Of a stretch of 64,000 nt of DNA, positions 1-64,000 are shown one piece after another. Below the pieces are notes generated by a model. The model made no database searches. It was not told the origin of the DNA and was given only the letters and a program-made list of their open reading frames with translations. Location: contig NZ_ABOX02000007.1 in the NCBI RefSeq assembly GCF_000172555.1, forward strand, positions 1-64,000, in the 5' to 3' direction. Position numbers and translations under genes: made by a program. The DNA comes from Pedosphaera parvula Ellin514. GTDB taxonomy: Bacteria > Verrucomicrobiota > Verrucomicrobiia > Limisphaerales > Pedosphaeraceae. Position 1 is the stretch's first letter; every line of letters starts with the position of its first letter.

Positions 1-276
1 CCTGAACTTTGGAGAAGTGAGTGTTCCCGTTGGCCCGTCACCTTCAATCTCACTGCTGGCCACTCGATTGTCGCGAGCATTTTCAATCTCCAACCTGGCC
101 AAAAGGCCATCGGATGCGGGGCCCAAATTAAATGCCGTTCCCGTCATCTTCCAATCTCCGTAGTTTGTGCTTCCGAAGTGTCCTATCGCCAAATTTTCTG
201 CGCGACAATTGCTAAAAAAACCCAGGCAGGCGGTCAAAGTCAGCAGACCGAAACCGAATATATTTCTCAAATGCAT
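1..276 (-). CDS. Secreted protein, N-terminal fragment with GH32-associated domain (partial)
   Basis: The minus strand is open from an ATG at 276 to the window edge, giving the first 92 residues of a longer protein. Residues 1-26 form a signal peptide (short basic start, hydrophobic GFGLLTLTACLGFF, then SNCRA). The next part, with YGDWKMTGTAFNLGPA and later GDGPTGTLTSPKF, matches from memory the beta-sandwich module found in front of or within GH32 fructan hydrolases and related secreted proteins of Planctomycetes and Verrucomicrobia. A levanase/invertase-like secreted glycosidase is therefore the first guess, but the catalytic part lies outside the window, so only the module is supported. 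The 3' end is missing because the window ends. Confidence 0.6.
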   Translation of the reverse strand, partial: MHLRNIFGFGLLTLTACLGFFSNCRAENLAIGHFGSTNYGDWKMTGTAFNLGPASDGLLARLEIENARDNRVASSEIEGDGPTGTLTSPKFR

Positions 277-672
277 CGAAGATCAAAACTTGTTCCAAAT
301 ACAAAATACTTCCAAGGCATAATTCACCATTCAAGGTTGCGTAAAGAAATTTACCAATGAAAGCTTCTCGCCTTGGGTGAGTCCAGAACACCGGCCTAAA
401 GAAGATTTGGGCAACAGACGCCAAGGAGGTGGGGATGGGGAATCCCGCTGAAGAAACGTTCTGTCGCCCAAATCAAATTTTAAATTAGTCCCGAGCGCTA
501 TCCTTCTGGGATAGCAATTCTGCGTCCGTCCACGGGGAATTGCAAGACTTACTCATAACTCTTTTTCCCACAAAACAGTTACTCCTGGGCACCGGGCATT
601 TAAAGAGCCGCCCGGGGCTAATCCGGTGAATGTTCACCCAAAAAAGGCGGCACCGAAGCGCCGCTTTTCGAT
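277..672. other. Intergenic region between smc and the secreted-protein gene
   Basis: About 400 bases with no convincing gene. The part next to smc holds its terminator hairpin (640-664). The rest is the upstream region of the minus-strand secreted protein and should hold its promoter. Short open frames here on both strands lack protein-like composition. I see no RNA gene. Confidence 0.5.
640..664 (-). terminator. Rho-independent terminator of smc
   Basis: Read on the minus strand just after the smc stop codon, a 7-bp GC-rich stem (one G-T wobble) closes a TTCG tetraloop and is followed by a run of six to seven T. This is a textbook intrinsic terminator, lying about 8 bases past the stop codon. 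Confidence 0.88.
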
Positions 673-3600
673 CTACTCTGCCATGGCAATATCGATAGTT
701 TCCTCGCGTTTATGGGACGAATCCTCGACCTTGTCGACCGAGGTGCCACCTGTTGCCGGAGGCACCAAAGGCATCGGCTTGTGATCCACCACGACCTCAT
801 CCGCCTTGTGGAATTTCACGCTCACAATCTTGCTGATGCCATGCTCTTCCATGGTCACACCATAAAGCACATCCGCCATGCCGATGGTGCGCTTGTTGTG
901 CGTGATGATGATAAACTGTGAATGCGACAGGAAGCGTTGCAATACCCGAATAAAACGATTGATGTTGGATTCGTCCAGAGGCGCATCCAATTCGTCCAGC
1001 ACGCAGAACGGACTCGGCTTCACTTGATAAATGGAGAACAATAACGACACTGCCGTCATCGTCTGCTCGCCACCGGAGAGGAGAGAAATTTGCTGCAACT
1101 GCTTGCCGGGAGGACGCGCCACAATATCAATGCCGCTTTCCAACGCATCCCCTTCCCCGGTGAGAATCAGGTCAGCCTTTCCACCCCCGAACACTTCAGT
1201 GAACATCGCGCGGAAGTTGTCCCGAATCTTTTCGAAAGTCTGCGTAAACATCTCCCGCGTCTGCCCATTGATACGGTTGATGATCTCCATCAACTCGGCC
1301 TTGGCCTTTACCAAATCATCGTGCTGAGTATTCAGGAAATTGAACCTTTGTTCGGTTTCCTCGTATTCTTCAATCGCCACGAGGTTCACCGGGCCCATTT
1401 CATCCAGACGCTTTTGCAGCCCGGCCACCTGCTCGGCAATGGCATTCCAATCGGTTGCAGCGCCGCTCGCCGCCATTTCCTCCGGCGTCAAGGTTTCCAC
1501 TTTTGCCGGTCCTTCTTCAGCGATTGTGATGGTAATGCATTCGCTGCGAATTTCATCCAGGTTTAGATGATATTTCTGTTGGATGCGCTCACGCAGATTC
1601 TGAACTGACATGTTCTTCTGCGCCAACTCCACCTCGATGCTGCCGCGCTGTTGCTGAGCGCCCGACAACCGGCGGCGCTGCTCCTTCAGATCGTCATCAC
1701 GCGAGATGATGTCGAGCTCAAGCGTTTCCTTCTGGCCAACCAGGTCGGCCACCTGCGCGTTGAGTTGTGATCGATCGATTTGTAGCGATTCAATCTGACG
1801 ACGCGATTCTTGAATTTCACTTTCCGCCTGGGTCTTGCGATTCAAAAACGAAGAAACTTCGGAGCGACGTTGTTCTACCAGGCGGGCCAGTTCGCGAATG
1901 CGTTGCGTGAGCGATTGCTGCTGCTGGCGGAAGGAGGAACAAATCTGTTCCTCGGACGCGAGCGCCACTTTTGTTTCCGTCAACCCCGTAGTCGCCCCGT
2001 CGCGTTGCTGGCGAAGTTCCTCCAGTGAGGCAGTCAGTTGAGCAACCTCTTCCTGCAATGAGCGTTCGCGCGATTCGAGCTCGCTGATCTGGGTGGCCAG
2101 GGCTGCGCGCTTTTGAGAGCCCTCCTCTTCCTGCGAAGCGAGGCTTTCAATTTCGTAAATGACGGTATCGATCTTTTGGTGCAAAACCCTTTGTGAAATC
2201 TGCAACGCATTGTACTCGCCCTGGCGGGTGGCAATCGCGACTTCCTGCTGGCGCAATTCAGTCTGGGCCTGCTGCAAGCCGGCTTGCAGGGAAGTTTGTT
2301 CGCTCAATAACGCCCCCTTGCGGCGGCTCAGTTCATTCACCTGCTCCTGGGCCTGGCTGATATGAGTCTCCAACTCGGCAATCTGGTTCTTACGTCCGAG
2401 GATGGAACTGGGGGCTTTGCCCGAACTCTGCGCCGAGCCACCGGTGTAAACTCCATGCCGGTTCAGCAGTTCGCCGGACAAGGTGACAAAATCAAAAGCG
2501 CCTTGGTTCTCCTGCCAGGCAGCGGTGGCCGTCTGGAGATCAGGCACGATCAAGGTCTGGCCCAGCACGCTATGCAAAAAGTGCTGAACCGAGGCATCGG
2601 CTTCAATGACACTCAGCGCAGCCATGTGCGCTGAAGGCGGAGTGGCGGCCACTGGGGCATTAAGACCCAAAGCCAGTGAAGCAATGCTGGCACGCCCTTG
2701 TTTGTTATTGCTAAGGTCGGTCAAAATTTGTTGAGCCGCTTCGGGACTTTCCGTGATTACAACCTGCAGGTAATGACCCAGCGCCGTTTCAACAGCAGTG
2801 ATGTATTGATCAGGGACGCGAATTTTATCAGCCAGCGAGCCCAGCACCTGGTCCGCTTTCTTCAACGCCGCCAATGCTCCCGCACTGAACCCTTCGTGCT
2901 CTGATTGAAGCTGCTGCAGGACGTTCAGACGGGAACGTTTTTCCGCTTGTTTCTGCAAATAGGCATCCAGCTCCTGGGTAAGTTGCGTCAACTCCTGCTG
3001 GATTTGCTTGAGGCGCGCCTGCCTTTCTTCAACGGTGCCGCGCTGCGTTTGCACATTGAGTTTCTCCATCTCAACGTTGGCCGCAAATTCGCTCAGGCGC
3101 GATTCCAACTGCACTCTCTCCTCTTCGAGCTGAATTTTTTCAGCGGAAAGTTTTTCAAGCCGCACGACATTGCCCTGCTTTTGCAGGTCCAGGGCATTAA
3201 TCTCATTGCGCACGCGCGTGAGCTGTTGGGCTTGCGAAAACGCCTGCGACTGTGCCTGGCGTAAAGCTTCCTGGCGTTGACGCAACTCCTCTTCAACTTC
3301 GCGCAAGGCGTCCTGCTTGGATTGCAGCGAAGCCCGGTGCTGTTCCAAAGTTGCGGTGGAGGCACTCAGCCTGTCCGTCAGCACATCCAATTCCTGTTCG
3401 GCCACCAGATGCCGCTCTTCGGCTTCGGTAATTTCCGCCAATGCACTGGCATTCTGAGCCGCGAGTTCCCGCAAACGTTCTTCGTTATACTGAATGCGGC
3501 TTTCCTGGCGGTCGATGGAGCTTCTCAGTTCCAACCCGCGTTGTTGCATCTCGCTGATCTGATGTTCCAGCGTTGAAAGCTGCTGGCGCAATTGCACAAT

Positions 3601-4422
3601 CTCATCCTCTTTACGCAGCACTTCGGCGGAGGCAATTTCGATGTCATTCCGCAACTTCTCGGTAAGCGCCTGGCGTTCGCTGATCTCGGTCTGCAAAACA
3701 TCAAACTGGTGACGGGCCAACTGAGTATCGAGATGCTGCAACTCCTGCATGAGTTGCTTGTAACGGCGAGCCTTGCCAGCCTGGCGTTGCAAGGAACCAA
3801 TCTGCCGTTTGACTTCGCGAATCAGGTCGGCAATCCGCAGCAGGTTCTGTTCAGTATATTCGAGCTTGCGTAGCGATTCCTTTTTTTGCGCCTTGAACTT
3901 GGTGATGCCGGCAGCTTCCTCAAAAATCATTCGGCGATCTTCCGGCTTGCTGGAAAGAATCTGGGTGATGTTCCCCTGCGCCATGATGCTGTAGCTGGTG
4001 CGGCCCACGCCGGTGCCCATGAACAACTGCTGCACATCCTTGAGGCGGCAGGAGGTCTTGTTGATGAAATATTCACTGCCACCATCACGAAAAACCCGGC
4101 GTGTAACAGTGACTTCATTATAAGAGACTTCGACGCCGGCGGCCTTGAGATGCTCATCATCCACGCCTCCGATGGTCAGGGAAACTTCAGCCATGCCCAG
4201 CGGCTTGCGGCCATCAGTGCCGTTGAAAATAACGTCGGCCATTTCCCCGCCACGCAGCGCCTTGGCTGATTGTTCACCCAGTACCCAGCGGATGGCATCC
4301 GAAACATTGGATTTGCCGCAACCATTCGGACCAACAATCGCCGTCACGCCTGGCTGAAAGTTCAGGCTGGTCTTGTTGGCAAAGGATTTGAAGCCAAACA
4401 CCGTTAAATTCTTTAAATACAT
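673..4422 (-). CDS. smc: Chromosome segregation protein SMC
   Basis: A 1249-residue structural-maintenance-of-chromosomes ATPase, the core of bacterial condensin, which organises and segregates sister chromosomes in the cytoplasm. The N-terminal head carries Walker [10 protein letters not shown] near residue 32. Long coiled-coil arms rich in Q, E, R and L follow, interrupted by a globular hinge at about 510-680. The C-terminal head has the signature LSGGEQ near 1116 and Walker [16 protein letters not shown] near 1140. Length is slightly above the usual 1150-1200 because of a polar tail of about 60 residues after the head. The ATG start gives [14 protein letters not shown], the canonical SMC beginning. 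scpA and scpB are not in the window. It is followed by its own terminator. Confidence 0.97.
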
Positions 4423-4662
4423 GGCTTAGGTAAAAGAAGCACAACAGGGGAGATTTAGTAAAGCGAAAACCACCATATACAGTGGCGACCTCGAGTTAAG
4501 AGCACAACTAATGGAGGAAAGCTGGTATGGACCAAAGTTACTTATATGCACCTTAAAATGACTATTTCAGGGTAAAATGACCCTTAAGCCATTAGTTTAC
4601 CGGGAGTTCTGAACCTTTCAAACAAAAGTTATTCGCACTTTGGCGAAAGTCATCGAAGGCGC

Positions 4663-5778
4663 TTACTTGAATCGATCCTCCGTGAGCGCTTTGACGATCG
4701 CCTTTTTGAGTTCCAACGGATTGAAAGGGCCGCCTTTTTTCTGGTAGAGGATTTCCCCTTTGGAACCAATCAGGATCGTGTAAGGAAGTGCGGCGTTCCA
4801 CTCCTGGTCAAAAGCTTCCGTCATTTGGTATTTATCGGTGCTGCCAAAAAGAAGGTTTTTTGTGGAAGCCTGTTCCTTTTGTAAAATCTCAAGCACCTGT
4901 TGCTTCTCGTCCGGGAAATTTGCGGCCACCGTGACGAGTTCAAAATTCCGATGCCGATACATCCGGTTAATTTCAATCAACTCGGGAAATTCGCCCAGGC
5001 AGGGTCCGCACCAGGTCGCCCAAAAATTGACCAGTCGTATTTTGTCGGAATCATTTTTGCGAAGAGCTTTCAAGCCCTCGGCATCCACCAACTCAACACT
5101 GACCGGCTCAGTGGAAAGCTGCTGCATATACTCTTTCACCGATTCCTGCTTCCCTGCCCACTTGGTTGAACAGCCGAATGCCTTGGTTTGTTTCACTTCG
5201 ATTTCACGACCTGCGAGCATGGCATCCAAGGCGTCGCGCAATTCCCGCTTCTTCACATACTCAGGCCGTTCACTGTCATCAATGCGTCCGACATAACGCA
5301 GCTTGCGTTCCTTATCAAAAACGAAGGCGTGTGGCGTGGCGGCGGGGCCGTACTTCTTTGATACTTCCTCCGTGTCTCCATCGTAAAGATAAGGGAAGTT
5401 GTAATGCTTGTCCCCGGCACGAAGCTTCATCTCGTCGAAGGAGTCACTGAGGTCCGTATAGCCCAGTTCATTTAACCGGACGGAATTGGGATCATTCGGA
5501 TTTATCGCCACCAGAGATACACCTCGCTTGCCGTAATCCTCCGCTATTTTTTTGAGGCGCTCCTCATAAGCTTGCGCCGTAGGGCAATGATTGCAGGTGA
5601 AAACAACGACCAGGATCGGCGATTTTTCAAAATCCTTGAGGGAATAGTTCTTCCCATCGACTGCCGGCAGTTTGAAATCTGGAGCTGCGGCACCGACCGC
5701 CAAAGTGGGATGATCCTCGGCAAAAAGATTGCTGTCGCCCAACATCAAGGCACATAGCAAAACGAGTATCCGGTTCAT
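4663..5778 (-). CDS. Secreted tandem thioredoxin-fold protein (peroxiredoxin-like + TlpA-like)
   Basis: A protein of 371 residues with two thioredoxin folds. Residues 1-20 form a signal peptide (MNRILVLLCALMLGDSNLFA), so it likely works outside the cytoplasm. The first domain (about 25-190) resembles the AhpC/TSA-like PRX family, with VFTCNHCPTA carrying a CxxC motif. The second (about 225-371) is TlpA/ResA-like with FWATWCGPC. An extra Cys (FGCSTKW) lies in the linker. The family acts as thiol-disulfide oxidoreductases; the substrate is unknown. A longer reading frame begins at 5853, but the ATG at 5778 directly precedes the signal peptide and is preferred. Smc lies downstream after about 240 bases, so it is probably a single transcription unit, divergent from the GHL10 gene. 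Confidence 0.85.
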   Translation of the reverse strand: MNRILVLLCALMLGDSNLFAEDHPTLAVGAAAPDFKLPAVDGKNYSLKDFEKSPILVVVFTCNHCPTAQAYEERLKKIAEDYGKRGVSLVAINPNDPNSVRLNELGYTDLSDSFDEMKLRAGDKHYNFPYLYDGDTEEVSKKYGPAATPHAFVFDKERKLRYVGRIDDSERPEYVKKRELRDALDAMLAGREIEVKQTKAFGCSTKWAGKQESVKEYMQQLSTEPVSVELVDAEGLKALRKNDSDKIRLVNFWATWCGPCLGEFPELIEINRMYRHRNFELVTVAANFPDEKQQVLEILQKEQASTKNLLFGSTDKYQMTEAFDQEWNAALPYTILIGSKGEILYQKKGGPFNPLELKKAIVKALTEDRFK

Positions 5779-5930
5779 AATGGTTGCTGCGGTAATCATA
5801 GGCCGGGCGAAATCTGTTCGCAAGTCATCTAAATTGCTTACGACCAAGCCCACCTAACCACATCATCACATGCCGATTACATAAACAAAGGCTTGAAACA
5901 AATCGTCTGAAAGGCATTAATGCGCCCCTG

Positions 5931-7439
5931 ATGAATTCAATACGGTTAGTTGCACCTGCTCTTTGCCTTCTGTTGTTGACAGCCACGGTTTTGCCGGCGG
6001 CTGATACAAGTTATAAATCTTCCAGCATCAAACCGCCCGCGGTGCAACGGGAATTTCGCGCCGGTTGGGTCGCCACAGTCGCGAATATCGACTGGCCTTC
6101 CAGGCCGGACTTGCCGGTGGATCAGCAAAAGGCCGAGATGGTCGCCATCATGGAGAATGCTCAAAAAACTCATTTGAACGCCATCGTCTTCCAGGTCCGT
6201 CCGGCCTGCGATGCCATGTACGCCTCGACCATCGAGCCATGGTCTTATTATCTCACCGGAGCGATGGGCAAGCCACCGGAACCATTTTACGATCCGCTGC
6301 AATTTGCCATCGAGGAAGCGCACAAACGCGGGCTGGAACTGCATGCCTGGTTCAATCCTTATCGCGCAGCCCATCCTTCGGACAAATCCCCGATCGCCGC
6401 GACCCACATCAGCCAAACGCATCCCAACCTCGTCAAGAAATATGGCAAGTACCTTTGGCTCGATCCGGGCGAAAAGGAGGTTCAAGACTATTCGATCAAC
6501 GTCGTCATGGACGTGGTAAAACGGTACGACGTCGATGGTGTTCACATGGACGACTATTTCTATCCCTACAAGGAGACAGATGAAGATAGACACCAGCTCG
6601 ATTTTCCGGATGAGGACAGTTGGAAACGCTATCAGGACAGCGGTGGCAAGATGAATCGTGCCGATTGGCGCCGTGAAAACGTGAATGTATTGGTTCAACG
6701 CCTGTATCAATCCGTGAAAGCCACGAAACCATGGGTCAAAGTAGGATTTGCTCCATTCGGCATCTGGCAACCGGGTGTTCCCACCGGCATCAAGAGGGGC
6801 TTCGATGCTTATAACGTCCTGTATTGCGACCCCCAGAAGTGGCTTCAGAACGGATGGATGGACTATTGCGCGCCGCAGCTATATTGGGCGATTGAGCCCT
6901 CGGAGCTCAGCTTCACGAGCCTGTTGAAGTGGTGGACCGAACAGAACACAAAGAATCGCAACATCTGGCCGGGGATTGATTCCGGGAAATTTGCCGAGAG
7001 ATCCCCTCAGGAAATTCCAAACCAAATCAAAATTACGCGTGAAATTTCCAAAGGCACAGCCGGCGTCATTCACTGGAGCTACAAATGCCTCTTAAATGAC
7101 AGGGGTGGACTCGCAACAACTTTAGAAAAAGGATTGTATGCTGAACCAGCAATCGTTCCTGCTTCGCCCTGGCTTGAACACAGGGGACCAGGAAAGCCTG
7201 AGCTAACACTATTTGGTGGGAGCGAACTTTGCTGGGAGACTTCCGGAAAAGAGAAGATCTCCGTCTGGGTATTACAGACCAGGTCTGGAGATAAGTGGAG
7301 CACCACAATTCTGCCTGGTGATACTCTCAAAAAGAACCTGGCCGAGAACACCGAGGTGGTTTCCATAACTGCAATCGATCGTTGCGGATTGGCAAGCCTG
7401 CCCGTGGTACTGGAGAAAACGACTGCCTCTGCCCAGTAG
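5931..7439 (+). CDS. GHL10-family (DUF187) secreted glycosidase-like protein
   Basis: A 502-residue protein with a signal peptide (hydrophobic residues about 5-20, cleavage near LPAADT). From about residue 40 it shows the DUF187/GHL10 glycosyl-hydrolase-like TIM barrel: FRAGWVATVANIDWPS, then VFQVRPACDAMY, LHAWFNPYRA and VDGVHMDDYFYPY, which holds the likely acidic active-site residues. The barrel ends near 390 and a beta-rich tail of about 100 residues follows. Family members are thought to cleave glycan chains, in some cases peptidoglycan stripped of stem peptides, but the substrate here is inferred. Its 3' end converges on rnpB, with only about 12 bases between them. The start chosen is the first ATG before the signal peptide. 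Confidence 0.88.
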   Translation: MNSIRLVAPALCLLLLTATVLPAADTSYKSSSIKPPAVQREFRAGWVATVANIDWPSRPDLPVDQQKAEMVAIMENAQKTHLNAIVFQVRPACDAMYASTIEPWSYYLTGAMGKPPEPFYDPLQFAIEEAHKRGLELHAWFNPYRAAHPSDKSPIAATHISQTHPNLVKKYGKYLWLDPGEKEVQDYSINVVMDVVKRYDVDGVHMDDYFYPYKETDEDRHQLDFPDEDSWKRYQDSGGKMNRADWRRENVNVLVQRLYQSVKATKPWVKVGFAPFGIWQPGVPTGIKRGFDAYNVLYCDPQKWLQNGWMDYCAPQLYWAIEPSELSFTSLLKWWTEQNTKNRNIWPGIDSGKFAERSPQEIPNQIKITREISKGTAGVIHWSYKCLLNDRGGLATTLEKGLYAEPAIVPASPWLEHRGPGKPELTLFGGSELCWETSGKEKISVWVLQTRSGDKWSTTILPGDTLKKNLAENTEVVSITAIDRCGLASLPVVLEKTTASAQ

Positions 7440-7451
7440 GTCGTGAGATGA

Positions 7452-7846
7452 TTTTGGAAGGGCTGTAAGCCGAATTTTGTCTGCGTTCTTTCGAACGGAG
7501 AGAATCATTTGTCTGAGCAGCCAATACCCGAAACCTGCTCCGCTTGCGCGGAACGCGGAGCGGGCAGCTCCTCGGTTTCCTATTTGGCCTTGCACCCGAT
7601 GGGGTTTTCCGTGCCTCCTCGATTTCTCTTGGAGCGGTGGGCTTTTACCCCGCCTTTTCACCCTTACCGTCAGCCGAAGCTGACGGCGGTTTAAGTTTCT
7701 GTGGCACTTTCCATCGGCAGGTCTTTCGACCACGCCTCCCGCGTGTATCCAATGCCCGAAAGCAAAGGTTACGCGGCATCGAGCCCTACGGAGTTCGGAC
7801 TTTCCTCCTCCAGCTTGCGCCGAAAGCGATCCTCCGCCCTTCCAAA
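7452..7846 (-). ncRNA. rnpB: RNase P RNA (bacterial type A)
   Basis: The catalytic RNA of ribonuclease P, which matures tRNA 5' ends. Read on the minus strand, the 5' part has GGAGGAAAGTCCGAACTCC and GTAGGGC, the conserved CR-I segment. Further on are TAAGGGTGAAAAGG, GGGTGCAAGGCCAAATAGG and, close to the 3' end, ACAAAATTCGGCTTACAGCCC (CR-V). P1 is formed by GGAAGGGC at the 5' end pairing with GCCCTTCC at the 3' end (7456-7463). Length of about 390 nt is normal. The ends are set from P1 and may be off by a few bases. It lies only about 30 bases after the zinc-ribbon gene's terminator, so its promoter must overlap that hairpin, or it is made by read-through and processing. Confidence 0.95.
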
Positions 7847-7865
7847 ATCACAATCACTTTAAGGC

Positions 7866-7901
7866 AAAGAAAAGCCCCTGACAAGCAGCAGCTTGCAGGG
7901 G
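7866..7901 (-). terminator. Terminator between the zinc-ribbon gene and rnpB
   Basis: On the minus strand an 11-bp stem (CCCCTG and CAAGC pairing with GCTTG and CAGGGG, one bulged base, four-base loop) is followed by CTTTTCTTT. It lies about 25 bases after the stop codon of the zinc-ribbon gene. Confidence 0.8.
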
Positions 7902-7926
7902 AAAATTTCCAGATAATAATTGGTTC

Positions 7927-8655
7927 TTAATCTGCGACGGCCAAATCCATGTCTCGTGTGTAGAAGAGGATGCGTCCGCAATTGATGCAGGTAACGATTT
8001 CCTGCTGTCCCCGGGTCGAGAGCAAAATCTGCGTTGGCAGCTTCATATGGCAACCACCGCATACGCCGTGTTGAATCCCCACCACTACATTCGAGCCCTT
8101 GCTCTTTAACAGGCGTTCGTAGCGTGAGCGAGTGCTTTCATCGACCGCCGCTGCCAATTCCTCGCGGTTCGATTCCAACTCGGCCAGCTCCTTCTTTAAA
8201 TTCTCTTCGCGCTGCCCCAGACCCGTGATCTGCCCCTCAACCACTTTACGGGCCTCGTTTGCCGCTTGTGTGGCAACTCCAATTTCCTTCTGCGCCACTT
8301 CCGCCTGCTCCATCAAAACGATTTGCTGGTCGTCCAGACCGACAATGGCCTTCTTGCAATTCTCAATCTCATGGGCGAGAGCACGATATTCCTCGTTTTT
8401 CTTGGTTTGGAACTGCTGAAGCGCATATTTTTCGATTTGTTGCTTCTTCGCCTCCACGTCCAGTTCCAGCCTTTTGCGCTCGCTTTCAATCTGCTTCCCT
8501 TTGTTCTTGGCAGCCTCGAGGTTGGCTTGCGTCCCGGTGGCCTTCGCCTTCAATGCCTGCCGTTCCGGCTCAATGTGAGCGAGTTCGGTCTTGACCCGTT
8601 GGAGGTTGCGGTCGCGGTCTTGAAGGATGAGCAGCTTTTCAATTACTTCGAGCAT
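7927..8655 (-). CDS. Coiled-coil C4-type zinc-ribbon protein (zf-RING_7 family)
   Basis: A 242-residue cytoplasmic protein. Residues 1-190 are a long antiparallel-type coiled coil rich in K, E, Q and A. The C-terminus has a four-cysteine zinc ribbon: VCGGCHMKL followed after about 20 residues by CINCGRILF. This is the COG1579/CT398 architecture, whose members are linked to transcription or flagellar/secretion functions in a few bacteria; the role here is unknown. It is expressed alone, upstream of rnpB on the same strand, and divergent from the HtrA-type protease. The ATG at 8655 gives the expected MLEVIEKLLILQDRD beginning. Confidence 0.85.
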   Translation of the reverse strand: MLEVIEKLLILQDRDRNLQRVKTELAHIEPERQALKAKATGTQANLEAAKNKGKQIESERKRLELDVEAKKQQIEKYALQQFQTKKNEEYRALAHEIENCKKAIVGLDDQQIVLMEQAEVAQKEIGVATQAANEARKVVEGQITGLGQREENLKKELAELESNREELAAAVDESTRSRYERLLKSKGSNVVVGIQHGVCGGCHMKLPTQILLSTRGQQEIVTCINCGRILFYTRDMDLAVAD

Positions 8656-8913
8656 TTAAGTAAATTCTTTCTCCTACCATCGTATCCACGCCTTTATAGC
8701 AAGTCAATGCACAGGAATTCAAGTGATCAATATATTTCCTCCGGGTTCACAAATTATGCTTCTTTCCTCAATTGTGGTATTTATACCCATGAAAATAAAG
8801 GCTCCGGGACCATATGGAAGAAATCTCTTGTCAGGCCAAGCCTATATACCACAATGCATTGGCACCGTGATCAAAACCATCGGATTTTGAAAGCCACAAA
8901 CCACTTTCCCTTT

Positions 8914-10431
8914 ATGACACGTCAGAAGCTCCATTCCTTATTATCCATTTTTGCCATCCTTGTATCCACCCTGGCACTCTCCTCTCCGGCGAAGGAGAAT
9001 GTCTCTGTCCCCAAACCCAATCCCAATTTGGATTTGGCCCGGCAGTTAAACCAGGCTTTTGTGCAGGTGGCTGAAGAGGTCTCACCATCTGTGGTGGTCA
9101 TAACCGTGACCCAGAAGACTACTGAGTCACCCTTCAAACTGCCGCCCGGTCAGGAACAGAATGATGGGGAAGATCCGTTGGACCGTGTGCCACCCGAGTT
9201 TAGGAAATTTTTCCGGCAATCTCCGCAGGAAAAATCCACTGGTCAGGGTTCGGGCGTCATCATCCGCGAGGATGGTTTCATCCTGACGAACCGTCACGTG
9301 GTGGAAGATGCCGAAAAGATCGAGGTCCGGCTCAAGGATGGTCGCACATTTCAAGCCGAAGTCCGGGGCGTGGACGCCCCGTCCGATGTGGCCGTGATCA
9401 AGATCAACACCCAAAGTCTGCCTGTGGCTCGGTTGGCCGACTCGAGCAAGACCCGCGTGGGTGAGTTTGCCATTGCCATCGGTGCTCCTTTTGCCCTGGA
9501 CTACACTGTCACCTTCGGTCATGTCAGCGCCAAGGACCGTTCCAACATTGTTATGCCCGATCCGGAGAGTCCCACCATGACCGATCAAAGCTTCATCCAG
9601 ACCGATGCCAACATCAATCCCGGCAACAGTGGCGGACCGCTCGTGAATATCGATGGTGAAGTGATCGGTATTAATACCTTGATTCGTGGTCTGCATACCG
9701 GCATCGGTTTCGCCGTCCCGAGCAATCTAGCCCGGGAAGTCGCCGACAAGTTGATTACTGACGGAAAATTTACCCGTGCCTGGTTGGGAGTGAGTATTCG
9801 TTCCTTTCGCGAGTATCCTGAATATCGGGAATTTGTCCCGGGCATTCAGGATGGCGTTGTCGTCACGGAGATTTTGCCGTCCGGACCCGCCGCCAAGTCA
9901 GAGCTCAAGCCAGGGGATGTTGTCACCGCTGTGGATGGCAAAGCCGTCGTCACCTCGCAACAACTCAAAGACGCTGTGCGCGGCAAGACAATTGGTCAAA
10001 ATGTAAAACTGGATGTCGTGCGCCAGGGAGACAGTCCCAAGGACATCCAGCGCCTCAAAGTAATCGTCAAGCCGGGCGAATATGAGGACAAAAATGTGTT
10101 GGTTGCATCAAACGAAACTTATCCCAAAATCGATTCCTCCAGCGGAACTTTGGGATTGAAAGTGCAGGCAGTAACGCGCGATTTGGCTGAACATTACAAT
10201 GTGAACGCGACCGAGGGATTGATCGTGACCTCAGTCGACAAAACCGGCCTGGCCGCTCGCAACGGCATCAGAGTCGGTGATGTGATCACTTCGATCAATC
10301 AGCATCGAGTCAGCGATCCCAAGGAGTTTCGCGAGCTCATCAAAAATCTCGATACAAAAAGGGGCGTGATTGTGAATTTGATCAGTGAGGGCGCGGCCAA
10401 GTTCGAGATTTTGAAGGAAGGGGACGATTAG
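8914..10431 (+). CDS. DegP/HtrA-family serine protease
   Basis: A periplasmic trypsin-like protease and chaperone for misfolded envelope proteins. From the ATG at 8914 the protein is 505 residues. A signal peptide (LLSIFAILVSTLALSSPA) precedes the protease domain. The catalytic triad is visible as His in TNRHVVED, Asp in PSDVAVIKI and Ser in NPGNSGGPL. Two PDZ domains follow, the first around GVVVTEILPSGPA and the second around GLIVTSVDKTGLAARNGI. The open frame extends upstream to 8266, but that part overlaps the divergent zinc-ribbon gene and lacks protein character. An ATG at about 8854 is a possible alternative start. It stands alone, about 115 bases ahead of pta. Confidence 0.93.
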   Translation: MTRQKLHSLLSIFAILVSTLALSSPAKENVSVPKPNPNLDLARQLNQAFVQVAEEVSPSVVVITVTQKTTESPFKLPPGQEQNDGEDPLDRVPPEFRKFFRQSPQEKSTGQGSGVIIREDGFILTNRHVVEDAEKIEVRLKDGRTFQAEVRGVDAPSDVAVIKINTQSLPVARLADSSKTRVGEFAIAIGAPFALDYTVTFGHVSAKDRSNIVMPDPESPTMTDQSFIQTDANINPGNSGGPLVNIDGEVIGINTLIRGLHTGIGFAVPSNLAREVADKLITDGKFTRAWLGVSIRSFREYPEYREFVPGIQDGVVVTEILPSGPAAKSELKPGDVVTAVDGKAVVTSQQLKDAVRGKTIGQNVKLDVVRQGDSPKDIQRLKVIVKPGEYEDKNVLVASNETYPKIDSSSGTLGLKVQAVTRDLAEHYNVNATEGLIVTSVDKTGLAARNGIRVGDVITSINQHRVSDPKEFRELIKNLDTKRGVIVNLISEGAAKFEILKEGDD

Positions 10432-10547
10432 AGGGCAATGCCTCACTTCGCTTGCAGGTGAATTTGGAAATTTGGAACCTCACATGGATTCCCGAAATCA
10501 AGCCATTTGACATTGCAGTATTCACCTTTCTCGGCTACTTAACCTCC

Positions 10548-11600
10548 ATGCGTTTTATTGGCAGTGTCATCGAAAAGTTGCAGCGACATCCCAAGCGAGT
10601 TGTCTTCCCTGAAGGGACGGAACCTCGCGTGCTCCAGGCCGCGCGCCAATTTTACTCGCTTCGACTCGGCGTCCCCATCCTCCTGGGAGATCGCACGAAG
10701 GTTAAAGAGGCTGCCCAGAGCCTCAATGTGTCGCTGGAAGGTGTTCGCATCATTAATCCGGCCGAAAGCGAAGATCTGGACAGCTTTGTCCGCCGTTTTG
10801 AATCCCTGCGCCGCCTGAAAGGTCTGCGCTCCCATGAAGCCAGAGAAGCGATGTTGCTGCCGAATTATTACGGTGCCATGATGGTGGCAATGCATCAGGC
10901 TGATGGCATGATCTCTGGTACCAACCAGACCACTGGCAGCGTACTCCGCCCACTATTTCAAATCATTAAAGTCGCCCCCACAACCTCCACGGCTTCGAGT
11001 TGCATGGTGATGGAAGTGGAAGACACTCGGTTTGGTGAAAACGGAACCTTGTTCATGGCGGATTGCGGCGTCATTCCTGAACCAACAGTGGAACAGCTCG
11101 CTGATATTGCCATTTCAACCGCCCAGCTGGCGCGTCAAATCATGGGAACCCGTCCACGTTGCGCCCTGCTCTCCTTCTCAACCAAGGGCAGCGCCAAACA
11201 CCCATCCATCATGAAGGTCCAGGCAGCCACAGCACTGGCGGTGAAAAAGGCGCAGCAAATTAATTTGGAAGCTGATTTTGATGGCGAACTCCAGGTGGAT
11301 GCCGCGTTAGTGCCGGAAATTGCTCTTCGCAAGCTGCCAGACAGCAAAGTGGGCGGGCGGGCGACGGTATTAATCTTCCCCGATCTGAATTCAGGCAATA
11401 TTGCCAGCAAGCTCATCCAACATGTCGCCCGCGCGAATGCTTACGGTCAAATCCTGCTGGGGCTGGATCGGCCGGCAGCGGATGTGTCCCGCGGATCCAA
11501 TGCCCATGATATTTTGGGCGTGGCTGCCATAGTGGGATTGCAATCCATCGAATATAGCAAACTTTATCCCGGCGCAGGTGATAAGCTTCCCGGAGAATAG
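10548..11600 (+). CDS. pta: Phosphate acetyltransferase, catalytic domain only
   Basis: A 350-residue enzyme that interconverts acetyl-CoA and acetyl phosphate in the cytoplasm. It contains only the PTA_PTB domain: VVFPEGTEPRVLQAA at the start, then SGTNQTTGSVLRP, FADCG-like FMADCGVIPEP, LSFSTKGSAKHP and GELQVDAALVPEIA, typical of the family. This equals short Pta enzymes and the C-terminal half of the long enterobacterial form. The frame is open from 10452, but the ATG at 10548 matches the usual family start. The next gene encodes the domains that form the N-terminal half of long Pta. No acetate kinase gene is visible in the window. Confidence 0.93.
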   Translation: MRFIGSVIEKLQRHPKRVVFPEGTEPRVLQAARQFYSLRLGVPILLGDRTKVKEAAQSLNVSLEGVRIINPAESEDLDSFVRRFESLRRLKGLRSHEAREAMLLPNYYGAMMVAMHQADGMISGTNQTTGSVLRPLFQIIKVAPTTSTASSCMVMEVEDTRFGENGTLFMADCGVIPEPTVEQLADIAISTAQLARQIMGTRPRCALLSFSTKGSAKHPSIMKVQAATALAVKKAQQINLEADFDGELQVDAALVPEIALRKLPDSKVGGRATVLIFPDLNSGNIASKLIQHVARANAYGQILLGLDRPAADVSRGSNAHDILGVAAIVGLQSIEYSKLYPGAGDKLPGE

Positions 11601-11640
11601 GGTGAATTTCCTCCCAGCTTTGGTGCCACAGAACTCTATA

Positions 11641-11664
11641 CCACCGGTAATGGTGGAGATTTTT
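11641..11664 (+). terminator. Weak hairpin with T-run before the BioD-like gene
   Basis: CCACC and GGTGG (six-base loop) are followed by AGATTTTTTA. The right arm contains the GGTGGAG that would serve as the ribosome binding site of the next gene, so it may be a weak terminator or attenuator, or may mask the binding site. The stem is only 5 bp. Confidence 0.3.
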
Positions 11665-11666
11665 TA

Positions 11667-12761
11667 ATGAACAAAGTCACTCCTCGTGTTTTTATTGCAG
11701 CAACCCGTCAGAATGACGGCAAGACGACGACTTCCCTCGGGCTGATTGCCGCGCTCCAGCAACATTACCCACGCATCGGCTACATTAAACCTGTCGGCCA
11801 GCGTTTCGTTGAAATTGAAGAACAGAAAATCGACGAAGACACGGTGTTAATGGACAGCGTTTATCGCCTCAACTGCCCATTGGGGGACATGAGCCCGATT
11901 GCGGTGGAACCGGATTTTACCCGCAAGTATTTACAATCCTCAAACAACGAAGCTTTGGTCAAAAAAATCCAAAAAGCTTTCGACCGTGTCGCCTGGGAAA
12001 AGGAATTTGTCCTTTGCGAGGGCTCAGGTCATGCTGGTGTCGGTTCTGTGTTCGATTTATCAAACGCCCAGGTAGCCAAAATTCTCGGGGCGAAAGTAAT
12101 CATCGTTACCCAAGGCGGCATTGGGAAACCAATTGACGAGGTTGCCTTGAATCAGGCTCTGTTTGAAAAGGAAGGCGTTGAGATCATCGGTGTCATCCTC
12201 AACAAGGTGGTGGGAACGAAAATTGAGTATATCACCGAATTCGCCCGGCGCGGACTGAAACGAAAGGGGCTGGAGTTGCTGGGTGTAATTCCTCATCAAA
12301 GTGTGCTTTCAAGCCCCACGGTTGATTTGATTCGCGAAGAGTTGAAAGCCGAGATGCTGAACCAGACTGACCGGTTAAATAACATTGTTGAAGATGTGGC
12401 TGTAGGCGCGATGGGAGCTCACAATGCCATGAGTTTTTTCAAGAAGGGCGTTTTGCTCATCACGCCCGGAGACCGGGAAGACATCATCCTGGCAGCCTGT
12501 ACCAGCATCGAAGGCCAGGGCGAACAAAGCATGGCTGGAATTGTGCTGACGGGAAATCTCCGGCCAAGCTCCAGCGTGCTGAAGGTCATTCGCTCCATGC
12601 CCATTCCTGTCATGTTGGCGACAGCGGATAGCTATCAAGTTGCCTCAGCAGTACATGACCTGACAGTAAAAACCCGCCCCGAGGATGCGCAGAAAATAAC
12701 TTTGATCCGTGACCTCATCGCCCAGAACGTGGACGTAAATAAAATCCTGGAGCTTCTCTAA
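11667..12761 (+). CDS. BioD-like ATPase/DRTGG protein, stand-alone N-terminal half of long Pta
   Basis: A 364-residue cytoplasmic protein. Residues 1-215 form a BioD/CobB-like P-loop domain (AATRQNDGKTTTSLGL near residue 8, then CEGSGHAGVGSVFD and VILNKV). Residues of about 235-340 form a DRTGG domain (GDREDIILAA, GIVLTGNLRPSSSVL, VMLATADSYQVAS). In enterobacterial Pta these domains sit at the N-terminus and regulate the enzyme. Here they are a separate gene 66 bases after pta, so a regulatory subunit for Pta is the natural inference. It is unlikely to be a true dethiobiotin synthetase. The next gene, hisC, begins one base after its stop codon. Confidence 0.85.
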   Translation: MNKVTPRVFIAATRQNDGKTTTSLGLIAALQQHYPRIGYIKPVGQRFVEIEEQKIDEDTVLMDSVYRLNCPLGDMSPIAVEPDFTRKYLQSSNNEALVKKIQKAFDRVAWEKEFVLCEGSGHAGVGSVFDLSNAQVAKILGAKVIIVTQGGIGKPIDEVALNQALFEKEGVEIIGVILNKVVGTKIEYITEFARRGLKRKGLELLGVIPHQSVLSSPTVDLIREELKAEMLNQTDRLNNIVEDVAVGAMGAHNAMSFFKKGVLLITPGDREDIILAACTSIEGQGEQSMAGIVLTGNLRPSSSVLKVIRSMPIPVMLATADSYQVASAVHDLTVKTRPEDAQKITLIRDLIAQNVDVNKILELL

Positions 12762-12762
12762 T

Positions 12763-13872
12763 ATGACTTCTCGTCTCTCTTTAAATCCAGCACTGCAAAC
12801 ACTGCCTGTTTACCAGCCTGGCCGTCCGATCGAAGAAGTGGCGCGCGAGGTTGGCTTGCCTGCTTCGGATATCATTAAACTCGCTTCCAATGAAAATCCG
12901 CTCGGCCCCTCCCCTGCTGCGCTGGCGGCAATGCAAAGGGTTTTGTCGAACCTTCATCTTTATCCGGACGGAAACGCTTTTTATCTGAAACAAAAGCTGG
13001 CTGAAAAGCTCGGGGTTGAAACCGGTAACGTGATTTTAGGCAATGGCTCCAATGAAATTATCGAATTCGTCGGGCATGCCATGATGGGGCCGGGAGTGGA
13101 CGTGGTGGTCTCCCAATACTGCTTCGCGATCTATCCGATCATGGCCAAACTTTTTGGTGCGAATGTTATTTCCGTTCCTGCCAGAGATTACGGTCATGAT
13201 TTGCCAGCGATGCTGAAAGCCATCAAACCAAACACCAGGGTGATGTTCGTTGCCAACCCCAACAATCCAACCGGCACGCTCGCATCCCGTGAAGATGTGG
13301 TAAATTTGATCAATCAGGTTCCCGATCATGTTCTCCTGGTGATGGATGAGGCTTATATCGAGTTTCTTCCCGAGCCGGTTGACCTGCTTCCCCTGATTCG
13401 GCGAGGACAAAAACCAAATCTGCTGCTGATGCGGACCTTTTCGAAAATTTTCGGATTGGCAGGTTTGCGGCTCGGCTATGGCATTGCCCAACCCGAATTG
13501 ATCACCGCCTTGGAGAAAGTGCGTCAACCGTTTAACATTAATTCCATCGCCCAGGCGGGGGCGTTGGCAGCGCTTGACGATGCTGAACATATGAGCAAAA
13601 CCCGCCAAAATAATGCGCAAGGACTGCAGTTCCTGGAGCATGCCTTCCGACAACTTGGGTGGGAATTTGTTCCGTCGTCGGCCAATTTTGTGCTGGTCAA
13701 GGTCGGCGAAGGTCAACGTGTTTTCAATGATCTCCAGAAACTCGGCGTGATCGTCCGGCCCATGGGCGGATATCAATTGCCGGAATGGATTCGCATCTCA
13801 GTGGGCACAGCGCAGGAGAACAGCCGTTGCCTGGCCTCCTTAAAACAAGTGCTATCGCAAAAATGTGAATAA
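12763..13872 (+). CDS. hisC: Histidinol-phosphate aminotransferase
   Basis: A 369-residue PLP-dependent enzyme of class I/II fold that converts imidazole-acetol phosphate and glutamate to histidinol phosphate in histidine synthesis. Visible features are YQPGRPIEEVAREVG at the start, KLASNENPLGPSP (substrate binding), NPNNPTGT, VMDEAYIEF and the PLP lysine in RTFSKIFGLAGLRLGYG. The length is typical. It starts one base after the stop codon of the BioD-like gene, suggesting translational coupling, although the two have no known common pathway. The other his genes are not in the window. Use on aromatic amino acids is possible for this subfamily. Confidence 0.93.
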   Translation: MTSRLSLNPALQTLPVYQPGRPIEEVAREVGLPASDIIKLASNENPLGPSPAALAAMQRVLSNLHLYPDGNAFYLKQKLAEKLGVETGNVILGNGSNEIIEFVGHAMMGPGVDVVVSQYCFAIYPIMAKLFGANVISVPARDYGHDLPAMLKAIKPNTRVMFVANPNNPTGTLASREDVVNLINQVPDHVLLVMDEAYIEFLPEPVDLLPLIRRGQKPNLLLMRTFSKIFGLAGLRLGYGIAQPELITALEKVRQPFNINSIAQAGALAALDDAEHMSKTRQNNAQGLQFLEHAFRQLGWEFVPSSANFVLVKVGEGQRVFNDLQKLGVIVRPMGGYQLPEWIRISVGTAQENSRCLASLKQVLSQKCE

Positions 13873-13942
13873 CTTTAAGTTGAATCCGTGGCGAAACTGA
13901 TTACTTATCATGCCAGTGCGACTTAACTGATTATAGACCAAC

Positions 13943-15253
13943 GTGAAACCGACTGATCTGCGGGGTATCCTGCAATATATTCCACGCTTCCGGGAAAAGA
14001 CCTTCATCATCAGCGTGGACGGTGCCATTGTTACGGACGAAAATTTTGCGAATATCCTGCTGGATGTGGCAGTGCTTCGCTCCCTGAACATCCGCGTGGT
14101 TCTCGCCCATGGTGCTGCCGCCCAGGTCAAGGCACTCGCTGAAGAGCAGCACGTAAAGGCGTCCGACCTCGATGGCTCAGGAATCACTGACGCGGAAACC
14201 CTCAAGCTGGCACTAACCGCGGCGAATCGTCTGACGCATGAGATTTTGGAAGGCCTTTCAGCAAACGATCTCCGCGCTGCCTATGTGAATGCCATTGTGG
14301 CCCACCCGCTGGGCATCTTGAATGGCATTGACCACTTATTTACTGGAAAAGTCGAACGGGTGGACGTGGACTTACTGCAGACCTTGCTGGCCCAGGGAAT
14401 TGTACCGGTAATTCCGCCTTTAGGATTTGATGGTGATGGAAAAACGTATCGGCTGAATTCAGACAGCGTGGCTGTCGCGGTGGCCGATGCGTTGAAAGCC
14501 ACCAAACTGATTTATATTACGACTGCCGAAGGATTATTTTATCAAGGACAGCTTATCCGGCAAATGTTGGTGGCGGATTTGAGTGCGACTGTTGCCAAAT
14601 CTGATTTTCCAGCTGAGTTGGCCTCCAAAGCGCGGCATGCAGTGGCCGCCTGCACCGCTGGCGTTCAGCGTGTGCATATCATCAATGGCCGGGTGGATGA
14701 AGGATTGCTCGCCGAAGTCTTCTCCAACGAGGGCATCGGAACCTTGATTTATGCCAACGAGTATCAACAGATCAGGCCTGCCAAAAAGAAGGATATTCGC
14801 AGCATACAGGTGTTGACCAAGAGTTCGGTCCAAAGTTCCGAATTGCTGAAGCGCACCCGGAATATGATCGAGAAGCAATTGCAGGATTATTATATTTTTG
14901 AAATTGATAAGAATCCCGTGGCATGCGTGGCACTACATGTGTATCCGGAACAAAAAGTGGGCGAACTGGCCTGCCTGTACGTAAACACTTCACACGAAAA
15001 TCAGGGCATCGGCAAAAAGCTGATTCAATATGTCGAGAAGCGATCGAGGGAGATGGGCTTGAACGAGCTAATCACCTTATCGACGCAGGCATTTAATTAC
15101 TTTCAATCCAAGGCTGGATTCATTGAAGGGACACCGGACGCCTTGCCACCGGTGAGAAGAGAAAAATATGACGCCAGCGGCCGTAATTCCAAGGTGCTCA
15201 TCAAGAAGCTTTCTGAAACTCCCGCGTCCTCTCCGCTTCCCTTAACGGTATGA
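13943..15253 (+). CDS. argA: N-acetylglutamate synthase (amino-acid N-acetyltransferase)
   Basis: The first enzyme of arginine synthesis, making N-acetylglutamate from acetyl-CoA and glutamate in the cytoplasm. The 436 residues comprise an amino-acid-kinase-like domain (about 1-285; SVDGAIVTDENF, VLAHGAAAQVKAL, GIVPVIPPLGFDGDG, GVQRVHIINGRVDEGLL) and a C-terminal GNAT acetyltransferase domain (about 290-420; acetyl-CoA loop near NTSHENQGIGKKLI). This is the classical ArgA architecture. The start is a GTG at 13943. The gene overlaps the next by four bases (ATGA), so the L,D-transpeptidase is translated by coupling. N-acetylglutamate kinase lacks the GNAT domain and is excluded. Confidence 0.93.
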   Translation: MKPTDLRGILQYIPRFREKTFIISVDGAIVTDENFANILLDVAVLRSLNIRVVLAHGAAAQVKALAEEQHVKASDLDGSGITDAETLKLALTAANRLTHEILEGLSANDLRAAYVNAIVAHPLGILNGIDHLFTGKVERVDVDLLQTLLAQGIVPVIPPLGFDGDGKTYRLNSDSVAVAVADALKATKLIYITTAEGLFYQGQLIRQMLVADLSATVAKSDFPAELASKARHAVAACTAGVQRVHIINGRVDEGLLAEVFSNEGIGTLIYANEYQQIRPAKKKDIRSIQVLTKSSVQSSELLKRTRNMIEKQLQDYYIFEIDKNPVACVALHVYPEQKVGELACLYVNTSHENQGIGKKLIQYVEKRSREMGLNELITLSTQAFNYFQSKAGFIEGTPDALPPVRREKYDASGRNSKVLIKKLSETPASSPLPLTV

Positions 15254-15816
15254 TCAGTTCCGCACGACTGCCGGGCGGTGTTTCTCTTGCCTGTCGCAAA
15301 CAAGGAATCGTGCCGACGCGATATCTGTTCACGGTGGAGATTACCACTCAATCCGCCCGCTTGTTCGAGAGGAACCCCGCAGCCTGCCCGGAAAGCTCCT
15401 TCCCGGCGTATGGGCTCACGAAGGAATATCGCTGCTCCACCTCCCGGTTTGGCATTGGCTCGGTGGCAGGCTCCAATTGCACTCCTTTGGGATTGCATCG
15501 TATCGCCGAAAAGATCGGTGGAGGTTGGCCAGTCGGAACCGTATTTAAAAGCCGGCAGGTCATCGGTTTTACGTGGCAGGGATTGCCGCTCGCGTCGATT
15601 ACCCACCGTATCATGTGGCTGGAGGGATTGGAACCAGGCTTGAATCGTGGTGGAAATGTAGATACGCATGACCGCTACGTTTACATCCACGGAACTGGCG
15701 ATGAGCCATCTCTGGGACGTCCCGCCTCCCACGGCTGTATTCATCTTGCAGCAAACGATTTGATGCCACTTTACGACTTCCTTCCCAGCGGCACGCTGGT
15801 TTGGATCCAAAGATAG
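15250..15816 (+). CDS. L,D-transpeptidase (YkuD-domain protein)
   Basis: A 188-residue protein with the catalytic motif IHGTGDEPSLGRPASHGCIHL near the C-terminus, containing the histidine and the SHGC nucleophile cysteine of YkuD (ErfK/YbiS) enzymes. Such enzymes form 3-3 peptidoglycan cross-links or attach proteins to peptidoglycan outside the cytoplasm. I see no signal peptide or membrane segment, which is odd for this activity. The start is fixed by the ATGA overlap with argA; a start outside argA would require loss of the N-terminal beta strands. A non-envelope role or an unrecognised export route cannot be excluded. Confidence 0.85.
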   Translation: MISSARLPGGVSLACRKQGIVPTRYLFTVEITTQSARLFERNPAACPESSFPAYGLTKEYRCSTSRFGIGSVAGSNCTPLGLHRIAEKIGGGWPVGTVFKSRQVIGFTWQGLPLASITHRIMWLEGLEPGLNRGGNVDTHDRYVYIHGTGDEPSLGRPASHGCIHLAANDLMPLYDFLPSGTLVWIQR

Positions 15817-16012
15817 TCATAGTCGAAGGCTTGCTTCATCAGGTGCGCGAATGTTTCTTCCAAAAAGCTGTCGAAGTAAATCGCTTCCAAAAGGCAGCGC
15901 CATCAGAATTCCAGAGTGGTGTTTTGTGGCATATTGATTTTGGCGGCGCAACATTGGTGGTTTAGGAGGTTGCATTTGCCGGATAAAACTTGCATACAGC
16001 CGCGACAATTTC

Positions 16013-18874
16013 ATGAGTTTGTTTATTTCAGGTCAGCGGTGGATGAGTGAGTCGGAGCCGGAGCTCGGGCTCGCCACGGTCGTACACACAGGAGAAGGTC
16101 GGGTGCAGGTATTGTTTTCAGCCACGGGCGAAACCAGGACCTACGCCAGCGATAATGCACCGCTAAAACGTGTACGGTTTCGGATCGGCGACACGGTGAA
16201 AACAAATGATGACAAAGAGCTGACCGTCAAGGAGGTCATTGAAAAGGAGGGATTGCTGCTATACGTCGGCCAGGACCAGGCGGTGCCCGAAGCAGAACTG
16301 AGTGCCAGCCTTAGCCTGCGTGGCCCTGAGGATCGGTTGTTTGCTGGTCGTTTCGATGAGCCGGCAACCTTTGAACTACGACGCCTGACCCTGGAGTTGC
16401 TTCACCGCTTGCGAAAATCTCCGGTGCGCGGATTTGTCGGGGGGCGCATCGATCTGATTCCTCACCAGCTTTATATCGCCCAGGAAGTGGCCAGTCGACA
16501 GGCCCCCCGGGTGATGTTATCAGATGAAGTGGGGCTGGGAAAAACCATTGAAGCAGGCCTCATTCTGCATCGCCTGCTATTAAGTGAACGGGCCAACCGC
16601 ATCCTGGTTCTGGTTCCGGAATCGCTCGTGCATCAGTGGTTTGTGGAAATGCTTCGGCGTTTCAACGTGTGGCTGAACATCTTTGATGAAGAACGTTGCG
16701 CCGCCATCGAAGCGGGCGATCCGGGTGCCAATCCGTTTCTGGATGATCAACTGGTATTGACCAGCATCAACTTTCTGGCCAGTTCGCCGACCCGGTCGGC
16801 TCAGGCTGTGGCTGCCGGCTGGGACGTGCTGGTCGTGGACGAAGCTCATCACCTTAAATGGTCCAAAGAAAATCCCAGCCGGGAATACCAGATCGTGGAA
16901 GAACTAAGCCGCCAGTCGGAAGGTTTGCTCTTGTTGACCGCCACGCCGGAACAGCTCGGCATGGAAAGCCACTTCGCCCGGTTACAATTACTGGACCCGG
17001 ATCGCCATCACGATCTTGCAAGCTTTCTGGCCGAGTCACGGGATTATAAGCCCACGGCAGACATCGCGGAGAAGTTGCTCACGGGGAAAAAACCCACACG
17101 AAAGGACATCACGTTCCTGGGCAACTTGTTCGCGCACAATGCGGAGTTGAAGGAACATCTGGAGAAAGTGGGCAAAGGTAACGCCGAAGCTTCCCAGGCT
17201 TTATTGAAAGACCTGTTGGACATGCATGGTCCAGGACGGGTGCTGTTCCGCAACACCCGAGCCGGCATGACCGGTTTTCCCAAACGTTCAGCGCATCTGG
17301 CCAAACTGGATCCTGGCCCCAAGGCAGAGGAATGGCTGGACCGGGTATCCACAGAGTTTGCTGTCGATGCCGGTGAAGCAAACCTTAAAGCATCACTCGA
17401 TCTGACGAAGGACCCAAGAATATTGTGGCTGGTTGACTTGCTGCAAAAGCTCGATCCACAAAAGGTGCTGCTGATCTGTCGCACTATTGAAAAGGTGGAA
17501 GCGATTGATGCGGCACTGCGTCGTCACGTTAGCATTAAAACTGGTATCTTTCACGAGGGTCTCACCTTGGTGCAACGTGATCGCAATGCCGCCTGGTTCG
17601 CCGAGGCGGATGGTGCGCGGCTCCTGCTCTGTTCGGAAATCGGGAGTGAAGGGCGCAACTTTCAATTCGCTCATCACCTCGTGTTGTTTGACCTGCCGTT
17701 AAATCCCGAACTGCTTGAACAACGCATTGGCCGACTCGATCGAATCGGGCAGACCAAGGATATTCATATCCATGTCCCCTACCTTGCTCACAGTCCGCAG
17801 GAGGTTTTGGCCCGGTGGTATCACGAGGGCCTGGATGCCTTTGAAAAAAATCTTGAGGGCGGCAACGAGCTGCTGCTCAGGTTCGGCCGGGCCGTTCACG
17901 ATCTGGCCCTCGAATTTTCTGTCGCTGACCGATCTGAAGCGGATCAGGAGTTGGCAGATCTATTGGAAAGAACCGCTGACGGACGGCGGGAATTGCGCCA
18001 GGTCCTCGAACAGGGCCGCGACCGGCTTCTGGAGATGAATTCTTTTCGTGCCCCGGTGGCCCGGCAAATCATTGAACTAATTCAAAAGGAAGACCGACAA
18101 ACCGATCTGGAAGATTACCTGCTCTCCATGTTCGACCATTTTGGAGTGCACATTGAAGAACTCGCGCCGCACACCTGGCAGTTAAATCCGCAGGGTATTA
18201 TCACGGATTCATTTCCCGCCATGCCGGCGGAAGGCTTGATCGCCACGTGCGACCGACGTCGTGCGCTCGGTCGGGAGGATATTGGCTTTTTGACCTGGGA
18301 TCATCCCATGGTCACCGGGGCCATGGAATTGCTGCTGGGCTCGGAAGCGGGAAACTGCTCCTTTGCCGTGCTGCCGACAGCTGGGGAACGAACACTTTTG
18401 CTTGAATTGGCCTTCATTCTCGAAGCGATTGCCGCGCCGCGATTGCATATGGATCGTTTTCTTCCCGCCACCCCTATTCGCCTGGTGATAAATCACAAAC
18501 TGGAAAACGTGAGCGAATCTCATCCTGGAAAAGTCCTTGAAGAAAGACTGCGAAAAGGTTCACCGTACAAGCTTCTTGATAATGAGCAACTCGCCAGAGG
18601 CACGCTTCCCGCCATGTTACATCACGCTTCAACCCTGGCCGAGACTGGTGCTGAGACGTTGCGGCAAGCAGCCCTTAAGGAGATGAATCAGCTGCTCGGC
18701 CATGAAGTGCAGCGCTTAAAAACACTAAGGCAGGTGAATGATCACATCCGTCCGCAGGAAATTATCATGGCGGAAGAACAGCAGAAACAATTAGCTACAA
18801 CCATCCTGCAAGCCCGTACTCGGTTGGACTCCTTGCGGCTCATCTGGAAAGGGCCACCCGAAATCCTCAACTGA
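16013..18874 (+). CDS. rapA: RapA-like SNF2-family RNA-polymerase recycling ATPase
   Basis: A 953-residue cytoplasmic protein matching RapA/HepA (968 residues in E. coli), a SWI2/SNF2 translocase that binds RNA polymerase and helps its release and recycling. The N-terminal Tudor-like beta region (about 1-95) includes GQRWMSESEPELGLATV, as in RapA. Helicase motifs follow: I DEVGLGKTIEAGLIL, II VVDEAHHLKW, III LLTATPEQLG, V CSEIGSEGRNFQFA and VI EQRIGRLDRIGQ. The C-terminal 350 residues are the RapA-specific spacer and Rpb2-interacting regions. It is preceded by about 195 bases without a gene, so it probably has its own promoter. Confidence 0.93.
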   Translation: MSLFISGQRWMSESEPELGLATVVHTGEGRVQVLFSATGETRTYASDNAPLKRVRFRIGDTVKTNDDKELTVKEVIEKEGLLLYVGQDQAVPEAELSASLSLRGPEDRLFAGRFDEPATFELRRLTLELLHRLRKSPVRGFVGGRIDLIPHQLYIAQEVASRQAPRVMLSDEVGLGKTIEAGLILHRLLLSERANRILVLVPESLVHQWFVEMLRRFNVWLNIFDEERCAAIEAGDPGANPFLDDQLVLTSINFLASSPTRSAQAVAAGWDVLVVDEAHHLKWSKENPSREYQIVEELSRQSEGLLLLTATPEQLGMESHFARLQLLDPDRHHDLASFLAESRDYKPTADIAEKLLTGKKPTRKDITFLGNLFAHNAELKEHLEKVGKGNAEASQALLKDLLDMHGPGRVLFRNTRAGMTGFPKRSAHLAKLDPGPKAEEWLDRVSTEFAVDAGEANLKASLDLTKDPRILWLVDLLQKLDPQKVLLICRTIEKVEAIDAALRRHVSIKTGIFHEGLTLVQRDRNAAWFAEADGARLLLCSEIGSEGRNFQFAHHLVLFDLPLNPELLEQRIGRLDRIGQTKDIHIHVPYLAHSPQEVLARWYHEGLDAFEKNLEGGNELLLRFGRAVHDLALEFSVADRSEADQELADLLERTADGRRELRQVLEQGRDRLLEMNSFRAPVARQIIELIQKEDRQTDLEDYLLSMFDHFGVHIEELAPHTWQLNPQGIITDSFPAMPAEGLIATCDRRRALGREDIGFLTWDHPMVTGAMELLLGSEAGNCSFAVLPTAGERTLLLELAFILEAIAAPRLHMDRFLPATPIRLVINHKLENVSESHPGKVLEERLRKGSPYKLLDNEQLARGTLPAMLHHASTLAETGAETLRQAALKEMNQLLGHEVQRLKTLRQVNDHIRPQEIIMAEEQQKQLATTILQARTRLDSLRLIWKGPPEILN

Positions 18875-19273
18875 GTCAACGCAACCCATCACCCGCAATC
18901 GCCTGGAGAATAATGAAATTCCTTGGAACGACGCTTTTCGCGCATTGGCCATAAACATGGAAAAGTAATCTGGTTCCCGGCCTGTCTCCAAAATGGTTGC
19001 GGTATCAAACTGCATAAGGCTGCCAGTTTTTTTGCACGTATGATCCGCGATCTTATCCCTCTTGGTTAATATCCTCAGTCCGTAAATTGGCAATGTAACT
19101 TCATCGAACCTGGTTTTAACGATCTCCTCCATGAGGTGCTGCCATGTGCGCAGGTTCACATTGGCGTCGGCACCCATCCAATGCGCGCGGGTGATGTGGG
19201 AGCTTAGGGCGCACTGGGCTTTCAGCCATCCAAGCTTGAGGACTTTCTCCACAGTTCGGACAGTCATCGGACA

Positions 19274-19315
19274 TACAAAAGAACAAGGCTCCAAGTGTGA
19301 TGCTTGGAGCCTTGT
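19274..19315 (-). terminator. Perfect 13-bp hairpin followed by T-rich tract
   Basis: ACAAGGCTCCAAG pairs perfectly with CTTGGAGCCTTGT across a 7-base loop. On the minus strand it is followed by TCTTTTG. It is the second of two tandem hairpins downstream of the LamG/Ig protein gene. It could also end rapA transcription from the other strand, but there is no T-run on that side. Confidence 0.6.
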
Positions 19316-19341
19316 CCGCGAAACGCCGAGCCAAATCGGCT

Positions 19342-19372
19342 AAACCGGGAACCCATGGGAGGTTCCCGGTTT
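19342..19372 (-). terminator. Perfect 12-bp hairpin after the LamG/Ig protein gene
   Basis: AAACCGGGAACC and GGTTCCCGGTTT form a perfect stem with a 7-base loop, 12 bases after the stop codon at 19385. The T-run is short (three to four T, coming from the stem itself), as is common in GC-rich bacteria. Confidence 0.75.
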
Positions 19373-19384
19373 ATGAGATGGCTT

Positions 19385-22300
19385 TTAGTACTTCAGTCGG
19401 TAGAACATTTGCGGTCCCGAAGCCGGGATGGTGTATGGTGAGCTGGCGCTGGGGACGTTCGTGTAAGTGCCGGAAACAATCCCGGAAGCTTGGAGCACGC
19501 CGCCGGTCCCAGTCCAGGTGATCTGCAACTGTCCGGCACTTTGCTGCACATGAAGCGCCACAGGCACGGGCTGGGGCGGCGGGGGTGGAGCGAAACTTAC
19601 GCTATTGGTCGCGCCAGCCAGATAGATGCCGCTGACTTCCAAAGGCGTCAACGCACGCTGCCAAACACCCAGATCGTCAAGATCTGCCTGCGCCGTTACG
19701 GGATAGGCACCGGTCGGGTCCTGACCAATGGTGGCCGCGTTAGTGGTGTTGATATTACCAGAGATAGTAATGGCCTGTGAATCCACCTGGATACCATCCA
19801 GATAAGTCGTGCAATTCGCGGTGCGGCTGGCGACATGCACAAGATGGTGCCAATTTCCATCATTGATAAGATTGGCATCAGGGAACGTGGTGGCCAGGTT
19901 CGGCGAAGTCACCGTGCCAATAGTATACATCCATCCACCACCGCCAGTTCCTGCATAGGGAGCGAAGGCGAAGCCGCCCTGAGCGGTCGACCCCACTGCG
20001 TCGGTGAAGAAAGGCAGATTGGTGTAGGTGGACCCAGCCGGTTGACGCACCCAGAATGCAACCGTGAAGTCCAAATTGGCCCCAAATTGCAGGTCAGGCC
20101 GGACGCCCAAAGTCACATAGTTGGTGCTTCCGACGTCTGCATCGGTGGAGTAGTGCAAGCCATGCGCCCCGATGGCACCCGGCGAAACGAAGGTGGTCGC
20201 GCCCACATTTGTGCCGTTGTTGCTGTGGCCTGAGATATCTGCATAGTCACCGTCAAATGGCAGGTGTAATACCAAACCGTTGGTCAGATTGAGTACGGTA
20301 GCACTAGTCGGGATCGGCAACACGGTAAGCGTCACGTCAGGGCTGTTAGTGGTCCCCATAGGATTGCTTACCTGCACTTTGTAGGTTCCACTGTCGCTCA
20401 AATGCAACGGTGAGATTGTGAGCGTATTACTGGTCTGGCCAGAGAGTGCCGTGGTTCCTTTAAACCATTGGTACTGTAGCGACTGCCCATCGGCAACCGC
20501 TTGAATCACGGACGACAAGCTCTCATAATTCGTGGATGGAGTAGCCACCGGCTGTCCGACCCCGGGCGGCCCAATGGGCTTGGCGTTATAATGGGCCAAA
20601 ACCTGATCGGCGGTCAGGAAGTTGTAAATTGCGGCCTCGTCAATGCGGCCGTTGAGTTGCTCGGCCGCAGTAGGAAACGAAGCAATATAGCTTGCCGGGT
20701 TGCATCCCAACTGCAACGGTTGGTTTACGCCCGTGTTGCCGCCACCAATGATAGTAATGGGAGTGCCGACTTCATGGCCGTTTACATAGAAGTGGTAATT
20801 GAACAAATCACACGTAACAACCAGATGGTACCATAGGCCCGGCACCAACGCTGTAGCCAGGCTTTGGTCCGCATCCTGTACTCCGGATGTGGTAAAGCGC
20901 AAGACATTGCCCCCGCTGATTCCAAAGGCATAGCCCCGTGATGGAGCGACTCCCGCGAAGGTTGAAAAGATGCGTTGGACGCCGTTCACATTGGTGAAGT
21001 TCACCCAGGCCTCCAGCGCGAAGGTTGTAACACCTGGGAAGGCGAATGGGGCGGAGTTGGTGACCTGAACAAAACCCTGTCCGGCGGAAGCCGGCAAGCC
21101 GATACAGGTATCGGGATCGAGTTGCGTATATCCGGGTTGGCTGAGTGTCACGTTAACGTAAGTGCCGCTGTTGGTGCTCACTGCGTCATGGGCAACGGTA
21201 CCGCTGGCCTCATCCAAGCGCCAATAAGATATCGGGCTGTCAGCCAGAATGGCGCTCGAATAGTTGTTGGTCGCCTGAACCGCTAACGTAGCACCAAGGC
21301 TGATAGTCCCGCCGAAGGCGTTGGTGATACCACAAGAGTAGGAGCCAGCATTATTTGTTGTCAGATTGGAAATCGGATAGCTTGAATCGGTCGCGCCCGA
21401 AATGGCGTTACCATTGAACTTCCATTGATAGGTGAACGGTGCGGCGCCCGAAACCACCACAGCGAAGCTTCCGCTTTGACCATCAAATCTGGTGATTGAT
21501 GACGGTTGCTGGACAACCACCGGTGCTCCCTGGATATTGAGGATGCCATTGCCGGAGAAGAGGGAGCTCGTGTTTTGGGCTCCGGAACTGGGTGAACCCC
21601 AAGTACCTGAGGCTTGGGAGATCGAATCGATATTGATGGAGCTGACGACTTGTGTGCCGGAGAAGTTGAGATTAACCGCACCGCTGGCAAGTGAGCTGAC
21701 AAGATTGAGACTTGCGGAGGAGCTTAAAGCCCCAACTTTGTCGAGTTTGAGCCCACCTGAACTAACGGTGACGTTGCCCGCGAGCGCACCGTTGGCGGGC
21801 ACCACGAGGGTGCCGGCTGGGGTGGCGAAGGCGACAGTGGTGCCGCCCGTGTAGGTGTTCGTGCCACTCAGGGTAATCGTGCCACCGTTGTTGCCACTGA
21901 AGTTCACACCGGCAGTGCCACTGATGACGCCCGAAAGAGTGAGGGGAGCCGTGGAATCGCCATTGTTTCTAATAAACGTATAGTTGCCAGCCAAACCCCA
22001 ATTACCGGTGCAGGTCACGGGGGCATTGGCGCCGTTGGCAAAATTAATGCCAGCGCCACCTACTGTATTTGTAAAGGCATTGGCCAGCGTAATCGGCGCG
22101 CCACCCACAGAAAGAATTGCCCAATAAGTGTTAGTGGCATTCATCAGTGTCATGGGGCCGGTACCAAATGAGTTATTATTGTTGAACCACGTAAGAGGAG
22201 CACTGCCGGTAAACCCAAAAAACGTTCCTCCGCTATACGAGTTGCTGGCAAAAAGAGAGACAGCGGCTCCTGAGGCGTTGTATTCCGGACCAACCCCGCC

Positions 22301-22726
22301 GGTGCCGACAATCGGAGCATTGATAATAACCGGACCATTCACAAGAAATCCCTGAGCTCCAGCGGCGACATTCAAATTGCCACTTCCCACGGCATTAATG
22401 TTCAGGGTCACGCCCGTGACACTCATGAAAAGTCCAGCCATGGATTCAGAGTTGGCGACGGTGACCGTATAATTGTTACCACTAACGCCGCCAGGGAATC
22501 TCGCAAAGCTTCCGGGCACCCAGGGTCCAACGGCACTAGTCCCGCCTGAATTTGTGGCCCAGTTCGAAGCATCCCAAGAGTAGGTACCGCCGTTCGCGAT
22601 GCCGTAACCTGCGGAGGTACCGTTGACATCAAAATATTGATTCACCGCCTTAACACTTTGGTTAAAGGCGAGGAGGCAGAGGATGGCAGGAAGGAACTTT
22701 AATCGATGTTGAGCGGGGGGTTTCAT
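19385..22726 (-). CDS. Secreted LamG/Ig/beta-strand-repeat surface protein
   Basis: A protein of 1113 residues with a signal peptide (FLPAILCLLAFNQSVKA). Its first 390 residues are a Gly/Asn/Ser/Thr-rich beta helix with an autotransporter-associated beta-strand repeat (GGTITLSGTNTYTGGTTV). Then come an Ig-like domain (about 405-480, YQWKFNGNAI and AGSYSCGITN), a LamG domain (about 490-700, YWRLDEASGT), a second Ig-like domain (YQWFKGTTAL, SGTYKVQVSN) and a second LamG domain (about 800-1030, LVLHLPFDGDYADISGHSNNG). It ends in a roughly 50-residue module with LQASG and MFYRLKY, which resembles the ends of two other large secreted proteins in the window. LamG and Ig domains usually bind glycans or proteins. 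No autotransporter beta-barrel is present. It lies 173 bases downstream of the NHL gene. Confidence 0.85.
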   Translation of the reverse strand: MKPPAQHRLKFLPAILCLLAFNQSVKAVNQYFDVNGTSAGYGIANGGTYSWDASNWATNSGGTSAVGPWVPGSFARFPGGVSGNNYTVTVANSESMAGLFMSVTGVTLNINAVGSGNLNVAAGAQGFLVNGPVIINAPIVGTGGVGPEYNASGAAVSLFASNSYSGGTFFGFTGSAPLTWFNNNNSFGTGPMTLMNATNTYWAILSVGGAPITLANAFTNTVGGAGINFANGANAPVTCTGNWGLAGNYTFIRNNGDSTAPLTLSGVISGTAGVNFSGNNGGTITLSGTNTYTGGTTVAFATPAGTLVVPANGALAGNVTVSSGGLKLDKVGALSSSASLNLVSSLASGAVNLNFSGTQVVSSINIDSISQASGTWGSPSSGAQNTSSLFSGNGILNIQGAPVVVQQPSSITRFDGQSGSFAVVVSGAAPFTYQWKFNGNAISGATDSSYPISNLTTNNAGSYSCGITNAFGGTISLGATLAVQATNNYSSAILADSPISYWRLDEASGTVAHDAVSTNSGTYVNVTLSQPGYTQLDPDTCIGLPASAGQGFVQVTNSAPFAFPGVTTFALEAWVNFTNVNGVQRIFSTFAGVAPSRGYAFGISGGNVLRFTTSGVQDADQSLATALVPGLWYHLVVTCDLFNYHFYVNGHEVGTPITIIGGGNTGVNQPLQLGCNPASYIASFPTAAEQLNGRIDEAAIYNFLTADQVLAHYNAKPIGPPGVGQPVATPSTNYESLSSVIQAVADGQSLQYQWFKGTTALSGQTSNTLTISPLHLSDSGTYKVQVSNPMGTTNSPDVTLTVLPIPTSATVLNLTNGLVLHLPFDGDYADISGHSNNGTNVGATTFVSPGAIGAHGLHYSTDADVGSTNYVTLGVRPDLQFGANLDFTVAFWVRQPAGSTYTNLPFFTDAVGSTAQGGFAFAPYAGTGGGGWMYTIGTVTSPNLATTFPDANLINDGNWHHLVHVASRTANCTTYLDGIQVDSQAITISGNINTTNAATIGQDPTGAYPVTAQADLDDLGVWQRALTPLEVSGIYLAGATNSVSFAPPPPPQPVPVALHVQQSAGQLQITWTGTGGVLQASGIVSGTYTNVPSASSPYTIPASGPQMFYRLKY

Positions 22727-22846
22727 AATGGATTACGAGCGGGCTGCTTATATTGGGAATGGTTTAATTTATTTCTCTGGATAGCATGAGCGGTTTACAC
22801 AGTTATTCCTCGACTCTCAAAGAGAATATTGTTTGTTCATGTAAGC

Positions 22847-22882
22847 AAAAAAAACTGTTCAATGCAAGGGCACAAACGTGCC
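22847..22882 (-). terminator. Hairpin and T8 tract after the NHL gene
   Basis: On the minus strand GGCAC-GTTT-GTGCC lies about 18 bases after the NHL stop codon and is followed after 13 bases by eight T. The stem is short and the T-run is displaced, so the call is tentative. The same 15-base sequence occurs at 27311-27325 in the opposite orientation. Confidence 0.4.
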
Positions 22883-22899
22883 TACAGCACCGGCATTCG

Positions 22900-25167
22900 T
22901 CATGGCCCCAACTGAAGCCGATAGAAGCGCGTGCGGTTGCCGATGGCTGAGGAATCGGTATATTGGAAAACTCCACTCCCGCTCGGCAGTACAGCAAGAA
23001 CATCCCAACCTGTCCAATTGGTGGTGGTCAGCAGGGTGTAAGAGGTATTCGCCCTCCCACTCATGCTCAGCTGCACCGATCCATTGGCAAGAACACTGAT
23101 TTGATCAACATGGGCGGGTGGTGGCACCCCGGCACGGATGGTATTATTGCCAGAGTCCGCAACAGCGAAAAATCCTGAGTTGTTCAGCCCGAGGCCGCCA
23201 GGATAATAAAATTGCGCGCCATTGCCCGTTCCATCAGCGGCGCCACCGAGGTCAGGCTGGCCCGCTATGGTGGTCACGATCCAGTTGGTGCCTGAAGCTA
23301 TCAGCATTCGCATGGTATGATTGCCGGAATCCATCACAAAAAGATTTCCCTGACTGTCTATGCTGATGCCCTCAGGTTGGAAAAACCGGGCGTCGCGATT
23401 TGTTCCGTCCGCGTTGCCCCACACTCCCGGCAACCCCGCCAAAGTGCTCACCGAACCGTCAGCGGTAATTTTTCGGATGGTGTGGTTGCCGGTGTCAGCC
23501 ACATAAACGTTGCCGGAACTATCCACAGCAAGACCTGAGGGCGAATAAAAGCGGGCAGTGTTTGTGCCATTGTTGTCCATGTTGCTGTCCAGGTTCCCTG
23601 GATGGCCCGGAAATCCTGCAAAGGTAGTTACGGCGCCGCCCGGACTAATTTTTCGGATGGTATGATTCCCGGTATCAGAAACATAAACGTTGGCGGCGCC
23701 GTCCAATGCCACGGCTTGCGGTCCGCTAAACTGAGCGTTACTCCCAGTTCCGTCCCCCTGCCCTTCGACACCCGCAGTGCCTGCCAGGGTGGTGACTGTT
23801 CCGCCTGATGTTACCTTTCGAATAACGTTGTTGGCGGTGTCGGCCACGTAGGCATTTCCACCTGTGTCCACCGCGATGCCCTGCGGTGCGTAGAACTGCG
23901 CGCCACCACCCACCCCATTGTTGGTGCCGGAACTGCCCGCCGTCCCAGCCAAAGTGCTCACAGTCCCAGCGGCCGTGATTTTGCGAATCGTGTGATTGAA
24001 CGTATCGCTCACAAAAACATTTCCGCTGGCATCGACCGCCGTGCCTTTTGGCCAATAAAATTTTGCGCTGCCGCCGGTCCCGTCCGCGTTTCCGATGGAG
24101 GCAGAGCCGGCCAGCGTGGTGACCGCTCCGCCAGAACTGATCTGGCGAATCGTGCCATTGCCTGTGTCCACCACAAAAACCGTGCTGCCGCTCACCGCGA
24201 CACCCTGCGGTGCATAAAATCGCGCATTGCTGCCCGTGCCATCCTTGCTGCCGTAATTGCCTGCAAGGCCCGCCAGCGTGGTGACGACGCCACCGGAAGT
24301 GACGGCGCGAATGGTGTGGTTGAGGTTGTCCGCCACGTAAACTGTGCCATTGGCAGCCACCGCCACACCCATCGGCTGATAGAACTGTGCAGCACTGCCT
24401 GTGCCGTTGGTGCTCCCATAATTGCCCGGGGAACCGGCTAACGTGGTCACGCTGCCGCCGGGGGGTATCACGCGAATGGTTCCGTTCCCGGTATCAGCTA
24501 CATAGATGTTTCCATCGCTGCCCACCGCAATGCCTTGCGGTTGGTAGAAGAGTGAACCGGTGCCAATAACACCAGGAGTGCCAGCCAGCGTGGTCACAAC
24601 TCCGGCGGATGTGACCTGCCGAATCTCATGGTTCCACGTATCGGCCACATAGATGAGTGAGCCATTGCCGTTCACAGCCACCGCCTCGGGTTCGTAAAAT
24701 TGTGCGTTGGTTCCGGTGGCATTTAAAGTGCCCGGATTTCCCGCTGCACCCGCGAGGGTGCTGACTGTCCCGTCCAGCGCAATTTTTCGAATGATGTGAT
24801 TGCCGGTATCGGCCACATATACGATGCCGTTGGTATCGACAGCCACCCCTTGCGGTTGATTGAATCTGGCGGCGCTGCCCTTGCCATTAGCGCTGCCACT
24901 GACGCCAGCCAAACCTGCGAAGGTGCTAACCACACCCCCGCTGATTTTTCGGATCGTGTGATTCGCCGTATCGGCCACGTACAAATTCCCGGTCTTATCC
25001 ACGGCCACACCGCCTGGCAGATTGAATCGCGCGCTGCTGTTGTTGCCATCCGCACTGCCCTGTCCGGCGTTGCCAGCGAGGGTGCTGACAGTCAACGGTT
25101 GGGAGTGCGACAGCGGCACAAACGCGAGCGACAGGAAAACGGTTAAAATGGCGAGCAGCGCTTTCAT
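22900..25167 (-). CDS. Secreted NHL-repeat double-propeller protein
   Basis: A protein of 755 residues with a signal peptide (LLAILTVFLSLAFVPLSHS). The body is 12 near-identical repeats of about 57 residues, each with a V(T/S)T(L/F)AG turn, an ARF(Y/N)xPxGVAV strand and a NxYVADTxNHTIRKI blade. Twelve NHL blades fit two six-bladed beta-propellers. A C-terminal module of about 70 residues ends in NRTRFYRLQLGP and resembles the tails of other large secreted proteins here. NHL propellers bind proteins or glycans; no enzyme motif is visible. The ATG follows the GH20 stop codon without a gap (TGAATG), so the two are made together, and a role in the same glycan pathway is inferred. Confidence 0.88.
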   Translation of the reverse strand: MKALLAILTVFLSLAFVPLSHSQPLTVSTLAGNAGQGSADGNNSSARFNLPGGVAVDKTGNLYVADTANHTIRKISGGVVSTFAGLAGVSGSANGKGSAARFNQPQGVAVDTNGIVYVADTGNHIIRKIALDGTVSTLAGAAGNPGTLNATGTNAQFYEPEAVAVNGNGSLIYVADTWNHEIRQVTSAGVVTTLAGTPGVIGTGSLFYQPQGIAVGSDGNIYVADTGNGTIRVIPPGGSVTTLAGSPGNYGSTNGTGSAAQFYQPMGVAVAANGTVYVADNLNHTIRAVTSGGVVTTLAGLAGNYGSKDGTGSNARFYAPQGVAVSGSTVFVVDTGNGTIRQISSGGAVTTLAGSASIGNADGTGGSAKFYWPKGTAVDASGNVFVSDTFNHTIRKITAAGTVSTLAGTAGSSGTNNGVGGGAQFYAPQGIAVDTGGNAYVADTANNVIRKVTSGGTVTTLAGTAGVEGQGDGTGSNAQFSGPQAVALDGAANVYVSDTGNHTIRKISPGGAVTTFAGFPGHPGNLDSNMDNNGTNTARFYSPSGLAVDSSGNVYVADTGNHTIRKITADGSVSTLAGLPGVWGNADGTNRDARFFQPEGISIDSQGNLFVMDSGNHTMRMLIASGTNWIVTTIAGQPDLGGAADGTGNGAQFYYPGGLGLNNSGFFAVADSGNNTIRAGVPPPAHVDQISVLANGSVQLSMSGRANTSYTLLTTTNWTGWDVLAVLPSGSGVFQYTDSSAIGNRTRFYRLQLGP

Positions 25168-27234
25168 TCAGTTCCAATTGGGCAGAAAGACCTTTCCGTT
25201 GCTGCTGGCGTGGATGCCATTCTCGGCGATGGAAGCCTGAATGGTGTAGGTGGAACCAGGATGAAATGCGGGCAGGTGCAACACATAATAAGCAACCCCA
25301 CCCAGCGAGTTTCCCGTCTGCGTGAAATTGACCAATCCTGTAAATCCCGTGAAGGTATTAATGTCCAATTGCGTGCCGTTTTCGAACAGGGTCACCGAGT
25401 AAACGTTGATGCCGTCGGAACCCGTAGTGTAAACGAAACTTACGTCAATCTCACCCGCCTTGGTAACATAGGGGGTAATGTCATAATTCACCGTTGTGGG
25501 ACTCGTCGGAACGGATGGTCCCCAGGAACCGATCAGTGTATTTGTCTCACGATTGTAATTGAGACCCATCTGAGCCAACCGCTGGACATCGACCGTTAAC
25601 CGGTTGGTGAAATCGGTGAAATTCTTTTGTGTTTTAGACGTCCAGGCCATCTCCGCTTCAGCACAGACTCGAGGGAACATCTTATATTGAACGTTCAGGG
25701 TTGAGGGCACGAATTCAGTCCACAAATTACACTGTGCGCCCAGGATGTAGCCCGCAAAAGAGGGATCCAAATTCGCAGGCACAGGTTCAAAATTATAGAC
25801 ATCACTGACAGTTTTGTAGGAGGGGTTGTTGCCGACTTGAAAAAATGGTTCGTTAATCAAGGTGTTGGAATCATTTTCTTCGTAATAATTGATGCCGTTG
25901 GGCGCCACGACGACATACTGGCCATTCGAGGCGGTCGCCGAGGTGTATGTGCCCAGCCAGTCCATCAGCACTGCGTTGGTAATGGTGCCTGCCGCCTCAA
26001 ATTCCGACCAACCGACCATCGTGCGCCCGTTGGACCGGAGAAAACTGCAAATATTAGTGGAGAACCAGCGCTGATATCTCTGGAGCTTGCTGCTACTGGT
26101 GCCGTTGGTGATGCTTAGGGCCGTCATTTGATTGGCATCGTAAGAGTAGGTTGTCCATTTCGTATCACCGGTGGCAGTCACTTCATCCCCCCCGCAATGG
26201 ATGTATTGGCCAGGAAAAAGACCCATGACTTCCGAGAGCACATTCGTAAAGAAGGTCCAGCATCCCGGCCCTGCCAAGCTGTACATGGAAATACCGTAGC
26301 CAATGTTGTCCATGTTGTAACCGGAGTTACCTGTGCCGAACTGCGGATAAGATTTCAGGCCTGCGGTGGAGTGGGCCGGCAACTCAATCTCCGGCACGAC
26401 GGTGATGTGCCGTTGCCGGGCATAAGCCACTACTTCGCGAATGTCGTCCTGCGTATAATAGCCACCATATTGCCCGGACAAGTTGTAAGCCGTGCTCGCG
26501 GACGGGTTCTGACCGTAATCGATGCCATTTCGCCAGGCGCCAGTAGACGTCAGAAGCGGATAGGAAAGAATTTGGATTCGCCAACCGTGGTCATCCACCA
26601 GGTGCCAGTGAAAAGTATTGATCTTGTGCAAGGCCAGCCCATCCAGCAGGCGTTCTACCTCCTGTTTATCCACAAAGTGCCGGGAGACATCCAACATCAC
26701 ACCCCGCCACGCGAACCGTGGTTGATCCTGAATGTACACGCACGGTGCCGTCCACTGCACACCGGCAACGGGTCTCTGCGCGAGAACCTCAGGCGGAAAC
26801 AATTGAAGAAGCGATTGCACTCCATAAAACACTCCAGCTGCTGCCGGAGCCCGGACGACCACCGCATCGGGGGCGACGGTCAGTTCGTATCCTTCAGGGC
26901 CGAGAGCGGGGAGCGCATTGACAGTGGTCAATAAAATAGAGGCACGAACCGGACCTGCACTGGAATTAGTAACCACCGCAAATTCGTAGCCAGTCGATTT
27001 GCGCAAGGTCGCTGCCAGGTACTGACCGTTTTCGAACGAGGAGCTGTCCACCAGGATCTTGACTATTGCGTGGCCGAAAGCACCAGCAACTTGTTGCGTG
27101 GGGCAGAGTGTAAAGATTCCCGGACGAATCTGGGTTTGCACTGGCAGCGGAATAATCGCCGGAGCGGCACCTAAGGTTACAACTGCCAGAAACGATAGCA
27201 ACAAACTGAAAATTCTCGGTTTAGACAACGACAT
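25168..27234 (-). CDS. Secreted beta-N-acetylhexosaminidase (GH20)
   Basis: An exo-glycosidase of 688 residues that removes terminal N-acetylglucosamine or N-acetylgalactosamine from chitin-type oligomers or peptidoglycan fragments. A signal peptide (FSLLLSFLAVVTLGAAPA) is followed by the GH20b domain (about 30-165; GPEGYELTV, GVFYGVQSLLQLFP) and the catalytic barrel (about 170-520; RFAWRGVMLDVSRHF, HWHLVDDHGWRI, and the catalytic Asp-Glu in IHCGGDEV). A C-terminal beta domain of about 100 residues ends at the stop codon. The ATG at 27234 is preferred over a TTG one codon earlier. It is the first gene of a pair with the NHL gene, and divergent from the propeller kinase. Confidence 0.93.
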   Translation of the reverse strand: MSLSKPRIFSLLLSFLAVVTLGAAPAIIPLPVQTQIRPGIFTLCPTQQVAGAFGHAIVKILVDSSSFENGQYLAATLRKSTGYEFAVVTNSSAGPVRASILLTTVNALPALGPEGYELTVAPDAVVVRAPAAAGVFYGVQSLLQLFPPEVLAQRPVAGVQWTAPCVYIQDQPRFAWRGVMLDVSRHFVDKQEVERLLDGLALHKINTFHWHLVDDHGWRIQILSYPLLTSTGAWRNGIDYGQNPSASTAYNLSGQYGGYYTQDDIREVVAYARQRHITVVPEIELPAHSTAGLKSYPQFGTGNSGYNMDNIGYGISMYSLAGPGCWTFFTNVLSEVMGLFPGQYIHCGGDEVTATGDTKWTTYSYDANQMTALSITNGTSSSKLQRYQRWFSTNICSFLRSNGRTMVGWSEFEAAGTITNAVLMDWLGTYTSATASNGQYVVVAPNGINYYEENDSNTLINEPFFQVGNNPSYKTVSDVYNFEPVPANLDPSFAGYILGAQCNLWTEFVPSTLNVQYKMFPRVCAEAEMAWTSKTQKNFTDFTNRLTVDVQRLAQMGLNYNRETNTLIGSWGPSVPTSPTTVNYDITPYVTKAGEIDVSFVYTTGSDGINVYSVTLFENGTQLDINTFTGFTGLVNFTQTGNSLGGVAYYVLHLPAFHPGSTYTIQASIAENGIHASSNGKVFLPNWN

Positions 27235-27310
27235 CAAAATTCCGGTTAAATGGAGTAATCATTAGTGATTAACCGCCTGGGACAGGCGAAACAAGTAAAA
27301 ACATGCAAAA

Positions 27311-27325
27311 GGCACGTTTGTGCCC
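27311..27325. repeat. 15-base near-palindrome also found at 22868-22882
   Basis: The sequence GGCACGTTTGTGCCC occurs here and, as its exact reverse complement, at 22868-22882, so the two copies bracket the GH20-NHL pair. Both are preceded by ATGCAA on the plus strand. It forms a 5-bp stem with a 4-base loop. Here it lies in the divergent region between the GH20 and kinase genes. Confidence 0.4.
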
Positions 27326-27515
27326 ATAGCCCACAGAACAAATTGCGACCTGCAGTCGGCTCCGTGCCGCCAGCAGGCATGCCCCCAAGAAAAACCTTGC
27401 AAGCTTCCGGCCCAGCAGATGGCGGTAGCCAGAAGACACCCATTTGCAGATCGCGATTCAGTTGGCAACGACGAGCCACTTTACATCCCGCGATGCAACC
27501 ATTATCCTCGGCCAG

Positions 27516-30485
27516 GTGTTCCGCGAAGCAAAAACCTGCCCGCTTCTTTCGTATGGCCAGACGAGCCGTTTCGTTGGTTTCCTCCTCATTTATCTTTTGG
27601 CACAGGCGACCAATGGGGCCACGGTAGTCTCACAATATGGTTCCCGGCTTTGGCGCATGGATGACGGGTTGCCGCATAGTTGCGTGCAAGCAGTGTTGCA
27701 AACCCGGGATGGTTACCTTTGGGTGGGAACCCAGTTTGGGTTGGCGCGCTTTGATGGGGTTCGTTTCGTTGGGTTCAATAAAAATAACGTGCCGGAAATG
27801 CTTAACGCCAACATCCTCGGCTTGCAGGAGGGCCAGGACGGCAGCCTCTGGATTGCAACCGGCCGCGGGGGCATGCTCCGTTTGAAAGACGGGAAGTTCA
27901 CCCGCTACGGGAAGGCCGACGGGCTGGCGAACGACAGCTGCCTCGGCCCGACACTCGAAACCCGCGATGGCTCGTTGTGGTTTGCGACGCTGGGTGGGTT
28001 GAGCCGCTACCGGGATGGTAAATTCGTCAACTTCGGCACGAACAGCGGCCTTGCGTCCGATGTGGTCCGAGGCATGGTTGAGGATCAAGAGGGCCAGCTG
28101 TGGCTTGCCACGCCCACGGGCGTCTATTGCTGGAAAGACGGAGTCGTGATCCGCCGTTTCTTGATGGCAGATGGGTTGCGGATAAACGATGCACGCGCCC
28201 TCTTCTGCGATCCTGACGGCACGATTTGGGTCGGCGCAGGCAACGGTTTGAGCCGCATTCAGAAAGGACAGGTCACCACCTTTGTGATGACTGACAGCCC
28301 GGCAAACAATATCATTACTCACATACAACGGGACCGGCGCGGCAACTTGTGGGTTGGCAGCTATGGTGGGCTTTCACAGTTTGTAGACCCGAAAATCATC
28401 GGCCAATTAGACGGGCAAGGCCAGGCGTTTGACCTGGTCAACGCGATTTTTGAAGATCGCGAGGGCAATTTGTGGATCGGTTCCCGGGATGGTTTGATCC
28501 GCCTCAACTCGCATCCTTTCACCAGCTACACCCAGCAAAACGGTCTCTCCTGCAACAATGTCACCTCCGTTCTCGAAGGCAAAGACGGGGTAATCTGGGC
28601 GGCGACGTGGGGCGGCGGGGTCAACCGGCTTAAGGACGGTGTTTTCACTGCGCTCACCTGCGACGGTTCATCCCTGGCACTGGGGCTGTGCGAGGATTCC
28701 GCCCAACGAGTCTGGGCAGGCTCCGATTGGGATGGCGGGCTCTTTAGATTTGATCAGCAATCGGTCCACCGTTACACGGACGCAGATGGATTGACCGGTG
28801 GCGCCGTACGCGTGGTTCACCAGGATCGCTCCGGCGCTTACTGGCTTGGCACTACCCGGGGACTCTACCGGATGGAGGGTCAGACCATCCGCCCCTTTGG
28901 CACCGAACATGGCATGCCGCAGGAAGTAATCCGGGCGATTTGCGAAGACGATCAAGGAGATCTTTGGATCGGAACCAACGACGGCCTCTGGCGCTTGCGC
29001 CAGGATACCTTAGTGCGATTCACCACTGCTGACGGGCTTTCCAATACCACCACTGGAGCGCTCTACGCGGATCATCATGGAAATTTGTGGATCGGGACCT
29101 CGGGCGGGGGCCTTGATCGGCTCCGCGATGGCCGGTTCACCGCCTATACCAGCCAGCGGGGATTGTTCAATGATAGCATTTACGAAATCGTGGAAGATGA
29201 GAATGGCTGGCTCTGGATGACTTGCATCCGGGGCATCTTCCGTGTCCATCGCAACGATCTCGATAGACTGGATAACGGGTCCATCAACGCCATCCACTGC
29301 ATTGCCTATGGCAATCCAGATGGTCTGGCCAGCGAAGTCTGTAGCATGGTGGCCAAGCCCTCAGCCTGGAAGAGCAAAGACGGCCGCCTCTGGTTCGCCA
29401 CCGTCAAGGGCCTTTCGGTCATCGATCCCAATTCACTCAAGGAGGAAAATCCTGTTCCGCCTCCCGTGACTCTGGAACGAATCCTCACCGACAAACAAGC
29501 CTTTCCACCTGCTGAAACCTTGTCAGTGGCGGCCCCTGTCCGGATTCCGCCGGGGCGGGGTGAACTCGAGTTCCAATATACCGCCCTGGCTTTTCGTACG
29601 CCAGAGCGGACCCGGTTCAAGTACCAGCTCGAAGGTGTGGATACCGATTGGGTTGAAGCCGGGGCACGGCGATCGGCCCACTACAGCAATGTTTATCCTG
29701 GAAAATACCGGTTTCGCGTGCTGGCCCGTAATAGCGAGAGCACGTGGAGCGAACCGGGCGGTTTCGTGGAGTTCGTGGTGCTCCCACATGTCTGGCAAAC
29801 CTGGTGGTTCAAACTGGCCATCGTCGCTACAGTCATGCTGGGGGCCTTGGGGATCCACCGGGTGCGTCTTGCGCGGTTTCGTCAATTAGAGAACCTTCGC
29901 TTGCGTCTCGCCGCTGATCTCCACGATGAGGTGGGAAGCAATCTAAGCACTATTTCGCTGTTGGCCCGCAAACTTCAAAAAGGGGGATCAGCCGGAACAG
30001 AAGCCGCCGATGATGTAGCCGCCATTAGTCGTATTTCGGGCCAAACCTCGAGCTCCATCCGCGAGATCGCCTGGTTCATTAATCCGGAAAACGATACCCT
30101 GCAGGATCTCATCTTGCGCATGAAGGAAACGGCCAATGCCATGCTCCCGGGTATTGAATGCCGGTTCCAGAGCGCGCAAGCACACCTGACCCGAACTTTG
30201 CCACCGCAATTTCGGCAGGACATCTTCCTGCTTTATAAGGAGATGCTCGCTAATATCGCGAAGCATTCCCGCGCCTCGCGCGTCGAGATTGAAATATCCC
30301 GACTGGACAGCCTCTGGCAACTCAGGGTGCGCGACAATGGTGTCGGCTTCGACACTCGCACGACCTACACCGGCAATGGCTTGAAGAATATCCGCTTGCG
30401 TGCCTTTCGGCTCAACGGCTCCTTGAACATCGAAAGCAAACCCGGCAACGGGACCATTGCAACCTTCACCGTCCCCATTCCCTGA
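27516..30485 (+). CDS. Two-component propeller sensor histidine kinase
   Basis: A membrane sensor of about 989 residues. After a hydrophobic N-terminal segment (FVGFLLIYLLAQATNGA) come about 14 Reg_prop repeats of the xGxLWxGTxxGLxRxxDG type (about 35-650), expected to form two seven-bladed propellers in the periplasm. A Y_Y_Y domain (about 670-745; FKYQLEGVDTDW, YSNVYPGKYRFRVLA) precedes a membrane helix (about 760-780). The cytoplasmic part has a HisKA_3 domain with the phospho-accepting His in LAADLHDEVGSNLS and an HATPase domain with DNGVGFD and GNGLKNI. Such sensors often control polysaccharide use. The start is uncertain: this GTG suits the signal segment, but the frame is open from a TTG at 27444. 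It lies just ahead of its regulator. Confidence 0.88.
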   Translation: MFREAKTCPLLSYGQTSRFVGFLLIYLLAQATNGATVVSQYGSRLWRMDDGLPHSCVQAVLQTRDGYLWVGTQFGLARFDGVRFVGFNKNNVPEMLNANILGLQEGQDGSLWIATGRGGMLRLKDGKFTRYGKADGLANDSCLGPTLETRDGSLWFATLGGLSRYRDGKFVNFGTNSGLASDVVRGMVEDQEGQLWLATPTGVYCWKDGVVIRRFLMADGLRINDARALFCDPDGTIWVGAGNGLSRIQKGQVTTFVMTDSPANNIITHIQRDRRGNLWVGSYGGLSQFVDPKIIGQLDGQGQAFDLVNAIFEDREGNLWIGSRDGLIRLNSHPFTSYTQQNGLSCNNVTSVLEGKDGVIWAATWGGGVNRLKDGVFTALTCDGSSLALGLCEDSAQRVWAGSDWDGGLFRFDQQSVHRYTDADGLTGGAVRVVHQDRSGAYWLGTTRGLYRMEGQTIRPFGTEHGMPQEVIRAICEDDQGDLWIGTNDGLWRLRQDTLVRFTTADGLSNTTTGALYADHHGNLWIGTSGGGLDRLRDGRFTAYTSQRGLFNDSIYEIVEDENGWLWMTCIRGIFRVHRNDLDRLDNGSINAIHCIAYGNPDGLASEVCSMVAKPSAWKSKDGRLWFATVKGLSVIDPNSLKEENPVPPPVTLERILTDKQAFPPAETLSVAAPVRIPPGRGELEFQYTALAFRTPERTRFKYQLEGVDTDWVEAGARRSAHYSNVYPGKYRFRVLARNSESTWSEPGGFVEFVVLPHVWQTWWFKLAIVATVMLGALGIHRVRLARFRQLENLRLRLAADLHDEVGSNLSTISLLARKLQKGGSAGTEAADDVAAISRISGQTSSSIREIAWFINPENDTLQDLILRMKETANAMLPGIECRFQSAQAHLTRTLPPQFRQDIFLLYKEMLANIAKHSRASRVEIEISRLDSLWQLRVRDNGVGFDTRTTYTGNGLKNIRLRAFRLNGSLNIESKPGNGTIATFTVPIP

Positions 30486-30486
30486 A

Positions 30487-31164
30487 ATGAATACCACTAC
30501 GGTCACAACGAAAACGACGGTCTGGCTGATCGAAGACAACGCTGACTACCGCCGGATGGTCGCCTGGCAGATCAACCAGATTTCCGGCTTGTACTGTGTA
30601 CACACATATTCCACTTGCGAACAGGCCTTGGCCGCCATCCGCACCGAACCCCTGCCCCAGGTGGTGCTGTGTGATGTGGGCTTGCCTGGCATGGATGGGA
30701 TCACCGGCATGAGCGCCATCAAGGCTCTTTCACCCAGCACACATGTCATCATGTTGACGGTGCACGACGACCCTCACAAGGTATATGGCGCAATCTGTGC
30801 GGGTGCATCCGGTTATCTTCTTAAGGATGCCTCAGAGGAAGCGATCACCGCTGCTATCCATGAAGTCCTCAACGGCGGGGCACCGATGAACGGTCGGATT
30901 GCCCGCCTGGTATTGGGGGCTTTCGCTCAGCAGAACAGTACGCCTCATAATGACTATGGTCTCTCCGCGCGCGAAAAAGACATCCTCCAATATATGGTCA
31001 AAGGATTGATAAAAAAAGAAATTGCCGAGGAGATGGGGCTGAGTTATCACACGGTCAATAATTACCTGCGCCGAATTTACGACAAGCTCCACGTCCATAC
31101 TCGAGGAGGAGCCGTCGCCAAGACCGTCGAAGAAAAATTGCTCAAAGGCAGGGAGCCGGCATGA
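30487..31164 (+). CDS. NarL/LuxR-type response regulator
   Basis: A 225-residue DNA-binding regulator. The receiver domain (about 8-125) has the phospho-accepting Asp in VVLCDVGLPGMDG, Thr in IMLTVHDD and Lys in GYLLKDAS. The C-terminal LuxR-type helix-turn-helix (about 150-215) reads LSAREKDILQYMVKG and LSYHTVNNYLRRIYDKL. Its ATG lies one base past the TGA of the kinase gene, so the two are translated together, and the kinase's HisKA_3 type is the usual partner of NarL-type regulators. An in-frame start 30 bases upstream, within the kinase, is less likely. The divergent GH20-NHL pair is an obvious candidate target. Confidence 0.93.
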   Translation: MNTTTVTTKTTVWLIEDNADYRRMVAWQINQISGLYCVHTYSTCEQALAAIRTEPLPQVVLCDVGLPGMDGITGMSAIKALSPSTHVIMLTVHDDPHKVYGAICAGASGYLLKDASEEAITAAIHEVLNGGAPMNGRIARLVLGAFAQQNSTPHNDYGLSAREKDILQYMVKGLIKKEIAEEMGLSYHTVNNYLRRIYDKLHVHTRGGAVAKTVEEKLLKGREPA

Positions 31165-31334
31165 AAGCCATCGGTAGTTAATCTCCTTTTCATATTTGCT
31201 GCGGCCCTAAACCCTCCAAAAGCTAACTCATAACCTGCTTTGCCCGATTGGAAATTGGCCATTACCGTCGGATTCAGCGCCTCGCAGGCGATTGTACGAA
31301 TAGTTGGGGTAACCTCCCTCTTCACCTGCATTGG

Positions 31335-32531
31335 TTAATGATCAACACCCAGCAGAACATTGTTGGCCGCCTTGCTTTGTTTTCCAACCGTTGCTTTCTT
31401 CTCAAGAATCTGGGTACGATCACGAATGAGCATATCAATGTTCTGTGAATCGACCACATAAACCCACCGCGCCAGCAAAAGTTCCTTCGCGAGCTTGTTT
31501 TGAAGCCTGTTTGTTTTCTCCCGAAATTCTTCGTCCAATGTTTTCTTTTCCTCAGCCGTTTCATTCCTGCCAACTGTGCGTTCCGCAGAAATATCCGCCG
31601 CAACGTTTACGGTCATGTGATAATTTCCATTTGGATTTCGATCACCTATTTTGAGCGTGTAGGAGAAGTTGTCGAACGTTTGGATTGTCAGCACGACTGG
31701 ATTTTTCAAACTTATTTGTGAGGCGACCGTATTGGGAATGACATCCGTGAAGCGGAGAAAACCAATCATTTCGACGGTTTGCGAGATTGTGTTCGCATCC
31801 AATACCTCTTCAGAACCGGATTTGTTATCGGCAAGGGTCCACGGACCTGACTGGGTTTCGCGCGAGACGCTCCAGGAATTGGCCATGTTTTGAGATACCG
31901 AGGAAATAAAACGAATACGTTCTATTTTAAAGAAATCCCTGCTTAGCCACGATTCGGGATCTGGCGTGGCACTGGAAAGTTCATTTGAGATCAGCAGAAC
32001 GGTCTCGGAATCCTTGGGCAAAAGGATATAACAGCCATCGAACAAGCCATGCAGCCCAAAAGGCACTCCTTTTTCTTCAGGGCGCAAGTGCCTTTTGCCC
32101 ACGAGCAGGGCTTCAATGAGCTTCCCCTGTCTGTCTTTAAATTCAAGCAGTGTGCCGCTGCCAGCTCCTTTGCCAGGTTCGTCCAACTCCACTTGAGGAA
32201 GCTCCGAATGTACAAACGTCTCGGCCTGCACCACCTTGATATCTCTTATTTTAATCAGCAAATCTTTAATTTGCTGGTAATTCGCCACGTAATCATTGCG
32301 CTCCCGTACGCACCAGATTCCGTTTGTATTAACCACATTAAAATCGGAGCCACCCTTGCCTTTGACGTGAATGACGGCGACATCATTTATTTTGAAATCC
32401 TTCAGCACTTTGTCACCCATCCTGGCCTCTCGAACGGTCCAGGATTCCCTCTTTTGATTCAGTAAGATCAGGCCAGCGCTGCCAATGATGGCCAACGCAA
32501 TCAGGACAAATATGAATTGCTTGCGATTCAT
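31335..32531 (-). CDS. DUF4340 protein of the GldFG-type ABC operon
   Basis: A protein of 398 residues with one N-terminal membrane helix (FIFVLIALAIIGSAGLILL) and a large beta-rich extracytoplasmic part. The pattern (VLKDFKINDVAVIHVKGKGG, NGIWCVRERNDYVANYQQIKDLL, then SWLSRDFFKIERIRFISS and YTLKIGDRNPNGNYHMTV) is that of DUF4340, a family found next to GldG/ABC-auxiliary genes. Its biochemical role is unknown. Its ATG overlaps the stop codon of the fused GldFG gene (ATGA), and it is the last gene of the four-gene set. Confidence 0.85.
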   Translation of the reverse strand: MNRKQFIFVLIALAIIGSAGLILLNQKRESWTVREARMGDKVLKDFKINDVAVIHVKGKGGSDFNVVNTNGIWCVRERNDYVANYQQIKDLLIKIRDIKVVQAETFVHSELPQVELDEPGKGAGSGTLLEFKDRQGKLIEALLVGKRHLRPEEKGVPFGLHGLFDGCYILLPKDSETVLLISNELSSATPDPESWLSRDFFKIERIRFISSVSQNMANSWSVSRETQSGPWTLADNKSGSEEVLDANTISQTVEMIGFLRFTDVIPNTVASQISLKNPVVLTIQTFDNFSYTLKIGDRNPNGNYHMTVNVAADISAERTVGRNETAEEKKTLDEEFREKTNRLQNKLAKELLLARWVYVVDSQNIDMLIRDRTQILEKKATVGKQSKAANNVLLGVDH

Positions 32532-35176
32532 TTAACACCTCTTCGTTTGGGTTTGATGAGGGCCAGGCCAAGCCCTGAAATCGCCACCACAATTGGCATT
32601 GTCCCGATATTCATGACTTTGGTCCAAAACTCCAAAGCTTCCGTGTCCTTGCTCAATTTCTTACGCACCAGCTTCAAATCCTTGCTCACTTCCACCAGGG
32701 ATTGCTGATATTTCTCCAACTCCTGCTCCTGTGCAGGTGATAGAATGATGCTTTGGTCCTGACTCCCTTCCTTGTGATTTCGCAGATCTTTGATCCTCTG
32801 CTCGGTTTCTCTCTGCTTGGTTTCCAGGATTTGAACCTTTTCCTCCCATTGTTTACCGGCCTTGGCTTGCATATCTTTGACCCGCGTAAAGGGACGGCTC
32901 ATGCTGGCGCGGCTCCGTGAACTGATTAAATCATCGTCGCCTGCAAATTGTTCCACCAGACTTTGGATAAAGTTAAGGTTGCCATTCATGGACTGCACAG
33001 TGCGGTGTCCCATCGCATTCTGAACTCTCACGCACACCTTATCGTTCAACATGTCAGTATCCGCCACCAGAATTACATCACCCCTGCCTTTCGACTCTTT
33101 CAACTGGCTGACGTTTGGAGACTTTTCCTTTTCGTCATTGCTTTTGGGTTTCCCATCCGGAAAAGCAGTTTTGAATTTTCCCGTCAACTGAATGGCAAGC
33201 GGGTATTGCACATTCGAAGGTTTGAAATTCCTCAGGATTTGCTCACTGGCAGCAGTTGAGATCATGCTGTCTACCAACTCTGAATTGGGAGAGCATTTGA
33301 CCAGGACAGTTTCCTTGAGTCCCTCCGCAGGTTTGCCCATAAACGCACCGGCAAATGGCAAAACGAGATTATCAATCTGACTGGTGGCAACGTCATTTTC
33401 ATTAATTCCCGACCGTGTGACCAACAGCAGTGTTGGCATGGTATCACCACTTTGCAAATTGCGGCTGGCGAACGATGTGTCGGCTGCCACCCTGTTGACA
33501 TCCATTTCGAGGCCCCATGCCTTGAGCAGTTTATCCAGTGAAGACTGGGCTGCATTGTCACCTGCCATGGTAAAGTTTTGATTTCGATCATGCTTTTGAT
33601 CGAAGTAGGCATGGGGATCCAGGAATGCGAGTAACTTCCCACCACGCAGCACAAACTGATCAATGGCATATTGTGCCGTGTCGGAAATATCCACTGGATG
33701 CGCCACTAAAAGAACGTTGATGTCATCATCGATATTCGAGGCAGTTAGAGGGACATCCTTGATGGTAAAGTCTTTTTTTAATTCCGTGACAAAGGCCCAT
33801 TCCTCCGCGCGAGCTTCTCCCGGGTGCATCAGCATGCTGGGTTGCTCGCCATATACTGGCAGCCCTGTCATTATACCAATCACCGGCCGTTTACGATTCG
33901 CCACCCGGCCGATGGCGCGGGAAATGTCGTATTCCAGCAATCGTTCCCGCTCTGGCGGCAACCATGGCAGCGCGAATTTCTCATCGAACATGCTGGCCAC
34001 CATGCCCAGGTAAATCTTGGCACTGCCAAACGGACCCGTCGCACGGCCTTCGACACCGTTAAGTCGCGCCGAATCTTCAGCATCTGAATCCGGCTTGGGA
34101 TCAAACTTTTGAATAACCAATTTATCCTTGGCCTGCTGTTTATACTCGCCCAACAGATCCTCGATATGTCGAGCATAAGTCCTTAGGGCCGGTGGCATGG
34201 CGTTATCGGCCTGCGTGCAATAAAAGCGGAGGGTAACGTGCGAGTTGAGCTTGCCGATAATGTTCTTCGTGCCCGATGAAAGCGTGTGAGCTTTATCCGC
34301 CGTGACATCAACACGAACTTTGACCGCGCTGGTAATTATGTAAGCCGCAACCATGACCACAAACATGGCCGCAACACCGGCAGTGGAGTAGAGTGCAGCT
34401 TCGAAGCCTTTTTGCTTCCGAATTTTGTCCATGGAAACTGCCCGGTGACTGCGAATGATTACCCCGTTGGTGAACAGCGCGAAACCGATGATCAGCAAAA
34501 AGAAAATCACGTTTCGCGAGTCCAACATTCCCGTTGTGAATGGTTGAAAATGAGTCATTACACTCAAAGAGGAAACGAGATCCACCAACCACGGCTTATC
34601 CATCCGGGTGAGCAAATTTGTCACCGGCGGAAATCCACACAATACAAGAAACAGGCAAATGACGACCGAAACGATAAAGCTCACAACCTGGTTACGTGTC
34701 ATGGCCGAGGTCATGCAACTTATTGCCAGATAAGTTCCAGCCATTAGGAAGCTGCCGACGTACGCAGCAATAATCACCCCATTATCGGGTGATCCGAGGT
34801 AATTAACGGTAATGATGACCGGAAAGGTCAGTGCCAATGCAAGCCCCAGAAAAATCCAGGATGCCAGAAATTTCCCGAGGATGGCCTGCCAGATGGTAAC
34901 TGGCTTCGTTAGCAGGAGCTCGATCGTACCGACACGCCGCTCCTCTGCCCAAAGCCTCATTCCCACGCAGGGAACAAGGAATAGGTAAAGCCACGGGTGC
35001 CACGTAAAAAAGGAATCCAGATTGGCCTGGCCGCTCTCGAAAAACCTGCCGACCGTGAAGGTGAAAAAACCCGTCAATAGCAAAAAGATGACAATGAAGA
35101 CATAGGCGACGGGTGAAGAAAAATATCCGCCCAGTTCGCGTTTTGTTATGGCTCTGATGTTCGCGACGGAGTTCAT
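32528..35176 (-). CDS. Fused ABC-2 permease (GldF-like) and GldG-like auxiliary protein
   Basis: A membrane protein of 882 residues that joins two components usually separate in Bacteroidetes. Residues 1-250 form an ABC-2 type permease with six hydrophobic segments (for example YVFIVIFLLLTGFFTF and VVSFIVSVVICLFLVLCGF). A further helix near 265-290 (GVAAMFVVMVAAYIITSAV) leads into the ABC-auxiliary (GldG/DUF7088-like) domain (about 295-800; KRPVIGIMTGLPVYGEQ, FVLRGGKLLAFLDPHAYFD). A charged coiled coil and a last membrane helix (about 850-875) follow. The substrate is unknown; gliding need not follow, since homologues occur in non-gliders. It overlaps both neighbours by ATGA. Confidence 0.88.
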   Translation of the reverse strand: MNSVANIRAITKRELGGYFSSPVAYVFIVIFLLLTGFFTFTVGRFFESGQANLDSFFTWHPWLYLFLVPCVGMRLWAEERRVGTIELLLTKPVTIWQAILGKFLASWIFLGLALALTFPVIITVNYLGSPDNGVIIAAYVGSFLMAGTYLAISCMTSAMTRNQVVSFIVSVVICLFLVLCGFPPVTNLLTRMDKPWLVDLVSSLSVMTHFQPFTTGMLDSRNVIFFLLIIGFALFTNGVIIRSHRAVSMDKIRKQKGFEAALYSTAGVAAMFVVMVAAYIITSAVKVRVDVTADKAHTLSSGTKNIIGKLNSHVTLRFYCTQADNAMPPALRTYARHIEDLLGEYKQQAKDKLVIQKFDPKPDSDAEDSARLNGVEGRATGPFGSAKIYLGMVASMFDEKFALPWLPPERERLLEYDISRAIGRVANRKRPVIGIMTGLPVYGEQPSMLMHPGEARAEEWAFVTELKKDFTIKDVPLTASNIDDDINVLLVAHPVDISDTAQYAIDQFVLRGGKLLAFLDPHAYFDQKHDRNQNFTMAGDNAAQSSLDKLLKAWGLEMDVNRVAADTSFASRNLQSGDTMPTLLLVTRSGINENDVATSQIDNLVLPFAGAFMGKPAEGLKETVLVKCSPNSELVDSMISTAASEQILRNFKPSNVQYPLAIQLTGKFKTAFPDGKPKSNDEKEKSPNVSQLKESKGRGDVILVADTDMLNDKVCVRVQNAMGHRTVQSMNGNLNFIQSLVEQFAGDDDLISSRSRASMSRPFTRVKDMQAKAGKQWEEKVQILETKQRETEQRIKDLRNHKEGSQDQSIILSPAQEQELEKYQQSLVEVSKDLKLVRKKLSKDTEALEFWTKVMNIGTMPIVVAISGLGLALIKPKRRGVK

Positions 35177-36132
35177 TTGGCTTTTTCTTTCGCGGTGTCA
35201 GGCATTGTAATGTTGCGGAAAACTTCATCCAACCGGCCTTCTTCGGTGTGCAATTCCTCAACCTGCCAGCCATTGGCCGCGGTTAGCACGTTGCGGACGA
35301 GTTCGCCATTTCGGTTTTCCGAGCTGGGATAGACACGCGCCCAGACTTCGCCGTTTTCCTCTTTGACGATAACCGCCTTGCGAGCGTTGGGAATGCTGGA
35401 AAGCCGCTCCGTCAATTGCGCGCCCGAAACACCGCGGACGGCCAGCAGAACCGCCCCGCCAAACTCGGATTTTCGTTTCAATTCCTGTGGCGTGCCGTTG
35501 GCCACGATCTGCCCCCGGTCAATTATGATCGCGCGCGAACAAACAGCTTCCACTTCCTCCAGGATATGAGTGGAAAAAATAATCGCCTTTCGCTCACCCA
35601 TCCGCCGGATCAAACCGCGGATTTCGTGCTTCTGGTTCGGATCCAACCCATCGGTCGGTTCATCCAACACCAATACGTCGGGATCATGGATGATCGCCTG
35701 GGCAAAACAAGTGCGATGGCGATATCCTTTGGAAAGCGTGTCAACACTTTGATATAGCACCGATTCAAGAAAGCACATTTCAACGACACGATTAACCGCC
35801 TTTTTTCGATCATCCCCCCGCAATCCGCTCAGCTCTGCGCAGAAGCCCAGAAAACTTCGGACCGTCATATCCACATAGACCGGGGCGCTTTCAGGAAGAT
35901 AGCCGATCAGCCGTTTGACTGGAATCGGATCTGTCGTCACGTCATAGCCACCAACGCTGACCTTGCCACCGGAGGGCGCGATGAAACCTGTGATCATGCG
36001 CATGGTGGTCGACTTGCCAGCACCGTTAGGTCCCAGAAAACCCAACACCTCTCCCCGCTCAACACTGAAAGAAACGTCGTTTACGGCGAGTTTTAGGCCG
36101 AACGCTTTAGTGAGGTTTTCGGCTTTTATCAT
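35173..36132 (-). CDS. ABC transporter ATP-binding protein (GldA-like)
   Basis: The 319-residue ATPase partner of the fused permease. It has Walker A GPNGAGKST near residue 35, a signature region with LSKGYRHRT in place of LSGGQ, as in GldA and related ABC-2 ATPases, Walker B VLVLDEPTDGLDPNQ and the switch His in IFSTHILEEVE. The last 90 residues form a C-terminal extension typical of this subfamily. Its start overlaps the stop codon of the FKBP gene, and its stop codon overlaps the permease start, so stoichiometric translation is likely. Confidence 0.93.
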   Translation of the reverse strand: MIKAENLTKAFGLKLAVNDVSFSVERGEVLGFLGPNGAGKSTTMRMITGFIAPSGGKVSVGGYDVTTDPIPVKRLIGYLPESAPVYVDMTVRSFLGFCAELSGLRGDDRKKAVNRVVEMCFLESVLYQSVDTLSKGYRHRTCFAQAIIHDPDVLVLDEPTDGLDPNQKHEIRGLIRRMGERKAIIFSTHILEEVEAVCSRAIIIDRGQIVANGTPQELKRKSEFGGAVLLAVRGVSGAQLTERLSSIPNARKAVIVKEENGEVWARVYPSSENRNGELVRNVLTAANGWQVEELHTEEGRLDEVFRNITMPDTAKEKAK

Positions 36133-37103
36133 TTGGCAGGATTAGAGGATGAATTTTGCCCTTCCAGCCCCTCCAGTCCGTGCCCCACGGTTCCAGTACC
36201 GATCCGGGGATCGCCCGGCTGCGCAATGGCAACCAGTTCCAGTTCGTAAATAAGGGTCGAGTCCGGGCCAATACTTAACGCCGCCTCTCCTTCGTTGCCA
36301 TAGCCAAGGTTGGCAGGCACAAAAACTTCCCACTTCGATCCTACTTTCATCCTTTGCAAAGCCTCCTGCACCCCCTGAATTCCACCGTTACTTCGGGTCG
36401 GAAAATGCTCTTTACTGTCAAAGATCATGCCGTCAATTAACTTTCCTCGAAGTTTAACGAGCAAGAGGTCGTTAGTTGTCGGAATTTTACCGTTACCCGT
36501 TTGAATAATCCGGTACTGCAAGCCATCTGGCAGCACCTTGATCCCTGGAGCTTTGGCGTTTTTGGCGAGAAATGCTTCGCCAGCCTCTCTGTTCTTTTTT
36601 GACTGTTTAGCTGCTGTGTAGGCTTCTGCCTTCATGAAAAGCGACTCGATTTCGGATTCCTGGATTTTAGTCGGCTTTCCGGTCATTACATCCTTGAGGC
36701 CTTGGGCAAGGGCGTCAACGTCTATATCTGCGCCAACGCGTTTGAGTTGTTCACCCTTTCTCACCCCCAACGCATAGCTGATTTTCTCCCGGCCTTTTAC
36801 AGTCTGCGTGGCAACGGCCAATCCATTTGCCCGCGCCTGATTGAGAGCGTCAGTAATCTCAGAGTCTTTAAATTGGCTGGGCTTTCCCAGTAATATATCC
36901 TTGAGGGCTCGGGCAGCCACATCGGTATCCACATCCGCGCCAGCGGGCTTGAGCTCCAAGCCCATTTGCATCCCCAGAGCATAACTGACTTTTTCCTTGT
37001 CTGGCGGCGCAATCGGCGTTGTGGCGGGAGCAAGCTCCTCAGCCATGGTTGAAAATGCCATGAATGCGACTAGGATTATCGCTTTTGATAACTTCAACTT
37101 CAT
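36129..37103 (-). CDS. FKBP-type peptidyl-prolyl isomerase, FkpA/Mip-like with duplicated N-terminal domain
   Basis: A protein of 324 residues that catalyses cis-trans isomerisation at proline bonds of envelope proteins. A signal peptide (IILVAFMAFSTMA) is followed by two copies of the FKBP_N motif: KVSYALGMQMGLELK at about 40 and KISYALGVRKGEQLK at about 108. FkpA and Mip have one. The FKBP_C catalytic domain (about 200-300) has VKLRGKLIDGMIFDS, GVQEALQRMKVGSKWEVFVP and a YELELVAI end. It is the first gene of the four-gene ABC set and overlaps the ATPase gene by four bases, suggesting that it folds or assembles the periplasmic parts of that complex. Confidence 0.9.
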   Translation of the reverse strand: MKLKLSKAIILVAFMAFSTMAEELAPATTPIAPPDKEKVSYALGMQMGLELKPAGADVDTDVAARALKDILLGKPSQFKDSEITDALNQARANGLAVATQTVKGREKISYALGVRKGEQLKRVGADIDVDALAQGLKDVMTGKPTKIQESEIESLFMKAEAYTAAKQSKKNREAGEAFLAKNAKAPGIKVLPDGLQYRIIQTGNGKIPTTNDLLLVKLRGKLIDGMIFDSKEHFPTRSNGGIQGVQEALQRMKVGSKWEVFVPANLGYGNEGEAALSIGPDSTLIYELELVAIAQPGDPRIGTGTVGHGLEGLEGQNSSSNPAK

Positions 37104-37206
37104 AGTGGTCGTGTTGGTATTATTTCAGTATCCCCATCAAAGGGTCAATTATCATTTTCTCGTGCCCCTTCTCCTTTTACAGGAGAACTGACCGCTTGTT
37201 GCAAAG

Positions 37207-37238
37207 ATCCGCGCAACTCTTAGCAAAGTTGCGCGGAT
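37207..37238 (-). terminator. Hairpin after GH25 copy A
   Basis: ATCCGCGCAAC and GTTGCGCGGAT form a perfect 11-bp stem with a 10-base loop, about 55 bases past the stop codon of GH25 copy A. The same hairpin occurs after each of the three GH25 genes (39635-39666 and 42123-42154). The following bases are not T-rich, so it may end transcription or protect the mRNA 3' end. Confidence 0.65.
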
Positions 37239-37294
37239 TTGAATTCATTTGAAAAGGAGATTTAATTCCGGACTTTCAGGCCCGGCTCCCTGGC

Positions 37295-38053
37295 TTACAG
37301 CCCTTGATAGGCGATCAGCTCAGAGAGGGACAGAGGATAGGCATCCAGGTCCACGTTGCCGGAGATGCCGCAAATGGCGCCCGTGGAGCTGACCTGCCAG
37401 TAGGTCCAGTTATTACCAGTGCCAGGACCCCAGGCATTGCAGCTGGTGCAGCAGGTCCAGGGATGGCCGGTATACAGATTCCCGCCATTGTAGTTGGCGA
37501 TCCAGGCCGACAAGGTGATGCCGGTATTCAGATCACAGGCGCCAGTGCCGGCGCTGCAATAGATGACGGGATGCATGAAGGTCGTTTTCTTGGCCTTGAC
37601 GTCAGCGGACCAGGCGTTAAACCAGGCGGTGTAGGTGGTGGCGCCGACATGGCCGCCGAAGACCTCAAAATCCGCCATCGGATAGAGGGACTTGCCATCG
37701 GTAGTGATCTTGGATCCGGCAAAGGCCCAGAAATAATTAGCCTCGGTGGCAGGACTGATCTGGTCAGGGCGGCAGAAATCATAAGCGCCCATTTGCAGAC
37801 CAGCGGCCTTGCCGTTGCTCATGTCGGAGTTGTAGACGGAGTCCTGATAATAATTGCCTTCGGTGGCTTTGACGAAGGCATACTTTGGTCCGCAACCAGC
37901 AACGCTTGTCCAGTTGGGTGAGCCTTGATAGCTCGAGACGTCGATGCCGAGCAGGTTGTTCGCCTGCGCGCTTTGTGACCCGACGGACATGGCCACTGCA
38001 GCGGCCAGCGCGAGTGATGATTTCATCACAGTGGTTTTTAGTGAGGCTTTCAT
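37295..38053 (-). CDS. Secreted GH25 muramidase, copy A
   Basis: A lysozyme-type enzyme of 252 residues predicted to cut the MurNAc-GlcNAc bond of peptidoglycan. A signal peptide (SSLALAAAVAMSVGSQSAQA) precedes the GH25 barrel, which begins with GIDVSSYQGSPNW (catalytic Asp), then FVKATEGNYYQD and PMADFEVFGG, the DxE active-site pair. It carries eight cysteines (for example TCCTSC), unusually many for the family, suggesting disulfides after export. The frame is open upstream to 38194, but the ATG at 38053 precedes the signal peptide. Two further copies lie at 39722 and 42211. Use on own or foreign cell walls cannot be told apart from the sequence. Confidence 0.9.
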   Translation of the reverse strand: MKASLKTTVMKSSLALAAAVAMSVGSQSAQANNLLGIDVSSYQGSPNWTSVAGCGPKYAFVKATEGNYYQDSVYNSDMSNGKAAGLQMGAYDFCRPDQISPATEANYFWAFAGSKITTDGKSLYPMADFEVFGGHVGATTYTAWFNAWSADVKAKKTTFMHPVIYCSAGTGACDLNTGITLSAWIANYNGGNLYTGHPWTCCTSCNAWGPGTGNNWTYWQVSSTGAICGISGNVDLDAYPLSLSELIAYQGL

Positions 38054-38741
38054 TCTTTGTTCTGCTTTCTTTGTTGCAGGAGGCTTTTTGTTGAGGTCGT
38101 GAAATCTCCCTGCTCCTGCCTTTGATACGGGATTGCACGTTTGAACCGATGAGTTCAAATCATCAAAAATCACACTTGAAAAAGAGGCCACCATATTTTT
38201 TGAAATAAAAAACGGTGCAAACTACTGGTCAACTGGTTTTCGTTTGAACAGCGGATGGACTTGCGGGAGGGCTGGCCGCACAACCCGCAAAATATTAAGT
38301 TTGGTTTATGACACGGAAACGTCTCGCAACCTAAGTTTTCTGGCTGACATTTTTGAGTGTTATGCTTCCAAGCAAAGGGCATAAGGAGAACGTCTTTATA
38401 GATGCGCCTTACGGCTTGGTAGAATTAAGTTGAAAATTAAAGTAGCTGACAATTTCGGTCAATAATTTAGAACCTACATGTTCATGTAGCATTAAATAAA
38501 AACTCTCCAAGTTTGGGACGGGAATTCGTGGGGTGATGGTGTAGCGGATGCCACACCGGGCTTTCTTGCACTGTTGTAGCTGCTGATTTTTCAAGCCATC
38601 ACTTGTTACTCCTGCCGCATACAGGTTACTTTATTTAACAGGAGAAACCGCCCGCCCCTGCATCGGTCGGGCAAGGCAACAGCAGCGCGAAGCTTCGTTT
38701 GACCGAGCCACCACCCCGAGTTGGCCGGCCATCAGATGTTA
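38054..38741. other. Upstream region of GH25 copy A and spacer
   Basis: About 690 bases without a gene. The first 450 are shared with the region upstream of copy B (40481-40930), including an inverted repeat at 38140-38159. The stretch of about 38510-38700 differs between copies. The last 40 bases before the anchored-protein stop codon are shared again (GAGCCACCACCCCGAGTTGG). Confidence 0.6.
38101..38159 (-). promoter_or_regulatory. Conserved element upstream of GH25 copy A
   Basis: Between 48 and 106 bases upstream of the start, GAAATCTCCCTGCTCCTGCC (38101-38120) is followed by the inverted repeat TTTGAAC-CGATGA-GTTCAAA (38140-38159). A second, mutually exclusive pairing is GATGA with TCATC (38148-38164). 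Copy B has the same element; copy C has a related one. It could be an operator or a leader-RNA structure. Confidence 0.45.
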
Positions 38742-39548
38742 TCAGGGATGGGCGCCATTGGCATCAGCGCCATGGGTGCCGGGGTCACCATACATTTGCA
38801 GCACACGAAAGATGGGGCCCACCTCCACATTGGTGCCCAACTGATTGGCTGAAGCCATGTCCAACGCTTCCTGCGCCGCATTCAGGATCTGGTCGCGAAA
38901 CTGACCGGGCGACTGCTGCTCCAGATTTTTGGCCAACTCCAGCACCTCGGAAGGCACGGCCGTGGTCTGGAGCGTCTGCAGCGTGGCGGCCTGGGCTTCA
39001 GGGCCGCCGATTTGCTTGAGCGTATCGATCAGACTCGCGCGCAGGGAGGAGTAACCCAGTTGATCCCCGCCGGCCATCTCGGCGTAGTCGGCATTGGCAT
39101 TCTTATTGAGGGAATCCTGGATGGCGGGCACGGCCGATGCGCCTTGCTGCACCAACTCCGCCAAAATCTCTTTGAATCGCTCCGCCTGCTCCTTCGTGAT
39201 CGGGCCGCGGGTGCCGCTCAGTTCGGTCAGTTCATCCACCAGTTGAGCGGGACTGCGGGGTTCCGGCTGAACCGCCATGGCCGGGGCAGGAACTGCCACC
39301 GGGGATGGCGCCGGGAAATTCGCCCAACTGGGCGTCGCTTTGAGGGCCGGATGGGTTTTGACTTCCGGCACGGAGGCCACCGGAGCCAGCGGTTCGGGTT
39401 TGGGGGCGCTGGTGAATGATTTGAAAGCCAGAATAACACCAATGATGACAACTGCAAAAAGGATGGCACCCGGCAGGACGCCACTGCGCGCTGGTTGGGT
39501 TTTTGACGGGGAATTACGCGAACCGGAGGAGTTGGGAGTTCCGTTCAT
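38742..39548 (-). CDS. Membrane-anchored protein of unknown function, copy A
   Basis: A 268-residue protein that I do not recognise. Residues 1-22 are polar and Ser/Pro-rich, one membrane helix follows (about 23-45; GAILFAVVIIGVILAF), then a Pro/Ala-rich linker (about 46-95) and a helical domain (about 100-250) with HEAT-like helix pairs (ELVQQGASAVPAIQDSL, SSLRASLIDTLKQIGGPEA). The topology suggests an inner-membrane anchor with the helical domain in the periplasm. It differs from copy B (41230-42036) by only about three residues, all in the linker region. In transcription order it follows GH25 copy B, and GH25 copy A follows it. A role tied to the muramidases, such as an inhibitor, is speculation from position alone. 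Confidence 0.75.
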   Translation of the reverse strand: MNGTPNSSGSRNSPSKTQPARSGVLPGAILFAVVIIGVILAFKSFTSAPKPEPLAPVASVPEVKTHPALKATPSWANFPAPSPVAVPAPAMAVQPEPRSPAQLVDELTELSGTRGPITKEQAERFKEILAELVQQGASAVPAIQDSLNKNANADYAEMAGGDQLGYSSLRASLIDTLKQIGGPEAQAATLQTLQTTAVPSEVLELAKNLEQQSPGQFRDQILNAAQEALDMASANQLGTNVEVGPIFRVLQMYGDPGTHGADANGAHP

Positions 39549-39634
39549 AGCCAGGTAATTTAATGAAGTTCAAAGAAAAGGCGAGCAGGAAAAGACATGC
39601 CATCACTCGGCACTGGTGTCAATTTATCGCAAAG

Positions 39635-39666
39635 ATCCGCGCAACTCTTAGCAAAGTTGCGCGGAT
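39635..39666 (-). terminator. Hairpin after GH25 copy B
   Basis: The same perfect 11-bp stem and 10-base loop as at 37207-37238, about 55 bases past the stop codon of GH25 copy B and also 5' of the copy A anchored-protein gene's transcription direction boundary. Confidence 0.65.
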
Positions 39667-39721
39667 TTGAATTCATGTAGAAGGGAGATTAACTCCAGAT
39701 TTCCCTACCTTCCGTCTTAGC

Positions 39722-40480
39722 TTACAGCCCTTGATAGGCGATCAGCTCAGAGAGAGAGAGGGGATAAGCATCCAAGTCGCAGTTGCCGGAGATGCCGCAA
39801 ATGGCGCCCGTGGAGCTCACCTGCCAGTAGGTCCAGTTATTACCTGTGCCAGGAGCCCAGGCATTGCAGCCGGTGCAGCAGGTCCAGGGATGGCCGGTAT
39901 ACAGATTCCCGCCATTGTAGTTCGCGATCCAAGCCGAGAGGTAGATGCCCGTATTCAGATCGCAGGCGCCAGTGCCGGCGCTGCAATAGATGACGGGATG
40001 CATGAAGGTCGTTTTCTTGGCCTTGACGTCAGAGGACCAGGCGTTGAACCAGGCGGTGTAGGTGGTGGCGCCGACATGGCCGCCGAAGACCTCAAAATCC
40101 GCCATCGGATAGAGGGACTTGCCATCGGTAGTGATCTTGGATCCGGCAAAGGCCCAGAAATAATTGGCCTCGGTGGCAGGACTGAGCTGGTCAGGGCGGC
40201 AGAAGTCATAGGCGCCCATTTGCAGACCGGCAGCCTTGCCGTTGCTCATGTCGGAGTTGTAGCTGGCGTCCTGATAATAATTGCCTTCGGTGGCTTTGGC
40301 GAAGGCATACTTTGGTCCGCAACCAGCAACGCTTGTCCAGTTGGGGGAACCTTGATAGTGCGAGACGTCAATGCCGAGCAGGTTGTTCGCCTGCGCGCTT
40401 TGTGACCCGACGGACAGTGCCAATGCGGCAGCCAGTCCGAGTGATGATTTCATCACAATGCTTTTTAGTGAGGCTTTCAT
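39722..40480 (-). CDS. Secreted GH25 muramidase, copy B
   Basis: A 252-residue paralogue of copies A and C. It has the same signal-peptide type (SSLGLAAALALSVGSQSAQA), GIDVSHYQGSPNW, FAKATEGNYYQD and PMADFEVFGG, so all catalytic residues are kept. It differs from copy A by scattered substitutions, including SSY to SHY near the active site, DSVYNSD to DASYNSD, and GNVDLD to GNCDLD, which adds a ninth cysteine. A GTG at 40492 would add four residues; the ATG at 40480 matches copy A. It is preceded by the same upstream region as copy A. Confidence 0.9.
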   Translation of the reverse strand: MKASLKSIVMKSSLGLAAALALSVGSQSAQANNLLGIDVSHYQGSPNWTSVAGCGPKYAFAKATEGNYYQDASYNSDMSNGKAAGLQMGAYDFCRPDQLSPATEANYFWAFAGSKITTDGKSLYPMADFEVFGGHVGATTYTAWFNAWSSDVKAKKTTFMHPVIYCSAGTGACDLNTGIYLSAWIANYNGGNLYTGHPWTCCTGCNAWAPGTGNNWTYWQVSSTGAICGISGNCDLDAYPLSLSELIAYQGL

Positions 40481-41229
40481 GGTATCTTCCACTTTCTCTT
40501 TTTGCAGGAGGCTTTTGGTTGAGGTCGTGAAATCTCCCTGCTCCTGCCTTTGATACGAGATTGCACGTTTGAACCGATGAGTTCAAATCATCAAAAATCA
40601 CACTTGAAAGAGAGGCCACCATATTTTTTGAAATAAAAAACGGTGCAAACTACTGGTCAACTAGATTTCGTTTGAACGGCGAATGGATTTACGGAACGGC
40701 TCACCGCACAACCCGCAAAATATTAAGTCTGGTTTACGACACGGAAACGTCTTGCAACCGGGGTTTTCTGGATAGCATCTGCGACTTTTTTTCCCAAGCA
40801 AGGGGCATAAGGAGAATGTCTTTACAGATGCGCCTTACGGCTTGGTAGAATTAATTTTGAAATTAAAGCAGCCGGCAATTTCGGTCAATAATTTAGAAAC
40901 TACATATTCATGTAACACCAGATAAAACCATCCAAATTAGGAAGAGAATTTAAGGAAGCGAGCCTGTGCGAGGTTGTGCTGGGAGTTGAAAATGGGAATC
41001 CGAACATTTTCGGCAACCCAATGCCAACAGAAGTAAAACTTGTGGCGGGTATTGATGTAAAATTCTCAAGAGTTCAAAAAAGGCAGGCACAAAATGCGAT
41101 TTCAAAAATTCCAAACTATCACTAAAGAATGAATCGCCAAACGTTTTATCTCCTTTTACAAAGAAATACATTCATTCTCCTGAGCGTGAAATGAGCCACC
41201 ACCCCGAGTTGGCCGCCCATCAGATATTA
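40481..41229. other. Upstream region of GH25 copy B and spacer
   Basis: About 750 bases without a gene. Up to about 40930 it matches the region upstream of copy A, with the conserved element at 40529-40587. The stretch of about 40930-41190 is unique. The final 40 bases match the end of the copy A spacer. Short open frames inside have no protein character. Confidence 0.6.
40529..40587 (-). promoter_or_regulatory. Conserved element upstream of GH25 copy B
   Basis: The same GAAATCTCCCTGCTCCTGCC segment (40529-40548) and inverted repeat TTTGAAC-CGATGA-GTTCAAA (40568-40587) as upstream of copy A, at the same distance from the start codon (within one or two bases). Confidence 0.45.
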
Positions 41230-42036
41230 TCAGGGATGGGCGCCATTGGCATCAGCGCCATGAGTGCCGGGGTCACCATACATTTGCAGCACACGAAAGA
41301 TGGGGCCCACCTCCACATTGGTGCCCAACTGATTGGCTGAAGCCATGTCCAACGCTTCCTGCGCCGCATTCAGGATCTGGTCGCGAAACTGACCGGGCGA
41401 CTGCTGCTCCAGATTTTTGGCCAACTCCAGCACCTCGGAAGGCACGGCCGTGGTCTGGAGCGTCTGCAGCGTGGCGGCCTGGGCTTCAGGGCCGCCGATT
41501 TGCTTGAGCGTATCGATCAGACTCGCGCGCAGGGAGGAGTAACCCAGTTGATCCCCGCCGGCCATCTCGGCGTAGTCGGCATTGGCATTCTTATTGAGGG
41601 AATCCTGGATGGCGGGCACGGCCGATGCGCCTTGCTGCACCAACTCCGCCAAAATCTCTTTGAATCGCTCCGCCTGCTCCTTCGTGATCGGGCCGCGGGT
41701 GCCGCTCAGTTCGGTCAGTTCATCCACCAGTTGAGCGGGACTGCGGGGTTCCGGCTGAACCGCCATGGCCGGGGCAGGAACTGCCACCGGGGATGGCGCC
41801 GGGAAATTCGCCCAACTGGGCGTCGCTTTGAGGGCCGGATGGGTTTTGACTTCCGGCACGGAGGCCACCGGAGACACCGGTTCGGGTTTGCGGGCGCTGG
41901 TGAATGATTTGAAAGCCAGAATAACACCGATGATGACAACTGCAAAAAGGATGGCACCCGGCAGGACGCCACTGCGGGCTGGTTGGGTTTTTGACGGGGA
42001 ATTACGCGAACCGGAGGAGTTGGGAGTTCCGTTCAT
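41230..42036 (-). CDS. Membrane-anchored protein of unknown function, copy B
   Basis: A 268-residue near-identical copy of the protein at 38742-39548, with the same single membrane helix (about 23-45), Pro/Ala-rich linker and HEAT-like helical domain. Visible differences are SARKPEPVSP here against SAPKPEPLAP in copy A. The intact frame and the near-absence of even silent changes point to very recent duplication or gene conversion. It lies 175 bases downstream of the GH25 copy C stop codon, with the hairpin at 42123-42154 between them. Confidence 0.75.
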   Translation of the reverse strand: MNGTPNSSGSRNSPSKTQPARSGVLPGAILFAVVIIGVILAFKSFTSARKPEPVSPVASVPEVKTHPALKATPSWANFPAPSPVAVPAPAMAVQPEPRSPAQLVDELTELSGTRGPITKEQAERFKEILAELVQQGASAVPAIQDSLNKNANADYAEMAGGDQLGYSSLRASLIDTLKQIGGPEAQAATLQTLQTTAVPSEVLELAKNLEQQSPGQFRDQILNAAQEALDMASANQLGTNVEVGPIFRVLQMYGDPGTHGADANGAHP

Positions 42037-42122
42037 AGCCAGGTAATATAATGAAGTTCAAAGAAAAGGCGAGCAGGAAAAGACAGGCCATCACTCGGCA
42101 CTGGTGTCATTTTATCGCAAAG

Positions 42123-42154
42123 ATCCGCGCAACTTTTGGTAAAGTTGCGCGGAT
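42123..42154 (-). terminator. Hairpin after GH25 copy C
   Basis: The third copy of the 11-bp hairpin, with the stem unchanged and the loop altered (TTTTGGTAAA instead of TCTTAGCAAA). Conservation of the stem but not the loop supports a structural role. Confidence 0.65.
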
Positions 42155-42210
42155 GTGAATTCATTTGAAAAGGAGATTTAATTCCGGGCTTTCAGGCCCG
42201 GCTCCTTAAC

Positions 42211-42954
42211 TTACAATCCCTGATAGGAGATCAGCTCAGCGAGGGACAGCGGATAGGCATCCAAGTCCACGTTGCCGGAGATGCCGCAAATGGCGCCCGT
42301 GGAGCTCACCTGCCAGTAGGTCCAGTTATTACCTGTGCCAGGAGCCCAGGCATTGCAGCCGGTGCAGCAGGTCCAGGGATGGCCGGTATACAGATTCCCG
42401 CCATTGTAGTTGGCGATCCAGGCCGACAAGGTGATGCCGGTATTCAGATCACAGGCGCCAGTGCCGGCGCTGCAATAGATGACGGGATGCATGAAGGTCG
42501 TTTTCTTGGCCTTGACGTCAGCGGACCAGTCGTTAAACCAGGCCGTGTAGGTGGTGGTGCCGACATGGCCGCCGAAGACCTCAAAATCCGCCATCGGATA
42601 GAGGGACTTGCCATCAGTGGTGATCTTGGATCCGGCAAAGGCCCAGAAATAATTGGCCTCGGTGGCAGGACTGATCTGGTCGGGGCGGCAGAAATCATAA
42701 GCGCCCATTTGCAGACCAGCGGCCTTGCCGTTGCTCATGTCGGAGTTGTAGACGGAGTCCTGGTAATAATTGCCTTCGGTGGCTTTGACGAAGGCATACT
42801 TTGGTCCGCAACCGGCAACGCTTGTCCAGTTGGGTGAGCCTTGATAGCTCGAGACGTCGATGCCGAGCAGGTTGTTCGCTTGTGCGCTTTCCAACCCGAC
42901 GGACATGGCCACGGCAGCAGCCAGGGCGAGTGATGATTTCATCATGGTTTTCAT
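42211..42954 (-). CDS. Secreted GH25 muramidase, copy C
   Basis: A 247-residue paralogue, the first of the array in transcription order. The start MKTMMKSSLALAAAVAMSVGLESAQA is shorter than in A and B, but the mature part is nearly that of copy A (GIDVSSYQG, FVKATEGNYYQDSVYNSD, PMADFEVFGG, GNVDLDAY). The catalytic Asp and DxE residues are kept. Its upstream region differs from those of A and B except for a short related element, so it is likely the ancestral or separately regulated copy. No anchored-protein copy lies upstream of it. Confidence 0.9.
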   Translation of the reverse strand: MKTMMKSSLALAAAVAMSVGLESAQANNLLGIDVSSYQGSPNWTSVAGCGPKYAFVKATEGNYYQDSVYNSDMSNGKAAGLQMGAYDFCRPDQISPATEANYFWAFAGSKITTDGKSLYPMADFEVFGGHVGTTTYTAWFNDWSADVKAKKTTFMHPVIYCSAGTGACDLNTGITLSAWIANYNGGNLYTGHPWTCCTGCNAWAPGTGNNWTYWQVSSTGAICGISGNVDLDAYPLSLAELISYQGL

Positions 42955-43857
42955 GGTTTACTTAGTACTTTTCTGTCAACTAGCTTGCGGAAGCATCGAT
43001 TTGCTATACCTGAAATCTCCCGATGCTCCCGCGATTGTGGAAGATTCCAGATTCTGAACTGATTTGTTTCAGATTCTAAAAGCATGATATGGAAATGAGG
43101 CAGCATAGACCGTGTGCAGTCCCCTCTTCCAGCGGAGACCACAACTGCCCCGAAACAGGATGTACGCGTACCGTTTTTTACGTCCAGTACACTTTATAAA
43201 GACAAATGCCAATCACTCTCGATTACGACCCAAGCTTCTGCAAAACACAGGCCATCCAACAAAGAACTTCAGCTTCAAGAGCAAGGGGCACTCATCCCAC
43301 TCGCATTAATTTTTTTTGACACCAAAACCAACTGCACTGCCAGTCATTCTATTCTTCTGTTTTTCGAATGCAGGCAGGTCGAACCAGGGAAAATTTATTG
43401 ACCGAAATTGGTGATTTTTACGCTTCCAATTGAAAATTGTAAGTTGCACGCAACGAGTTGGAATTTCTGTCGGCCACGGTAGATTAATGCAGAACTGCTG
43501 TCAATCGGAAGAGCGGCTACATGTTCATGTGATGCCGGTCGAAAGTCAGAATTTTGGAAATGTTTTCATAGGTAAATGCAGGTGATTCGCCAGGCGCCAG
43601 CGGCAACAAACGAATGAAGCTGATGGTCACGGCAGTTGCAATGCCATCAATTCATTATTGATCGGGGACACACTGCAATTCGTCGTCAGACTTATATATT
43701 CGTGCCGTGATGCGATTAACTCGAACAATTTGGTTGCCCACATAGCCCCACTCCTCATCCAAGCATCGCGTTCAAAAGAGACCAACGCAGATTGATTTTG
43801 CTGGCATACACCTGGCTGGTTGCTTAATATGGCTCCAGTAACGCTGTCCAACCTCCT
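42955..43857. other. Gene-free region between GH25 copy C and the DUF1573 gene
   Basis: About 900 bases, AT-richer than its surroundings, divergently flanked. The left end holds the related GH25 upstream element: GAAATCTCCCGATGCTCCCGC (about 43013-43033), the inverted repeat TCTGAA/TTCAGA (43053-43073) and the direct repeat CAGATTCT at 43048 and 43070. The rest has only short frames without protein character. I see no tRNA, IS or CRISPR here. Confidence 0.5.
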
Positions 43858-44940
43858 ATGAAAAAACCATTCTTAATGGCAGCATTTAGCCTGGCTGCAT
43901 TAGCGGGTACTCTTGGCACGATAGGTAATCTCAAAGCTGCCGAATCCGAAGCTCCTTCCCTAAGGTCTTCGAGCCTTGCTTCACTGATCAAAGGAATTCC
44001 AGAAATTCAATTTGAAACAAATTTCGTCGATCTTGGAAAAACATCCGGCGGGGAAACTATAACCGGCGTGTTCAAATTTAAAAACGTTGGGGGTGGCACC
44101 TTAAAAGTGGAACCTCCAGTGCCAAGTTGTGACTGTACCGATTCAAAAGTAAGGCCGGACACGCTTGCGCCTGGCGAAAGCGGGGAAGTCACATATACGA
44201 TCAAGTTGGATCATGCACTTAATGGGCAAAGGTACATTAGTGTGCGTTCCAACGATCCTAAAACACCGCTTGTTCAGCTTACGATGCAAATAGACTATAC
44301 CCCGCTTTACCAACTCACCCCAAAAGCACTGGTGATGGTGTTACCAGCAGGAAAAGATGAAGCCCAAGGAAGCTTCATGATCACTCGCACAGATAATAAG
44401 CCTTTGCAAATTGACCGGGTAACCAGTTCCGAGAAATGGATCAGCGCAACATTAGCCCCTTCCACCAACCAACAAGCGAACTCGAATCGAATCCGGGTTA
44501 CTCTTCACCGTCCGCCAGGTCCGCCTGCACTGTTCAAGGCCGCGATCCAAATGTGGAGTAGCAGTCAGCCGGATCAAGCACTTCAAACCATGTCGATGTC
44601 GGGTGAAATCCTGGGAGAGCTGGCCGCCGTTCCACCGAGGTTTTACTGGGTCTTGCCCGATTTTGGAAAAGATAAATCAAAATATCCGGACGAAGCTCTC
44701 ACCAAAAAGGTGGAATTGACTTCCGTGCTGGGTCATGAAGTCGAACTTAAAAACGCCTCCAGTAACATCAAGGGCTTGAGTGTGCAAATTACGCCCAAGG
44801 GCGCCGGAAAAAAGTTCGAGATGATTCTCAAATTTGATGAATTGCCCCAGGAATTCATTAACGGGAAAGTCACGGTCGAGACCTCTTTGGCCTCGCTTCC
44901 CAAAATGGAGATACCGATTACAATCAGCGTGCCCCAGTGA
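43858..44940 (+). CDS. Secreted DUF1573 protein
   Basis: A protein of 360 residues with a signal peptide (FLMAAFSLAALAGTLGTIGNLKA). The segment of about 50-145 is a DUF1573 domain, an Ig-like/ASH-type beta sandwich: IQFETNFVDLGKTSGGE, FKFKNVGGGTLKV, SCDCTDSKV, TLAPGESGEV and RYISVRSNDPKTP. The remaining 210 residues look like further beta sandwiches of similar build. The family is common in Planctomycetes, Verrucomicrobia and Bacteroidetes, with no known biochemical role. It appears to be a single gene, with the SDR gene 100 bases downstream on the same strand. Confidence 0.85.
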   Translation: MKKPFLMAAFSLAALAGTLGTIGNLKAAESEAPSLRSSSLASLIKGIPEIQFETNFVDLGKTSGGETITGVFKFKNVGGGTLKVEPPVPSCDCTDSKVRPDTLAPGESGEVTYTIKLDHALNGQRYISVRSNDPKTPLVQLTMQIDYTPLYQLTPKALVMVLPAGKDEAQGSFMITRTDNKPLQIDRVTSSEKWISATLAPSTNQQANSNRIRVTLHRPPGPPALFKAAIQMWSSSQPDQALQTMSMSGEILGELAAVPPRFYWVLPDFGKDKSKYPDEALTKKVELTSVLGHEVELKNASSNIKGLSVQITPKGAGKKFEMILKFDELPQEFINGKVTVETSLASLPKMEIPITISVPQ

Positions 44941-45040
44941 CATGCTGAATTCTTGACTTGTTGCACATCACCGATTCCCGTTCCAGTGTCTTGACATTAA
45001 TCATTGGCCAGTTAGGTTTCCGCCTTTATGAGCGGTCGAT

Positions 45041-46648
45041 ATGTGTATTCGGCCGCGTGAGAACCTAAACTGCTGCATCACTGTCATTAAAACATCTTCA
45101 GAGAACAAATCGACGGCCCGGAACGAAGGCTTGAGCGAAAAACTGCGAGCCGCGACCGAATTACTGGAAGCCGTTTCGGCTGATCGTACTCTCCTGTCCC
45201 AAATGTCCAGGGAGGACAGGGCACGGCTGTTACAAGCTGCTGGCCGGGTCTATTCGCCGGACGTTAGCGAACGGCGTCGCCTCAACAAGGCGCAGCAACG
45301 CCAGCGGAAAGCCGAGAAATTGGAACGTGATCAGGAAGTGCTGGCAGTTACCGGCATTCGCGAATTGCGGCGCAAGCCGGTTTTCACCACGCCCAATCCG
45401 CTGCCGCCAGCGAGCGTTGAACAGAACGAGGTGAAAGATCCGGATTTCCGCGAGGTTGTGGAGCCGCAAAACTGTTACATCTGCAAACGCGACTATTCCC
45501 AGATTCATCATTTCTACGACCAGTTGTGCCCACCGTGCGCGGAAGTGAATTATCGCAAGCGCACTGAGCTGGCTGACTTGAGCGGACGCGTGGCGCTGTT
45601 GACCGGTGGCCGGGTTAAGATCGGTTACCAGGCAGGCATCAAATTGTTGCGCGCGGGAGCGCAACTGATCGTCACCACCCGTTTTCCCCGTGACTCAGCG
45701 GCCCGATATGCGCAGGAACCGGATTTTGCCCAGTGGGGACATCGATTGGAAATCTTCGGCCTCGATTTGCGCCACACTCCTTCGATTGAAGCGTTTTGTT
45801 GCCACCTGCTGGCGACACGCGAGCGGTTGGATTTTATCATCAGCAATGCCTGCCAGACGGTGCGACGCCCGCCCGATTTCTATCGTCACATGATGGAGCA
45901 GGAAACGGCTGCGCTACGGGATCTTCCGGTTCATGCCCAGCGACTGTTGGGTGCTTACGAGGGATTGCGTGGTTATCGATTGTTGCCCGAAGGCGATGGC
46001 ACGGCTGCGTTGACGGATCAACCGCTTACAGCAGTGGCCGGACTGACTCATGCCGCTGCCCTCTCGCAACTGCCACTTCTGCCGGATGAACTGAAAGCTC
46101 AAAAAGATTTATTCCCCGAAGGCCGGCTGGATCAGGATTTACAACAGGTTGATTTGCGCGAGCGGAATTCCTGGCGCTTTACTCTCTCAGAGGTGCCGAC
46201 GGTGGAATTGCTGGAAACACAATTGGTCAATAGCGTCGCTCCATTTTTGCTTAATGCCCGATTGAAACCGCTGATGCTCCGAACGCCGGAACGGGACAAG
46301 CACATCGTCAATGTGTCAGCGGTGGAGGGACAGTTCTATCGCAAGTTCAAAACCACCCGGCATCCGCATACGAACATGGCCAAGGCCGCGCTCAATATGA
46401 TGACCCGCACCTCAGCAGCGGATTATCACGCGGATGGGATTCATATGAACAGCGTGGATACCGGTTGGGTTTCTGACGAAGATCCGGCAGCCATTGCGGC
46501 CCGCAAGACCCGCGACCACCGCTTTCACCCGCCGCTGGATATCGTGGACGGCGCGGCGCGTATTGTGGATCCGATCATTAGTGGCTTCAACACCGGCACA
46601 CATGTCTGGGGACAGTTTTTGAAAGATTATCAGCCTACGGATTGGTAG
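45041..46648 (+). CDS. Atypical SDR-family oxidoreductase with N-terminal Cys4 motif
   Basis: A 535-residue cytoplasmic protein. A charged helical N-terminus (about 30-110) leads to a Cys4 motif (CYICKRDY at about 146 and CPPCAEVNY at about 164) that may bind zinc. From about 180 it is a short-chain dehydrogenase/reductase: [16 protein letters not shown] (NAD(P) binding), [11 protein letters not shown], then [12 protein letters not shown] and [12 protein letters not shown]. In the usual YxxxK position the lysine is kept but Tyr is replaced by Thr; an upstream YRKFK might compensate. An insertion of about 80 residues follows the NAC motif. The substrate is unknown. The first start codon in frame is used; the true start may be later. 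The 3' end converges on the ECF sigma gene, with two bases between. Confidence 0.75.
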
Positions 46649-46650
46649 GT

Positions 46651-48330
46651 TTATTGCGCCCCCATCTCACGAAGAGTCTGTGCGGCTTTCGCATTCTGAT
46701 TTGCAGCGGCGCGTTTTAGACCGGATACCACGGCATTTCGTACGCTCTGATTGGTGGTGGTTGATAGGTTAATCAACGCATCAATCGCCGTTGAGTTTCC
46801 TGATTCGGCTGCGTTTCCCAGCCCATTTGCAGCCAAAAACCAGAGCGGTTGGGCATTGCCATCCATGGCAACGGCAGCAATCGCTTCAATCGCCTTTTCA
46901 TTCCCACTATCCGCTGCAGGTTTTAAGGCTGATAAAGTGCTGCTGAGAGGTATATTGATATTGAACCTTTTCGGATCGATCAGCAGATCCACAAGCCCTT
47001 CGTGCCCATGACCCGTCAGATCGCCGATCGAGCTTATGGCATTCCCTTTTAGATAATCGATCTGAATTGCTCGACCGAAAGCTTTGAGGGCATTTTCGTT
47101 ACCTTTGGCGGCTTCTTCTCCCAAAATATCGAACGCGGAGTGCAGTGGTGCGAATAGTTGTCGGGAAAAATCGCCACGCTCCTGGTCAGTTTTTAAGGTC
47201 GGGACTTTGGCATTAAACTCTTGATGCAGGGTCGCGGAAAGCTCTGTCAATTTTCCCAATGCGGTCGGATCACCTTGCGCGACTCCCTCTGCCAATCGTC
47301 GGGCAAGCACTTCTTGCTCAGAAAACGGAGATGTATTTAGCAAAGCTTGAGTCGGAGCCGTCTGTGCTTCCAATGGCTTCTGGAGTGCCAATTGTTTTCG
47401 CAGTTGGCTTAATTCGTTGTTAAGCCTGACCTTTTCGGTTCGGAGTTGCTCCAATTCGTGAGTTTCAATTTGATTGAAGCCGGGCTTGGCTTCAGGCGCG
47501 CGCACGACCTTAACTGCCTGATGCTCCCTCAATATGTCGACTTGCCGATTCTGACTGGCAATTTGATACCATTGCACGGCGACAACTGCAGCGACGGCGA
47601 CGCTGGCCGCGATTTTTATTTTTGTCCATGCCATAACTTTTAAGGTTCCTTTCACCAAGGTTATTAGCGAGGAGGCGAGACCTGGTCCGCTGAAGGCCGC
47701 TGCAGTTACTGAAGTCAGAAGCCCGGCAGGCGCGGCGTGAACAGCATTGGCCGAAATCATTGCGGTTATTGCCACAGCCGAAAGCACCACGCCGCGTTTG
47801 GCAAAAAGCCGTCGCAATTTATCCACGGCTCGAGAAACTCGCTTTTGTGCGGTATCGGTATCCACTCCCAAGGCAATTCCCACATCCCTGAGGGGCTTTT
47901 GCTCGAAAAATCGCAACACCAATGCGTCGCGATCTTTCTGGCAAAGTTGAGATATGGCCTCATCCAAAAATGAAGCCATCTCTTCCCACTCAGGATTCGA
48001 TGCGGGTTCCCGCTGGATCATGGTTTCCATGTGAGCCTCATTTTCGCGCTGAATTCGCCGGCAGATGGTTCTCAACTCGGCGGTTGCCGCGTAACGAACC
48101 GTCTTTAGGAGCCAACCGGGAAGAATCGTTCCTTGTCGAATGGTGCCGGCTTTTTGAGCCAGTATGATAAAAGTTGCCTGGGTGATTTCCTCGGCCAAAT
48201 GCGGATTGCGCACCTGACGCATGGCGGCGGAGTAAACGAGATTGAGATGACGGGCGACGAGCACCTCAAAGGCCTTTTCAGATCTTTGGCTTACGTACTC
48301 CTGCAAAATTCCCATGTCGTCCAATGCCAT
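46651..48330 (-). CDS. ECF sigma factor with membrane-spanning C-terminal extension
   Basis: A 559-residue protein. Residues 1-170 are an extracytoplasmic-function sigma-70 factor: region 2 with [20 protein letters not shown] and [16 protein letters not shown], and region 4 with [17 protein letters not shown] and [21 protein letters not shown] hydrophobic segment (about 180-205) and a second ([17 protein letters not shown], about 240-260) follow, then a coiled coil (about 280-320) and a helical repeat region (about 340-555). The extension may tether the factor to the membrane and sense something outside, replacing a separate anti-sigma factor. Upstream codons to 48387 are open, but [13 protein letters not shown] at 48330 is the natural start. 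Confidence 0.85.
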
Positions 48331-48586
48331 TCCACTGGTATATGACCACCAAAGGCAGAATCCGACATTATTTCTTTGGGTAGCCACTCTTTTTCAAAGC
48401 AGTCTCGTCCATTCACCATTGAAGATAAAGTGACAGAAGATAGTCCGCGAAAATTATGGAAGTTGCGTGAGGAGGTCGTCCCTTTGAAATGAACCAGCCT
48501 CGCGGGGAAATAGAGGTTAATCCTGTCTGCCAAAGCGCGGAAGTTTGTTGTTGCGTTGCAGCGTGGATTGGGGTGTCGTAGGTGGT

Positions 48587-49693
48587 ATGAATCTCAGATG
48601 GTGCAAAGCGAATTGGGTTGTGCTGTGTCTTGGTGTTGTGACGGCATCAGCGGCAATGCTGTCGGGGCGGGTTTATGCGGAATCGCCGGGTGAGGAGATG
48701 GCTTCGGCGGCGAATAATTTTTTGAGTGCGTTGACGCCGGAGCAACGGCAGAAGGCGACGTACGAATTCAAGGATGAGGAGCGGTTCGATTGGCATTTCA
48801 TTCCGAAGCCGAGAAAGGGTTTACCGTTCAAGGAGATGACAGCGGGGCAGCAGAAGCTGGCGCATGCGTTGTTGAGCAGCGGGTTGAGCCAAAAGGGTTA
48901 TGCCAAGGCGGAGACGATCATGAGCCTGGACGAAATTTTGGCAGCCATTGAAAAAGGCAAAGGGCCGACGCGGGATTCGGATTTGTACTTCTTTACGATC
49001 TTTGGGATTCCAGCAGTGCATGTGGTTTCGGCGGAAACAGGCTCGGTGAATCCGACAAAGAAGTCAGGAGCAGCGGACGCAGAGGCATGGGGTTGGCGGG
49101 TTGAGGGTCATCATCTGGCGCTAAACTTTGTGGTGCGTGGAGACAAGGTGTTATCAGCAACGCCGACGTTCATGGGATCGAATCCGGCGGAGGTGAAGGA
49201 TGGGCCGCGGAAGGGTTTGCGATTGCTCGGGCGCGAGGAAGATTTGGGTCGCGAGTTGGTGAAGTGTCTGAATGAAGACCAACGCAAGGTGGCGATATTT
49301 TCAGAGACGGCCCCGAAGGAGATCATCACGGGTAATTCGCGCAAGGTGGATCCATTGAAGCCGGAGGGTTTGGCGGCAGGCAAGATGACGAAGGCGCAAC
49401 GGGAGATTTTGACGACGCTGGTGAAGGAGTATGCGCAACGGCATCGCGCGGAGGTGGCGGACGAGGATTTGAAGAAGATCGACAAGGCGGGTTGGAACCA
49501 GGTGCACTTCGCGTGGGCTGGTGGGCTGGAGCTGGGTGCCGGGCATTATTATCGGGTGCAGGGGCCGACGTTTTTGATGGAGTATGATGACACGCAAAAC
49601 AACGCGAATCACATTCATACAGTGTGGCGTGATTTTGCGAATGATTTCGGGGATGATGTGCTGAAGAGGCATTATGAGGAAGTGAAACACTAA
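48587..49693 (+). CDS. Secreted DUF3500 protein
   Basis: A 368-residue protein with a signal peptide (VVLCLGVVTASAAMLSGRVYA). The rest matches DUF3500: ALTPEQRQKATYEFKDEERFDW, FKEMTAGQQKLAHALLSSGLS, YFFTIFG, GWRVEGHHLALNFVVRGD and, at the end, YRVQGPTFLMEYDDTQNNANHIH. Conserved His, Asp and Asn residues suggest a metal or ligand site, but no activity is established. The ATG at 48587 is chosen over one at 48545 because it directly precedes the signal peptide. Codon use is strikingly G-ending (gcg, ttg, acg, ccg, aag), unlike the DUF1573 gene nearby. Confidence 0.85.
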   Translation: MNLRWCKANWVVLCLGVVTASAAMLSGRVYAESPGEEMASAANNFLSALTPEQRQKATYEFKDEERFDWHFIPKPRKGLPFKEMTAGQQKLAHALLSSGLSQKGYAKAETIMSLDEILAAIEKGKGPTRDSDLYFFTIFGIPAVHVVSAETGSVNPTKKSGAADAEAWGWRVEGHHLALNFVVRGDKVLSATPTFMGSNPAEVKDGPRKGLRLLGREEDLGRELVKCLNEDQRKVAIFSETAPKEIITGNSRKVDPLKPEGLAAGKMTKAQREILTTLVKEYAQRHRAEVADEDLKKIDKAGWNQVHFAWAGGLELGAGHYYRVQGPTFLMEYDDTQNNANHIHTVWRDFANDFGDDVLKRHYEEVKH

Positions 49694-50042
49694 AGGCAAC
49701 GACACCAGAGTGAACAGGAGGAAACAGAGATAACGGTGTATCCTTTCTCTCAGTTCTCTCCGTTTGCTTCTGTTCAACTGCGTGGTTACGGCCAAGTGCG
49801 AAAAGCCTTTCAACCGCTAATTGACAGGACCAATCCCGATTAAATAGGGCTTGGGTGGTGATGGACAGGCCATCACGAATCTGGGGCTTCCCGGAGTTTT
49901 TCGCGACTATAGCAGAAAATTGCTACACAGAAGACAAGAATTGTGGAGTTGCCTTCGCAAGATTTCCAAGTTGAATTTAACAATATGCTTTAATCCAAGG
50001 ATTCTGGCCGCTATCTTTTCGAAAAATTTAACCCTTTAGGGA
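49694..50042. other. Intergenic region before the FAD-binding protein gene
   Basis: About 350 bases without a gene. Its second half (about 49920-50040) is AT-rich and probably contains the promoter of the downstream gene. No RNA gene or repeat is visible. Confidence 0.4.
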
Positions 50043-51461
50043 ATGAAAAGCATAGTCATCATCGGCGGCGGATTCAGTGGCACCACCACAGCAATCAATC
50101 TGGCCAGATTGAGCGCCACACCGCTACAGATCACCATCGTTAGTAACAACCGCCTGCCGTGCCGAGGAATTGCCTATAGCACACGGAACTCCAGTCATCT
50201 CCTCAACGTCGTGGCGCGTAACATGTCGGCGCTGGCGGATCAACCCAATCATTTTGTCGAATGGCTCAGCACGCGCTCCGAGTATCTGGATGAGCCGCTT
50301 CCGAAGCTGAGGGAAAAGTTTGTGCCCCGCAAGGTATATGGAGACTATCTCCACTGCCTTTTCCAGTGGTATTTCGGCACATTCGCCGAAGAAAAAAAGA
50401 TGAAGCTGGAGACCGTCCATGATGAAGCCAGGGACATCTTAATCAAAGATCAACGTGCAAAAGTCATCCTAACCGGGGGTCGGGTTGTTTCGGCAGACAA
50501 GGTGGTTTTGGCTGTGGGAAACCAGGCACCCGCTGATTTTCGTCTGCGCGGTTTGGATGTCCGAAGCCTGAAATATATTGGGAATCCATGGATTGGCTGG
50601 GAGACCAGGCTGCCGTCCAGCGACCAGGATGTATTACTGATTGGTACTGGTCTGACGATGGTGGATACGTTTCTTACTTTGCGCGACCTTGGATGGAAGG
50701 GAAAGATTTTTGCCGTCTCGCGCAATGGGCTGCTGCCGCTTTCTCATTTCAAAGGCTTTGACTATCCGGAGCTTTTGGATGATGAAAATGCCACGATCGA
50801 GTTCCGGAAGATTTTTTCCATTTTTAAACAACATTATCGGACGACCTTGAACTCGAATCTTAACCCAGCCATCCTGGTGGATAAGCTTCGGCCTTTTACA
50901 CAACGCATCTGGCAAAATTTTTCGGTGTTCGAGAAAAAGCAATTCAACCGCCGTTTCCGCACTCAATGGAATGTGATGCGACATCGCATCGCCCCGGAGA
51001 TTCACCGTCAATTGCGCGAGGCAATCACGCAGAAGCAGCTGGAAGTCATCAAGGGAAGATTGTGTGAGTGCGTGGAGTCCAAGGAGAAAATGAAGATCCG
51101 TGTGGAAGGCAAACACGCCAAACGAGTGATCGAAGTCGGAGCCGTGATTAATTGCACGGGGCCGCAGGAAAGTTATGTTCCATCGGAATCCAAATTATTT
51201 AAAAACCTTTTCTTCCATGGACTGGTTCAGCCTGATGAGATGAACATGGGCATCAAGGTCGCCCCGAGTTTTTCTGTCATTGACCGCGGGGGTAACACCT
51301 CGGAAATCCTGTTTGCCATGGGGGCGCTCTTAAAGGGAACCTTGTGGGAGAGCACTGCGGTGCCCGAGCTCCGTACCCAGGCTTTTCGCATCGCTGAAAC
51401 CATCGCTGAAAGAAGCCATTCGTCGGAAATCGTGGAGGACGTGCTCGAATATTCCATTTAA
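50043..51461 (+). CDS. FAD/NAD(P)-binding protein (NAD_binding_9 type)
   Basis: A 472-residue cytoplasmic flavoprotein. The N-terminal dinucleotide-binding motif is IVIIGGGFSGTTTAINLARL. The segments CRGIAYSTRNSSHLLNVVARNMSA and FVPRKVYGDYLHCLFQ are typical of the family with the NAD_binding_9 domain. A second nucleotide-binding motif, VLLIGTGLTMVD, lies near 200, followed by FAVSRNGLLPLSHF. Near 365 is VINCTGPQESY, the usual FAD-family motif near the end. Family members are poorly characterised; some are linked to siderophore or sulfur-compound oxidation. It is a single gene, convergent with the 1808-residue protein gene. Confidence 0.85.
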   Translation: MKSIVIIGGGFSGTTTAINLARLSATPLQITIVSNNRLPCRGIAYSTRNSSHLLNVVARNMSALADQPNHFVEWLSTRSEYLDEPLPKLREKFVPRKVYGDYLHCLFQWYFGTFAEEKKMKLETVHDEARDILIKDQRAKVILTGGRVVSADKVVLAVGNQAPADFRLRGLDVRSLKYIGNPWIGWETRLPSSDQDVLLIGTGLTMVDTFLTLRDLGWKGKIFAVSRNGLLPLSHFKGFDYPELLDDENATIEFRKIFSIFKQHYRTTLNSNLNPAILVDKLRPFTQRIWQNFSVFEKKQFNRRFRTQWNVMRHRIAPEIHRQLREAITQKQLEVIKGRLCECVESKEKMKIRVEGKHAKRVIEVGAVINCTGPQESYVPSESKLFKNLFFHGLVQPDEMNMGIKVAPSFSVIDRGGNTSEILFAMGALLKGTLWESTAVPELRTQAFRIAETIAERSHSSEIVEDVLEYSI

Positions 51462-51531
51462 TAATTCAAGCGAATCCCATCCCTTCCGATGGCGCTTGCA
51501 TTTCGTAACATTTAACCGCACGGGAGTGTTG

Positions 51532-51578
51532 CCACTACCTAAGATAGTGGTGAGTCACTCTTTGAGTGGATTTTCAAT
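51532..51578 (+). terminator. Double hairpin between convergent genes
   Basis: CCACTA-CCTAAGA-TAGTGG (51532-51550) is followed by CACTC-TTT-GAGTG (51557-51569) and GATTTTCAATTTT. Placed between the converging FAD-protein and beta-strand-repeat genes, it could end transcription from either side. The T-rich stretch favours the plus strand. Confidence 0.5.
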
Positions 51579-51590
51579 TTTCAGTGCCGC

Positions 51591-54500
51591 TTAAGGAATT
51601 TCAATGGAGAAGTACCGTTGAGGATTCGCTCCGATTACATTAGTGCTGTTGAAATTACCCGTAGGGCTGAAGCTATTGGTGGCAACGCGCGTCCACTGGG
51701 ACAGAGGCAACGCTACGTTAGTGGTGGCAAGGACCGTATAGGTGCCTCCCTGTGAACCGTTGCTGCCACTGAATATCAGGCTCCCGCCGGAGATCGTAAC
51801 ACTGCCGATGCTTGGCTTCGGACCAGAGCTTGAAACAACCAGATTCACACTGGAGCCGTTGACAGAGAGGGAAGCTGTGGCACCAGGCGCCAGGCCGGCA
51901 CCAGTAACTGTAACACTGGGCGTACCAACGCTAATGACCGCGCCGGGAGCAGCCTGGATCAGGCTATAGACCCCTGCCCCCAAAGCTGAGGAGCCAGAGT
52001 TGTTGATCGTGATGGAACTTCCACTCAGGATCAACTGACCTTGTGATATTTGCGAAACAAACAGGGCCGGATGGTTGGCATCACCATTGAAGGTTTGGGG
52101 CTTGAAGATTAACGCCAGAGGAGAAGTCAGAGTAATCGTCGCTCCGCTGGAAGCAGCGCCTTTTATGGTTGCGGCGGTGGATCCAACAACCGTTCCGGTG
52201 CCGCTGGCGCCCAGGGTGACGCCGCTGGGCAAACCATAAGAAGAGTACGCGGATACATCGAAGGTTGCTCCGGCGGCAATGCTAATCGAAGGCGTGGTAT
52301 TGATCGAGCCGCCGGTGGCGAGCGCGAGGGTGGCGTTGTTGGTAATCAGTGTTGCGCCAGTATAGGTGTTTGCCCCGCTTAATGTGAGCGTGCCGGAACC
52401 GCTCTGGGTCAGCATGCCGGTGCCCGAAATAACTCCGGATAAGGTCTGCGCCGATGAACTCGCGTAAGTGAACGAACCATAATTACCAATATTCCCCGCA
52501 TAATTCGTGGCGGTGCCAACGCCCAAACAGCCCGATCCACTAATCAGGAGCATGCTGCTGTTGGTGATGAGGGTGTTTCCTGTATAGGTATTGGTTCCGC
52601 TTAAATTGAGCAGGCCGGGGCCGCTTTGGGTGAGTGCGCCGGTCCCGGAAATAACACCGGACAAGATTTGCGAGGCCGAGCTGGCGTAGCTGAAGTTAGC
52701 ATTGTTAAGGATGGAAGCTGCATAGCTGCCGCTGCCCAATTGACCGGCTCCACCAATAACGAGCACTCCCCCGCTGATGGTGGTTGGACCAGTGTAGGTG
52801 TTCGTGCCGGAAAGGACGATCGTGCCGGGTTCTGCGGTGAAGGTGATGCCGTAGGCCCCGCCGGATTGCGAGATGGGGCCGCTGATGGTGGCGAGCTTGG
52901 CAGCGCCGGATTGTCCGTTACCCATCGTGGTGTTGCCGTACAAAGTCACCGGCCCACTGATCAGAGCGCCATTCTCCATTCGCAACGCACCGTGGGGCTC
53001 AGAATTTCCAAGGCCGTAAATATTCACCGCAGAGGCGATAGTGACACCTGGATTGGCGACATAGAGCGTGCCACCAGCGGCGATGTTTACAGTGGCGGCG
53101 CTGGTTAAGCCGACTCCCGTTGTGAGAATCTGGGCCTTGGCCGTCCCACCGGGGCTCACGGGGCAATTGATCGTGCCGGTAAAGCCGGACATTGAACCGC
53201 CAAGTTGAAGGTTGTTGTTGGCGGTTTCCGAGATGTTAACGATTCCCGGTCCACTAATGGTGTTCGCCAGAATGACGTTGTTGCCAACGATGCCCACATT
53301 CAGGGTGCCGTTATCAGTGATGGCCCCCGTGCCGCCCGAACTGGCCGAGTTGACGAGTACCACAGTGCCGCCAGGGTTAATGGTTGTTCCACCGCTGAAA
53401 GTGTTGGCGTTGGTCAGGGTCAAGGTGCCAGTGCCGGCGTAGGTGAGAACTCCACTCCCGCTAACCTTGCTCGCCAGCGTGATGTTACCCTGACCACCAA
53501 TCGTCGTTGGTGCGGTCAGGACGACACCGCTGCCGCCATTGGTGAGAGTGGATGTAGTCGCGCCGGCGCTGTTAATCAAAGCCCCGCTTCCACCGATGCC
53601 GGTGCCCGAGAGTGTGAGAGTGCTCATGTTGTCGTTCTGGCTGTTCAAATCAAGAACGCCGCCGCTGTTGACCGTCAGAACGCAGGTGCTGAAAAGATCG
53701 AAGCCACCGGTGCCGCTCAACTGAAGTTTGGCGCCACTGCCCACGGTGCTTGCGCCACCGCCCAGCCCATGCACATTGGAAGCACTGGCTTTATTGATGA
53801 TCACAACGCCTTGATTGATGGCCATCGTGAGCGAAGGGTTGTCTACAGAGCCATCCAACACCAGCGTGCCAGCGCCCGTTTTAGTGAATATCTGAGCGGA
53901 ATTGCCGCCGCCATTTCTCACCTGACCGCTCAGGGTCAAGCTGCCGGCGGGCACATCAATGTAACAGGTGGCGGAGCCGCTGCCGGTGACATTGCGCGAC
54001 GTGCCGGTCACGCCTCCACCAGTATAGGATAAGGTGCTTCCAGCCAGCATGGTCACAGGGCCGGACGGGCCGATGGAACAGTTCGCGTCGGCTATCGTAT
54101 TCGCTTTCAACGTTGACCCATTGATTACCGTGCCGCCCGCGTAAGTATTGATCCCGCTAAGGCTCAGCGTGCCTGGGCCGGTTACAATTATCGGGTTCGC
54201 ACCAGACTCGGCGATGGTGCAGGCGACAGTAGTATTACCGGTGGGAACTGAAATCGTCGGATTGTTGCCGTCCAGGGTCAGGACGGATATACCGTCCATG
54301 TTGGTAATGACGTAGCCGCTGGTGGCGAATGCAAGCTCATCCGCGTTCACGCTCGCAGCCAGCGTAACAATGCCAGCTGTTCCAGCGAAATTTGCGATTG
54401 CATCAGTTGGCCAAAAGGTATCCGGGCCGCCAGTAAACCAATTGTGGGTGGTATCGTCCCAAGATCCAGTACCACCACTGCCAGGTGTCGCAGTCAGGTG

Positions 54501-57017
54501 TGTGGGATCCCAATTCGCCTGACCTGAGACGTTGAGAATGCCGGGGCCAGTAAAAATGGCACTGGTATTTGCCGCCCCGGAGCCGACTGCGCCGTAAGTT
54601 CCAGGAGGCTGGGAAGTCGTACCGATAACCAGCAGACCAATGGTTTGAGTGCCAGCAAAGTTAAGGTTCACCGTGTTCGCAGATGGCGAACCAGGAAGAG
54701 TGAGACTCGCAACCGAAGACATGGAGGTGACGGTGTCAATTTGCAGGACGCCCGTCCCAGCGATAACGACATTGCCGGGAATGGCACCGGCGGCGGCCTC
54801 GACAGTGCCGGAGTTGATTATGGTTGCTCCACTATAAGCATTAATCCCCTGAACCAGCAGCACACCTGAGCCAGCATAGACCAGCGAGGCATTGCCACCG
54901 ATAATGGCAGGCAAAATCATATTACCCGCCCCACCAACGGTTGTGTCCGCAGCCAAGGTAATTGGAGTGGTGAGCGTTGGGCTTGTGCTCGCCGCGCTGT
55001 TGATGAGCGCTCCCGTGCCGCCGATGCCGTTGCCGGAGAGAATCAGCCTGTTGAAGGTGGTGCTTGGCTGGCCGTTCACGTCGAAGACGCCGCCACTGCT
55101 AATCGTCACCGGGGCCGAGGCGCCGTTGAAAATGTTAGGGTCGTACGGCGTGGTGCCCAACTGGACGGTGGCGCCCGCGGCCACGTTCAGGGGGTTGCCA
55201 ATGGCGTGCCCACCACTCTTGTTCAAGATCACCGTGCCGGCGTTGACGTTCATGCCCAGGGACGAATTATCGCCGCTGCCGCTCAAAGTCAGCGTGCCAG
55301 CGCCCGTCTTGTTCACGAGCCAGGCCGCGCCGCTGGTGACCCGGCCGGAGAGCTCCAGGTTGATGCCGCCGGGCACGTCAATCGTGTTAGTGGTACCGGC
55401 CGTGCCGTTAAATTGGCGACCCGTCGTCTCGTTGGAAGCGGAGGTGTAGAGCAGCGTGGCGCCGTTCAAGTTCACTGCCCCACTGCCGAGCGAGCTGGCG
55501 GAGTCGTTGAGGGAACCCGCGCTCAACGTACTATTGATGATCGTCGTGTCCCCTGAGTAAGTATTGGCGGGGTTCAATGTCAGGGTGATGGAACCTTTGA
55601 TGGTGAGCGAGCCGGTGCCGGAAATGGTTTTAGTGAAGTTCAGGCTGTTGTTGCCATTGAAAACAAACGCCCCGTTGTCGGTCACGATTGGGGCAGTGCC
55701 CAACTCTTGTCCGGTGAGAGTGCCACCATTACCCACTTGCACTGTGCCTGAGTTGATTGTGAGACCGCCGCTGAAGGTGTTGATACCGGTCAGGATTGCC
55801 GTGCCGGTGCCCGATTGCACCATGGAGGTTGGATTGGGTCCATCTTTAAGGCCAACGCCGTCGCTGCTGCTCAAGGTGTAGGTGCTTCCGGCATTTAAAA
55901 AGGTCATTGTTCCAGCGCCGTTCGCTGTTCCGATGGCGATGCCGCCCGTCGCGATGGTGAGATTGGTTGTCGCCACTGAAACCGGTCTTCCGTTGCTGTA
56001 ATAGGTGTCGGCGAAAACGCAACCGGGCTGAAACGAAGCAGCTTGTTCCACGTTGAAAAGATCCAGCAGCGTGGCGGCTGTTCCCACCGGCGCGGTATAG
56101 ACATTGGTGCAGAAATTGTGGGAGGTGGCGTCCAGTGTTGCATTGCCACCGCTGCCGCCGAGTCCGTTCCACGATCCAATGCCATTATTGACGAGGGCGA
56201 AGGCTTTGTTGTTATAAAGCTGAGCAACGTCAGTTGCCGACAATGCCCGGTTATAGATGCGCACCTCATCGATGGTGCCTTGGAATGGAAGAGTAACAGT
56301 TCCGTTGGCGGCAGCACGAGCTCCAATGGTTACCGGAAGATTAGTGCCATACACCGTCGTGTAAGTATTGGCATTGGCGCCGCTTTGCCTCACGCCGTTG
56401 ACATACAAAATTGCCTCAGCGTTTGCCGTGCCCAAGGGTTCCAGGACGGTTACGGTGACATGATACCAAGTGCCGGCGGCGGGGATCGTGGTAGAGGCCG
56501 CTCGCTCGATGGCCCCCAGGGATACATTGTGGAAACAGCCTTCGAATTTTCCGGCTGAGTTGATGTACAAGGCATAGGCCTCCGCATTCAGAAGGCCCTT
56601 GGAAATGATGCCCGCGTTCGCAGGTTCAGACGTGCCAACGACGCTGCAATTTACCCAGGCCGAAAGTGTCCATGCTTTATTTGCAGTTGGCGTATTCAGG
56701 CTGGGAGAATCGGCGACATTGACGTACGTGTTGGTGCCAAAACCAGCGAGACTGTTCGTAAACATCAGCCCAAATGGCCACCCGTTGTTTGGGTCCGTGG
56801 AATTAGTCCACATATTGTTGAACGTGGCGTCGCTGTAATTCAGCAAAGCGCCATTATTGTTGTTGCCGGATAAGTCGGTGACGGTCGAAACGCCAGGTCC
56901 ATCGGCGAGACTCCAATAGCCTACCAGACCGGTGGTGATGTCCGCTCGAGCACTCAATCCGGGAGAAGTGGCAACGAGGGCAACAATGGTGGCGGTGAGG
57001 AGACGGATAGTTTTCAT
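51591..57017 (-). CDS. Giant secreted LamG and beta-strand-repeat protein
   Basis: A surface or secreted protein of 1808 residues. A signal peptide (LLTATIVALVATSPGLSARA) precedes an N-terminal LamG/concanavalin-like domain (about 28-270; GLVGYWSLADGPG, WTLSAWVNCS, DEVRIYNRALSATDV). The next 1300 residues are a Gly/Ser/Thr/Asn-rich beta-helix with about ten autotransporter-associated beta-strand repeats (GTLTLSGANTYTGATLI type). A short globular end of about 60 residues has GGTYTVLATTNV and RYFSIEIP, like the ends of the proteins at 19385 and 22900. No autotransporter barrel is seen, so export after the Sec step is unexplained. Long open frames on the other strand are shadows of the repeats. 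Confidence 0.88.
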   Translation of the reverse strand: MKTIRLLTATIVALVATSPGLSARADITTGLVGYWSLADGPGVSTVTDLSGNNNNGALLNYSDATFNNMWTNSTDPNNGWPFGLMFTNSLAGFGTNTYVNVADSPSLNTPTANKAWTLSAWVNCSVVGTSEPANAGIISKGLLNAEAYALYINSAGKFEGCFHNVSLGAIERAASTTIPAAGTWYHVTVTVLEPLGTANAEAILYVNGVRQSGANANTYTTVYGTNLPVTIGARAAANGTVTLPFQGTIDEVRIYNRALSATDVAQLYNNKAFALVNNGIGSWNGLGGSGGNATLDATSHNFCTNVYTAPVGTAATLLDLFNVEQAASFQPGCVFADTYYSNGRPVSVATTNLTIATGGIAIGTANGAGTMTFLNAGSTYTLSSSDGVGLKDGPNPTSMVQSGTGTAILTGINTFSGGLTINSGTVQVGNGGTLTGQELGTAPIVTDNGAFVFNGNNSLNFTKTISGTGSLTIKGSITLTLNPANTYSGDTTIINSTLSAGSLNDSASSLGSGAVNLNGATLLYTSASNETTGRQFNGTAGTTNTIDVPGGINLELSGRVTSGAAWLVNKTGAGTLTLSGSGDNSSLGMNVNAGTVILNKSGGHAIGNPLNVAAGATVQLGTTPYDPNIFNGASAPVTISSGGVFDVNGQPSTTFNRLILSGNGIGGTGALINSAASTSPTLTTPITLAADTTVGGAGNMILPAIIGGNASLVYAGSGVLLVQGINAYSGATIINSGTVEAAAGAIPGNVVIAGTGVLQIDTVTSMSSVASLTLPGSPSANTVNLNFAGTQTIGLLVIGTTSQPPGTYGAVGSGAANTSAIFTGPGILNVSGQANWDPTHLTATPGSGGTGSWDDTTHNWFTGGPDTFWPTDAIANFAGTAGIVTLAASVNADELAFATSGYVITNMDGISVLTLDGNNPTISVPTGNTTVACTIAESGANPIIVTGPGTLSLSGINTYAGGTVINGSTLKANTIADANCSIGPSGPVTMLAGSTLSYTGGGVTGTSRNVTGSGSATCYIDVPAGSLTLSGQVRNGGGNSAQIFTKTGAGTLVLDGSVDNPSLTMAINQGVVIINKASASNVHGLGGGASTVGSGAKLQLSGTGGFDLFSTCVLTVNSGGVLDLNSQNDNMSTLTLSGTGIGGSGALINSAGATTSTLTNGGSGVVLTAPTTIGGQGNITLASKVSGSGVLTYAGTGTLTLTNANTFSGGTTINPGGTVVLVNSASSGGTGAITDNGTLNVGIVGNNVILANTISGPGIVNISETANNNLQLGGSMSGFTGTINCPVSPGGTAKAQILTTGVGLTSAATVNIAAGGTLYVANPGVTIASAVNIYGLGNSEPHGALRMENGALISGPVTLYGNTTMGNGQSGAAKLATISGPISQSGGAYGITFTAEPGTIVLSGTNTYTGPTTISGGVLVIGGAGQLGSGSYAASILNNANFSYASSASQILSGVISGTGALTQSGPGLLNLSGTNTYTGNTLITNSSMLLISGSGCLGVGTATNYAGNIGNYGSFTYASSSAQTLSGVISGTGMLTQSGSGTLTLSGANTYTGATLITNNATLALATGGSINTTPSISIAAGATFDVSAYSSYGLPSGVTLGASGTGTVVGSTAATIKGAASSGATITLTSPLALIFKPQTFNGDANHPALFVSQISQGQLILSGSSITINNSGSSALGAGVYSLIQAAPGAVISVGTPSVTVTGAGLAPGATASLSVNGSSVNLVVSSSGPKPSIGSVTISGGSLIFSGSNGSQGGTYTVLATTNVALPLSQWTRVATNSFSPTGNFNSTNVIGANPQRYFSIEIP

Positions 57018-57362
57018 GGCTATTCGTGGAGTAAATTTGGGTTCGATGGTTGTTTAGCGATTAGCAAAAGAGGTGTCAACGTCTTTTGTAAACCGAGGCA
57101 TTCTAATCAACTTTTCCAAGATTGAGAACTGAGTTGGGACGCACCCTTTTCTACCGAATAAATGAGAGCAGTTCCAAGCTCGATGAGGGTGCGTTCCGAT
57201 TGAAACGAAAACACTCTCACCATAGCCATTTCAAATCACCGGCATCCGCGCGCAACGTAGATGCAGATGTCGCCGACTAAGTCCACCGTTTTGTTTGCTC
57301 GTTACTCGCTACTTCAATGATGCCTGCGGTTGGTCAGCGGTCCAGTGATGTGCTTACCGCGT
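57018..57362. other. Upstream region of the giant repeat protein
   Basis: About 345 bases without a gene. It should hold the promoter of the minus-strand gene starting at 57017. No hairpin or RNA signature stands out. Confidence 0.4.
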
Positions 57363-57611
57363 TCAACGGCCCAACTGGCTTTTTTTGCGATTGGGCTGCC
57401 GGAAGGCTTTTTGTTCGACCAAGCTAACGGCGGAATTACGGGCACGCCGATTGGATATATTGTAAATCTGCAACCGGCCATCATAACTGGCCGTGTAAGC
57501 GTAATCGCCGGATGTCACGACATCCCGTGTGGTGCCGTAATTGTTCGCCGTGCTTACATAAACCGGAGTGCCCTGAGCTGGGAGGTTACTATTCGAGGTG
57601 AAAAGCAGCAT
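57363..57611 (-). pseudogene. Remnant of a secreted propeller (LVIVP-repeat-like) protein
   Basis: An 82-codon frame with a hydrophobic start (MLLFTSNSNLPAQG; the hydrophobic run extends upstream to KKIQILWFLILAF, but no start codon lies there) and one propeller-type repeat, YGTTRDVVTSGDYAYTASYDG and LQIYNISN. In intact proteins of this kind such repeats recur many times. Here the frame turns into unrelated sequence (NRRARNSAVSL) right after the first repeat and stops. It is most simply the 5' stump of a truncated gene. A short working peptide cannot be excluded. Confidence 0.45.
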
Positions 57612-58181
57612 GAAGGCCAGAATAAGAAACCAAAGGATTTGGATCTTTTTTATCGCGAGCAGGGAAAGGGTTACTGAATTGGAGAAATGATGGGTTTGAC
57701 AAGTTGTGGTGAACCATATTGGCTGAGATTTTACGCTGCGCTGTCAATGAAAATGGAGGTTGGATATGTTCGGCAAGACGGGTTGCGGAAGGAGAGAAAT
57801 TTTATGAGTTCAGGCACGGGCGGGACCAACACGAGTTTCAAGTCGTTCAGGCGTAGCACGTTCCGCATTAGCAAATCTGAGCTCCGCCCTTATACAGTTG
57901 GAGAGTCTGTGTCCATGCGATTTGTTACATTTTTAGGCGATGTTAAAAATGGTGGTGTGCATCAAGAATGGATTTGGCATAATGGCAAAGCGTTTGAGAG
58001 GGATTATGAACGAGTTGATGGCTGAATGGTCTATTTCAGACCCTGGTTCCGAAGGGTTTGGAGCTTTGTGGAGATATGGAAAGAGCGGGACGGGTATGAA
58101 TTGGTTGAGGTTGGGAACGGGGCGGCGAGCGACAATGAACGGCAGTTAACGGCAATTAAGAAAAAATTTCAGTGGTGCTTT
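57612..58181. other. Region before the RNA methyltransferase gene
   Basis: About 570 bases. Plus-strand frames occur (57687-58025, and the upstream extension of the methyltransferase frame from 58026), but their composition (many W, R, F and S) and lack of motifs argue against genes. The region is probably decayed sequence plus the methyltransferase promoter. Confidence 0.4.
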
Positions 58182-59348
58182 ATGAGTGAAGTGGTGAGTC
58201 AAAACCTTGAAGTGGGTTCGCGGTGCACCGTGACGTTCCATGATATTGCCTTTGGTGGTGAGGGTGTGGCGCGGGTGGATGAATTTGTAGTGTTCGTGCC
58301 GTTCGTGATGGTGGGCGAGGAGGCGGAGGTGGAGATCACGGAGGTCAAAAAAAGATTTGCCCGGGGCAAGTTGGTGCGGGTGTTGAAGACGTCGCCAGAG
58401 CGGGTGAAACCCTTATGCCAGTATTTTGGGGACTGTGGCGGTTGTCAGTATCAGCACATGGATTATGCCGCGCAATTGCTGATGAAGCACAAGCAGATTT
58501 GCGATTTGTTCGAGCGGATAGGCGGCATTGATCCAAAGGTCGTGGGGCCAGTCATCCCCTGCCCCCAGCCGTACGGTTACCGGAATCGCATTATGATCCG
58601 GAGTCAGTGGGACAAGTTCAAACAGGGTTTGAATATTGGATTCATACGCGCGGATAATCGCCTGGTGGTGGATATCGAGGAGTGCAAAATTTCAGAACCC
58701 GCGGTCAATGAGCAGATTCAGCATGTGCGGAAGAATCCGCCACCGAAGGGAGGCATCAAGGTCGTTTTGCGGGTGGCACCGGAGGGTTGGGAGGTGCCAC
58801 GGGATTCGTTTTTCCAGAATAACTTTTTTCTGCTCCCCGAATTAGTCGGGGTGGCACGACAGTTTTTGAAAGACAGCGGCTCACGGTTTCTGGTAGATGT
58901 ATACTGCGGGGTTGGCTTCTTCAGTCTTGAGCTGGGGGATTTGGTCGAAGGTTTTGTGGGCGTGGAGTTGGATCAACTGGCCATCAAGGCAGCGCGGAGA
59001 AACGCAGAGAAACGCAACTTGAAGAATGGGGAGTTCGTGACGGGGCGGGCGGAAGAGATGCTGCCGGGATTGATGCAGCGATTTTCGCCGGAGGCGACGA
59101 CGGTCTTGATCGATCCACCGCGGACGGGTTGTTTGCCGGAGAGTTTGGAGTTGTTGAGGCAAACCAGGCCGAACCAGTTGATTTATGTCTCCTGCCACCC
59201 GGCGACGATGGCACGAGACTTGAACGTTTTATGTGCGGAAGGTGTCTTTGAATTGGTGAAAGTGATTCCTTGCGACATGTTTCCTCAGACCGCGCATGTA
59301 GAGTGCGTGGCAGATTTGCGATTGAAGTCCGCGACTCTTTCCCGATAG
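58182..59348 (+). CDS. RlmD/TrmA-family SAM-dependent RNA (uracil-5-)-methyltransferase
   Basis: A 388-residue cytoplasmic enzyme that methylates C5 of a uridine in 23S rRNA or tRNA. The N-terminal TRAM domain (about 5-65; FGGEGVARVDEFVVFVP) is followed by cysteines of a [4Fe-4S] site (CQYFGDCGGCQYQHM), then the methyltransferase domain with DVYCGVGFFSLEL (SAM), GVELDQLAIKAARRNA, VLIDPPRTG and the nucleophile Cys in YVSCHPATMARDL. The product site (U747, U1939 or tRNA U54) cannot be told from sequence alone. The frame is open from 58026, but the ATG at 58182 gives the expected beginning. Codon use is G-ending, as in the DUF3500 gene. Confidence 0.92.
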   Translation: MSEVVSQNLEVGSRCTVTFHDIAFGGEGVARVDEFVVFVPFVMVGEEAEVEITEVKKRFARGKLVRVLKTSPERVKPLCQYFGDCGGCQYQHMDYAAQLLMKHKQICDLFERIGGIDPKVVGPVIPCPQPYGYRNRIMIRSQWDKFKQGLNIGFIRADNRLVVDIEECKISEPAVNEQIQHVRKNPPPKGGIKVVLRVAPEGWEVPRDSFFQNNFFLLPELVGVARQFLKDSGSRFLVDVYCGVGFFSLELGDLVEGFVGVELDQLAIKAARRNAEKRNLKNGEFVTGRAEEMLPGLMQRFSPEATTVLIDPPRTGCLPESLELLRQTRPNQLIYVSCHPATMARDLNVLCAEGVFELVKVIPCDMFPQTAHVECVADLRLKSATLSR

Positions 59349-59357
59349 AGTCGGGAA
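59339..59357 (+). terminator. Hairpin overlapping the methyltransferase stop codon
   Basis: TTCCCGA-TAGAG-TCGGGAA is a perfect 7-bp stem with a 5-base loop that contains the TAG stop codon of the methyltransferase. No T-run follows, so it may end transcription weakly or stabilise the mRNA end. Confidence 0.4.
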
Positions 59358-59413
59358 TTCACGAAGACCTTTAAAGCAAGCAACAAGCATTACAAATTAT
59401 CCCTGCCACTAGC

Positions 59414-62095
59414 ATGAGGACAGAACGCGAATCAAGTTCGAACACGAGTTACGTAAGGTCATTGTTACCCTGGATTTTGGCTGCCTTGATGATGGTGGTT
59501 TATATTTTCACGCTGAACCACTCATATTCCCTTGGAAATCTTGGTCATATATCCGAATTGGCAGGCTGGAATTGGCGCAGCACTATTGCCGGGCCGGTAA
59601 CTTTTCTGCTCACGCTTCCCTTTCGCTGGCTGCCGGTAAAGATTCTGCCACTGGCGCTAAACTTGTTTGCCGCTTTCTTGGGAGCATTAACTCTGGCTTT
59701 GCTCGCGCGTTCCGTTGCCTTGCTACCCCGGGATCGAACCCAGGAGCAAAGAGAGCGAGAACCCAGCACCCATGCCTTGCTCTCCACCAAAACTGCGTGG
59801 ATACCACCCCTGCTCGCCGTGTTGGTGTGCGGTTTGCAAATGACGTTTTGGGAACATGCCATTGAGTTCACCGGTGAGATGGTGGACCTCCTATTGTTTT
59901 CCTACTGCATACGCTGCCTTTTGGAATTCCGGATTGAGGAGAAGGAATCGTGGTTGATAAAATTTGCCCTCGTTTGCGGTCTGGGCATGGCGAATAGTTG
60001 GGCCATGATCGGTTATCTGCCAGCCTTTATCCTGGCCTTGATATGGATCAAAGGCGTGAGATTTTTCCAGATTAGCTTCATGCTGAAATTAATGGGTTGT
60101 GGTTTGCTCGGCTTTTTACTCATCCTATTGCTGCCGCTCAAGGCTGCCCTGGCACATCCTGAAAATGTCACTTTTTTCAAGTTATTAAAAGTAGTGCTTT
60201 CCGCGGATAAGAATTATTTATCTGGCTTGTGGCACTATTTCCCCAAGGAAACCTGGTTGGTTTTAGCACTTCCGTTTCTTCTTCCATTGGTTGTGATGGG
60301 TATCCGTTGGTCCTCATTTTTTGGAGATACGAGTCCCTTCGGCATTTTCCTCGCAAAGGCAGCGTTTCATATTGTGCACGCTTTATTCCTGGGAGCCTGT
60401 GTTTGGGTGGCCTTGGACCCTCCATTCAGCCCTCGCATAAGCGCCCATGGAACCGTGCCCTTTCTTTCATTTTACTATTTAGGGGCTCTGAATGTGGGTT
60501 ACTTCAGCGGATATTTTCTGTTAATTTTCCGTCCGCCGCCCGTCAAATCCCGTCATCGGAATCGTCCTAACATGCAACTGCCGAATCACCTGGCGACGGC
60601 TTGTATCTGTTTGCTCGTGGTTTTGACGCCGTTGCTTCTCGTGTGTCGTAACCTGCCTAAAATTTCCGCGAACCTTAGCCAGAATTTCGTGAGCTATAAC
60701 AATCTTATCGAACAAAGTCTTCCGAAAAAAGGAGCAGTGATTTTAAGCGATGATCCTCTGCGGCTTCAGGCGCTGCAAACACACCTGGGTCTGCAAGGAA
60801 GGGATAAGGAATATTTGTTCGTGGAGTCCAGCGTGTTACAAGAACCAGCTTATTTCAAGTATTTGAATAAAAAGTATCCTCAATATCGGTTGCTTCGAGG
60901 AGGATCGCAGTCCTTGGACTCAATAAGCTTGATAAATTTGATGACAGAGCTATCCAAGGAATACGAGGTATTTTACCTCAATTATAGCTTCGGCTATTAT
61001 TTTGAGGAATTCTATAAAGAGCCGCATGGACTGATTTTTCAACTCAAAGGATTTGATAAAAAGGCTTCGATGCTGCCTCCTGCGCCGAATTCCCAGGATC
61101 TGGCGGAAAATCAGGCTTTTTGGGAGAAAATTGACGGAAAAGAGTTATCTTCCCTGAAGGGTGCAATAACCACCTCTGCACCCCAGCCAAATCTTCCTCT
61201 CATACAACATATTTTTACTTCTCTGCACCTGACAAAGGAACCGGATTACCGAGCCTTATATTTAGGTACTTATTATTCGACGGCTCTCAACAGCTGGGGG
61301 GTCACTCTTGAAAGAGCAGGAAAGTTAAATGATGCAGAGAAATACTTCCAGCGGGCTGAAGAACTTAACCCCGATAACGTTCCATCGCAGGTCAATGGTC
61401 AGTTTAACAAGGATTTGCTGGCGGGCAAAAAACCTGTAATCGCGCCACCCAGAAGGATTGAGGATAAATTCGGCAAACATCATGACTGGACTGATCTCTT
61501 GAAACAGGACGGCCCGTTTGATGAACCAAATTTCTGTTACCAACTCGGGGTGACATTGGCTCGTGGCGGCAATTATCGCCAGGCCATCGAGCAATTTGAT
61601 CGCGCTAGAACCCTGACTCCGGAAAACAACAATTGCAACTTATGGCTGGCGCAATTGTATATTTCCACCCTGCATTATTCGAATGCACTGGCAGCAGTGA
61701 ATAAAGCACTCGACGCGGCTCCCAACGATCCAGACGCTCTTTTCTTTAAAGGCATTTCCTTGATTCAGTTAAAGGATTATGACGGCGCAATTCCCCCACT
61801 CAATCAGTTACTAAACCTCCAGACCAATAACTATTCTGCCAAACTAAATCGTGCCATTGCTTATTTGCACAGCGGCGATCTCAGTGCCGCAAGAAAGGAT
61901 TATGAAAGCATTACCAGTGTGGCACCTAAGGTTTATCAGGCGTATTACGGTTTAGCCGAGATTGCCTATCGTAATAAAGACAAGCCTGCCGCCATCAATT
62001 ATTATAAGAGCTATCTTACGAATGCCCCCCCAGACACAGACGAGGTAAAGCAGGTCGAGTCCCGTTTAAAAGAGCTGGGAGCCGGATCCCCATAA
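59414..62095 (+). CDS. DUF2723 membrane protein with C-terminal TPR repeats
   Basis: A protein of 893 residues. Residues 15-430 hold about ten membrane helices with DUF2723 features (LAGWNWRSTIAGPVTFLLTLPFRWLP near the start, then TFWEHAIEFTGEMVDLLLF and GLGMANSWAMIGYLPAF). This family belongs to the GT-C-like superfamily and is related to TMEM260, so a lipid-linked sugar transferase is possible. A soluble part (about 430-650) follows, then TPR repeats (about 650-885; YYSTALNSWGVTLERAGKLNDAEKYFQRAEEL, PDALFFKGISLIQLKDYDGAIP). It starts a cluster with the two following glycosyltransferase genes, the next beginning two bases after its stop codon. Confidence 0.85.
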   Translation: MRTERESSSNTSYVRSLLPWILAALMMVVYIFTLNHSYSLGNLGHISELAGWNWRSTIAGPVTFLLTLPFRWLPVKILPLALNLFAAFLGALTLALLARSVALLPRDRTQEQREREPSTHALLSTKTAWIPPLLAVLVCGLQMTFWEHAIEFTGEMVDLLLFSYCIRCLLEFRIEEKESWLIKFALVCGLGMANSWAMIGYLPAFILALIWIKGVRFFQISFMLKLMGCGLLGFLLILLLPLKAALAHPENVTFFKLLKVVLSADKNYLSGLWHYFPKETWLVLALPFLLPLVVMGIRWSSFFGDTSPFGIFLAKAAFHIVHALFLGACVWVALDPPFSPRISAHGTVPFLSFYYLGALNVGYFSGYFLLIFRPPPVKSRHRNRPNMQLPNHLATACICLLVVLTPLLLVCRNLPKISANLSQNFVSYNNLIEQSLPKKGAVILSDDPLRLQALQTHLGLQGRDKEYLFVESSVLQEPAYFKYLNKKYPQYRLLRGGSQSLDSISLINLMTELSKEYEVFYLNYSFGYYFEEFYKEPHGLIFQLKGFDKKASMLPPAPNSQDLAENQAFWEKIDGKELSSLKGAITTSAPQPNLPLIQHIFTSLHLTKEPDYRALYLGTYYSTALNSWGVTLERAGKLNDAEKYFQRAEELNPDNVPSQVNGQFNKDLLAGKKPVIAPPRRIEDKFGKHHDWTDLLKQDGPFDEPNFCYQLGVTLARGGNYRQAIEQFDRARTLTPENNNCNLWLAQLYISTLHYSNALAAVNKALDAAPNDPDALFFKGISLIQLKDYDGAIPPLNQLLNLQTNNYSAKLNRAIAYLHSGDLSAARKDYESITSVAPKVYQAYYGLAEIAYRNKDKPAAINYYKSYLTNAPPDTDEVKQVESRLKELGAGSP

Positions 62096-62097
62096 GC

Positions 62098-63282
62098 GTG
62101 AAGCCCAGGATGCGTGTTACCCACGTCATCACGAGATTGATAGTGGGTGGAGCCCAGGAGAACACCATTTCCTCGGTGCTCGGGCTTCAGCAACGACCGG
62201 ATTTACTGGTGGATTTGATTTCCGGACCTTCCACTGGACCTGAAGGATCACTCGAAATGTGCTTTTCCAGCCAGCCAAAAGCTCTAACCACCATCCCCGA
62301 ATTGGTGCGTCCAATTCATCCCTGGAAGGATTGGATCGCCTTCCGAAAGTTAACGAACTGGTTTCACCAAAAACAGCCTTCAATCGTTCATACTCACAGC
62401 GGAAAGGCTGGAATTCTAGGACGGCTTGCCGCCGCTCAGGCAAAGGTTCCAACCATTATTCATACCATCCACGGTCCTTCCTTTGGACCGTTTCAAGGCC
62501 CTGCCTCGAATTGGATGTTTCGCCAGGCGGAACGCAGGGCGGGCAGGGTTACGACACATTTTGTAACTGTGGCCGATGCAATGCGTGATCAATATCTCGC
62601 GGCGGGCATTGGCAAAATGGAGCAATACACCAGAATTTTCAGCGGCTTTGCCCTGGAACCCTTTTTATCCTCCACAAATGACGCAACCATTCGCGCACGT
62701 TGGGGGATTGCTGCCGAGAGTATTGTCATCGGAAAAATTGGACGCTTGTTTGAACTAAAGGGACATGACGATCTTTTTTCGATAGCTCCGGTACTGGTCG
62801 CAAGGTTTCCGGAGATTAAGTTTCTTCTGGTTGGAGACGGTCCCTGGCGCGCTCGATTCGAAGCCAGGGCAAAAGAGTTAAACCTGGAGAACAGTTTCAT
62901 TTTTACCGGACTGGTTCTTCCGTCAGAAATTCCCGGGCTGGTGGGAATAATGGATTTGTTGGTGCATCTCTCCTTGAGAGAAGGTCTGCCCCGGGCTCTT
63001 CCTCAGGCTCTCGCAGCCGCGCGCCCGGTAATCGCACACGATTGCGATGGGGCGAGGGAAGTTTGCTTCAACGGTAAAACCGGATTTTTAGTTCGTCCCA
63101 ATGATCATGAAACTTTAATCAGACAGATACTGCTGCTGGTGAGTGATGAACCATTGAGACGCAGGCTGGGGCAACAAGGACAGGACTTTGTGCGCGAGCG
63201 ATTCGGCGTTGAACGCATGGTCAGTGATTTATACGCTCTCTACCTGCAACTGACGACCGACAGCCGAAAGCTGAAAAAGTGA
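62098..63282 (+). CDS. GT4-family glycosyltransferase
   Basis: A 394-residue GT-B enzyme that moves a sugar from a nucleotide donor to a lipid-linked or polymeric acceptor at the inner face of the membrane. The N-terminal half begins VTHVITRLIVGGAQENT, with IVHTHSGKAGILGRLAA and IHTIHGPSFG. The C-terminal half has IGKIGRLFELKGHDDL, LLVGDGPWR and LREGLPRALPQALAAARPVIA. In the last motif the second Glu of the usual EX7E pair is Gln. The start is a GTG two bases after the DUF2723 stop codon; an ATG at 62110 is an alternative. Its stop codon overlaps the next start (GTGA). Confidence 0.9.
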   Translation: MKPRMRVTHVITRLIVGGAQENTISSVLGLQQRPDLLVDLISGPSTGPEGSLEMCFSSQPKALTTIPELVRPIHPWKDWIAFRKLTNWFHQKQPSIVHTHSGKAGILGRLAAAQAKVPTIIHTIHGPSFGPFQGPASNWMFRQAERRAGRVTTHFVTVADAMRDQYLAAGIGKMEQYTRIFSGFALEPFLSSTNDATIRARWGIAAESIVIGKIGRLFELKGHDDLFSIAPVLVARFPEIKFLLVGDGPWRARFEARAKELNLENSFIFTGLVLPSEIPGLVGIMDLLVHLSLREGLPRALPQALAAARPVIAHDCDGAREVCFNGKTGFLVRPNDHETLIRQILLLVSDEPLRRRLGQQGQDFVRERFGVERMVSDLYALYLQLTTDSRKLKK

Positions 63283-64000
63283 AATTTCCTTTTAACGTGT
63301 ATCTAGCGACATTGCTGGGCGCCTTCCTGGTTTCCATTGGAGCGCTTCCAGTATGGCGCAGAATCTGCATCCGCAACGGTCTGGTGGATGATCCCGGACA
63401 TCGTAAAATTCATGGTATCCCCATTCCCCTCGCTGGTGGATTATCCGTGCTGACTGGAATTCTTTTTCCGCTTTTATTCGGCTTGGCGGTTTTGCATGCG
63501 CGTGTAATCAGTTTTGAAGACGTAACCAGTCTGTTAAGTTACGGATTTAATCGCCGCATCACGGAATTGATTGTGATATTTGTTGGGGCGATTGGAATGA
63601 TAGTGATCGGTTGGTTGGATGACAAGTTTGAGCTTCCACCGCTCGTTAAATTCGGTGGACAACTGGTTATTGCCTCGCTGGTGGCCTTGGCGAACGTCCG
63701 GATAACGTTATTTATCCATAACACCGTGTTTAGCTATGGCATAACCATTCTGTGGATTCTTACCATGATCAATGCCTTTAATTTCATGGACAACATGAAT
63801 GGCCTTTGCACGGGACTGGGTGCGATTGCCTCGGGCTACTTCGGAATAATTTCTGCCATCGAAGGTCAGTATCTAGTCGCCCTCCTGGCATTGCTCTCAC
63901 TGGGCGCATTGCTCGGATTTCTCCCGTACAACTTCCCCAAAGCCAGCGCTTTTCTTGGCGATGCCGGAAGCCATCTTGTGGGATTCCTCCTCGCTGTAAT
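63279..64000 (+). CDS. MraY/WecA/TagO-family glycosyl-1-phosphate transferase (partial)
   Basis: An open frame from a GTG at 63279 runs to the window edge, giving the first 240 residues of a polytopic membrane protein. It carries the family motifs HGIPIPLAGG, GWLDDKFELPPLVKFGGQ, NAFNFMDNMNGL (the Asp-rich metal site) and SAFLGDAGSHLVGFL. The family moves a sugar-1-phosphate from UDP-sugar to undecaprenyl phosphate. WecA/TagO-type rather than MraY-type is suggested by the DDKFELPP and FLGDAGS patterns and by the glycosyltransferase context. It overlaps the GT4 gene by four bases (GTGA), so the cluster likely builds a lipid-linked surface polysaccharide. The 3' end is outside the window. Confidence 0.92.
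   Translation, partial: MKFPFNVYLATLLGAFLVSIGALPVWRRICIRNGLVDDPGHRKIHGIPIPLAGGLSVLTGILFPLLFGLAVLHARVISFEDVTSLLSYGFNRRITELIVIFVGAIGMIVIGWLDDKFELPPLVKFGGQLVIASLVALANVRITLFIHNTVFSYGITILWILTMINAFNFMDNMNGLCTGLGAIASGYFGIISAIEGQYLVALLALLSLGALLGFLPYNFPKASAFLGDAGSHLVGFLLAV

Follow-up and report, generated by a model that had tools for sequence, protein, structure and literature searches.

The window, a 64,000-nucleotide stretch of Pedosphaera parvula Ellin514 (contig NZ_ABOX02000007.1, positions 1 to 64,000), carries three GH25 muramidase genes on its minus strand that alternate with two genes for a membrane-anchored protein (the anchor). Directly downstream of this array are genes for an FKBP-type isomerase, an ABC ATPase, a GldF-GldG protein and a DUF4340 protein. 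The features, from the upstream end, are:

43858..44940, plus strand: divergent DUF1573 Ig-like protein (PF07610)
42211..42954, minus strand: GH25 muramidase A, secreted-looking, 247 aa (PF01183, 95.2 bits; active-site residues aligned to 1jfx)
42125..42152, minus strand: 3' hairpin after GH25 A (pattern search, covariation)
41230..42036, minus strand: anchored protein, predicted alpha-helical, copy 1 (anchor 1), 268 aa (open reading frame; fold predicted for copy 2)
39722..40480, minus strand: GH25 muramidase B, secreted-looking (PF01183, 93.5 bits; frame opens at GTG 40492)
39637..39664, minus strand: 3' hairpin after GH25 B (pattern search, covariation)
38742..39548, minus strand: anchored protein, predicted alpha-helical, copy 2 (anchor 2), 268 aa (fold prediction; 99.3% nucleotide identity to copy 1)
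37295..38053, minus strand: GH25 muramidase C, secreted-looking (PF01183, 95 bits; frame opens at 38194)
37209..37236, minus strand: 3' hairpin after GH25 C (pattern search, covariation)
36129..37103, minus strand: FKBP-type prolyl isomerase with two FKBP_N stretches, 324 aa (Pfam; the six closest copies all in GH25 loci)
35173..36132, minus strand: ABC ATPase, GldA-like (PF00005, 97.3 bits)
32528..35176, minus strand: fused GldF-like membrane part and GldG-like part, 882 aa (PF12679 and PF09822)
31335..32531, minus strand: DUF4340 protein (PF14238, 42.1 bits)

The inner starts of GH25 B and C were chosen by similarity. The direct repeats are spaced at 2427 and 2489 bases. The GH25 copies share 93-96% identity over 690 coding bases and the two anchor copies 99.3% over 807 bases. 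The window coordinates and repeat spacing bear out the alternation in tandem direct repeats that the first-pass annotation described, and the spacings and copy identities support the tandem duplication that it proposed. Identity along the repeats is a mosaic. Both anchor genes have an open frame, and they differ at 6 of 804 bases. They are thus nearly identical (dS 0.015), whereas divergence is evident among the GH25 copies (dS 0.12-0.22). For the three GH25 pairs, dN and dS are 0.0375 and 0.221, 0.0152 and 0.118, and 0.0297 and 0.153, giving low dN/dS. By these values, the anchor copies are either recent or homogenised. The anchor and GH25 genes were amplified together.

All three enzymes exceed the PF01183 cut-off of 27 bits (93.5-95.2 bits). 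An alignment of GH25 A with a solved bacterial GH25, 1,4-beta-N-acetylmuramidase M1 (1jfx), matches the first Asp, Asp-x-Glu pair and last Asp of the two, and GH25 B and C carry motifs identical to those of copy A; we take these residues to be catalytic. The N-termini resemble Sec signal peptides by hydropathy alone. The domain matches, alignment, motifs and hydropathy agree with the earlier description of secreted-looking enzymes with intact active-site residues. Unlike 1jfx-type GH25s, which they resemble in the full PF01183 match and the aligned residues, the array enzymes are encoded in tandem in a verrucomicrobial Gld-type locus and have several extra cysteines. A Pfam search of the three proteins found no domain besides GH25, and no recognisable trafficking or delivery domain. 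The genome has 19 PF01183 matches, 16 of them outside the array, some with LGFP, Ig or LamG domains. We compared the locus with 293 genomes of the order (G000, the organism's own genome, with the window locus as G000:C7), and neighbour tests were done in six frames. No match to the array GH25 was found in this search in G007, a member of the same genus.

The anchored protein has a single strong hydrophobic stretch, from residue 24 (hydropathy). Weak fold models (mean pLDDT 66.7 and 59.4) predict a membrane helix, a disordered stalk and helical repeats. Sequence searches of Pfam, PHROG, PADLOC and solved structures gave no match within the limits applied, and the one match in NCBIfam is far below its cut-off. 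The best hit in the fold search had Z 9.2 at rmsd 18.3 (model pLDDT 66.7), and there was no Foldseek match at E up to 0.001. Designed repeats and HEAT-/ARM-like chains head the fold list, at Z below the helical-repeat chance level. No HEAT Pfam match above cut-off was found in the window anchor; the anchor of G171 reaches 17.6 bits for HEAT_2 against a cut-off of 27.7. With nothing above the limits in profile and structure searches, the protein still belongs to an unrecognised family, as first annotated.

All parts of a Gld-type ABC operon are present in the window by Pfam (ABC ATPase, ABC2 membrane part, ABC_transp_aux part and DUF4340). The names GldA, GldF and GldG are used here for the ATPase, membrane and auxiliary parts, which the locus shares with the Gld ABC transporter. 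It differs from the ordinary Gld operon in that GldF and GldG form one frame and that GH25 and FKBP genes head the locus. The single frame occurs in all four GH25 loci where this region is visible, in contrast to two frames in ordinary loci, among them the ordinary copy of the same genome (C11). None of 10 ordinary Gld loci fetched contains a GH25, FKBP or anchor relative by six-frame check. The FKBP has FKBP_N and FKBP_C above cut-off, as do the FkpA/Mip-like isomerases, but it has two FKBP_N stretches and neighbours GH25 in six loci. With E at most 4.3e-67, these six FKBP matches form a separate group, every one of them in a GH25 locus. They are followed by G131:C413 (2.4e-51), whose 12-kb stretch lacks GH25, and then, with lower scores, by the rest among the matches listed. 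In PADLOC the FKBP matched AbiEii at 12.9 bits, which was taken as chance. G004 and G171 likewise have a relative of the DUF1573 protein on the corresponding side of their loci.

The unit of GH25, FKBP isomerase, ABC ATPase, fused GldF-GldG and DUF4340 is conserved in five of the 293 genomes, representing three families. The distance from GH25 to FKBP is 157-218 bases in G000:C7, G000:C36, G131:C195 and G149:C30, and in G004 and G171 nothing but an anchor lies between the two genes. The ABC ATPase comes next in G000:C7, G004, G171, G131 and G149. The anchor adjoins GH25 in three of the six GH25-FKBP copies (the window, G004 and G171). In G131 there is none between GH25 and FKBP (G131:C195), the anchor being 2.4 kb upstream. 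G000:C36 is a GH25-FKBP pair lacking the ABC genes, with no anchor in its 16-kb stretch, and G149:C30 has no anchor between GH25 and FKBP in a contig that shows only 335 bases of upstream sequence. Tandem GH25 genes that lack anchors occur at G149:C158, G149:C563 and G000:C8. By gene order, the FKBP, a putative folding helper, is a steadier neighbour of GH25 than the anchor.

The first-pass annotation would have given up a link between anchor and GH25 if anchor homologues mostly lacked GH25 neighbours. This is what we found for the wider family, with GH25 in 0 of 26 fetched stretches (3.6-17 kb) carrying the strongest relatives outside the window's clade (six-frame), but not for the close clade, where the anchor is within 2.4 kb of a GH25-FKBP locus in four of six genomes. 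In the other two, G149 and G164, the contig that carries the anchor is 4.4 and 4.3 kb long, respectively, and shows no GH25. The 16 PF01183 matches outside the array in the organism's own genome have no anchor relative in the fetched stretches (six-frame). GH25 is present in 6 of 6 anchor-clade genomes against 36 of 293 overall (hypergeometric 2e-6, ignoring kinship), and the anchor clade is present in all five genomes with nine or more PF01183 matches (hypergeometric 3e-10, ignoring kinship). Because the clade tracks GH25-rich genomes, some partnership between anchor and GH25 is likely, and a more specific one is possible on this genomic pattern.

The best explanation, which we regard as having an even chance of being correct, is that the array arose by amplification of a secreted lysozyme within a second, specialised Gld-type ABC locus, in which the anchored helical-repeat protein plays an accessory part, as scaffold or regulator. 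What can be read directly from the DNA here is the gene content, the conservation, the intact GH25 sites and the low dN/dS of the GH25 genes. A secreted GH25 lysozyme and its neighbour would have been amplified in tandem inside a conserved envelope locus, which is probably the genome's second Gld-type ABC operon, a specialised one distinguished by the fused GldF-GldG and by the leading GH25 and two-FKBP_N FKBP. The lysozymes would be exported by Sec, and the FKBP may aid periplasmic folding of the cysteine-containing GH25s. More GH25 copies could supply more enzyme, or slightly different enzymes. These may cut peptidoglycan outside the cell (that of food or competitors) or the cell's own wall, letting the ABC machinery work. 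The anchor would sit in the inner membrane, carry its helical repeats on a flexible stalk and serve the envelope proteins of the locus as scaffold or regulator; it is probably not an antidote matched to each enzyme, accessory scaffold or regulator being the more likely role. Points that weigh against this explanation are the tie of the anchor clade to GH25, the joint amplification of anchor and GH25, the GH25-FKBP pair at G000:C36 that lacks ABC genes, and the missing GH25 match in G007.

The anchor may instead be a localisation or activation factor that holds GH25 near the inner membrane or the ABC complex and regulates wall cutting. This is rather unlikely, although the predicted architecture (an anchored helical-repeat protein with a long stalk) would suit it, as would the association of the clade with GH25-rich genomes and its position within 2.4 kb of a GH25-FKBP locus in four of six genomes. 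The anchor is non-adjacent in three of the six GH25-FKBP units, and the wider anchor family lives without GH25.

It is distinctly improbable that the anchor is a passenger without any role for GH25, which would make it an unrelated envelope protein that was copied in the tandem duplication and has decayed to a shorter form. The recent or homogenised state of its two copies would fit such a history, as would its length, 268 aa in the window against 388, 406 and 412 aa in three relatives. However, the G149 form is 263 aa long and ends at about the same point, so the short anchor looks like a stable type. Both frames remain open with few base differences, and the clade tracks GH25. A search of the window next to both copies turned up nothing convincing as a leftover of the absent C-terminal part, so a simple frameshift fails to explain the short anchor, and a frameshifted long protein was rejected.

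An effector-immunity layout, suggested in the first-pass annotation, is very improbable. In such a layout the periplasmic anchor would bind the GH25s and protect the producer, like lysozyme inhibitors or the Imm-HEAT class. The alternating genes and the presence of GH25 in all six anchor-clade genomes are as expected for this. PMC3482391 lists immunity proteins with HEAT repeats in polymorphic toxin systems, those of verrucomicrobia included. The likeness to the Imm-HEAT proteins described there is that a helical-repeat protein is encoded beside a potentially toxic enzyme; the anchor differs from that description in being membrane-anchored, with a long stalk, and inconstant beside the enzyme, and GH25 is the sole domain that Pfam finds in the array enzymes. 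A putative immunity gene should be constant beside its effector, but anchors are lacking between GH25 and FKBP in G000:C36, G131:C195 and G149:C30 (335 upstream bases) and among the tandem GH25s. None of the 16 further PF01183 matches has an anchor relative in the fetched stretches, GH25 is missing from all 26 fetched stretches that carry anchor relatives from beyond the clade, and the anchors are uniform where the GH25s have diverged. A holin-endolysin cassette seems unlikely, given that in five genomes this locus is found among cellular genes; in the PHROG search of the array proteins, GH25 resembles endolysins and the anchor has no match.

Extending the preferred reading of an amplified lysozyme in a specialised Gld-type locus, we consider it possible, but improbable, that the locus encodes a lysozyme-handling envelope system. 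In this system a fused-GldF-GldG ABC machine, a dedicated FKBP foldase and the anchor would fold, place or release GH25s in genomes with a GH25 arsenal, and a shared 3' hairpin, conserved in sequence, might be read by a common regulator. If real, the system would be previously undescribed; we found no published account of this GH25/FKBP/Gld locus in the open-access literature. To our knowledge, the role of the Gld-type ABC transporter with GldG and DUF4340 outside gliding bacteria is unsettled. A copy tied to muramidases and a foldase offers a testable handle on whether it acts on peptidoglycan or on secreted wall enzymes. The locus also draws attention to a few Verrucomicrobia in which GH25s are unusually numerous and which may live on other bacteria or their remains.

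Related 3' hairpins follow nine GH25 genes in the organism's own genome. The exact palindrome occurs there at seven places, all after GH25 genes, and at two places each in G131 and G149, again all after GH25 genes. All nine own-genome sites of the hairpin model with E under 1e-3 follow GH25 genes, and all nine had been part of the training set; the model search scored 150 of 2321 first-look candidates. The exact hairpin pattern is found in 59 of the 293 genomes, at 1-3 places in each of those other than this genome, and a backward control of the pattern gave up to 9 places (G227). The sole palindrome places in G164 and in G069 are on contigs with no listed GH25. The model also finds sites behind other genes in other genomes, for example immediately downstream of enolase in G003:C19 (2.2e-9) and downstream of Amidase_2 proteins (G069:C337, G007:C245), and no G069 site under 1e-3 is on the contigs of the seven GH25 matches listed for that genome. 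The hairpin after GH25 in G004 has a different sequence. These pattern and model sites away from GH25, and the differing G004 sequence, speak against a GH25-specific regulatory hairpin. A single sub-threshold Rfam match (E 0.056) was taken as chance. The sober reading is that the hairpin represents a terminator-like 3' element.

Between 37,295 and 42,954, on the minus strand, genes for GH25 muramidases alternate with those for a membrane-anchored helical protein (268 aa, hereafter the anchor) in the order GH25, anchor, GH25, anchor, GH25. The first-pass annotation had described such a tandem array of direct repeats in which every GH25 copy keeps its active-site acidic residues. Gene calls and repeat spacings of 2427 and 2489 bases confirm the layout, and alignment to the solved muramidase 1jfx places its acidic motifs in all three GH25 proteins (A, B and C, A being first on the minus strand), each of which matches PF01183 far over the cut-off. 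Downstream on the same strand are genes for an FKBP isomerase, an ABC ATPase, a fused GldF-GldG and a DUF4340 protein; at the other side of the array, the gene for a DUF1573 protein is divergent. The likeliest reading is that a secreted lysozyme has been amplified within a specialised Gld-type envelope locus, where the FKBP would act as a helper and the anchor may serve as an accessory scaffold or regulator.

Features of the array locus
32528-35176, minus strand: GldF-GldG fusion, an 882-aa frame
37209-37236, 39637-39664 and 42125-42152: hairpins just past the stops of the minus-strand GH25 genes
37,295-42,954, minus strand: GH25-anchor array
43858-44940, divergent from the array: DUF1573 protein gene

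With the FKBP as query against 293 genomes of the order (up to seven candidates scored per genome), six matches are set apart: two in this genome (the array, on C7, and contig C36) and one each in G004 (C92), G171 (C76), G131 (C195) and G149 (C30). All six have a GH25 locus around them. The FKBP gene directly adjoins GH25 in four, the anchor is the sole gene between them in two, and an ABC ATPase is next in five, the exception being C36. This second GH25-FKBP pair of the genome (stretch L117, 7358-9431) has neither anchor nor ABC genes within its 16-kb stretch. Contigs C115 and C195 of G131 share 127 identical end bases within one GH25 gene, which places the anchor of that genome 2.4 kb upstream of GH25; in G149, contig C30 shows just 335 bases upstream of its GH25 gene. 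GldF-GldG is a single frame in all four GH25-FKBP loci where it is visible, and the other near-full-length matches listed from 146 genomes have an internal stop, except one (G080, C41). Ten fetched ordinary Gld loci, including this genome's own on C11, show neither the fusion nor, in a six-frame search, relatives of GH25, the FKBP or the anchor. Set against these ordinary loci, the fused GldF-GldG linked to GH25 and FKBP marks the array locus, as judged from gene content, as a second, specialised Gld-type locus.

The alternation had also been likened to an effector-immunity layout, with the anchor as an antidote paired with each GH25. This is not supported. No GH25 or array-type FKBP was found in six frames in 26 stretches (3.6-17 kb) around the strongest anchor relatives outside the clade of the window anchors, and this genome's 16 GH25 matches outside the array have no anchor relative within the stretches fetched around them. 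Nor do the copies diverge as pairs: the anchors differ at 6 of 804 bases (dS 0.015), whereas dS between GH25 copies is 0.22 (A-B), 0.12 (A-C) and 0.15 (B-C), and we would expect matched toxin and antidote to diverge together. In 100-column blocks, repeats 1 and 2 are 75% identical in the GH25 end region, 92% just upstream of the anchor, 96-100% within it, and 81% and then 39% past it. These identities, with the low anchor dS against that of GH25, point to anchor copies that either were homogenised or arose after GH25 had been duplicated. A dN/dS of 0.13-0.19 between GH25 copies speaks for purifying selection on them.

Anchor homologues do not always neighbour GH25 genes, as the 26 stretches outside the clade show; within the clade, all six genomes carry GH25. 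Relatives of a 412-aa form of the anchor occur in 103 of the 293 genomes (E up to 1e-3); the window form matches its own genome alone among 288 genomes of the phylum (E up to 1e-10). GH25 is present in only 36 of the 293, so most genomes with weaker anchor matches lack any GH25. Four named relatives are from verrucomicrobial metagenome-assembled genomes. A 32-row tree joins the window anchors to those of G004, G171, G131, G149 and G164 (support 100/99); for the GH25-linked rows alone as a clade, support is much weaker (32/85). The 268-aa anchor has a 263-aa counterpart in G149 that ends at about the same point. All five genomes with at least nine PF01183 matches (counts being capped at 11 per genome) belong to the clade. 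Chance values, which ignore kinship, are 2e-6 for GH25 in all six and 3e-10 for the GH25-rich five. No other result speaks as strongly for anchor and GH25 sharing one biology. AlphaFold2 predicts, with modest confidence, a membrane helix, a disordered stalk and helical repeats for the anchor, and structure searches picked out no single family. In five stretches (L100, L102, L103, L104 and L107), the anchor relative has a relative of the window's DUF1573 protein next to it or close by.

Each array GH25 stop is followed, after 57-58 bases, by a palindrome whose core is CCGCGCAA...TTGCGCGG. Its exact form occurs at seven places in the genome, all 20-152 bases past a GH25 stop; a backward control pattern occurs at none. 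Hairpins related to it also come after GH25 genes in G131, G149 and G171. Among 16 aligned hairpins, both sides change in 9 of 15 pairs and a five-pair core is invariant. A covariance model trained on these 16 finds nine sites in this genome (E <1e-3), each of which follows a GH25 gene and was among the training sequences. Sites outside the training set follow GH25 genes on G131 C391 and G149 C176, and probably G149 C187, with G149 C564 left out. In other genomes, sites also follow different genes, for instance those for enolase (G003) and for Amidase_2 proteins (G069, G007). We take the hairpin to be a terminator-like 3' element that was retained when GH25 was duplicated; it may also have a regulatory role. 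Such an element after GH25 suggests that transcripts of the upstream GH25 do not simply run on into the anchor, although the T-run on the minus strand is weak.

The genome has 19 PF01183 matches in 7.41 Mb (102 contigs), of which two are truncated where a contig ends. GH25 genes stand in tandem, with no anchor among them, on its contig C8 and in G149 (C158 and C563). Among the 16 matches outside the array, an array-type FKBP is found only beside that on C36. Twelve of the 19 lie within open frames of 548-689 aa; these twelve longer GH25 proteins are encoded in stretches L122 and L143-L152 (contigs C5, C8, C13, C21, C22, C26, C43, C57, C68, C78 and C82). Eight long proteins were scanned: one has LGFP repeats, two have Ig and LamG domains, and two have weak FG-GAP matches.

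Also encoded in the window are a short-chain dehydrogenase (45041-46648) with a long N-terminal extension bearing two Cys-x-x-Cys motifs, and a sigma-70-type factor (46651-48387) whose long C-terminal part matches HEAT repeats under the cut-off.
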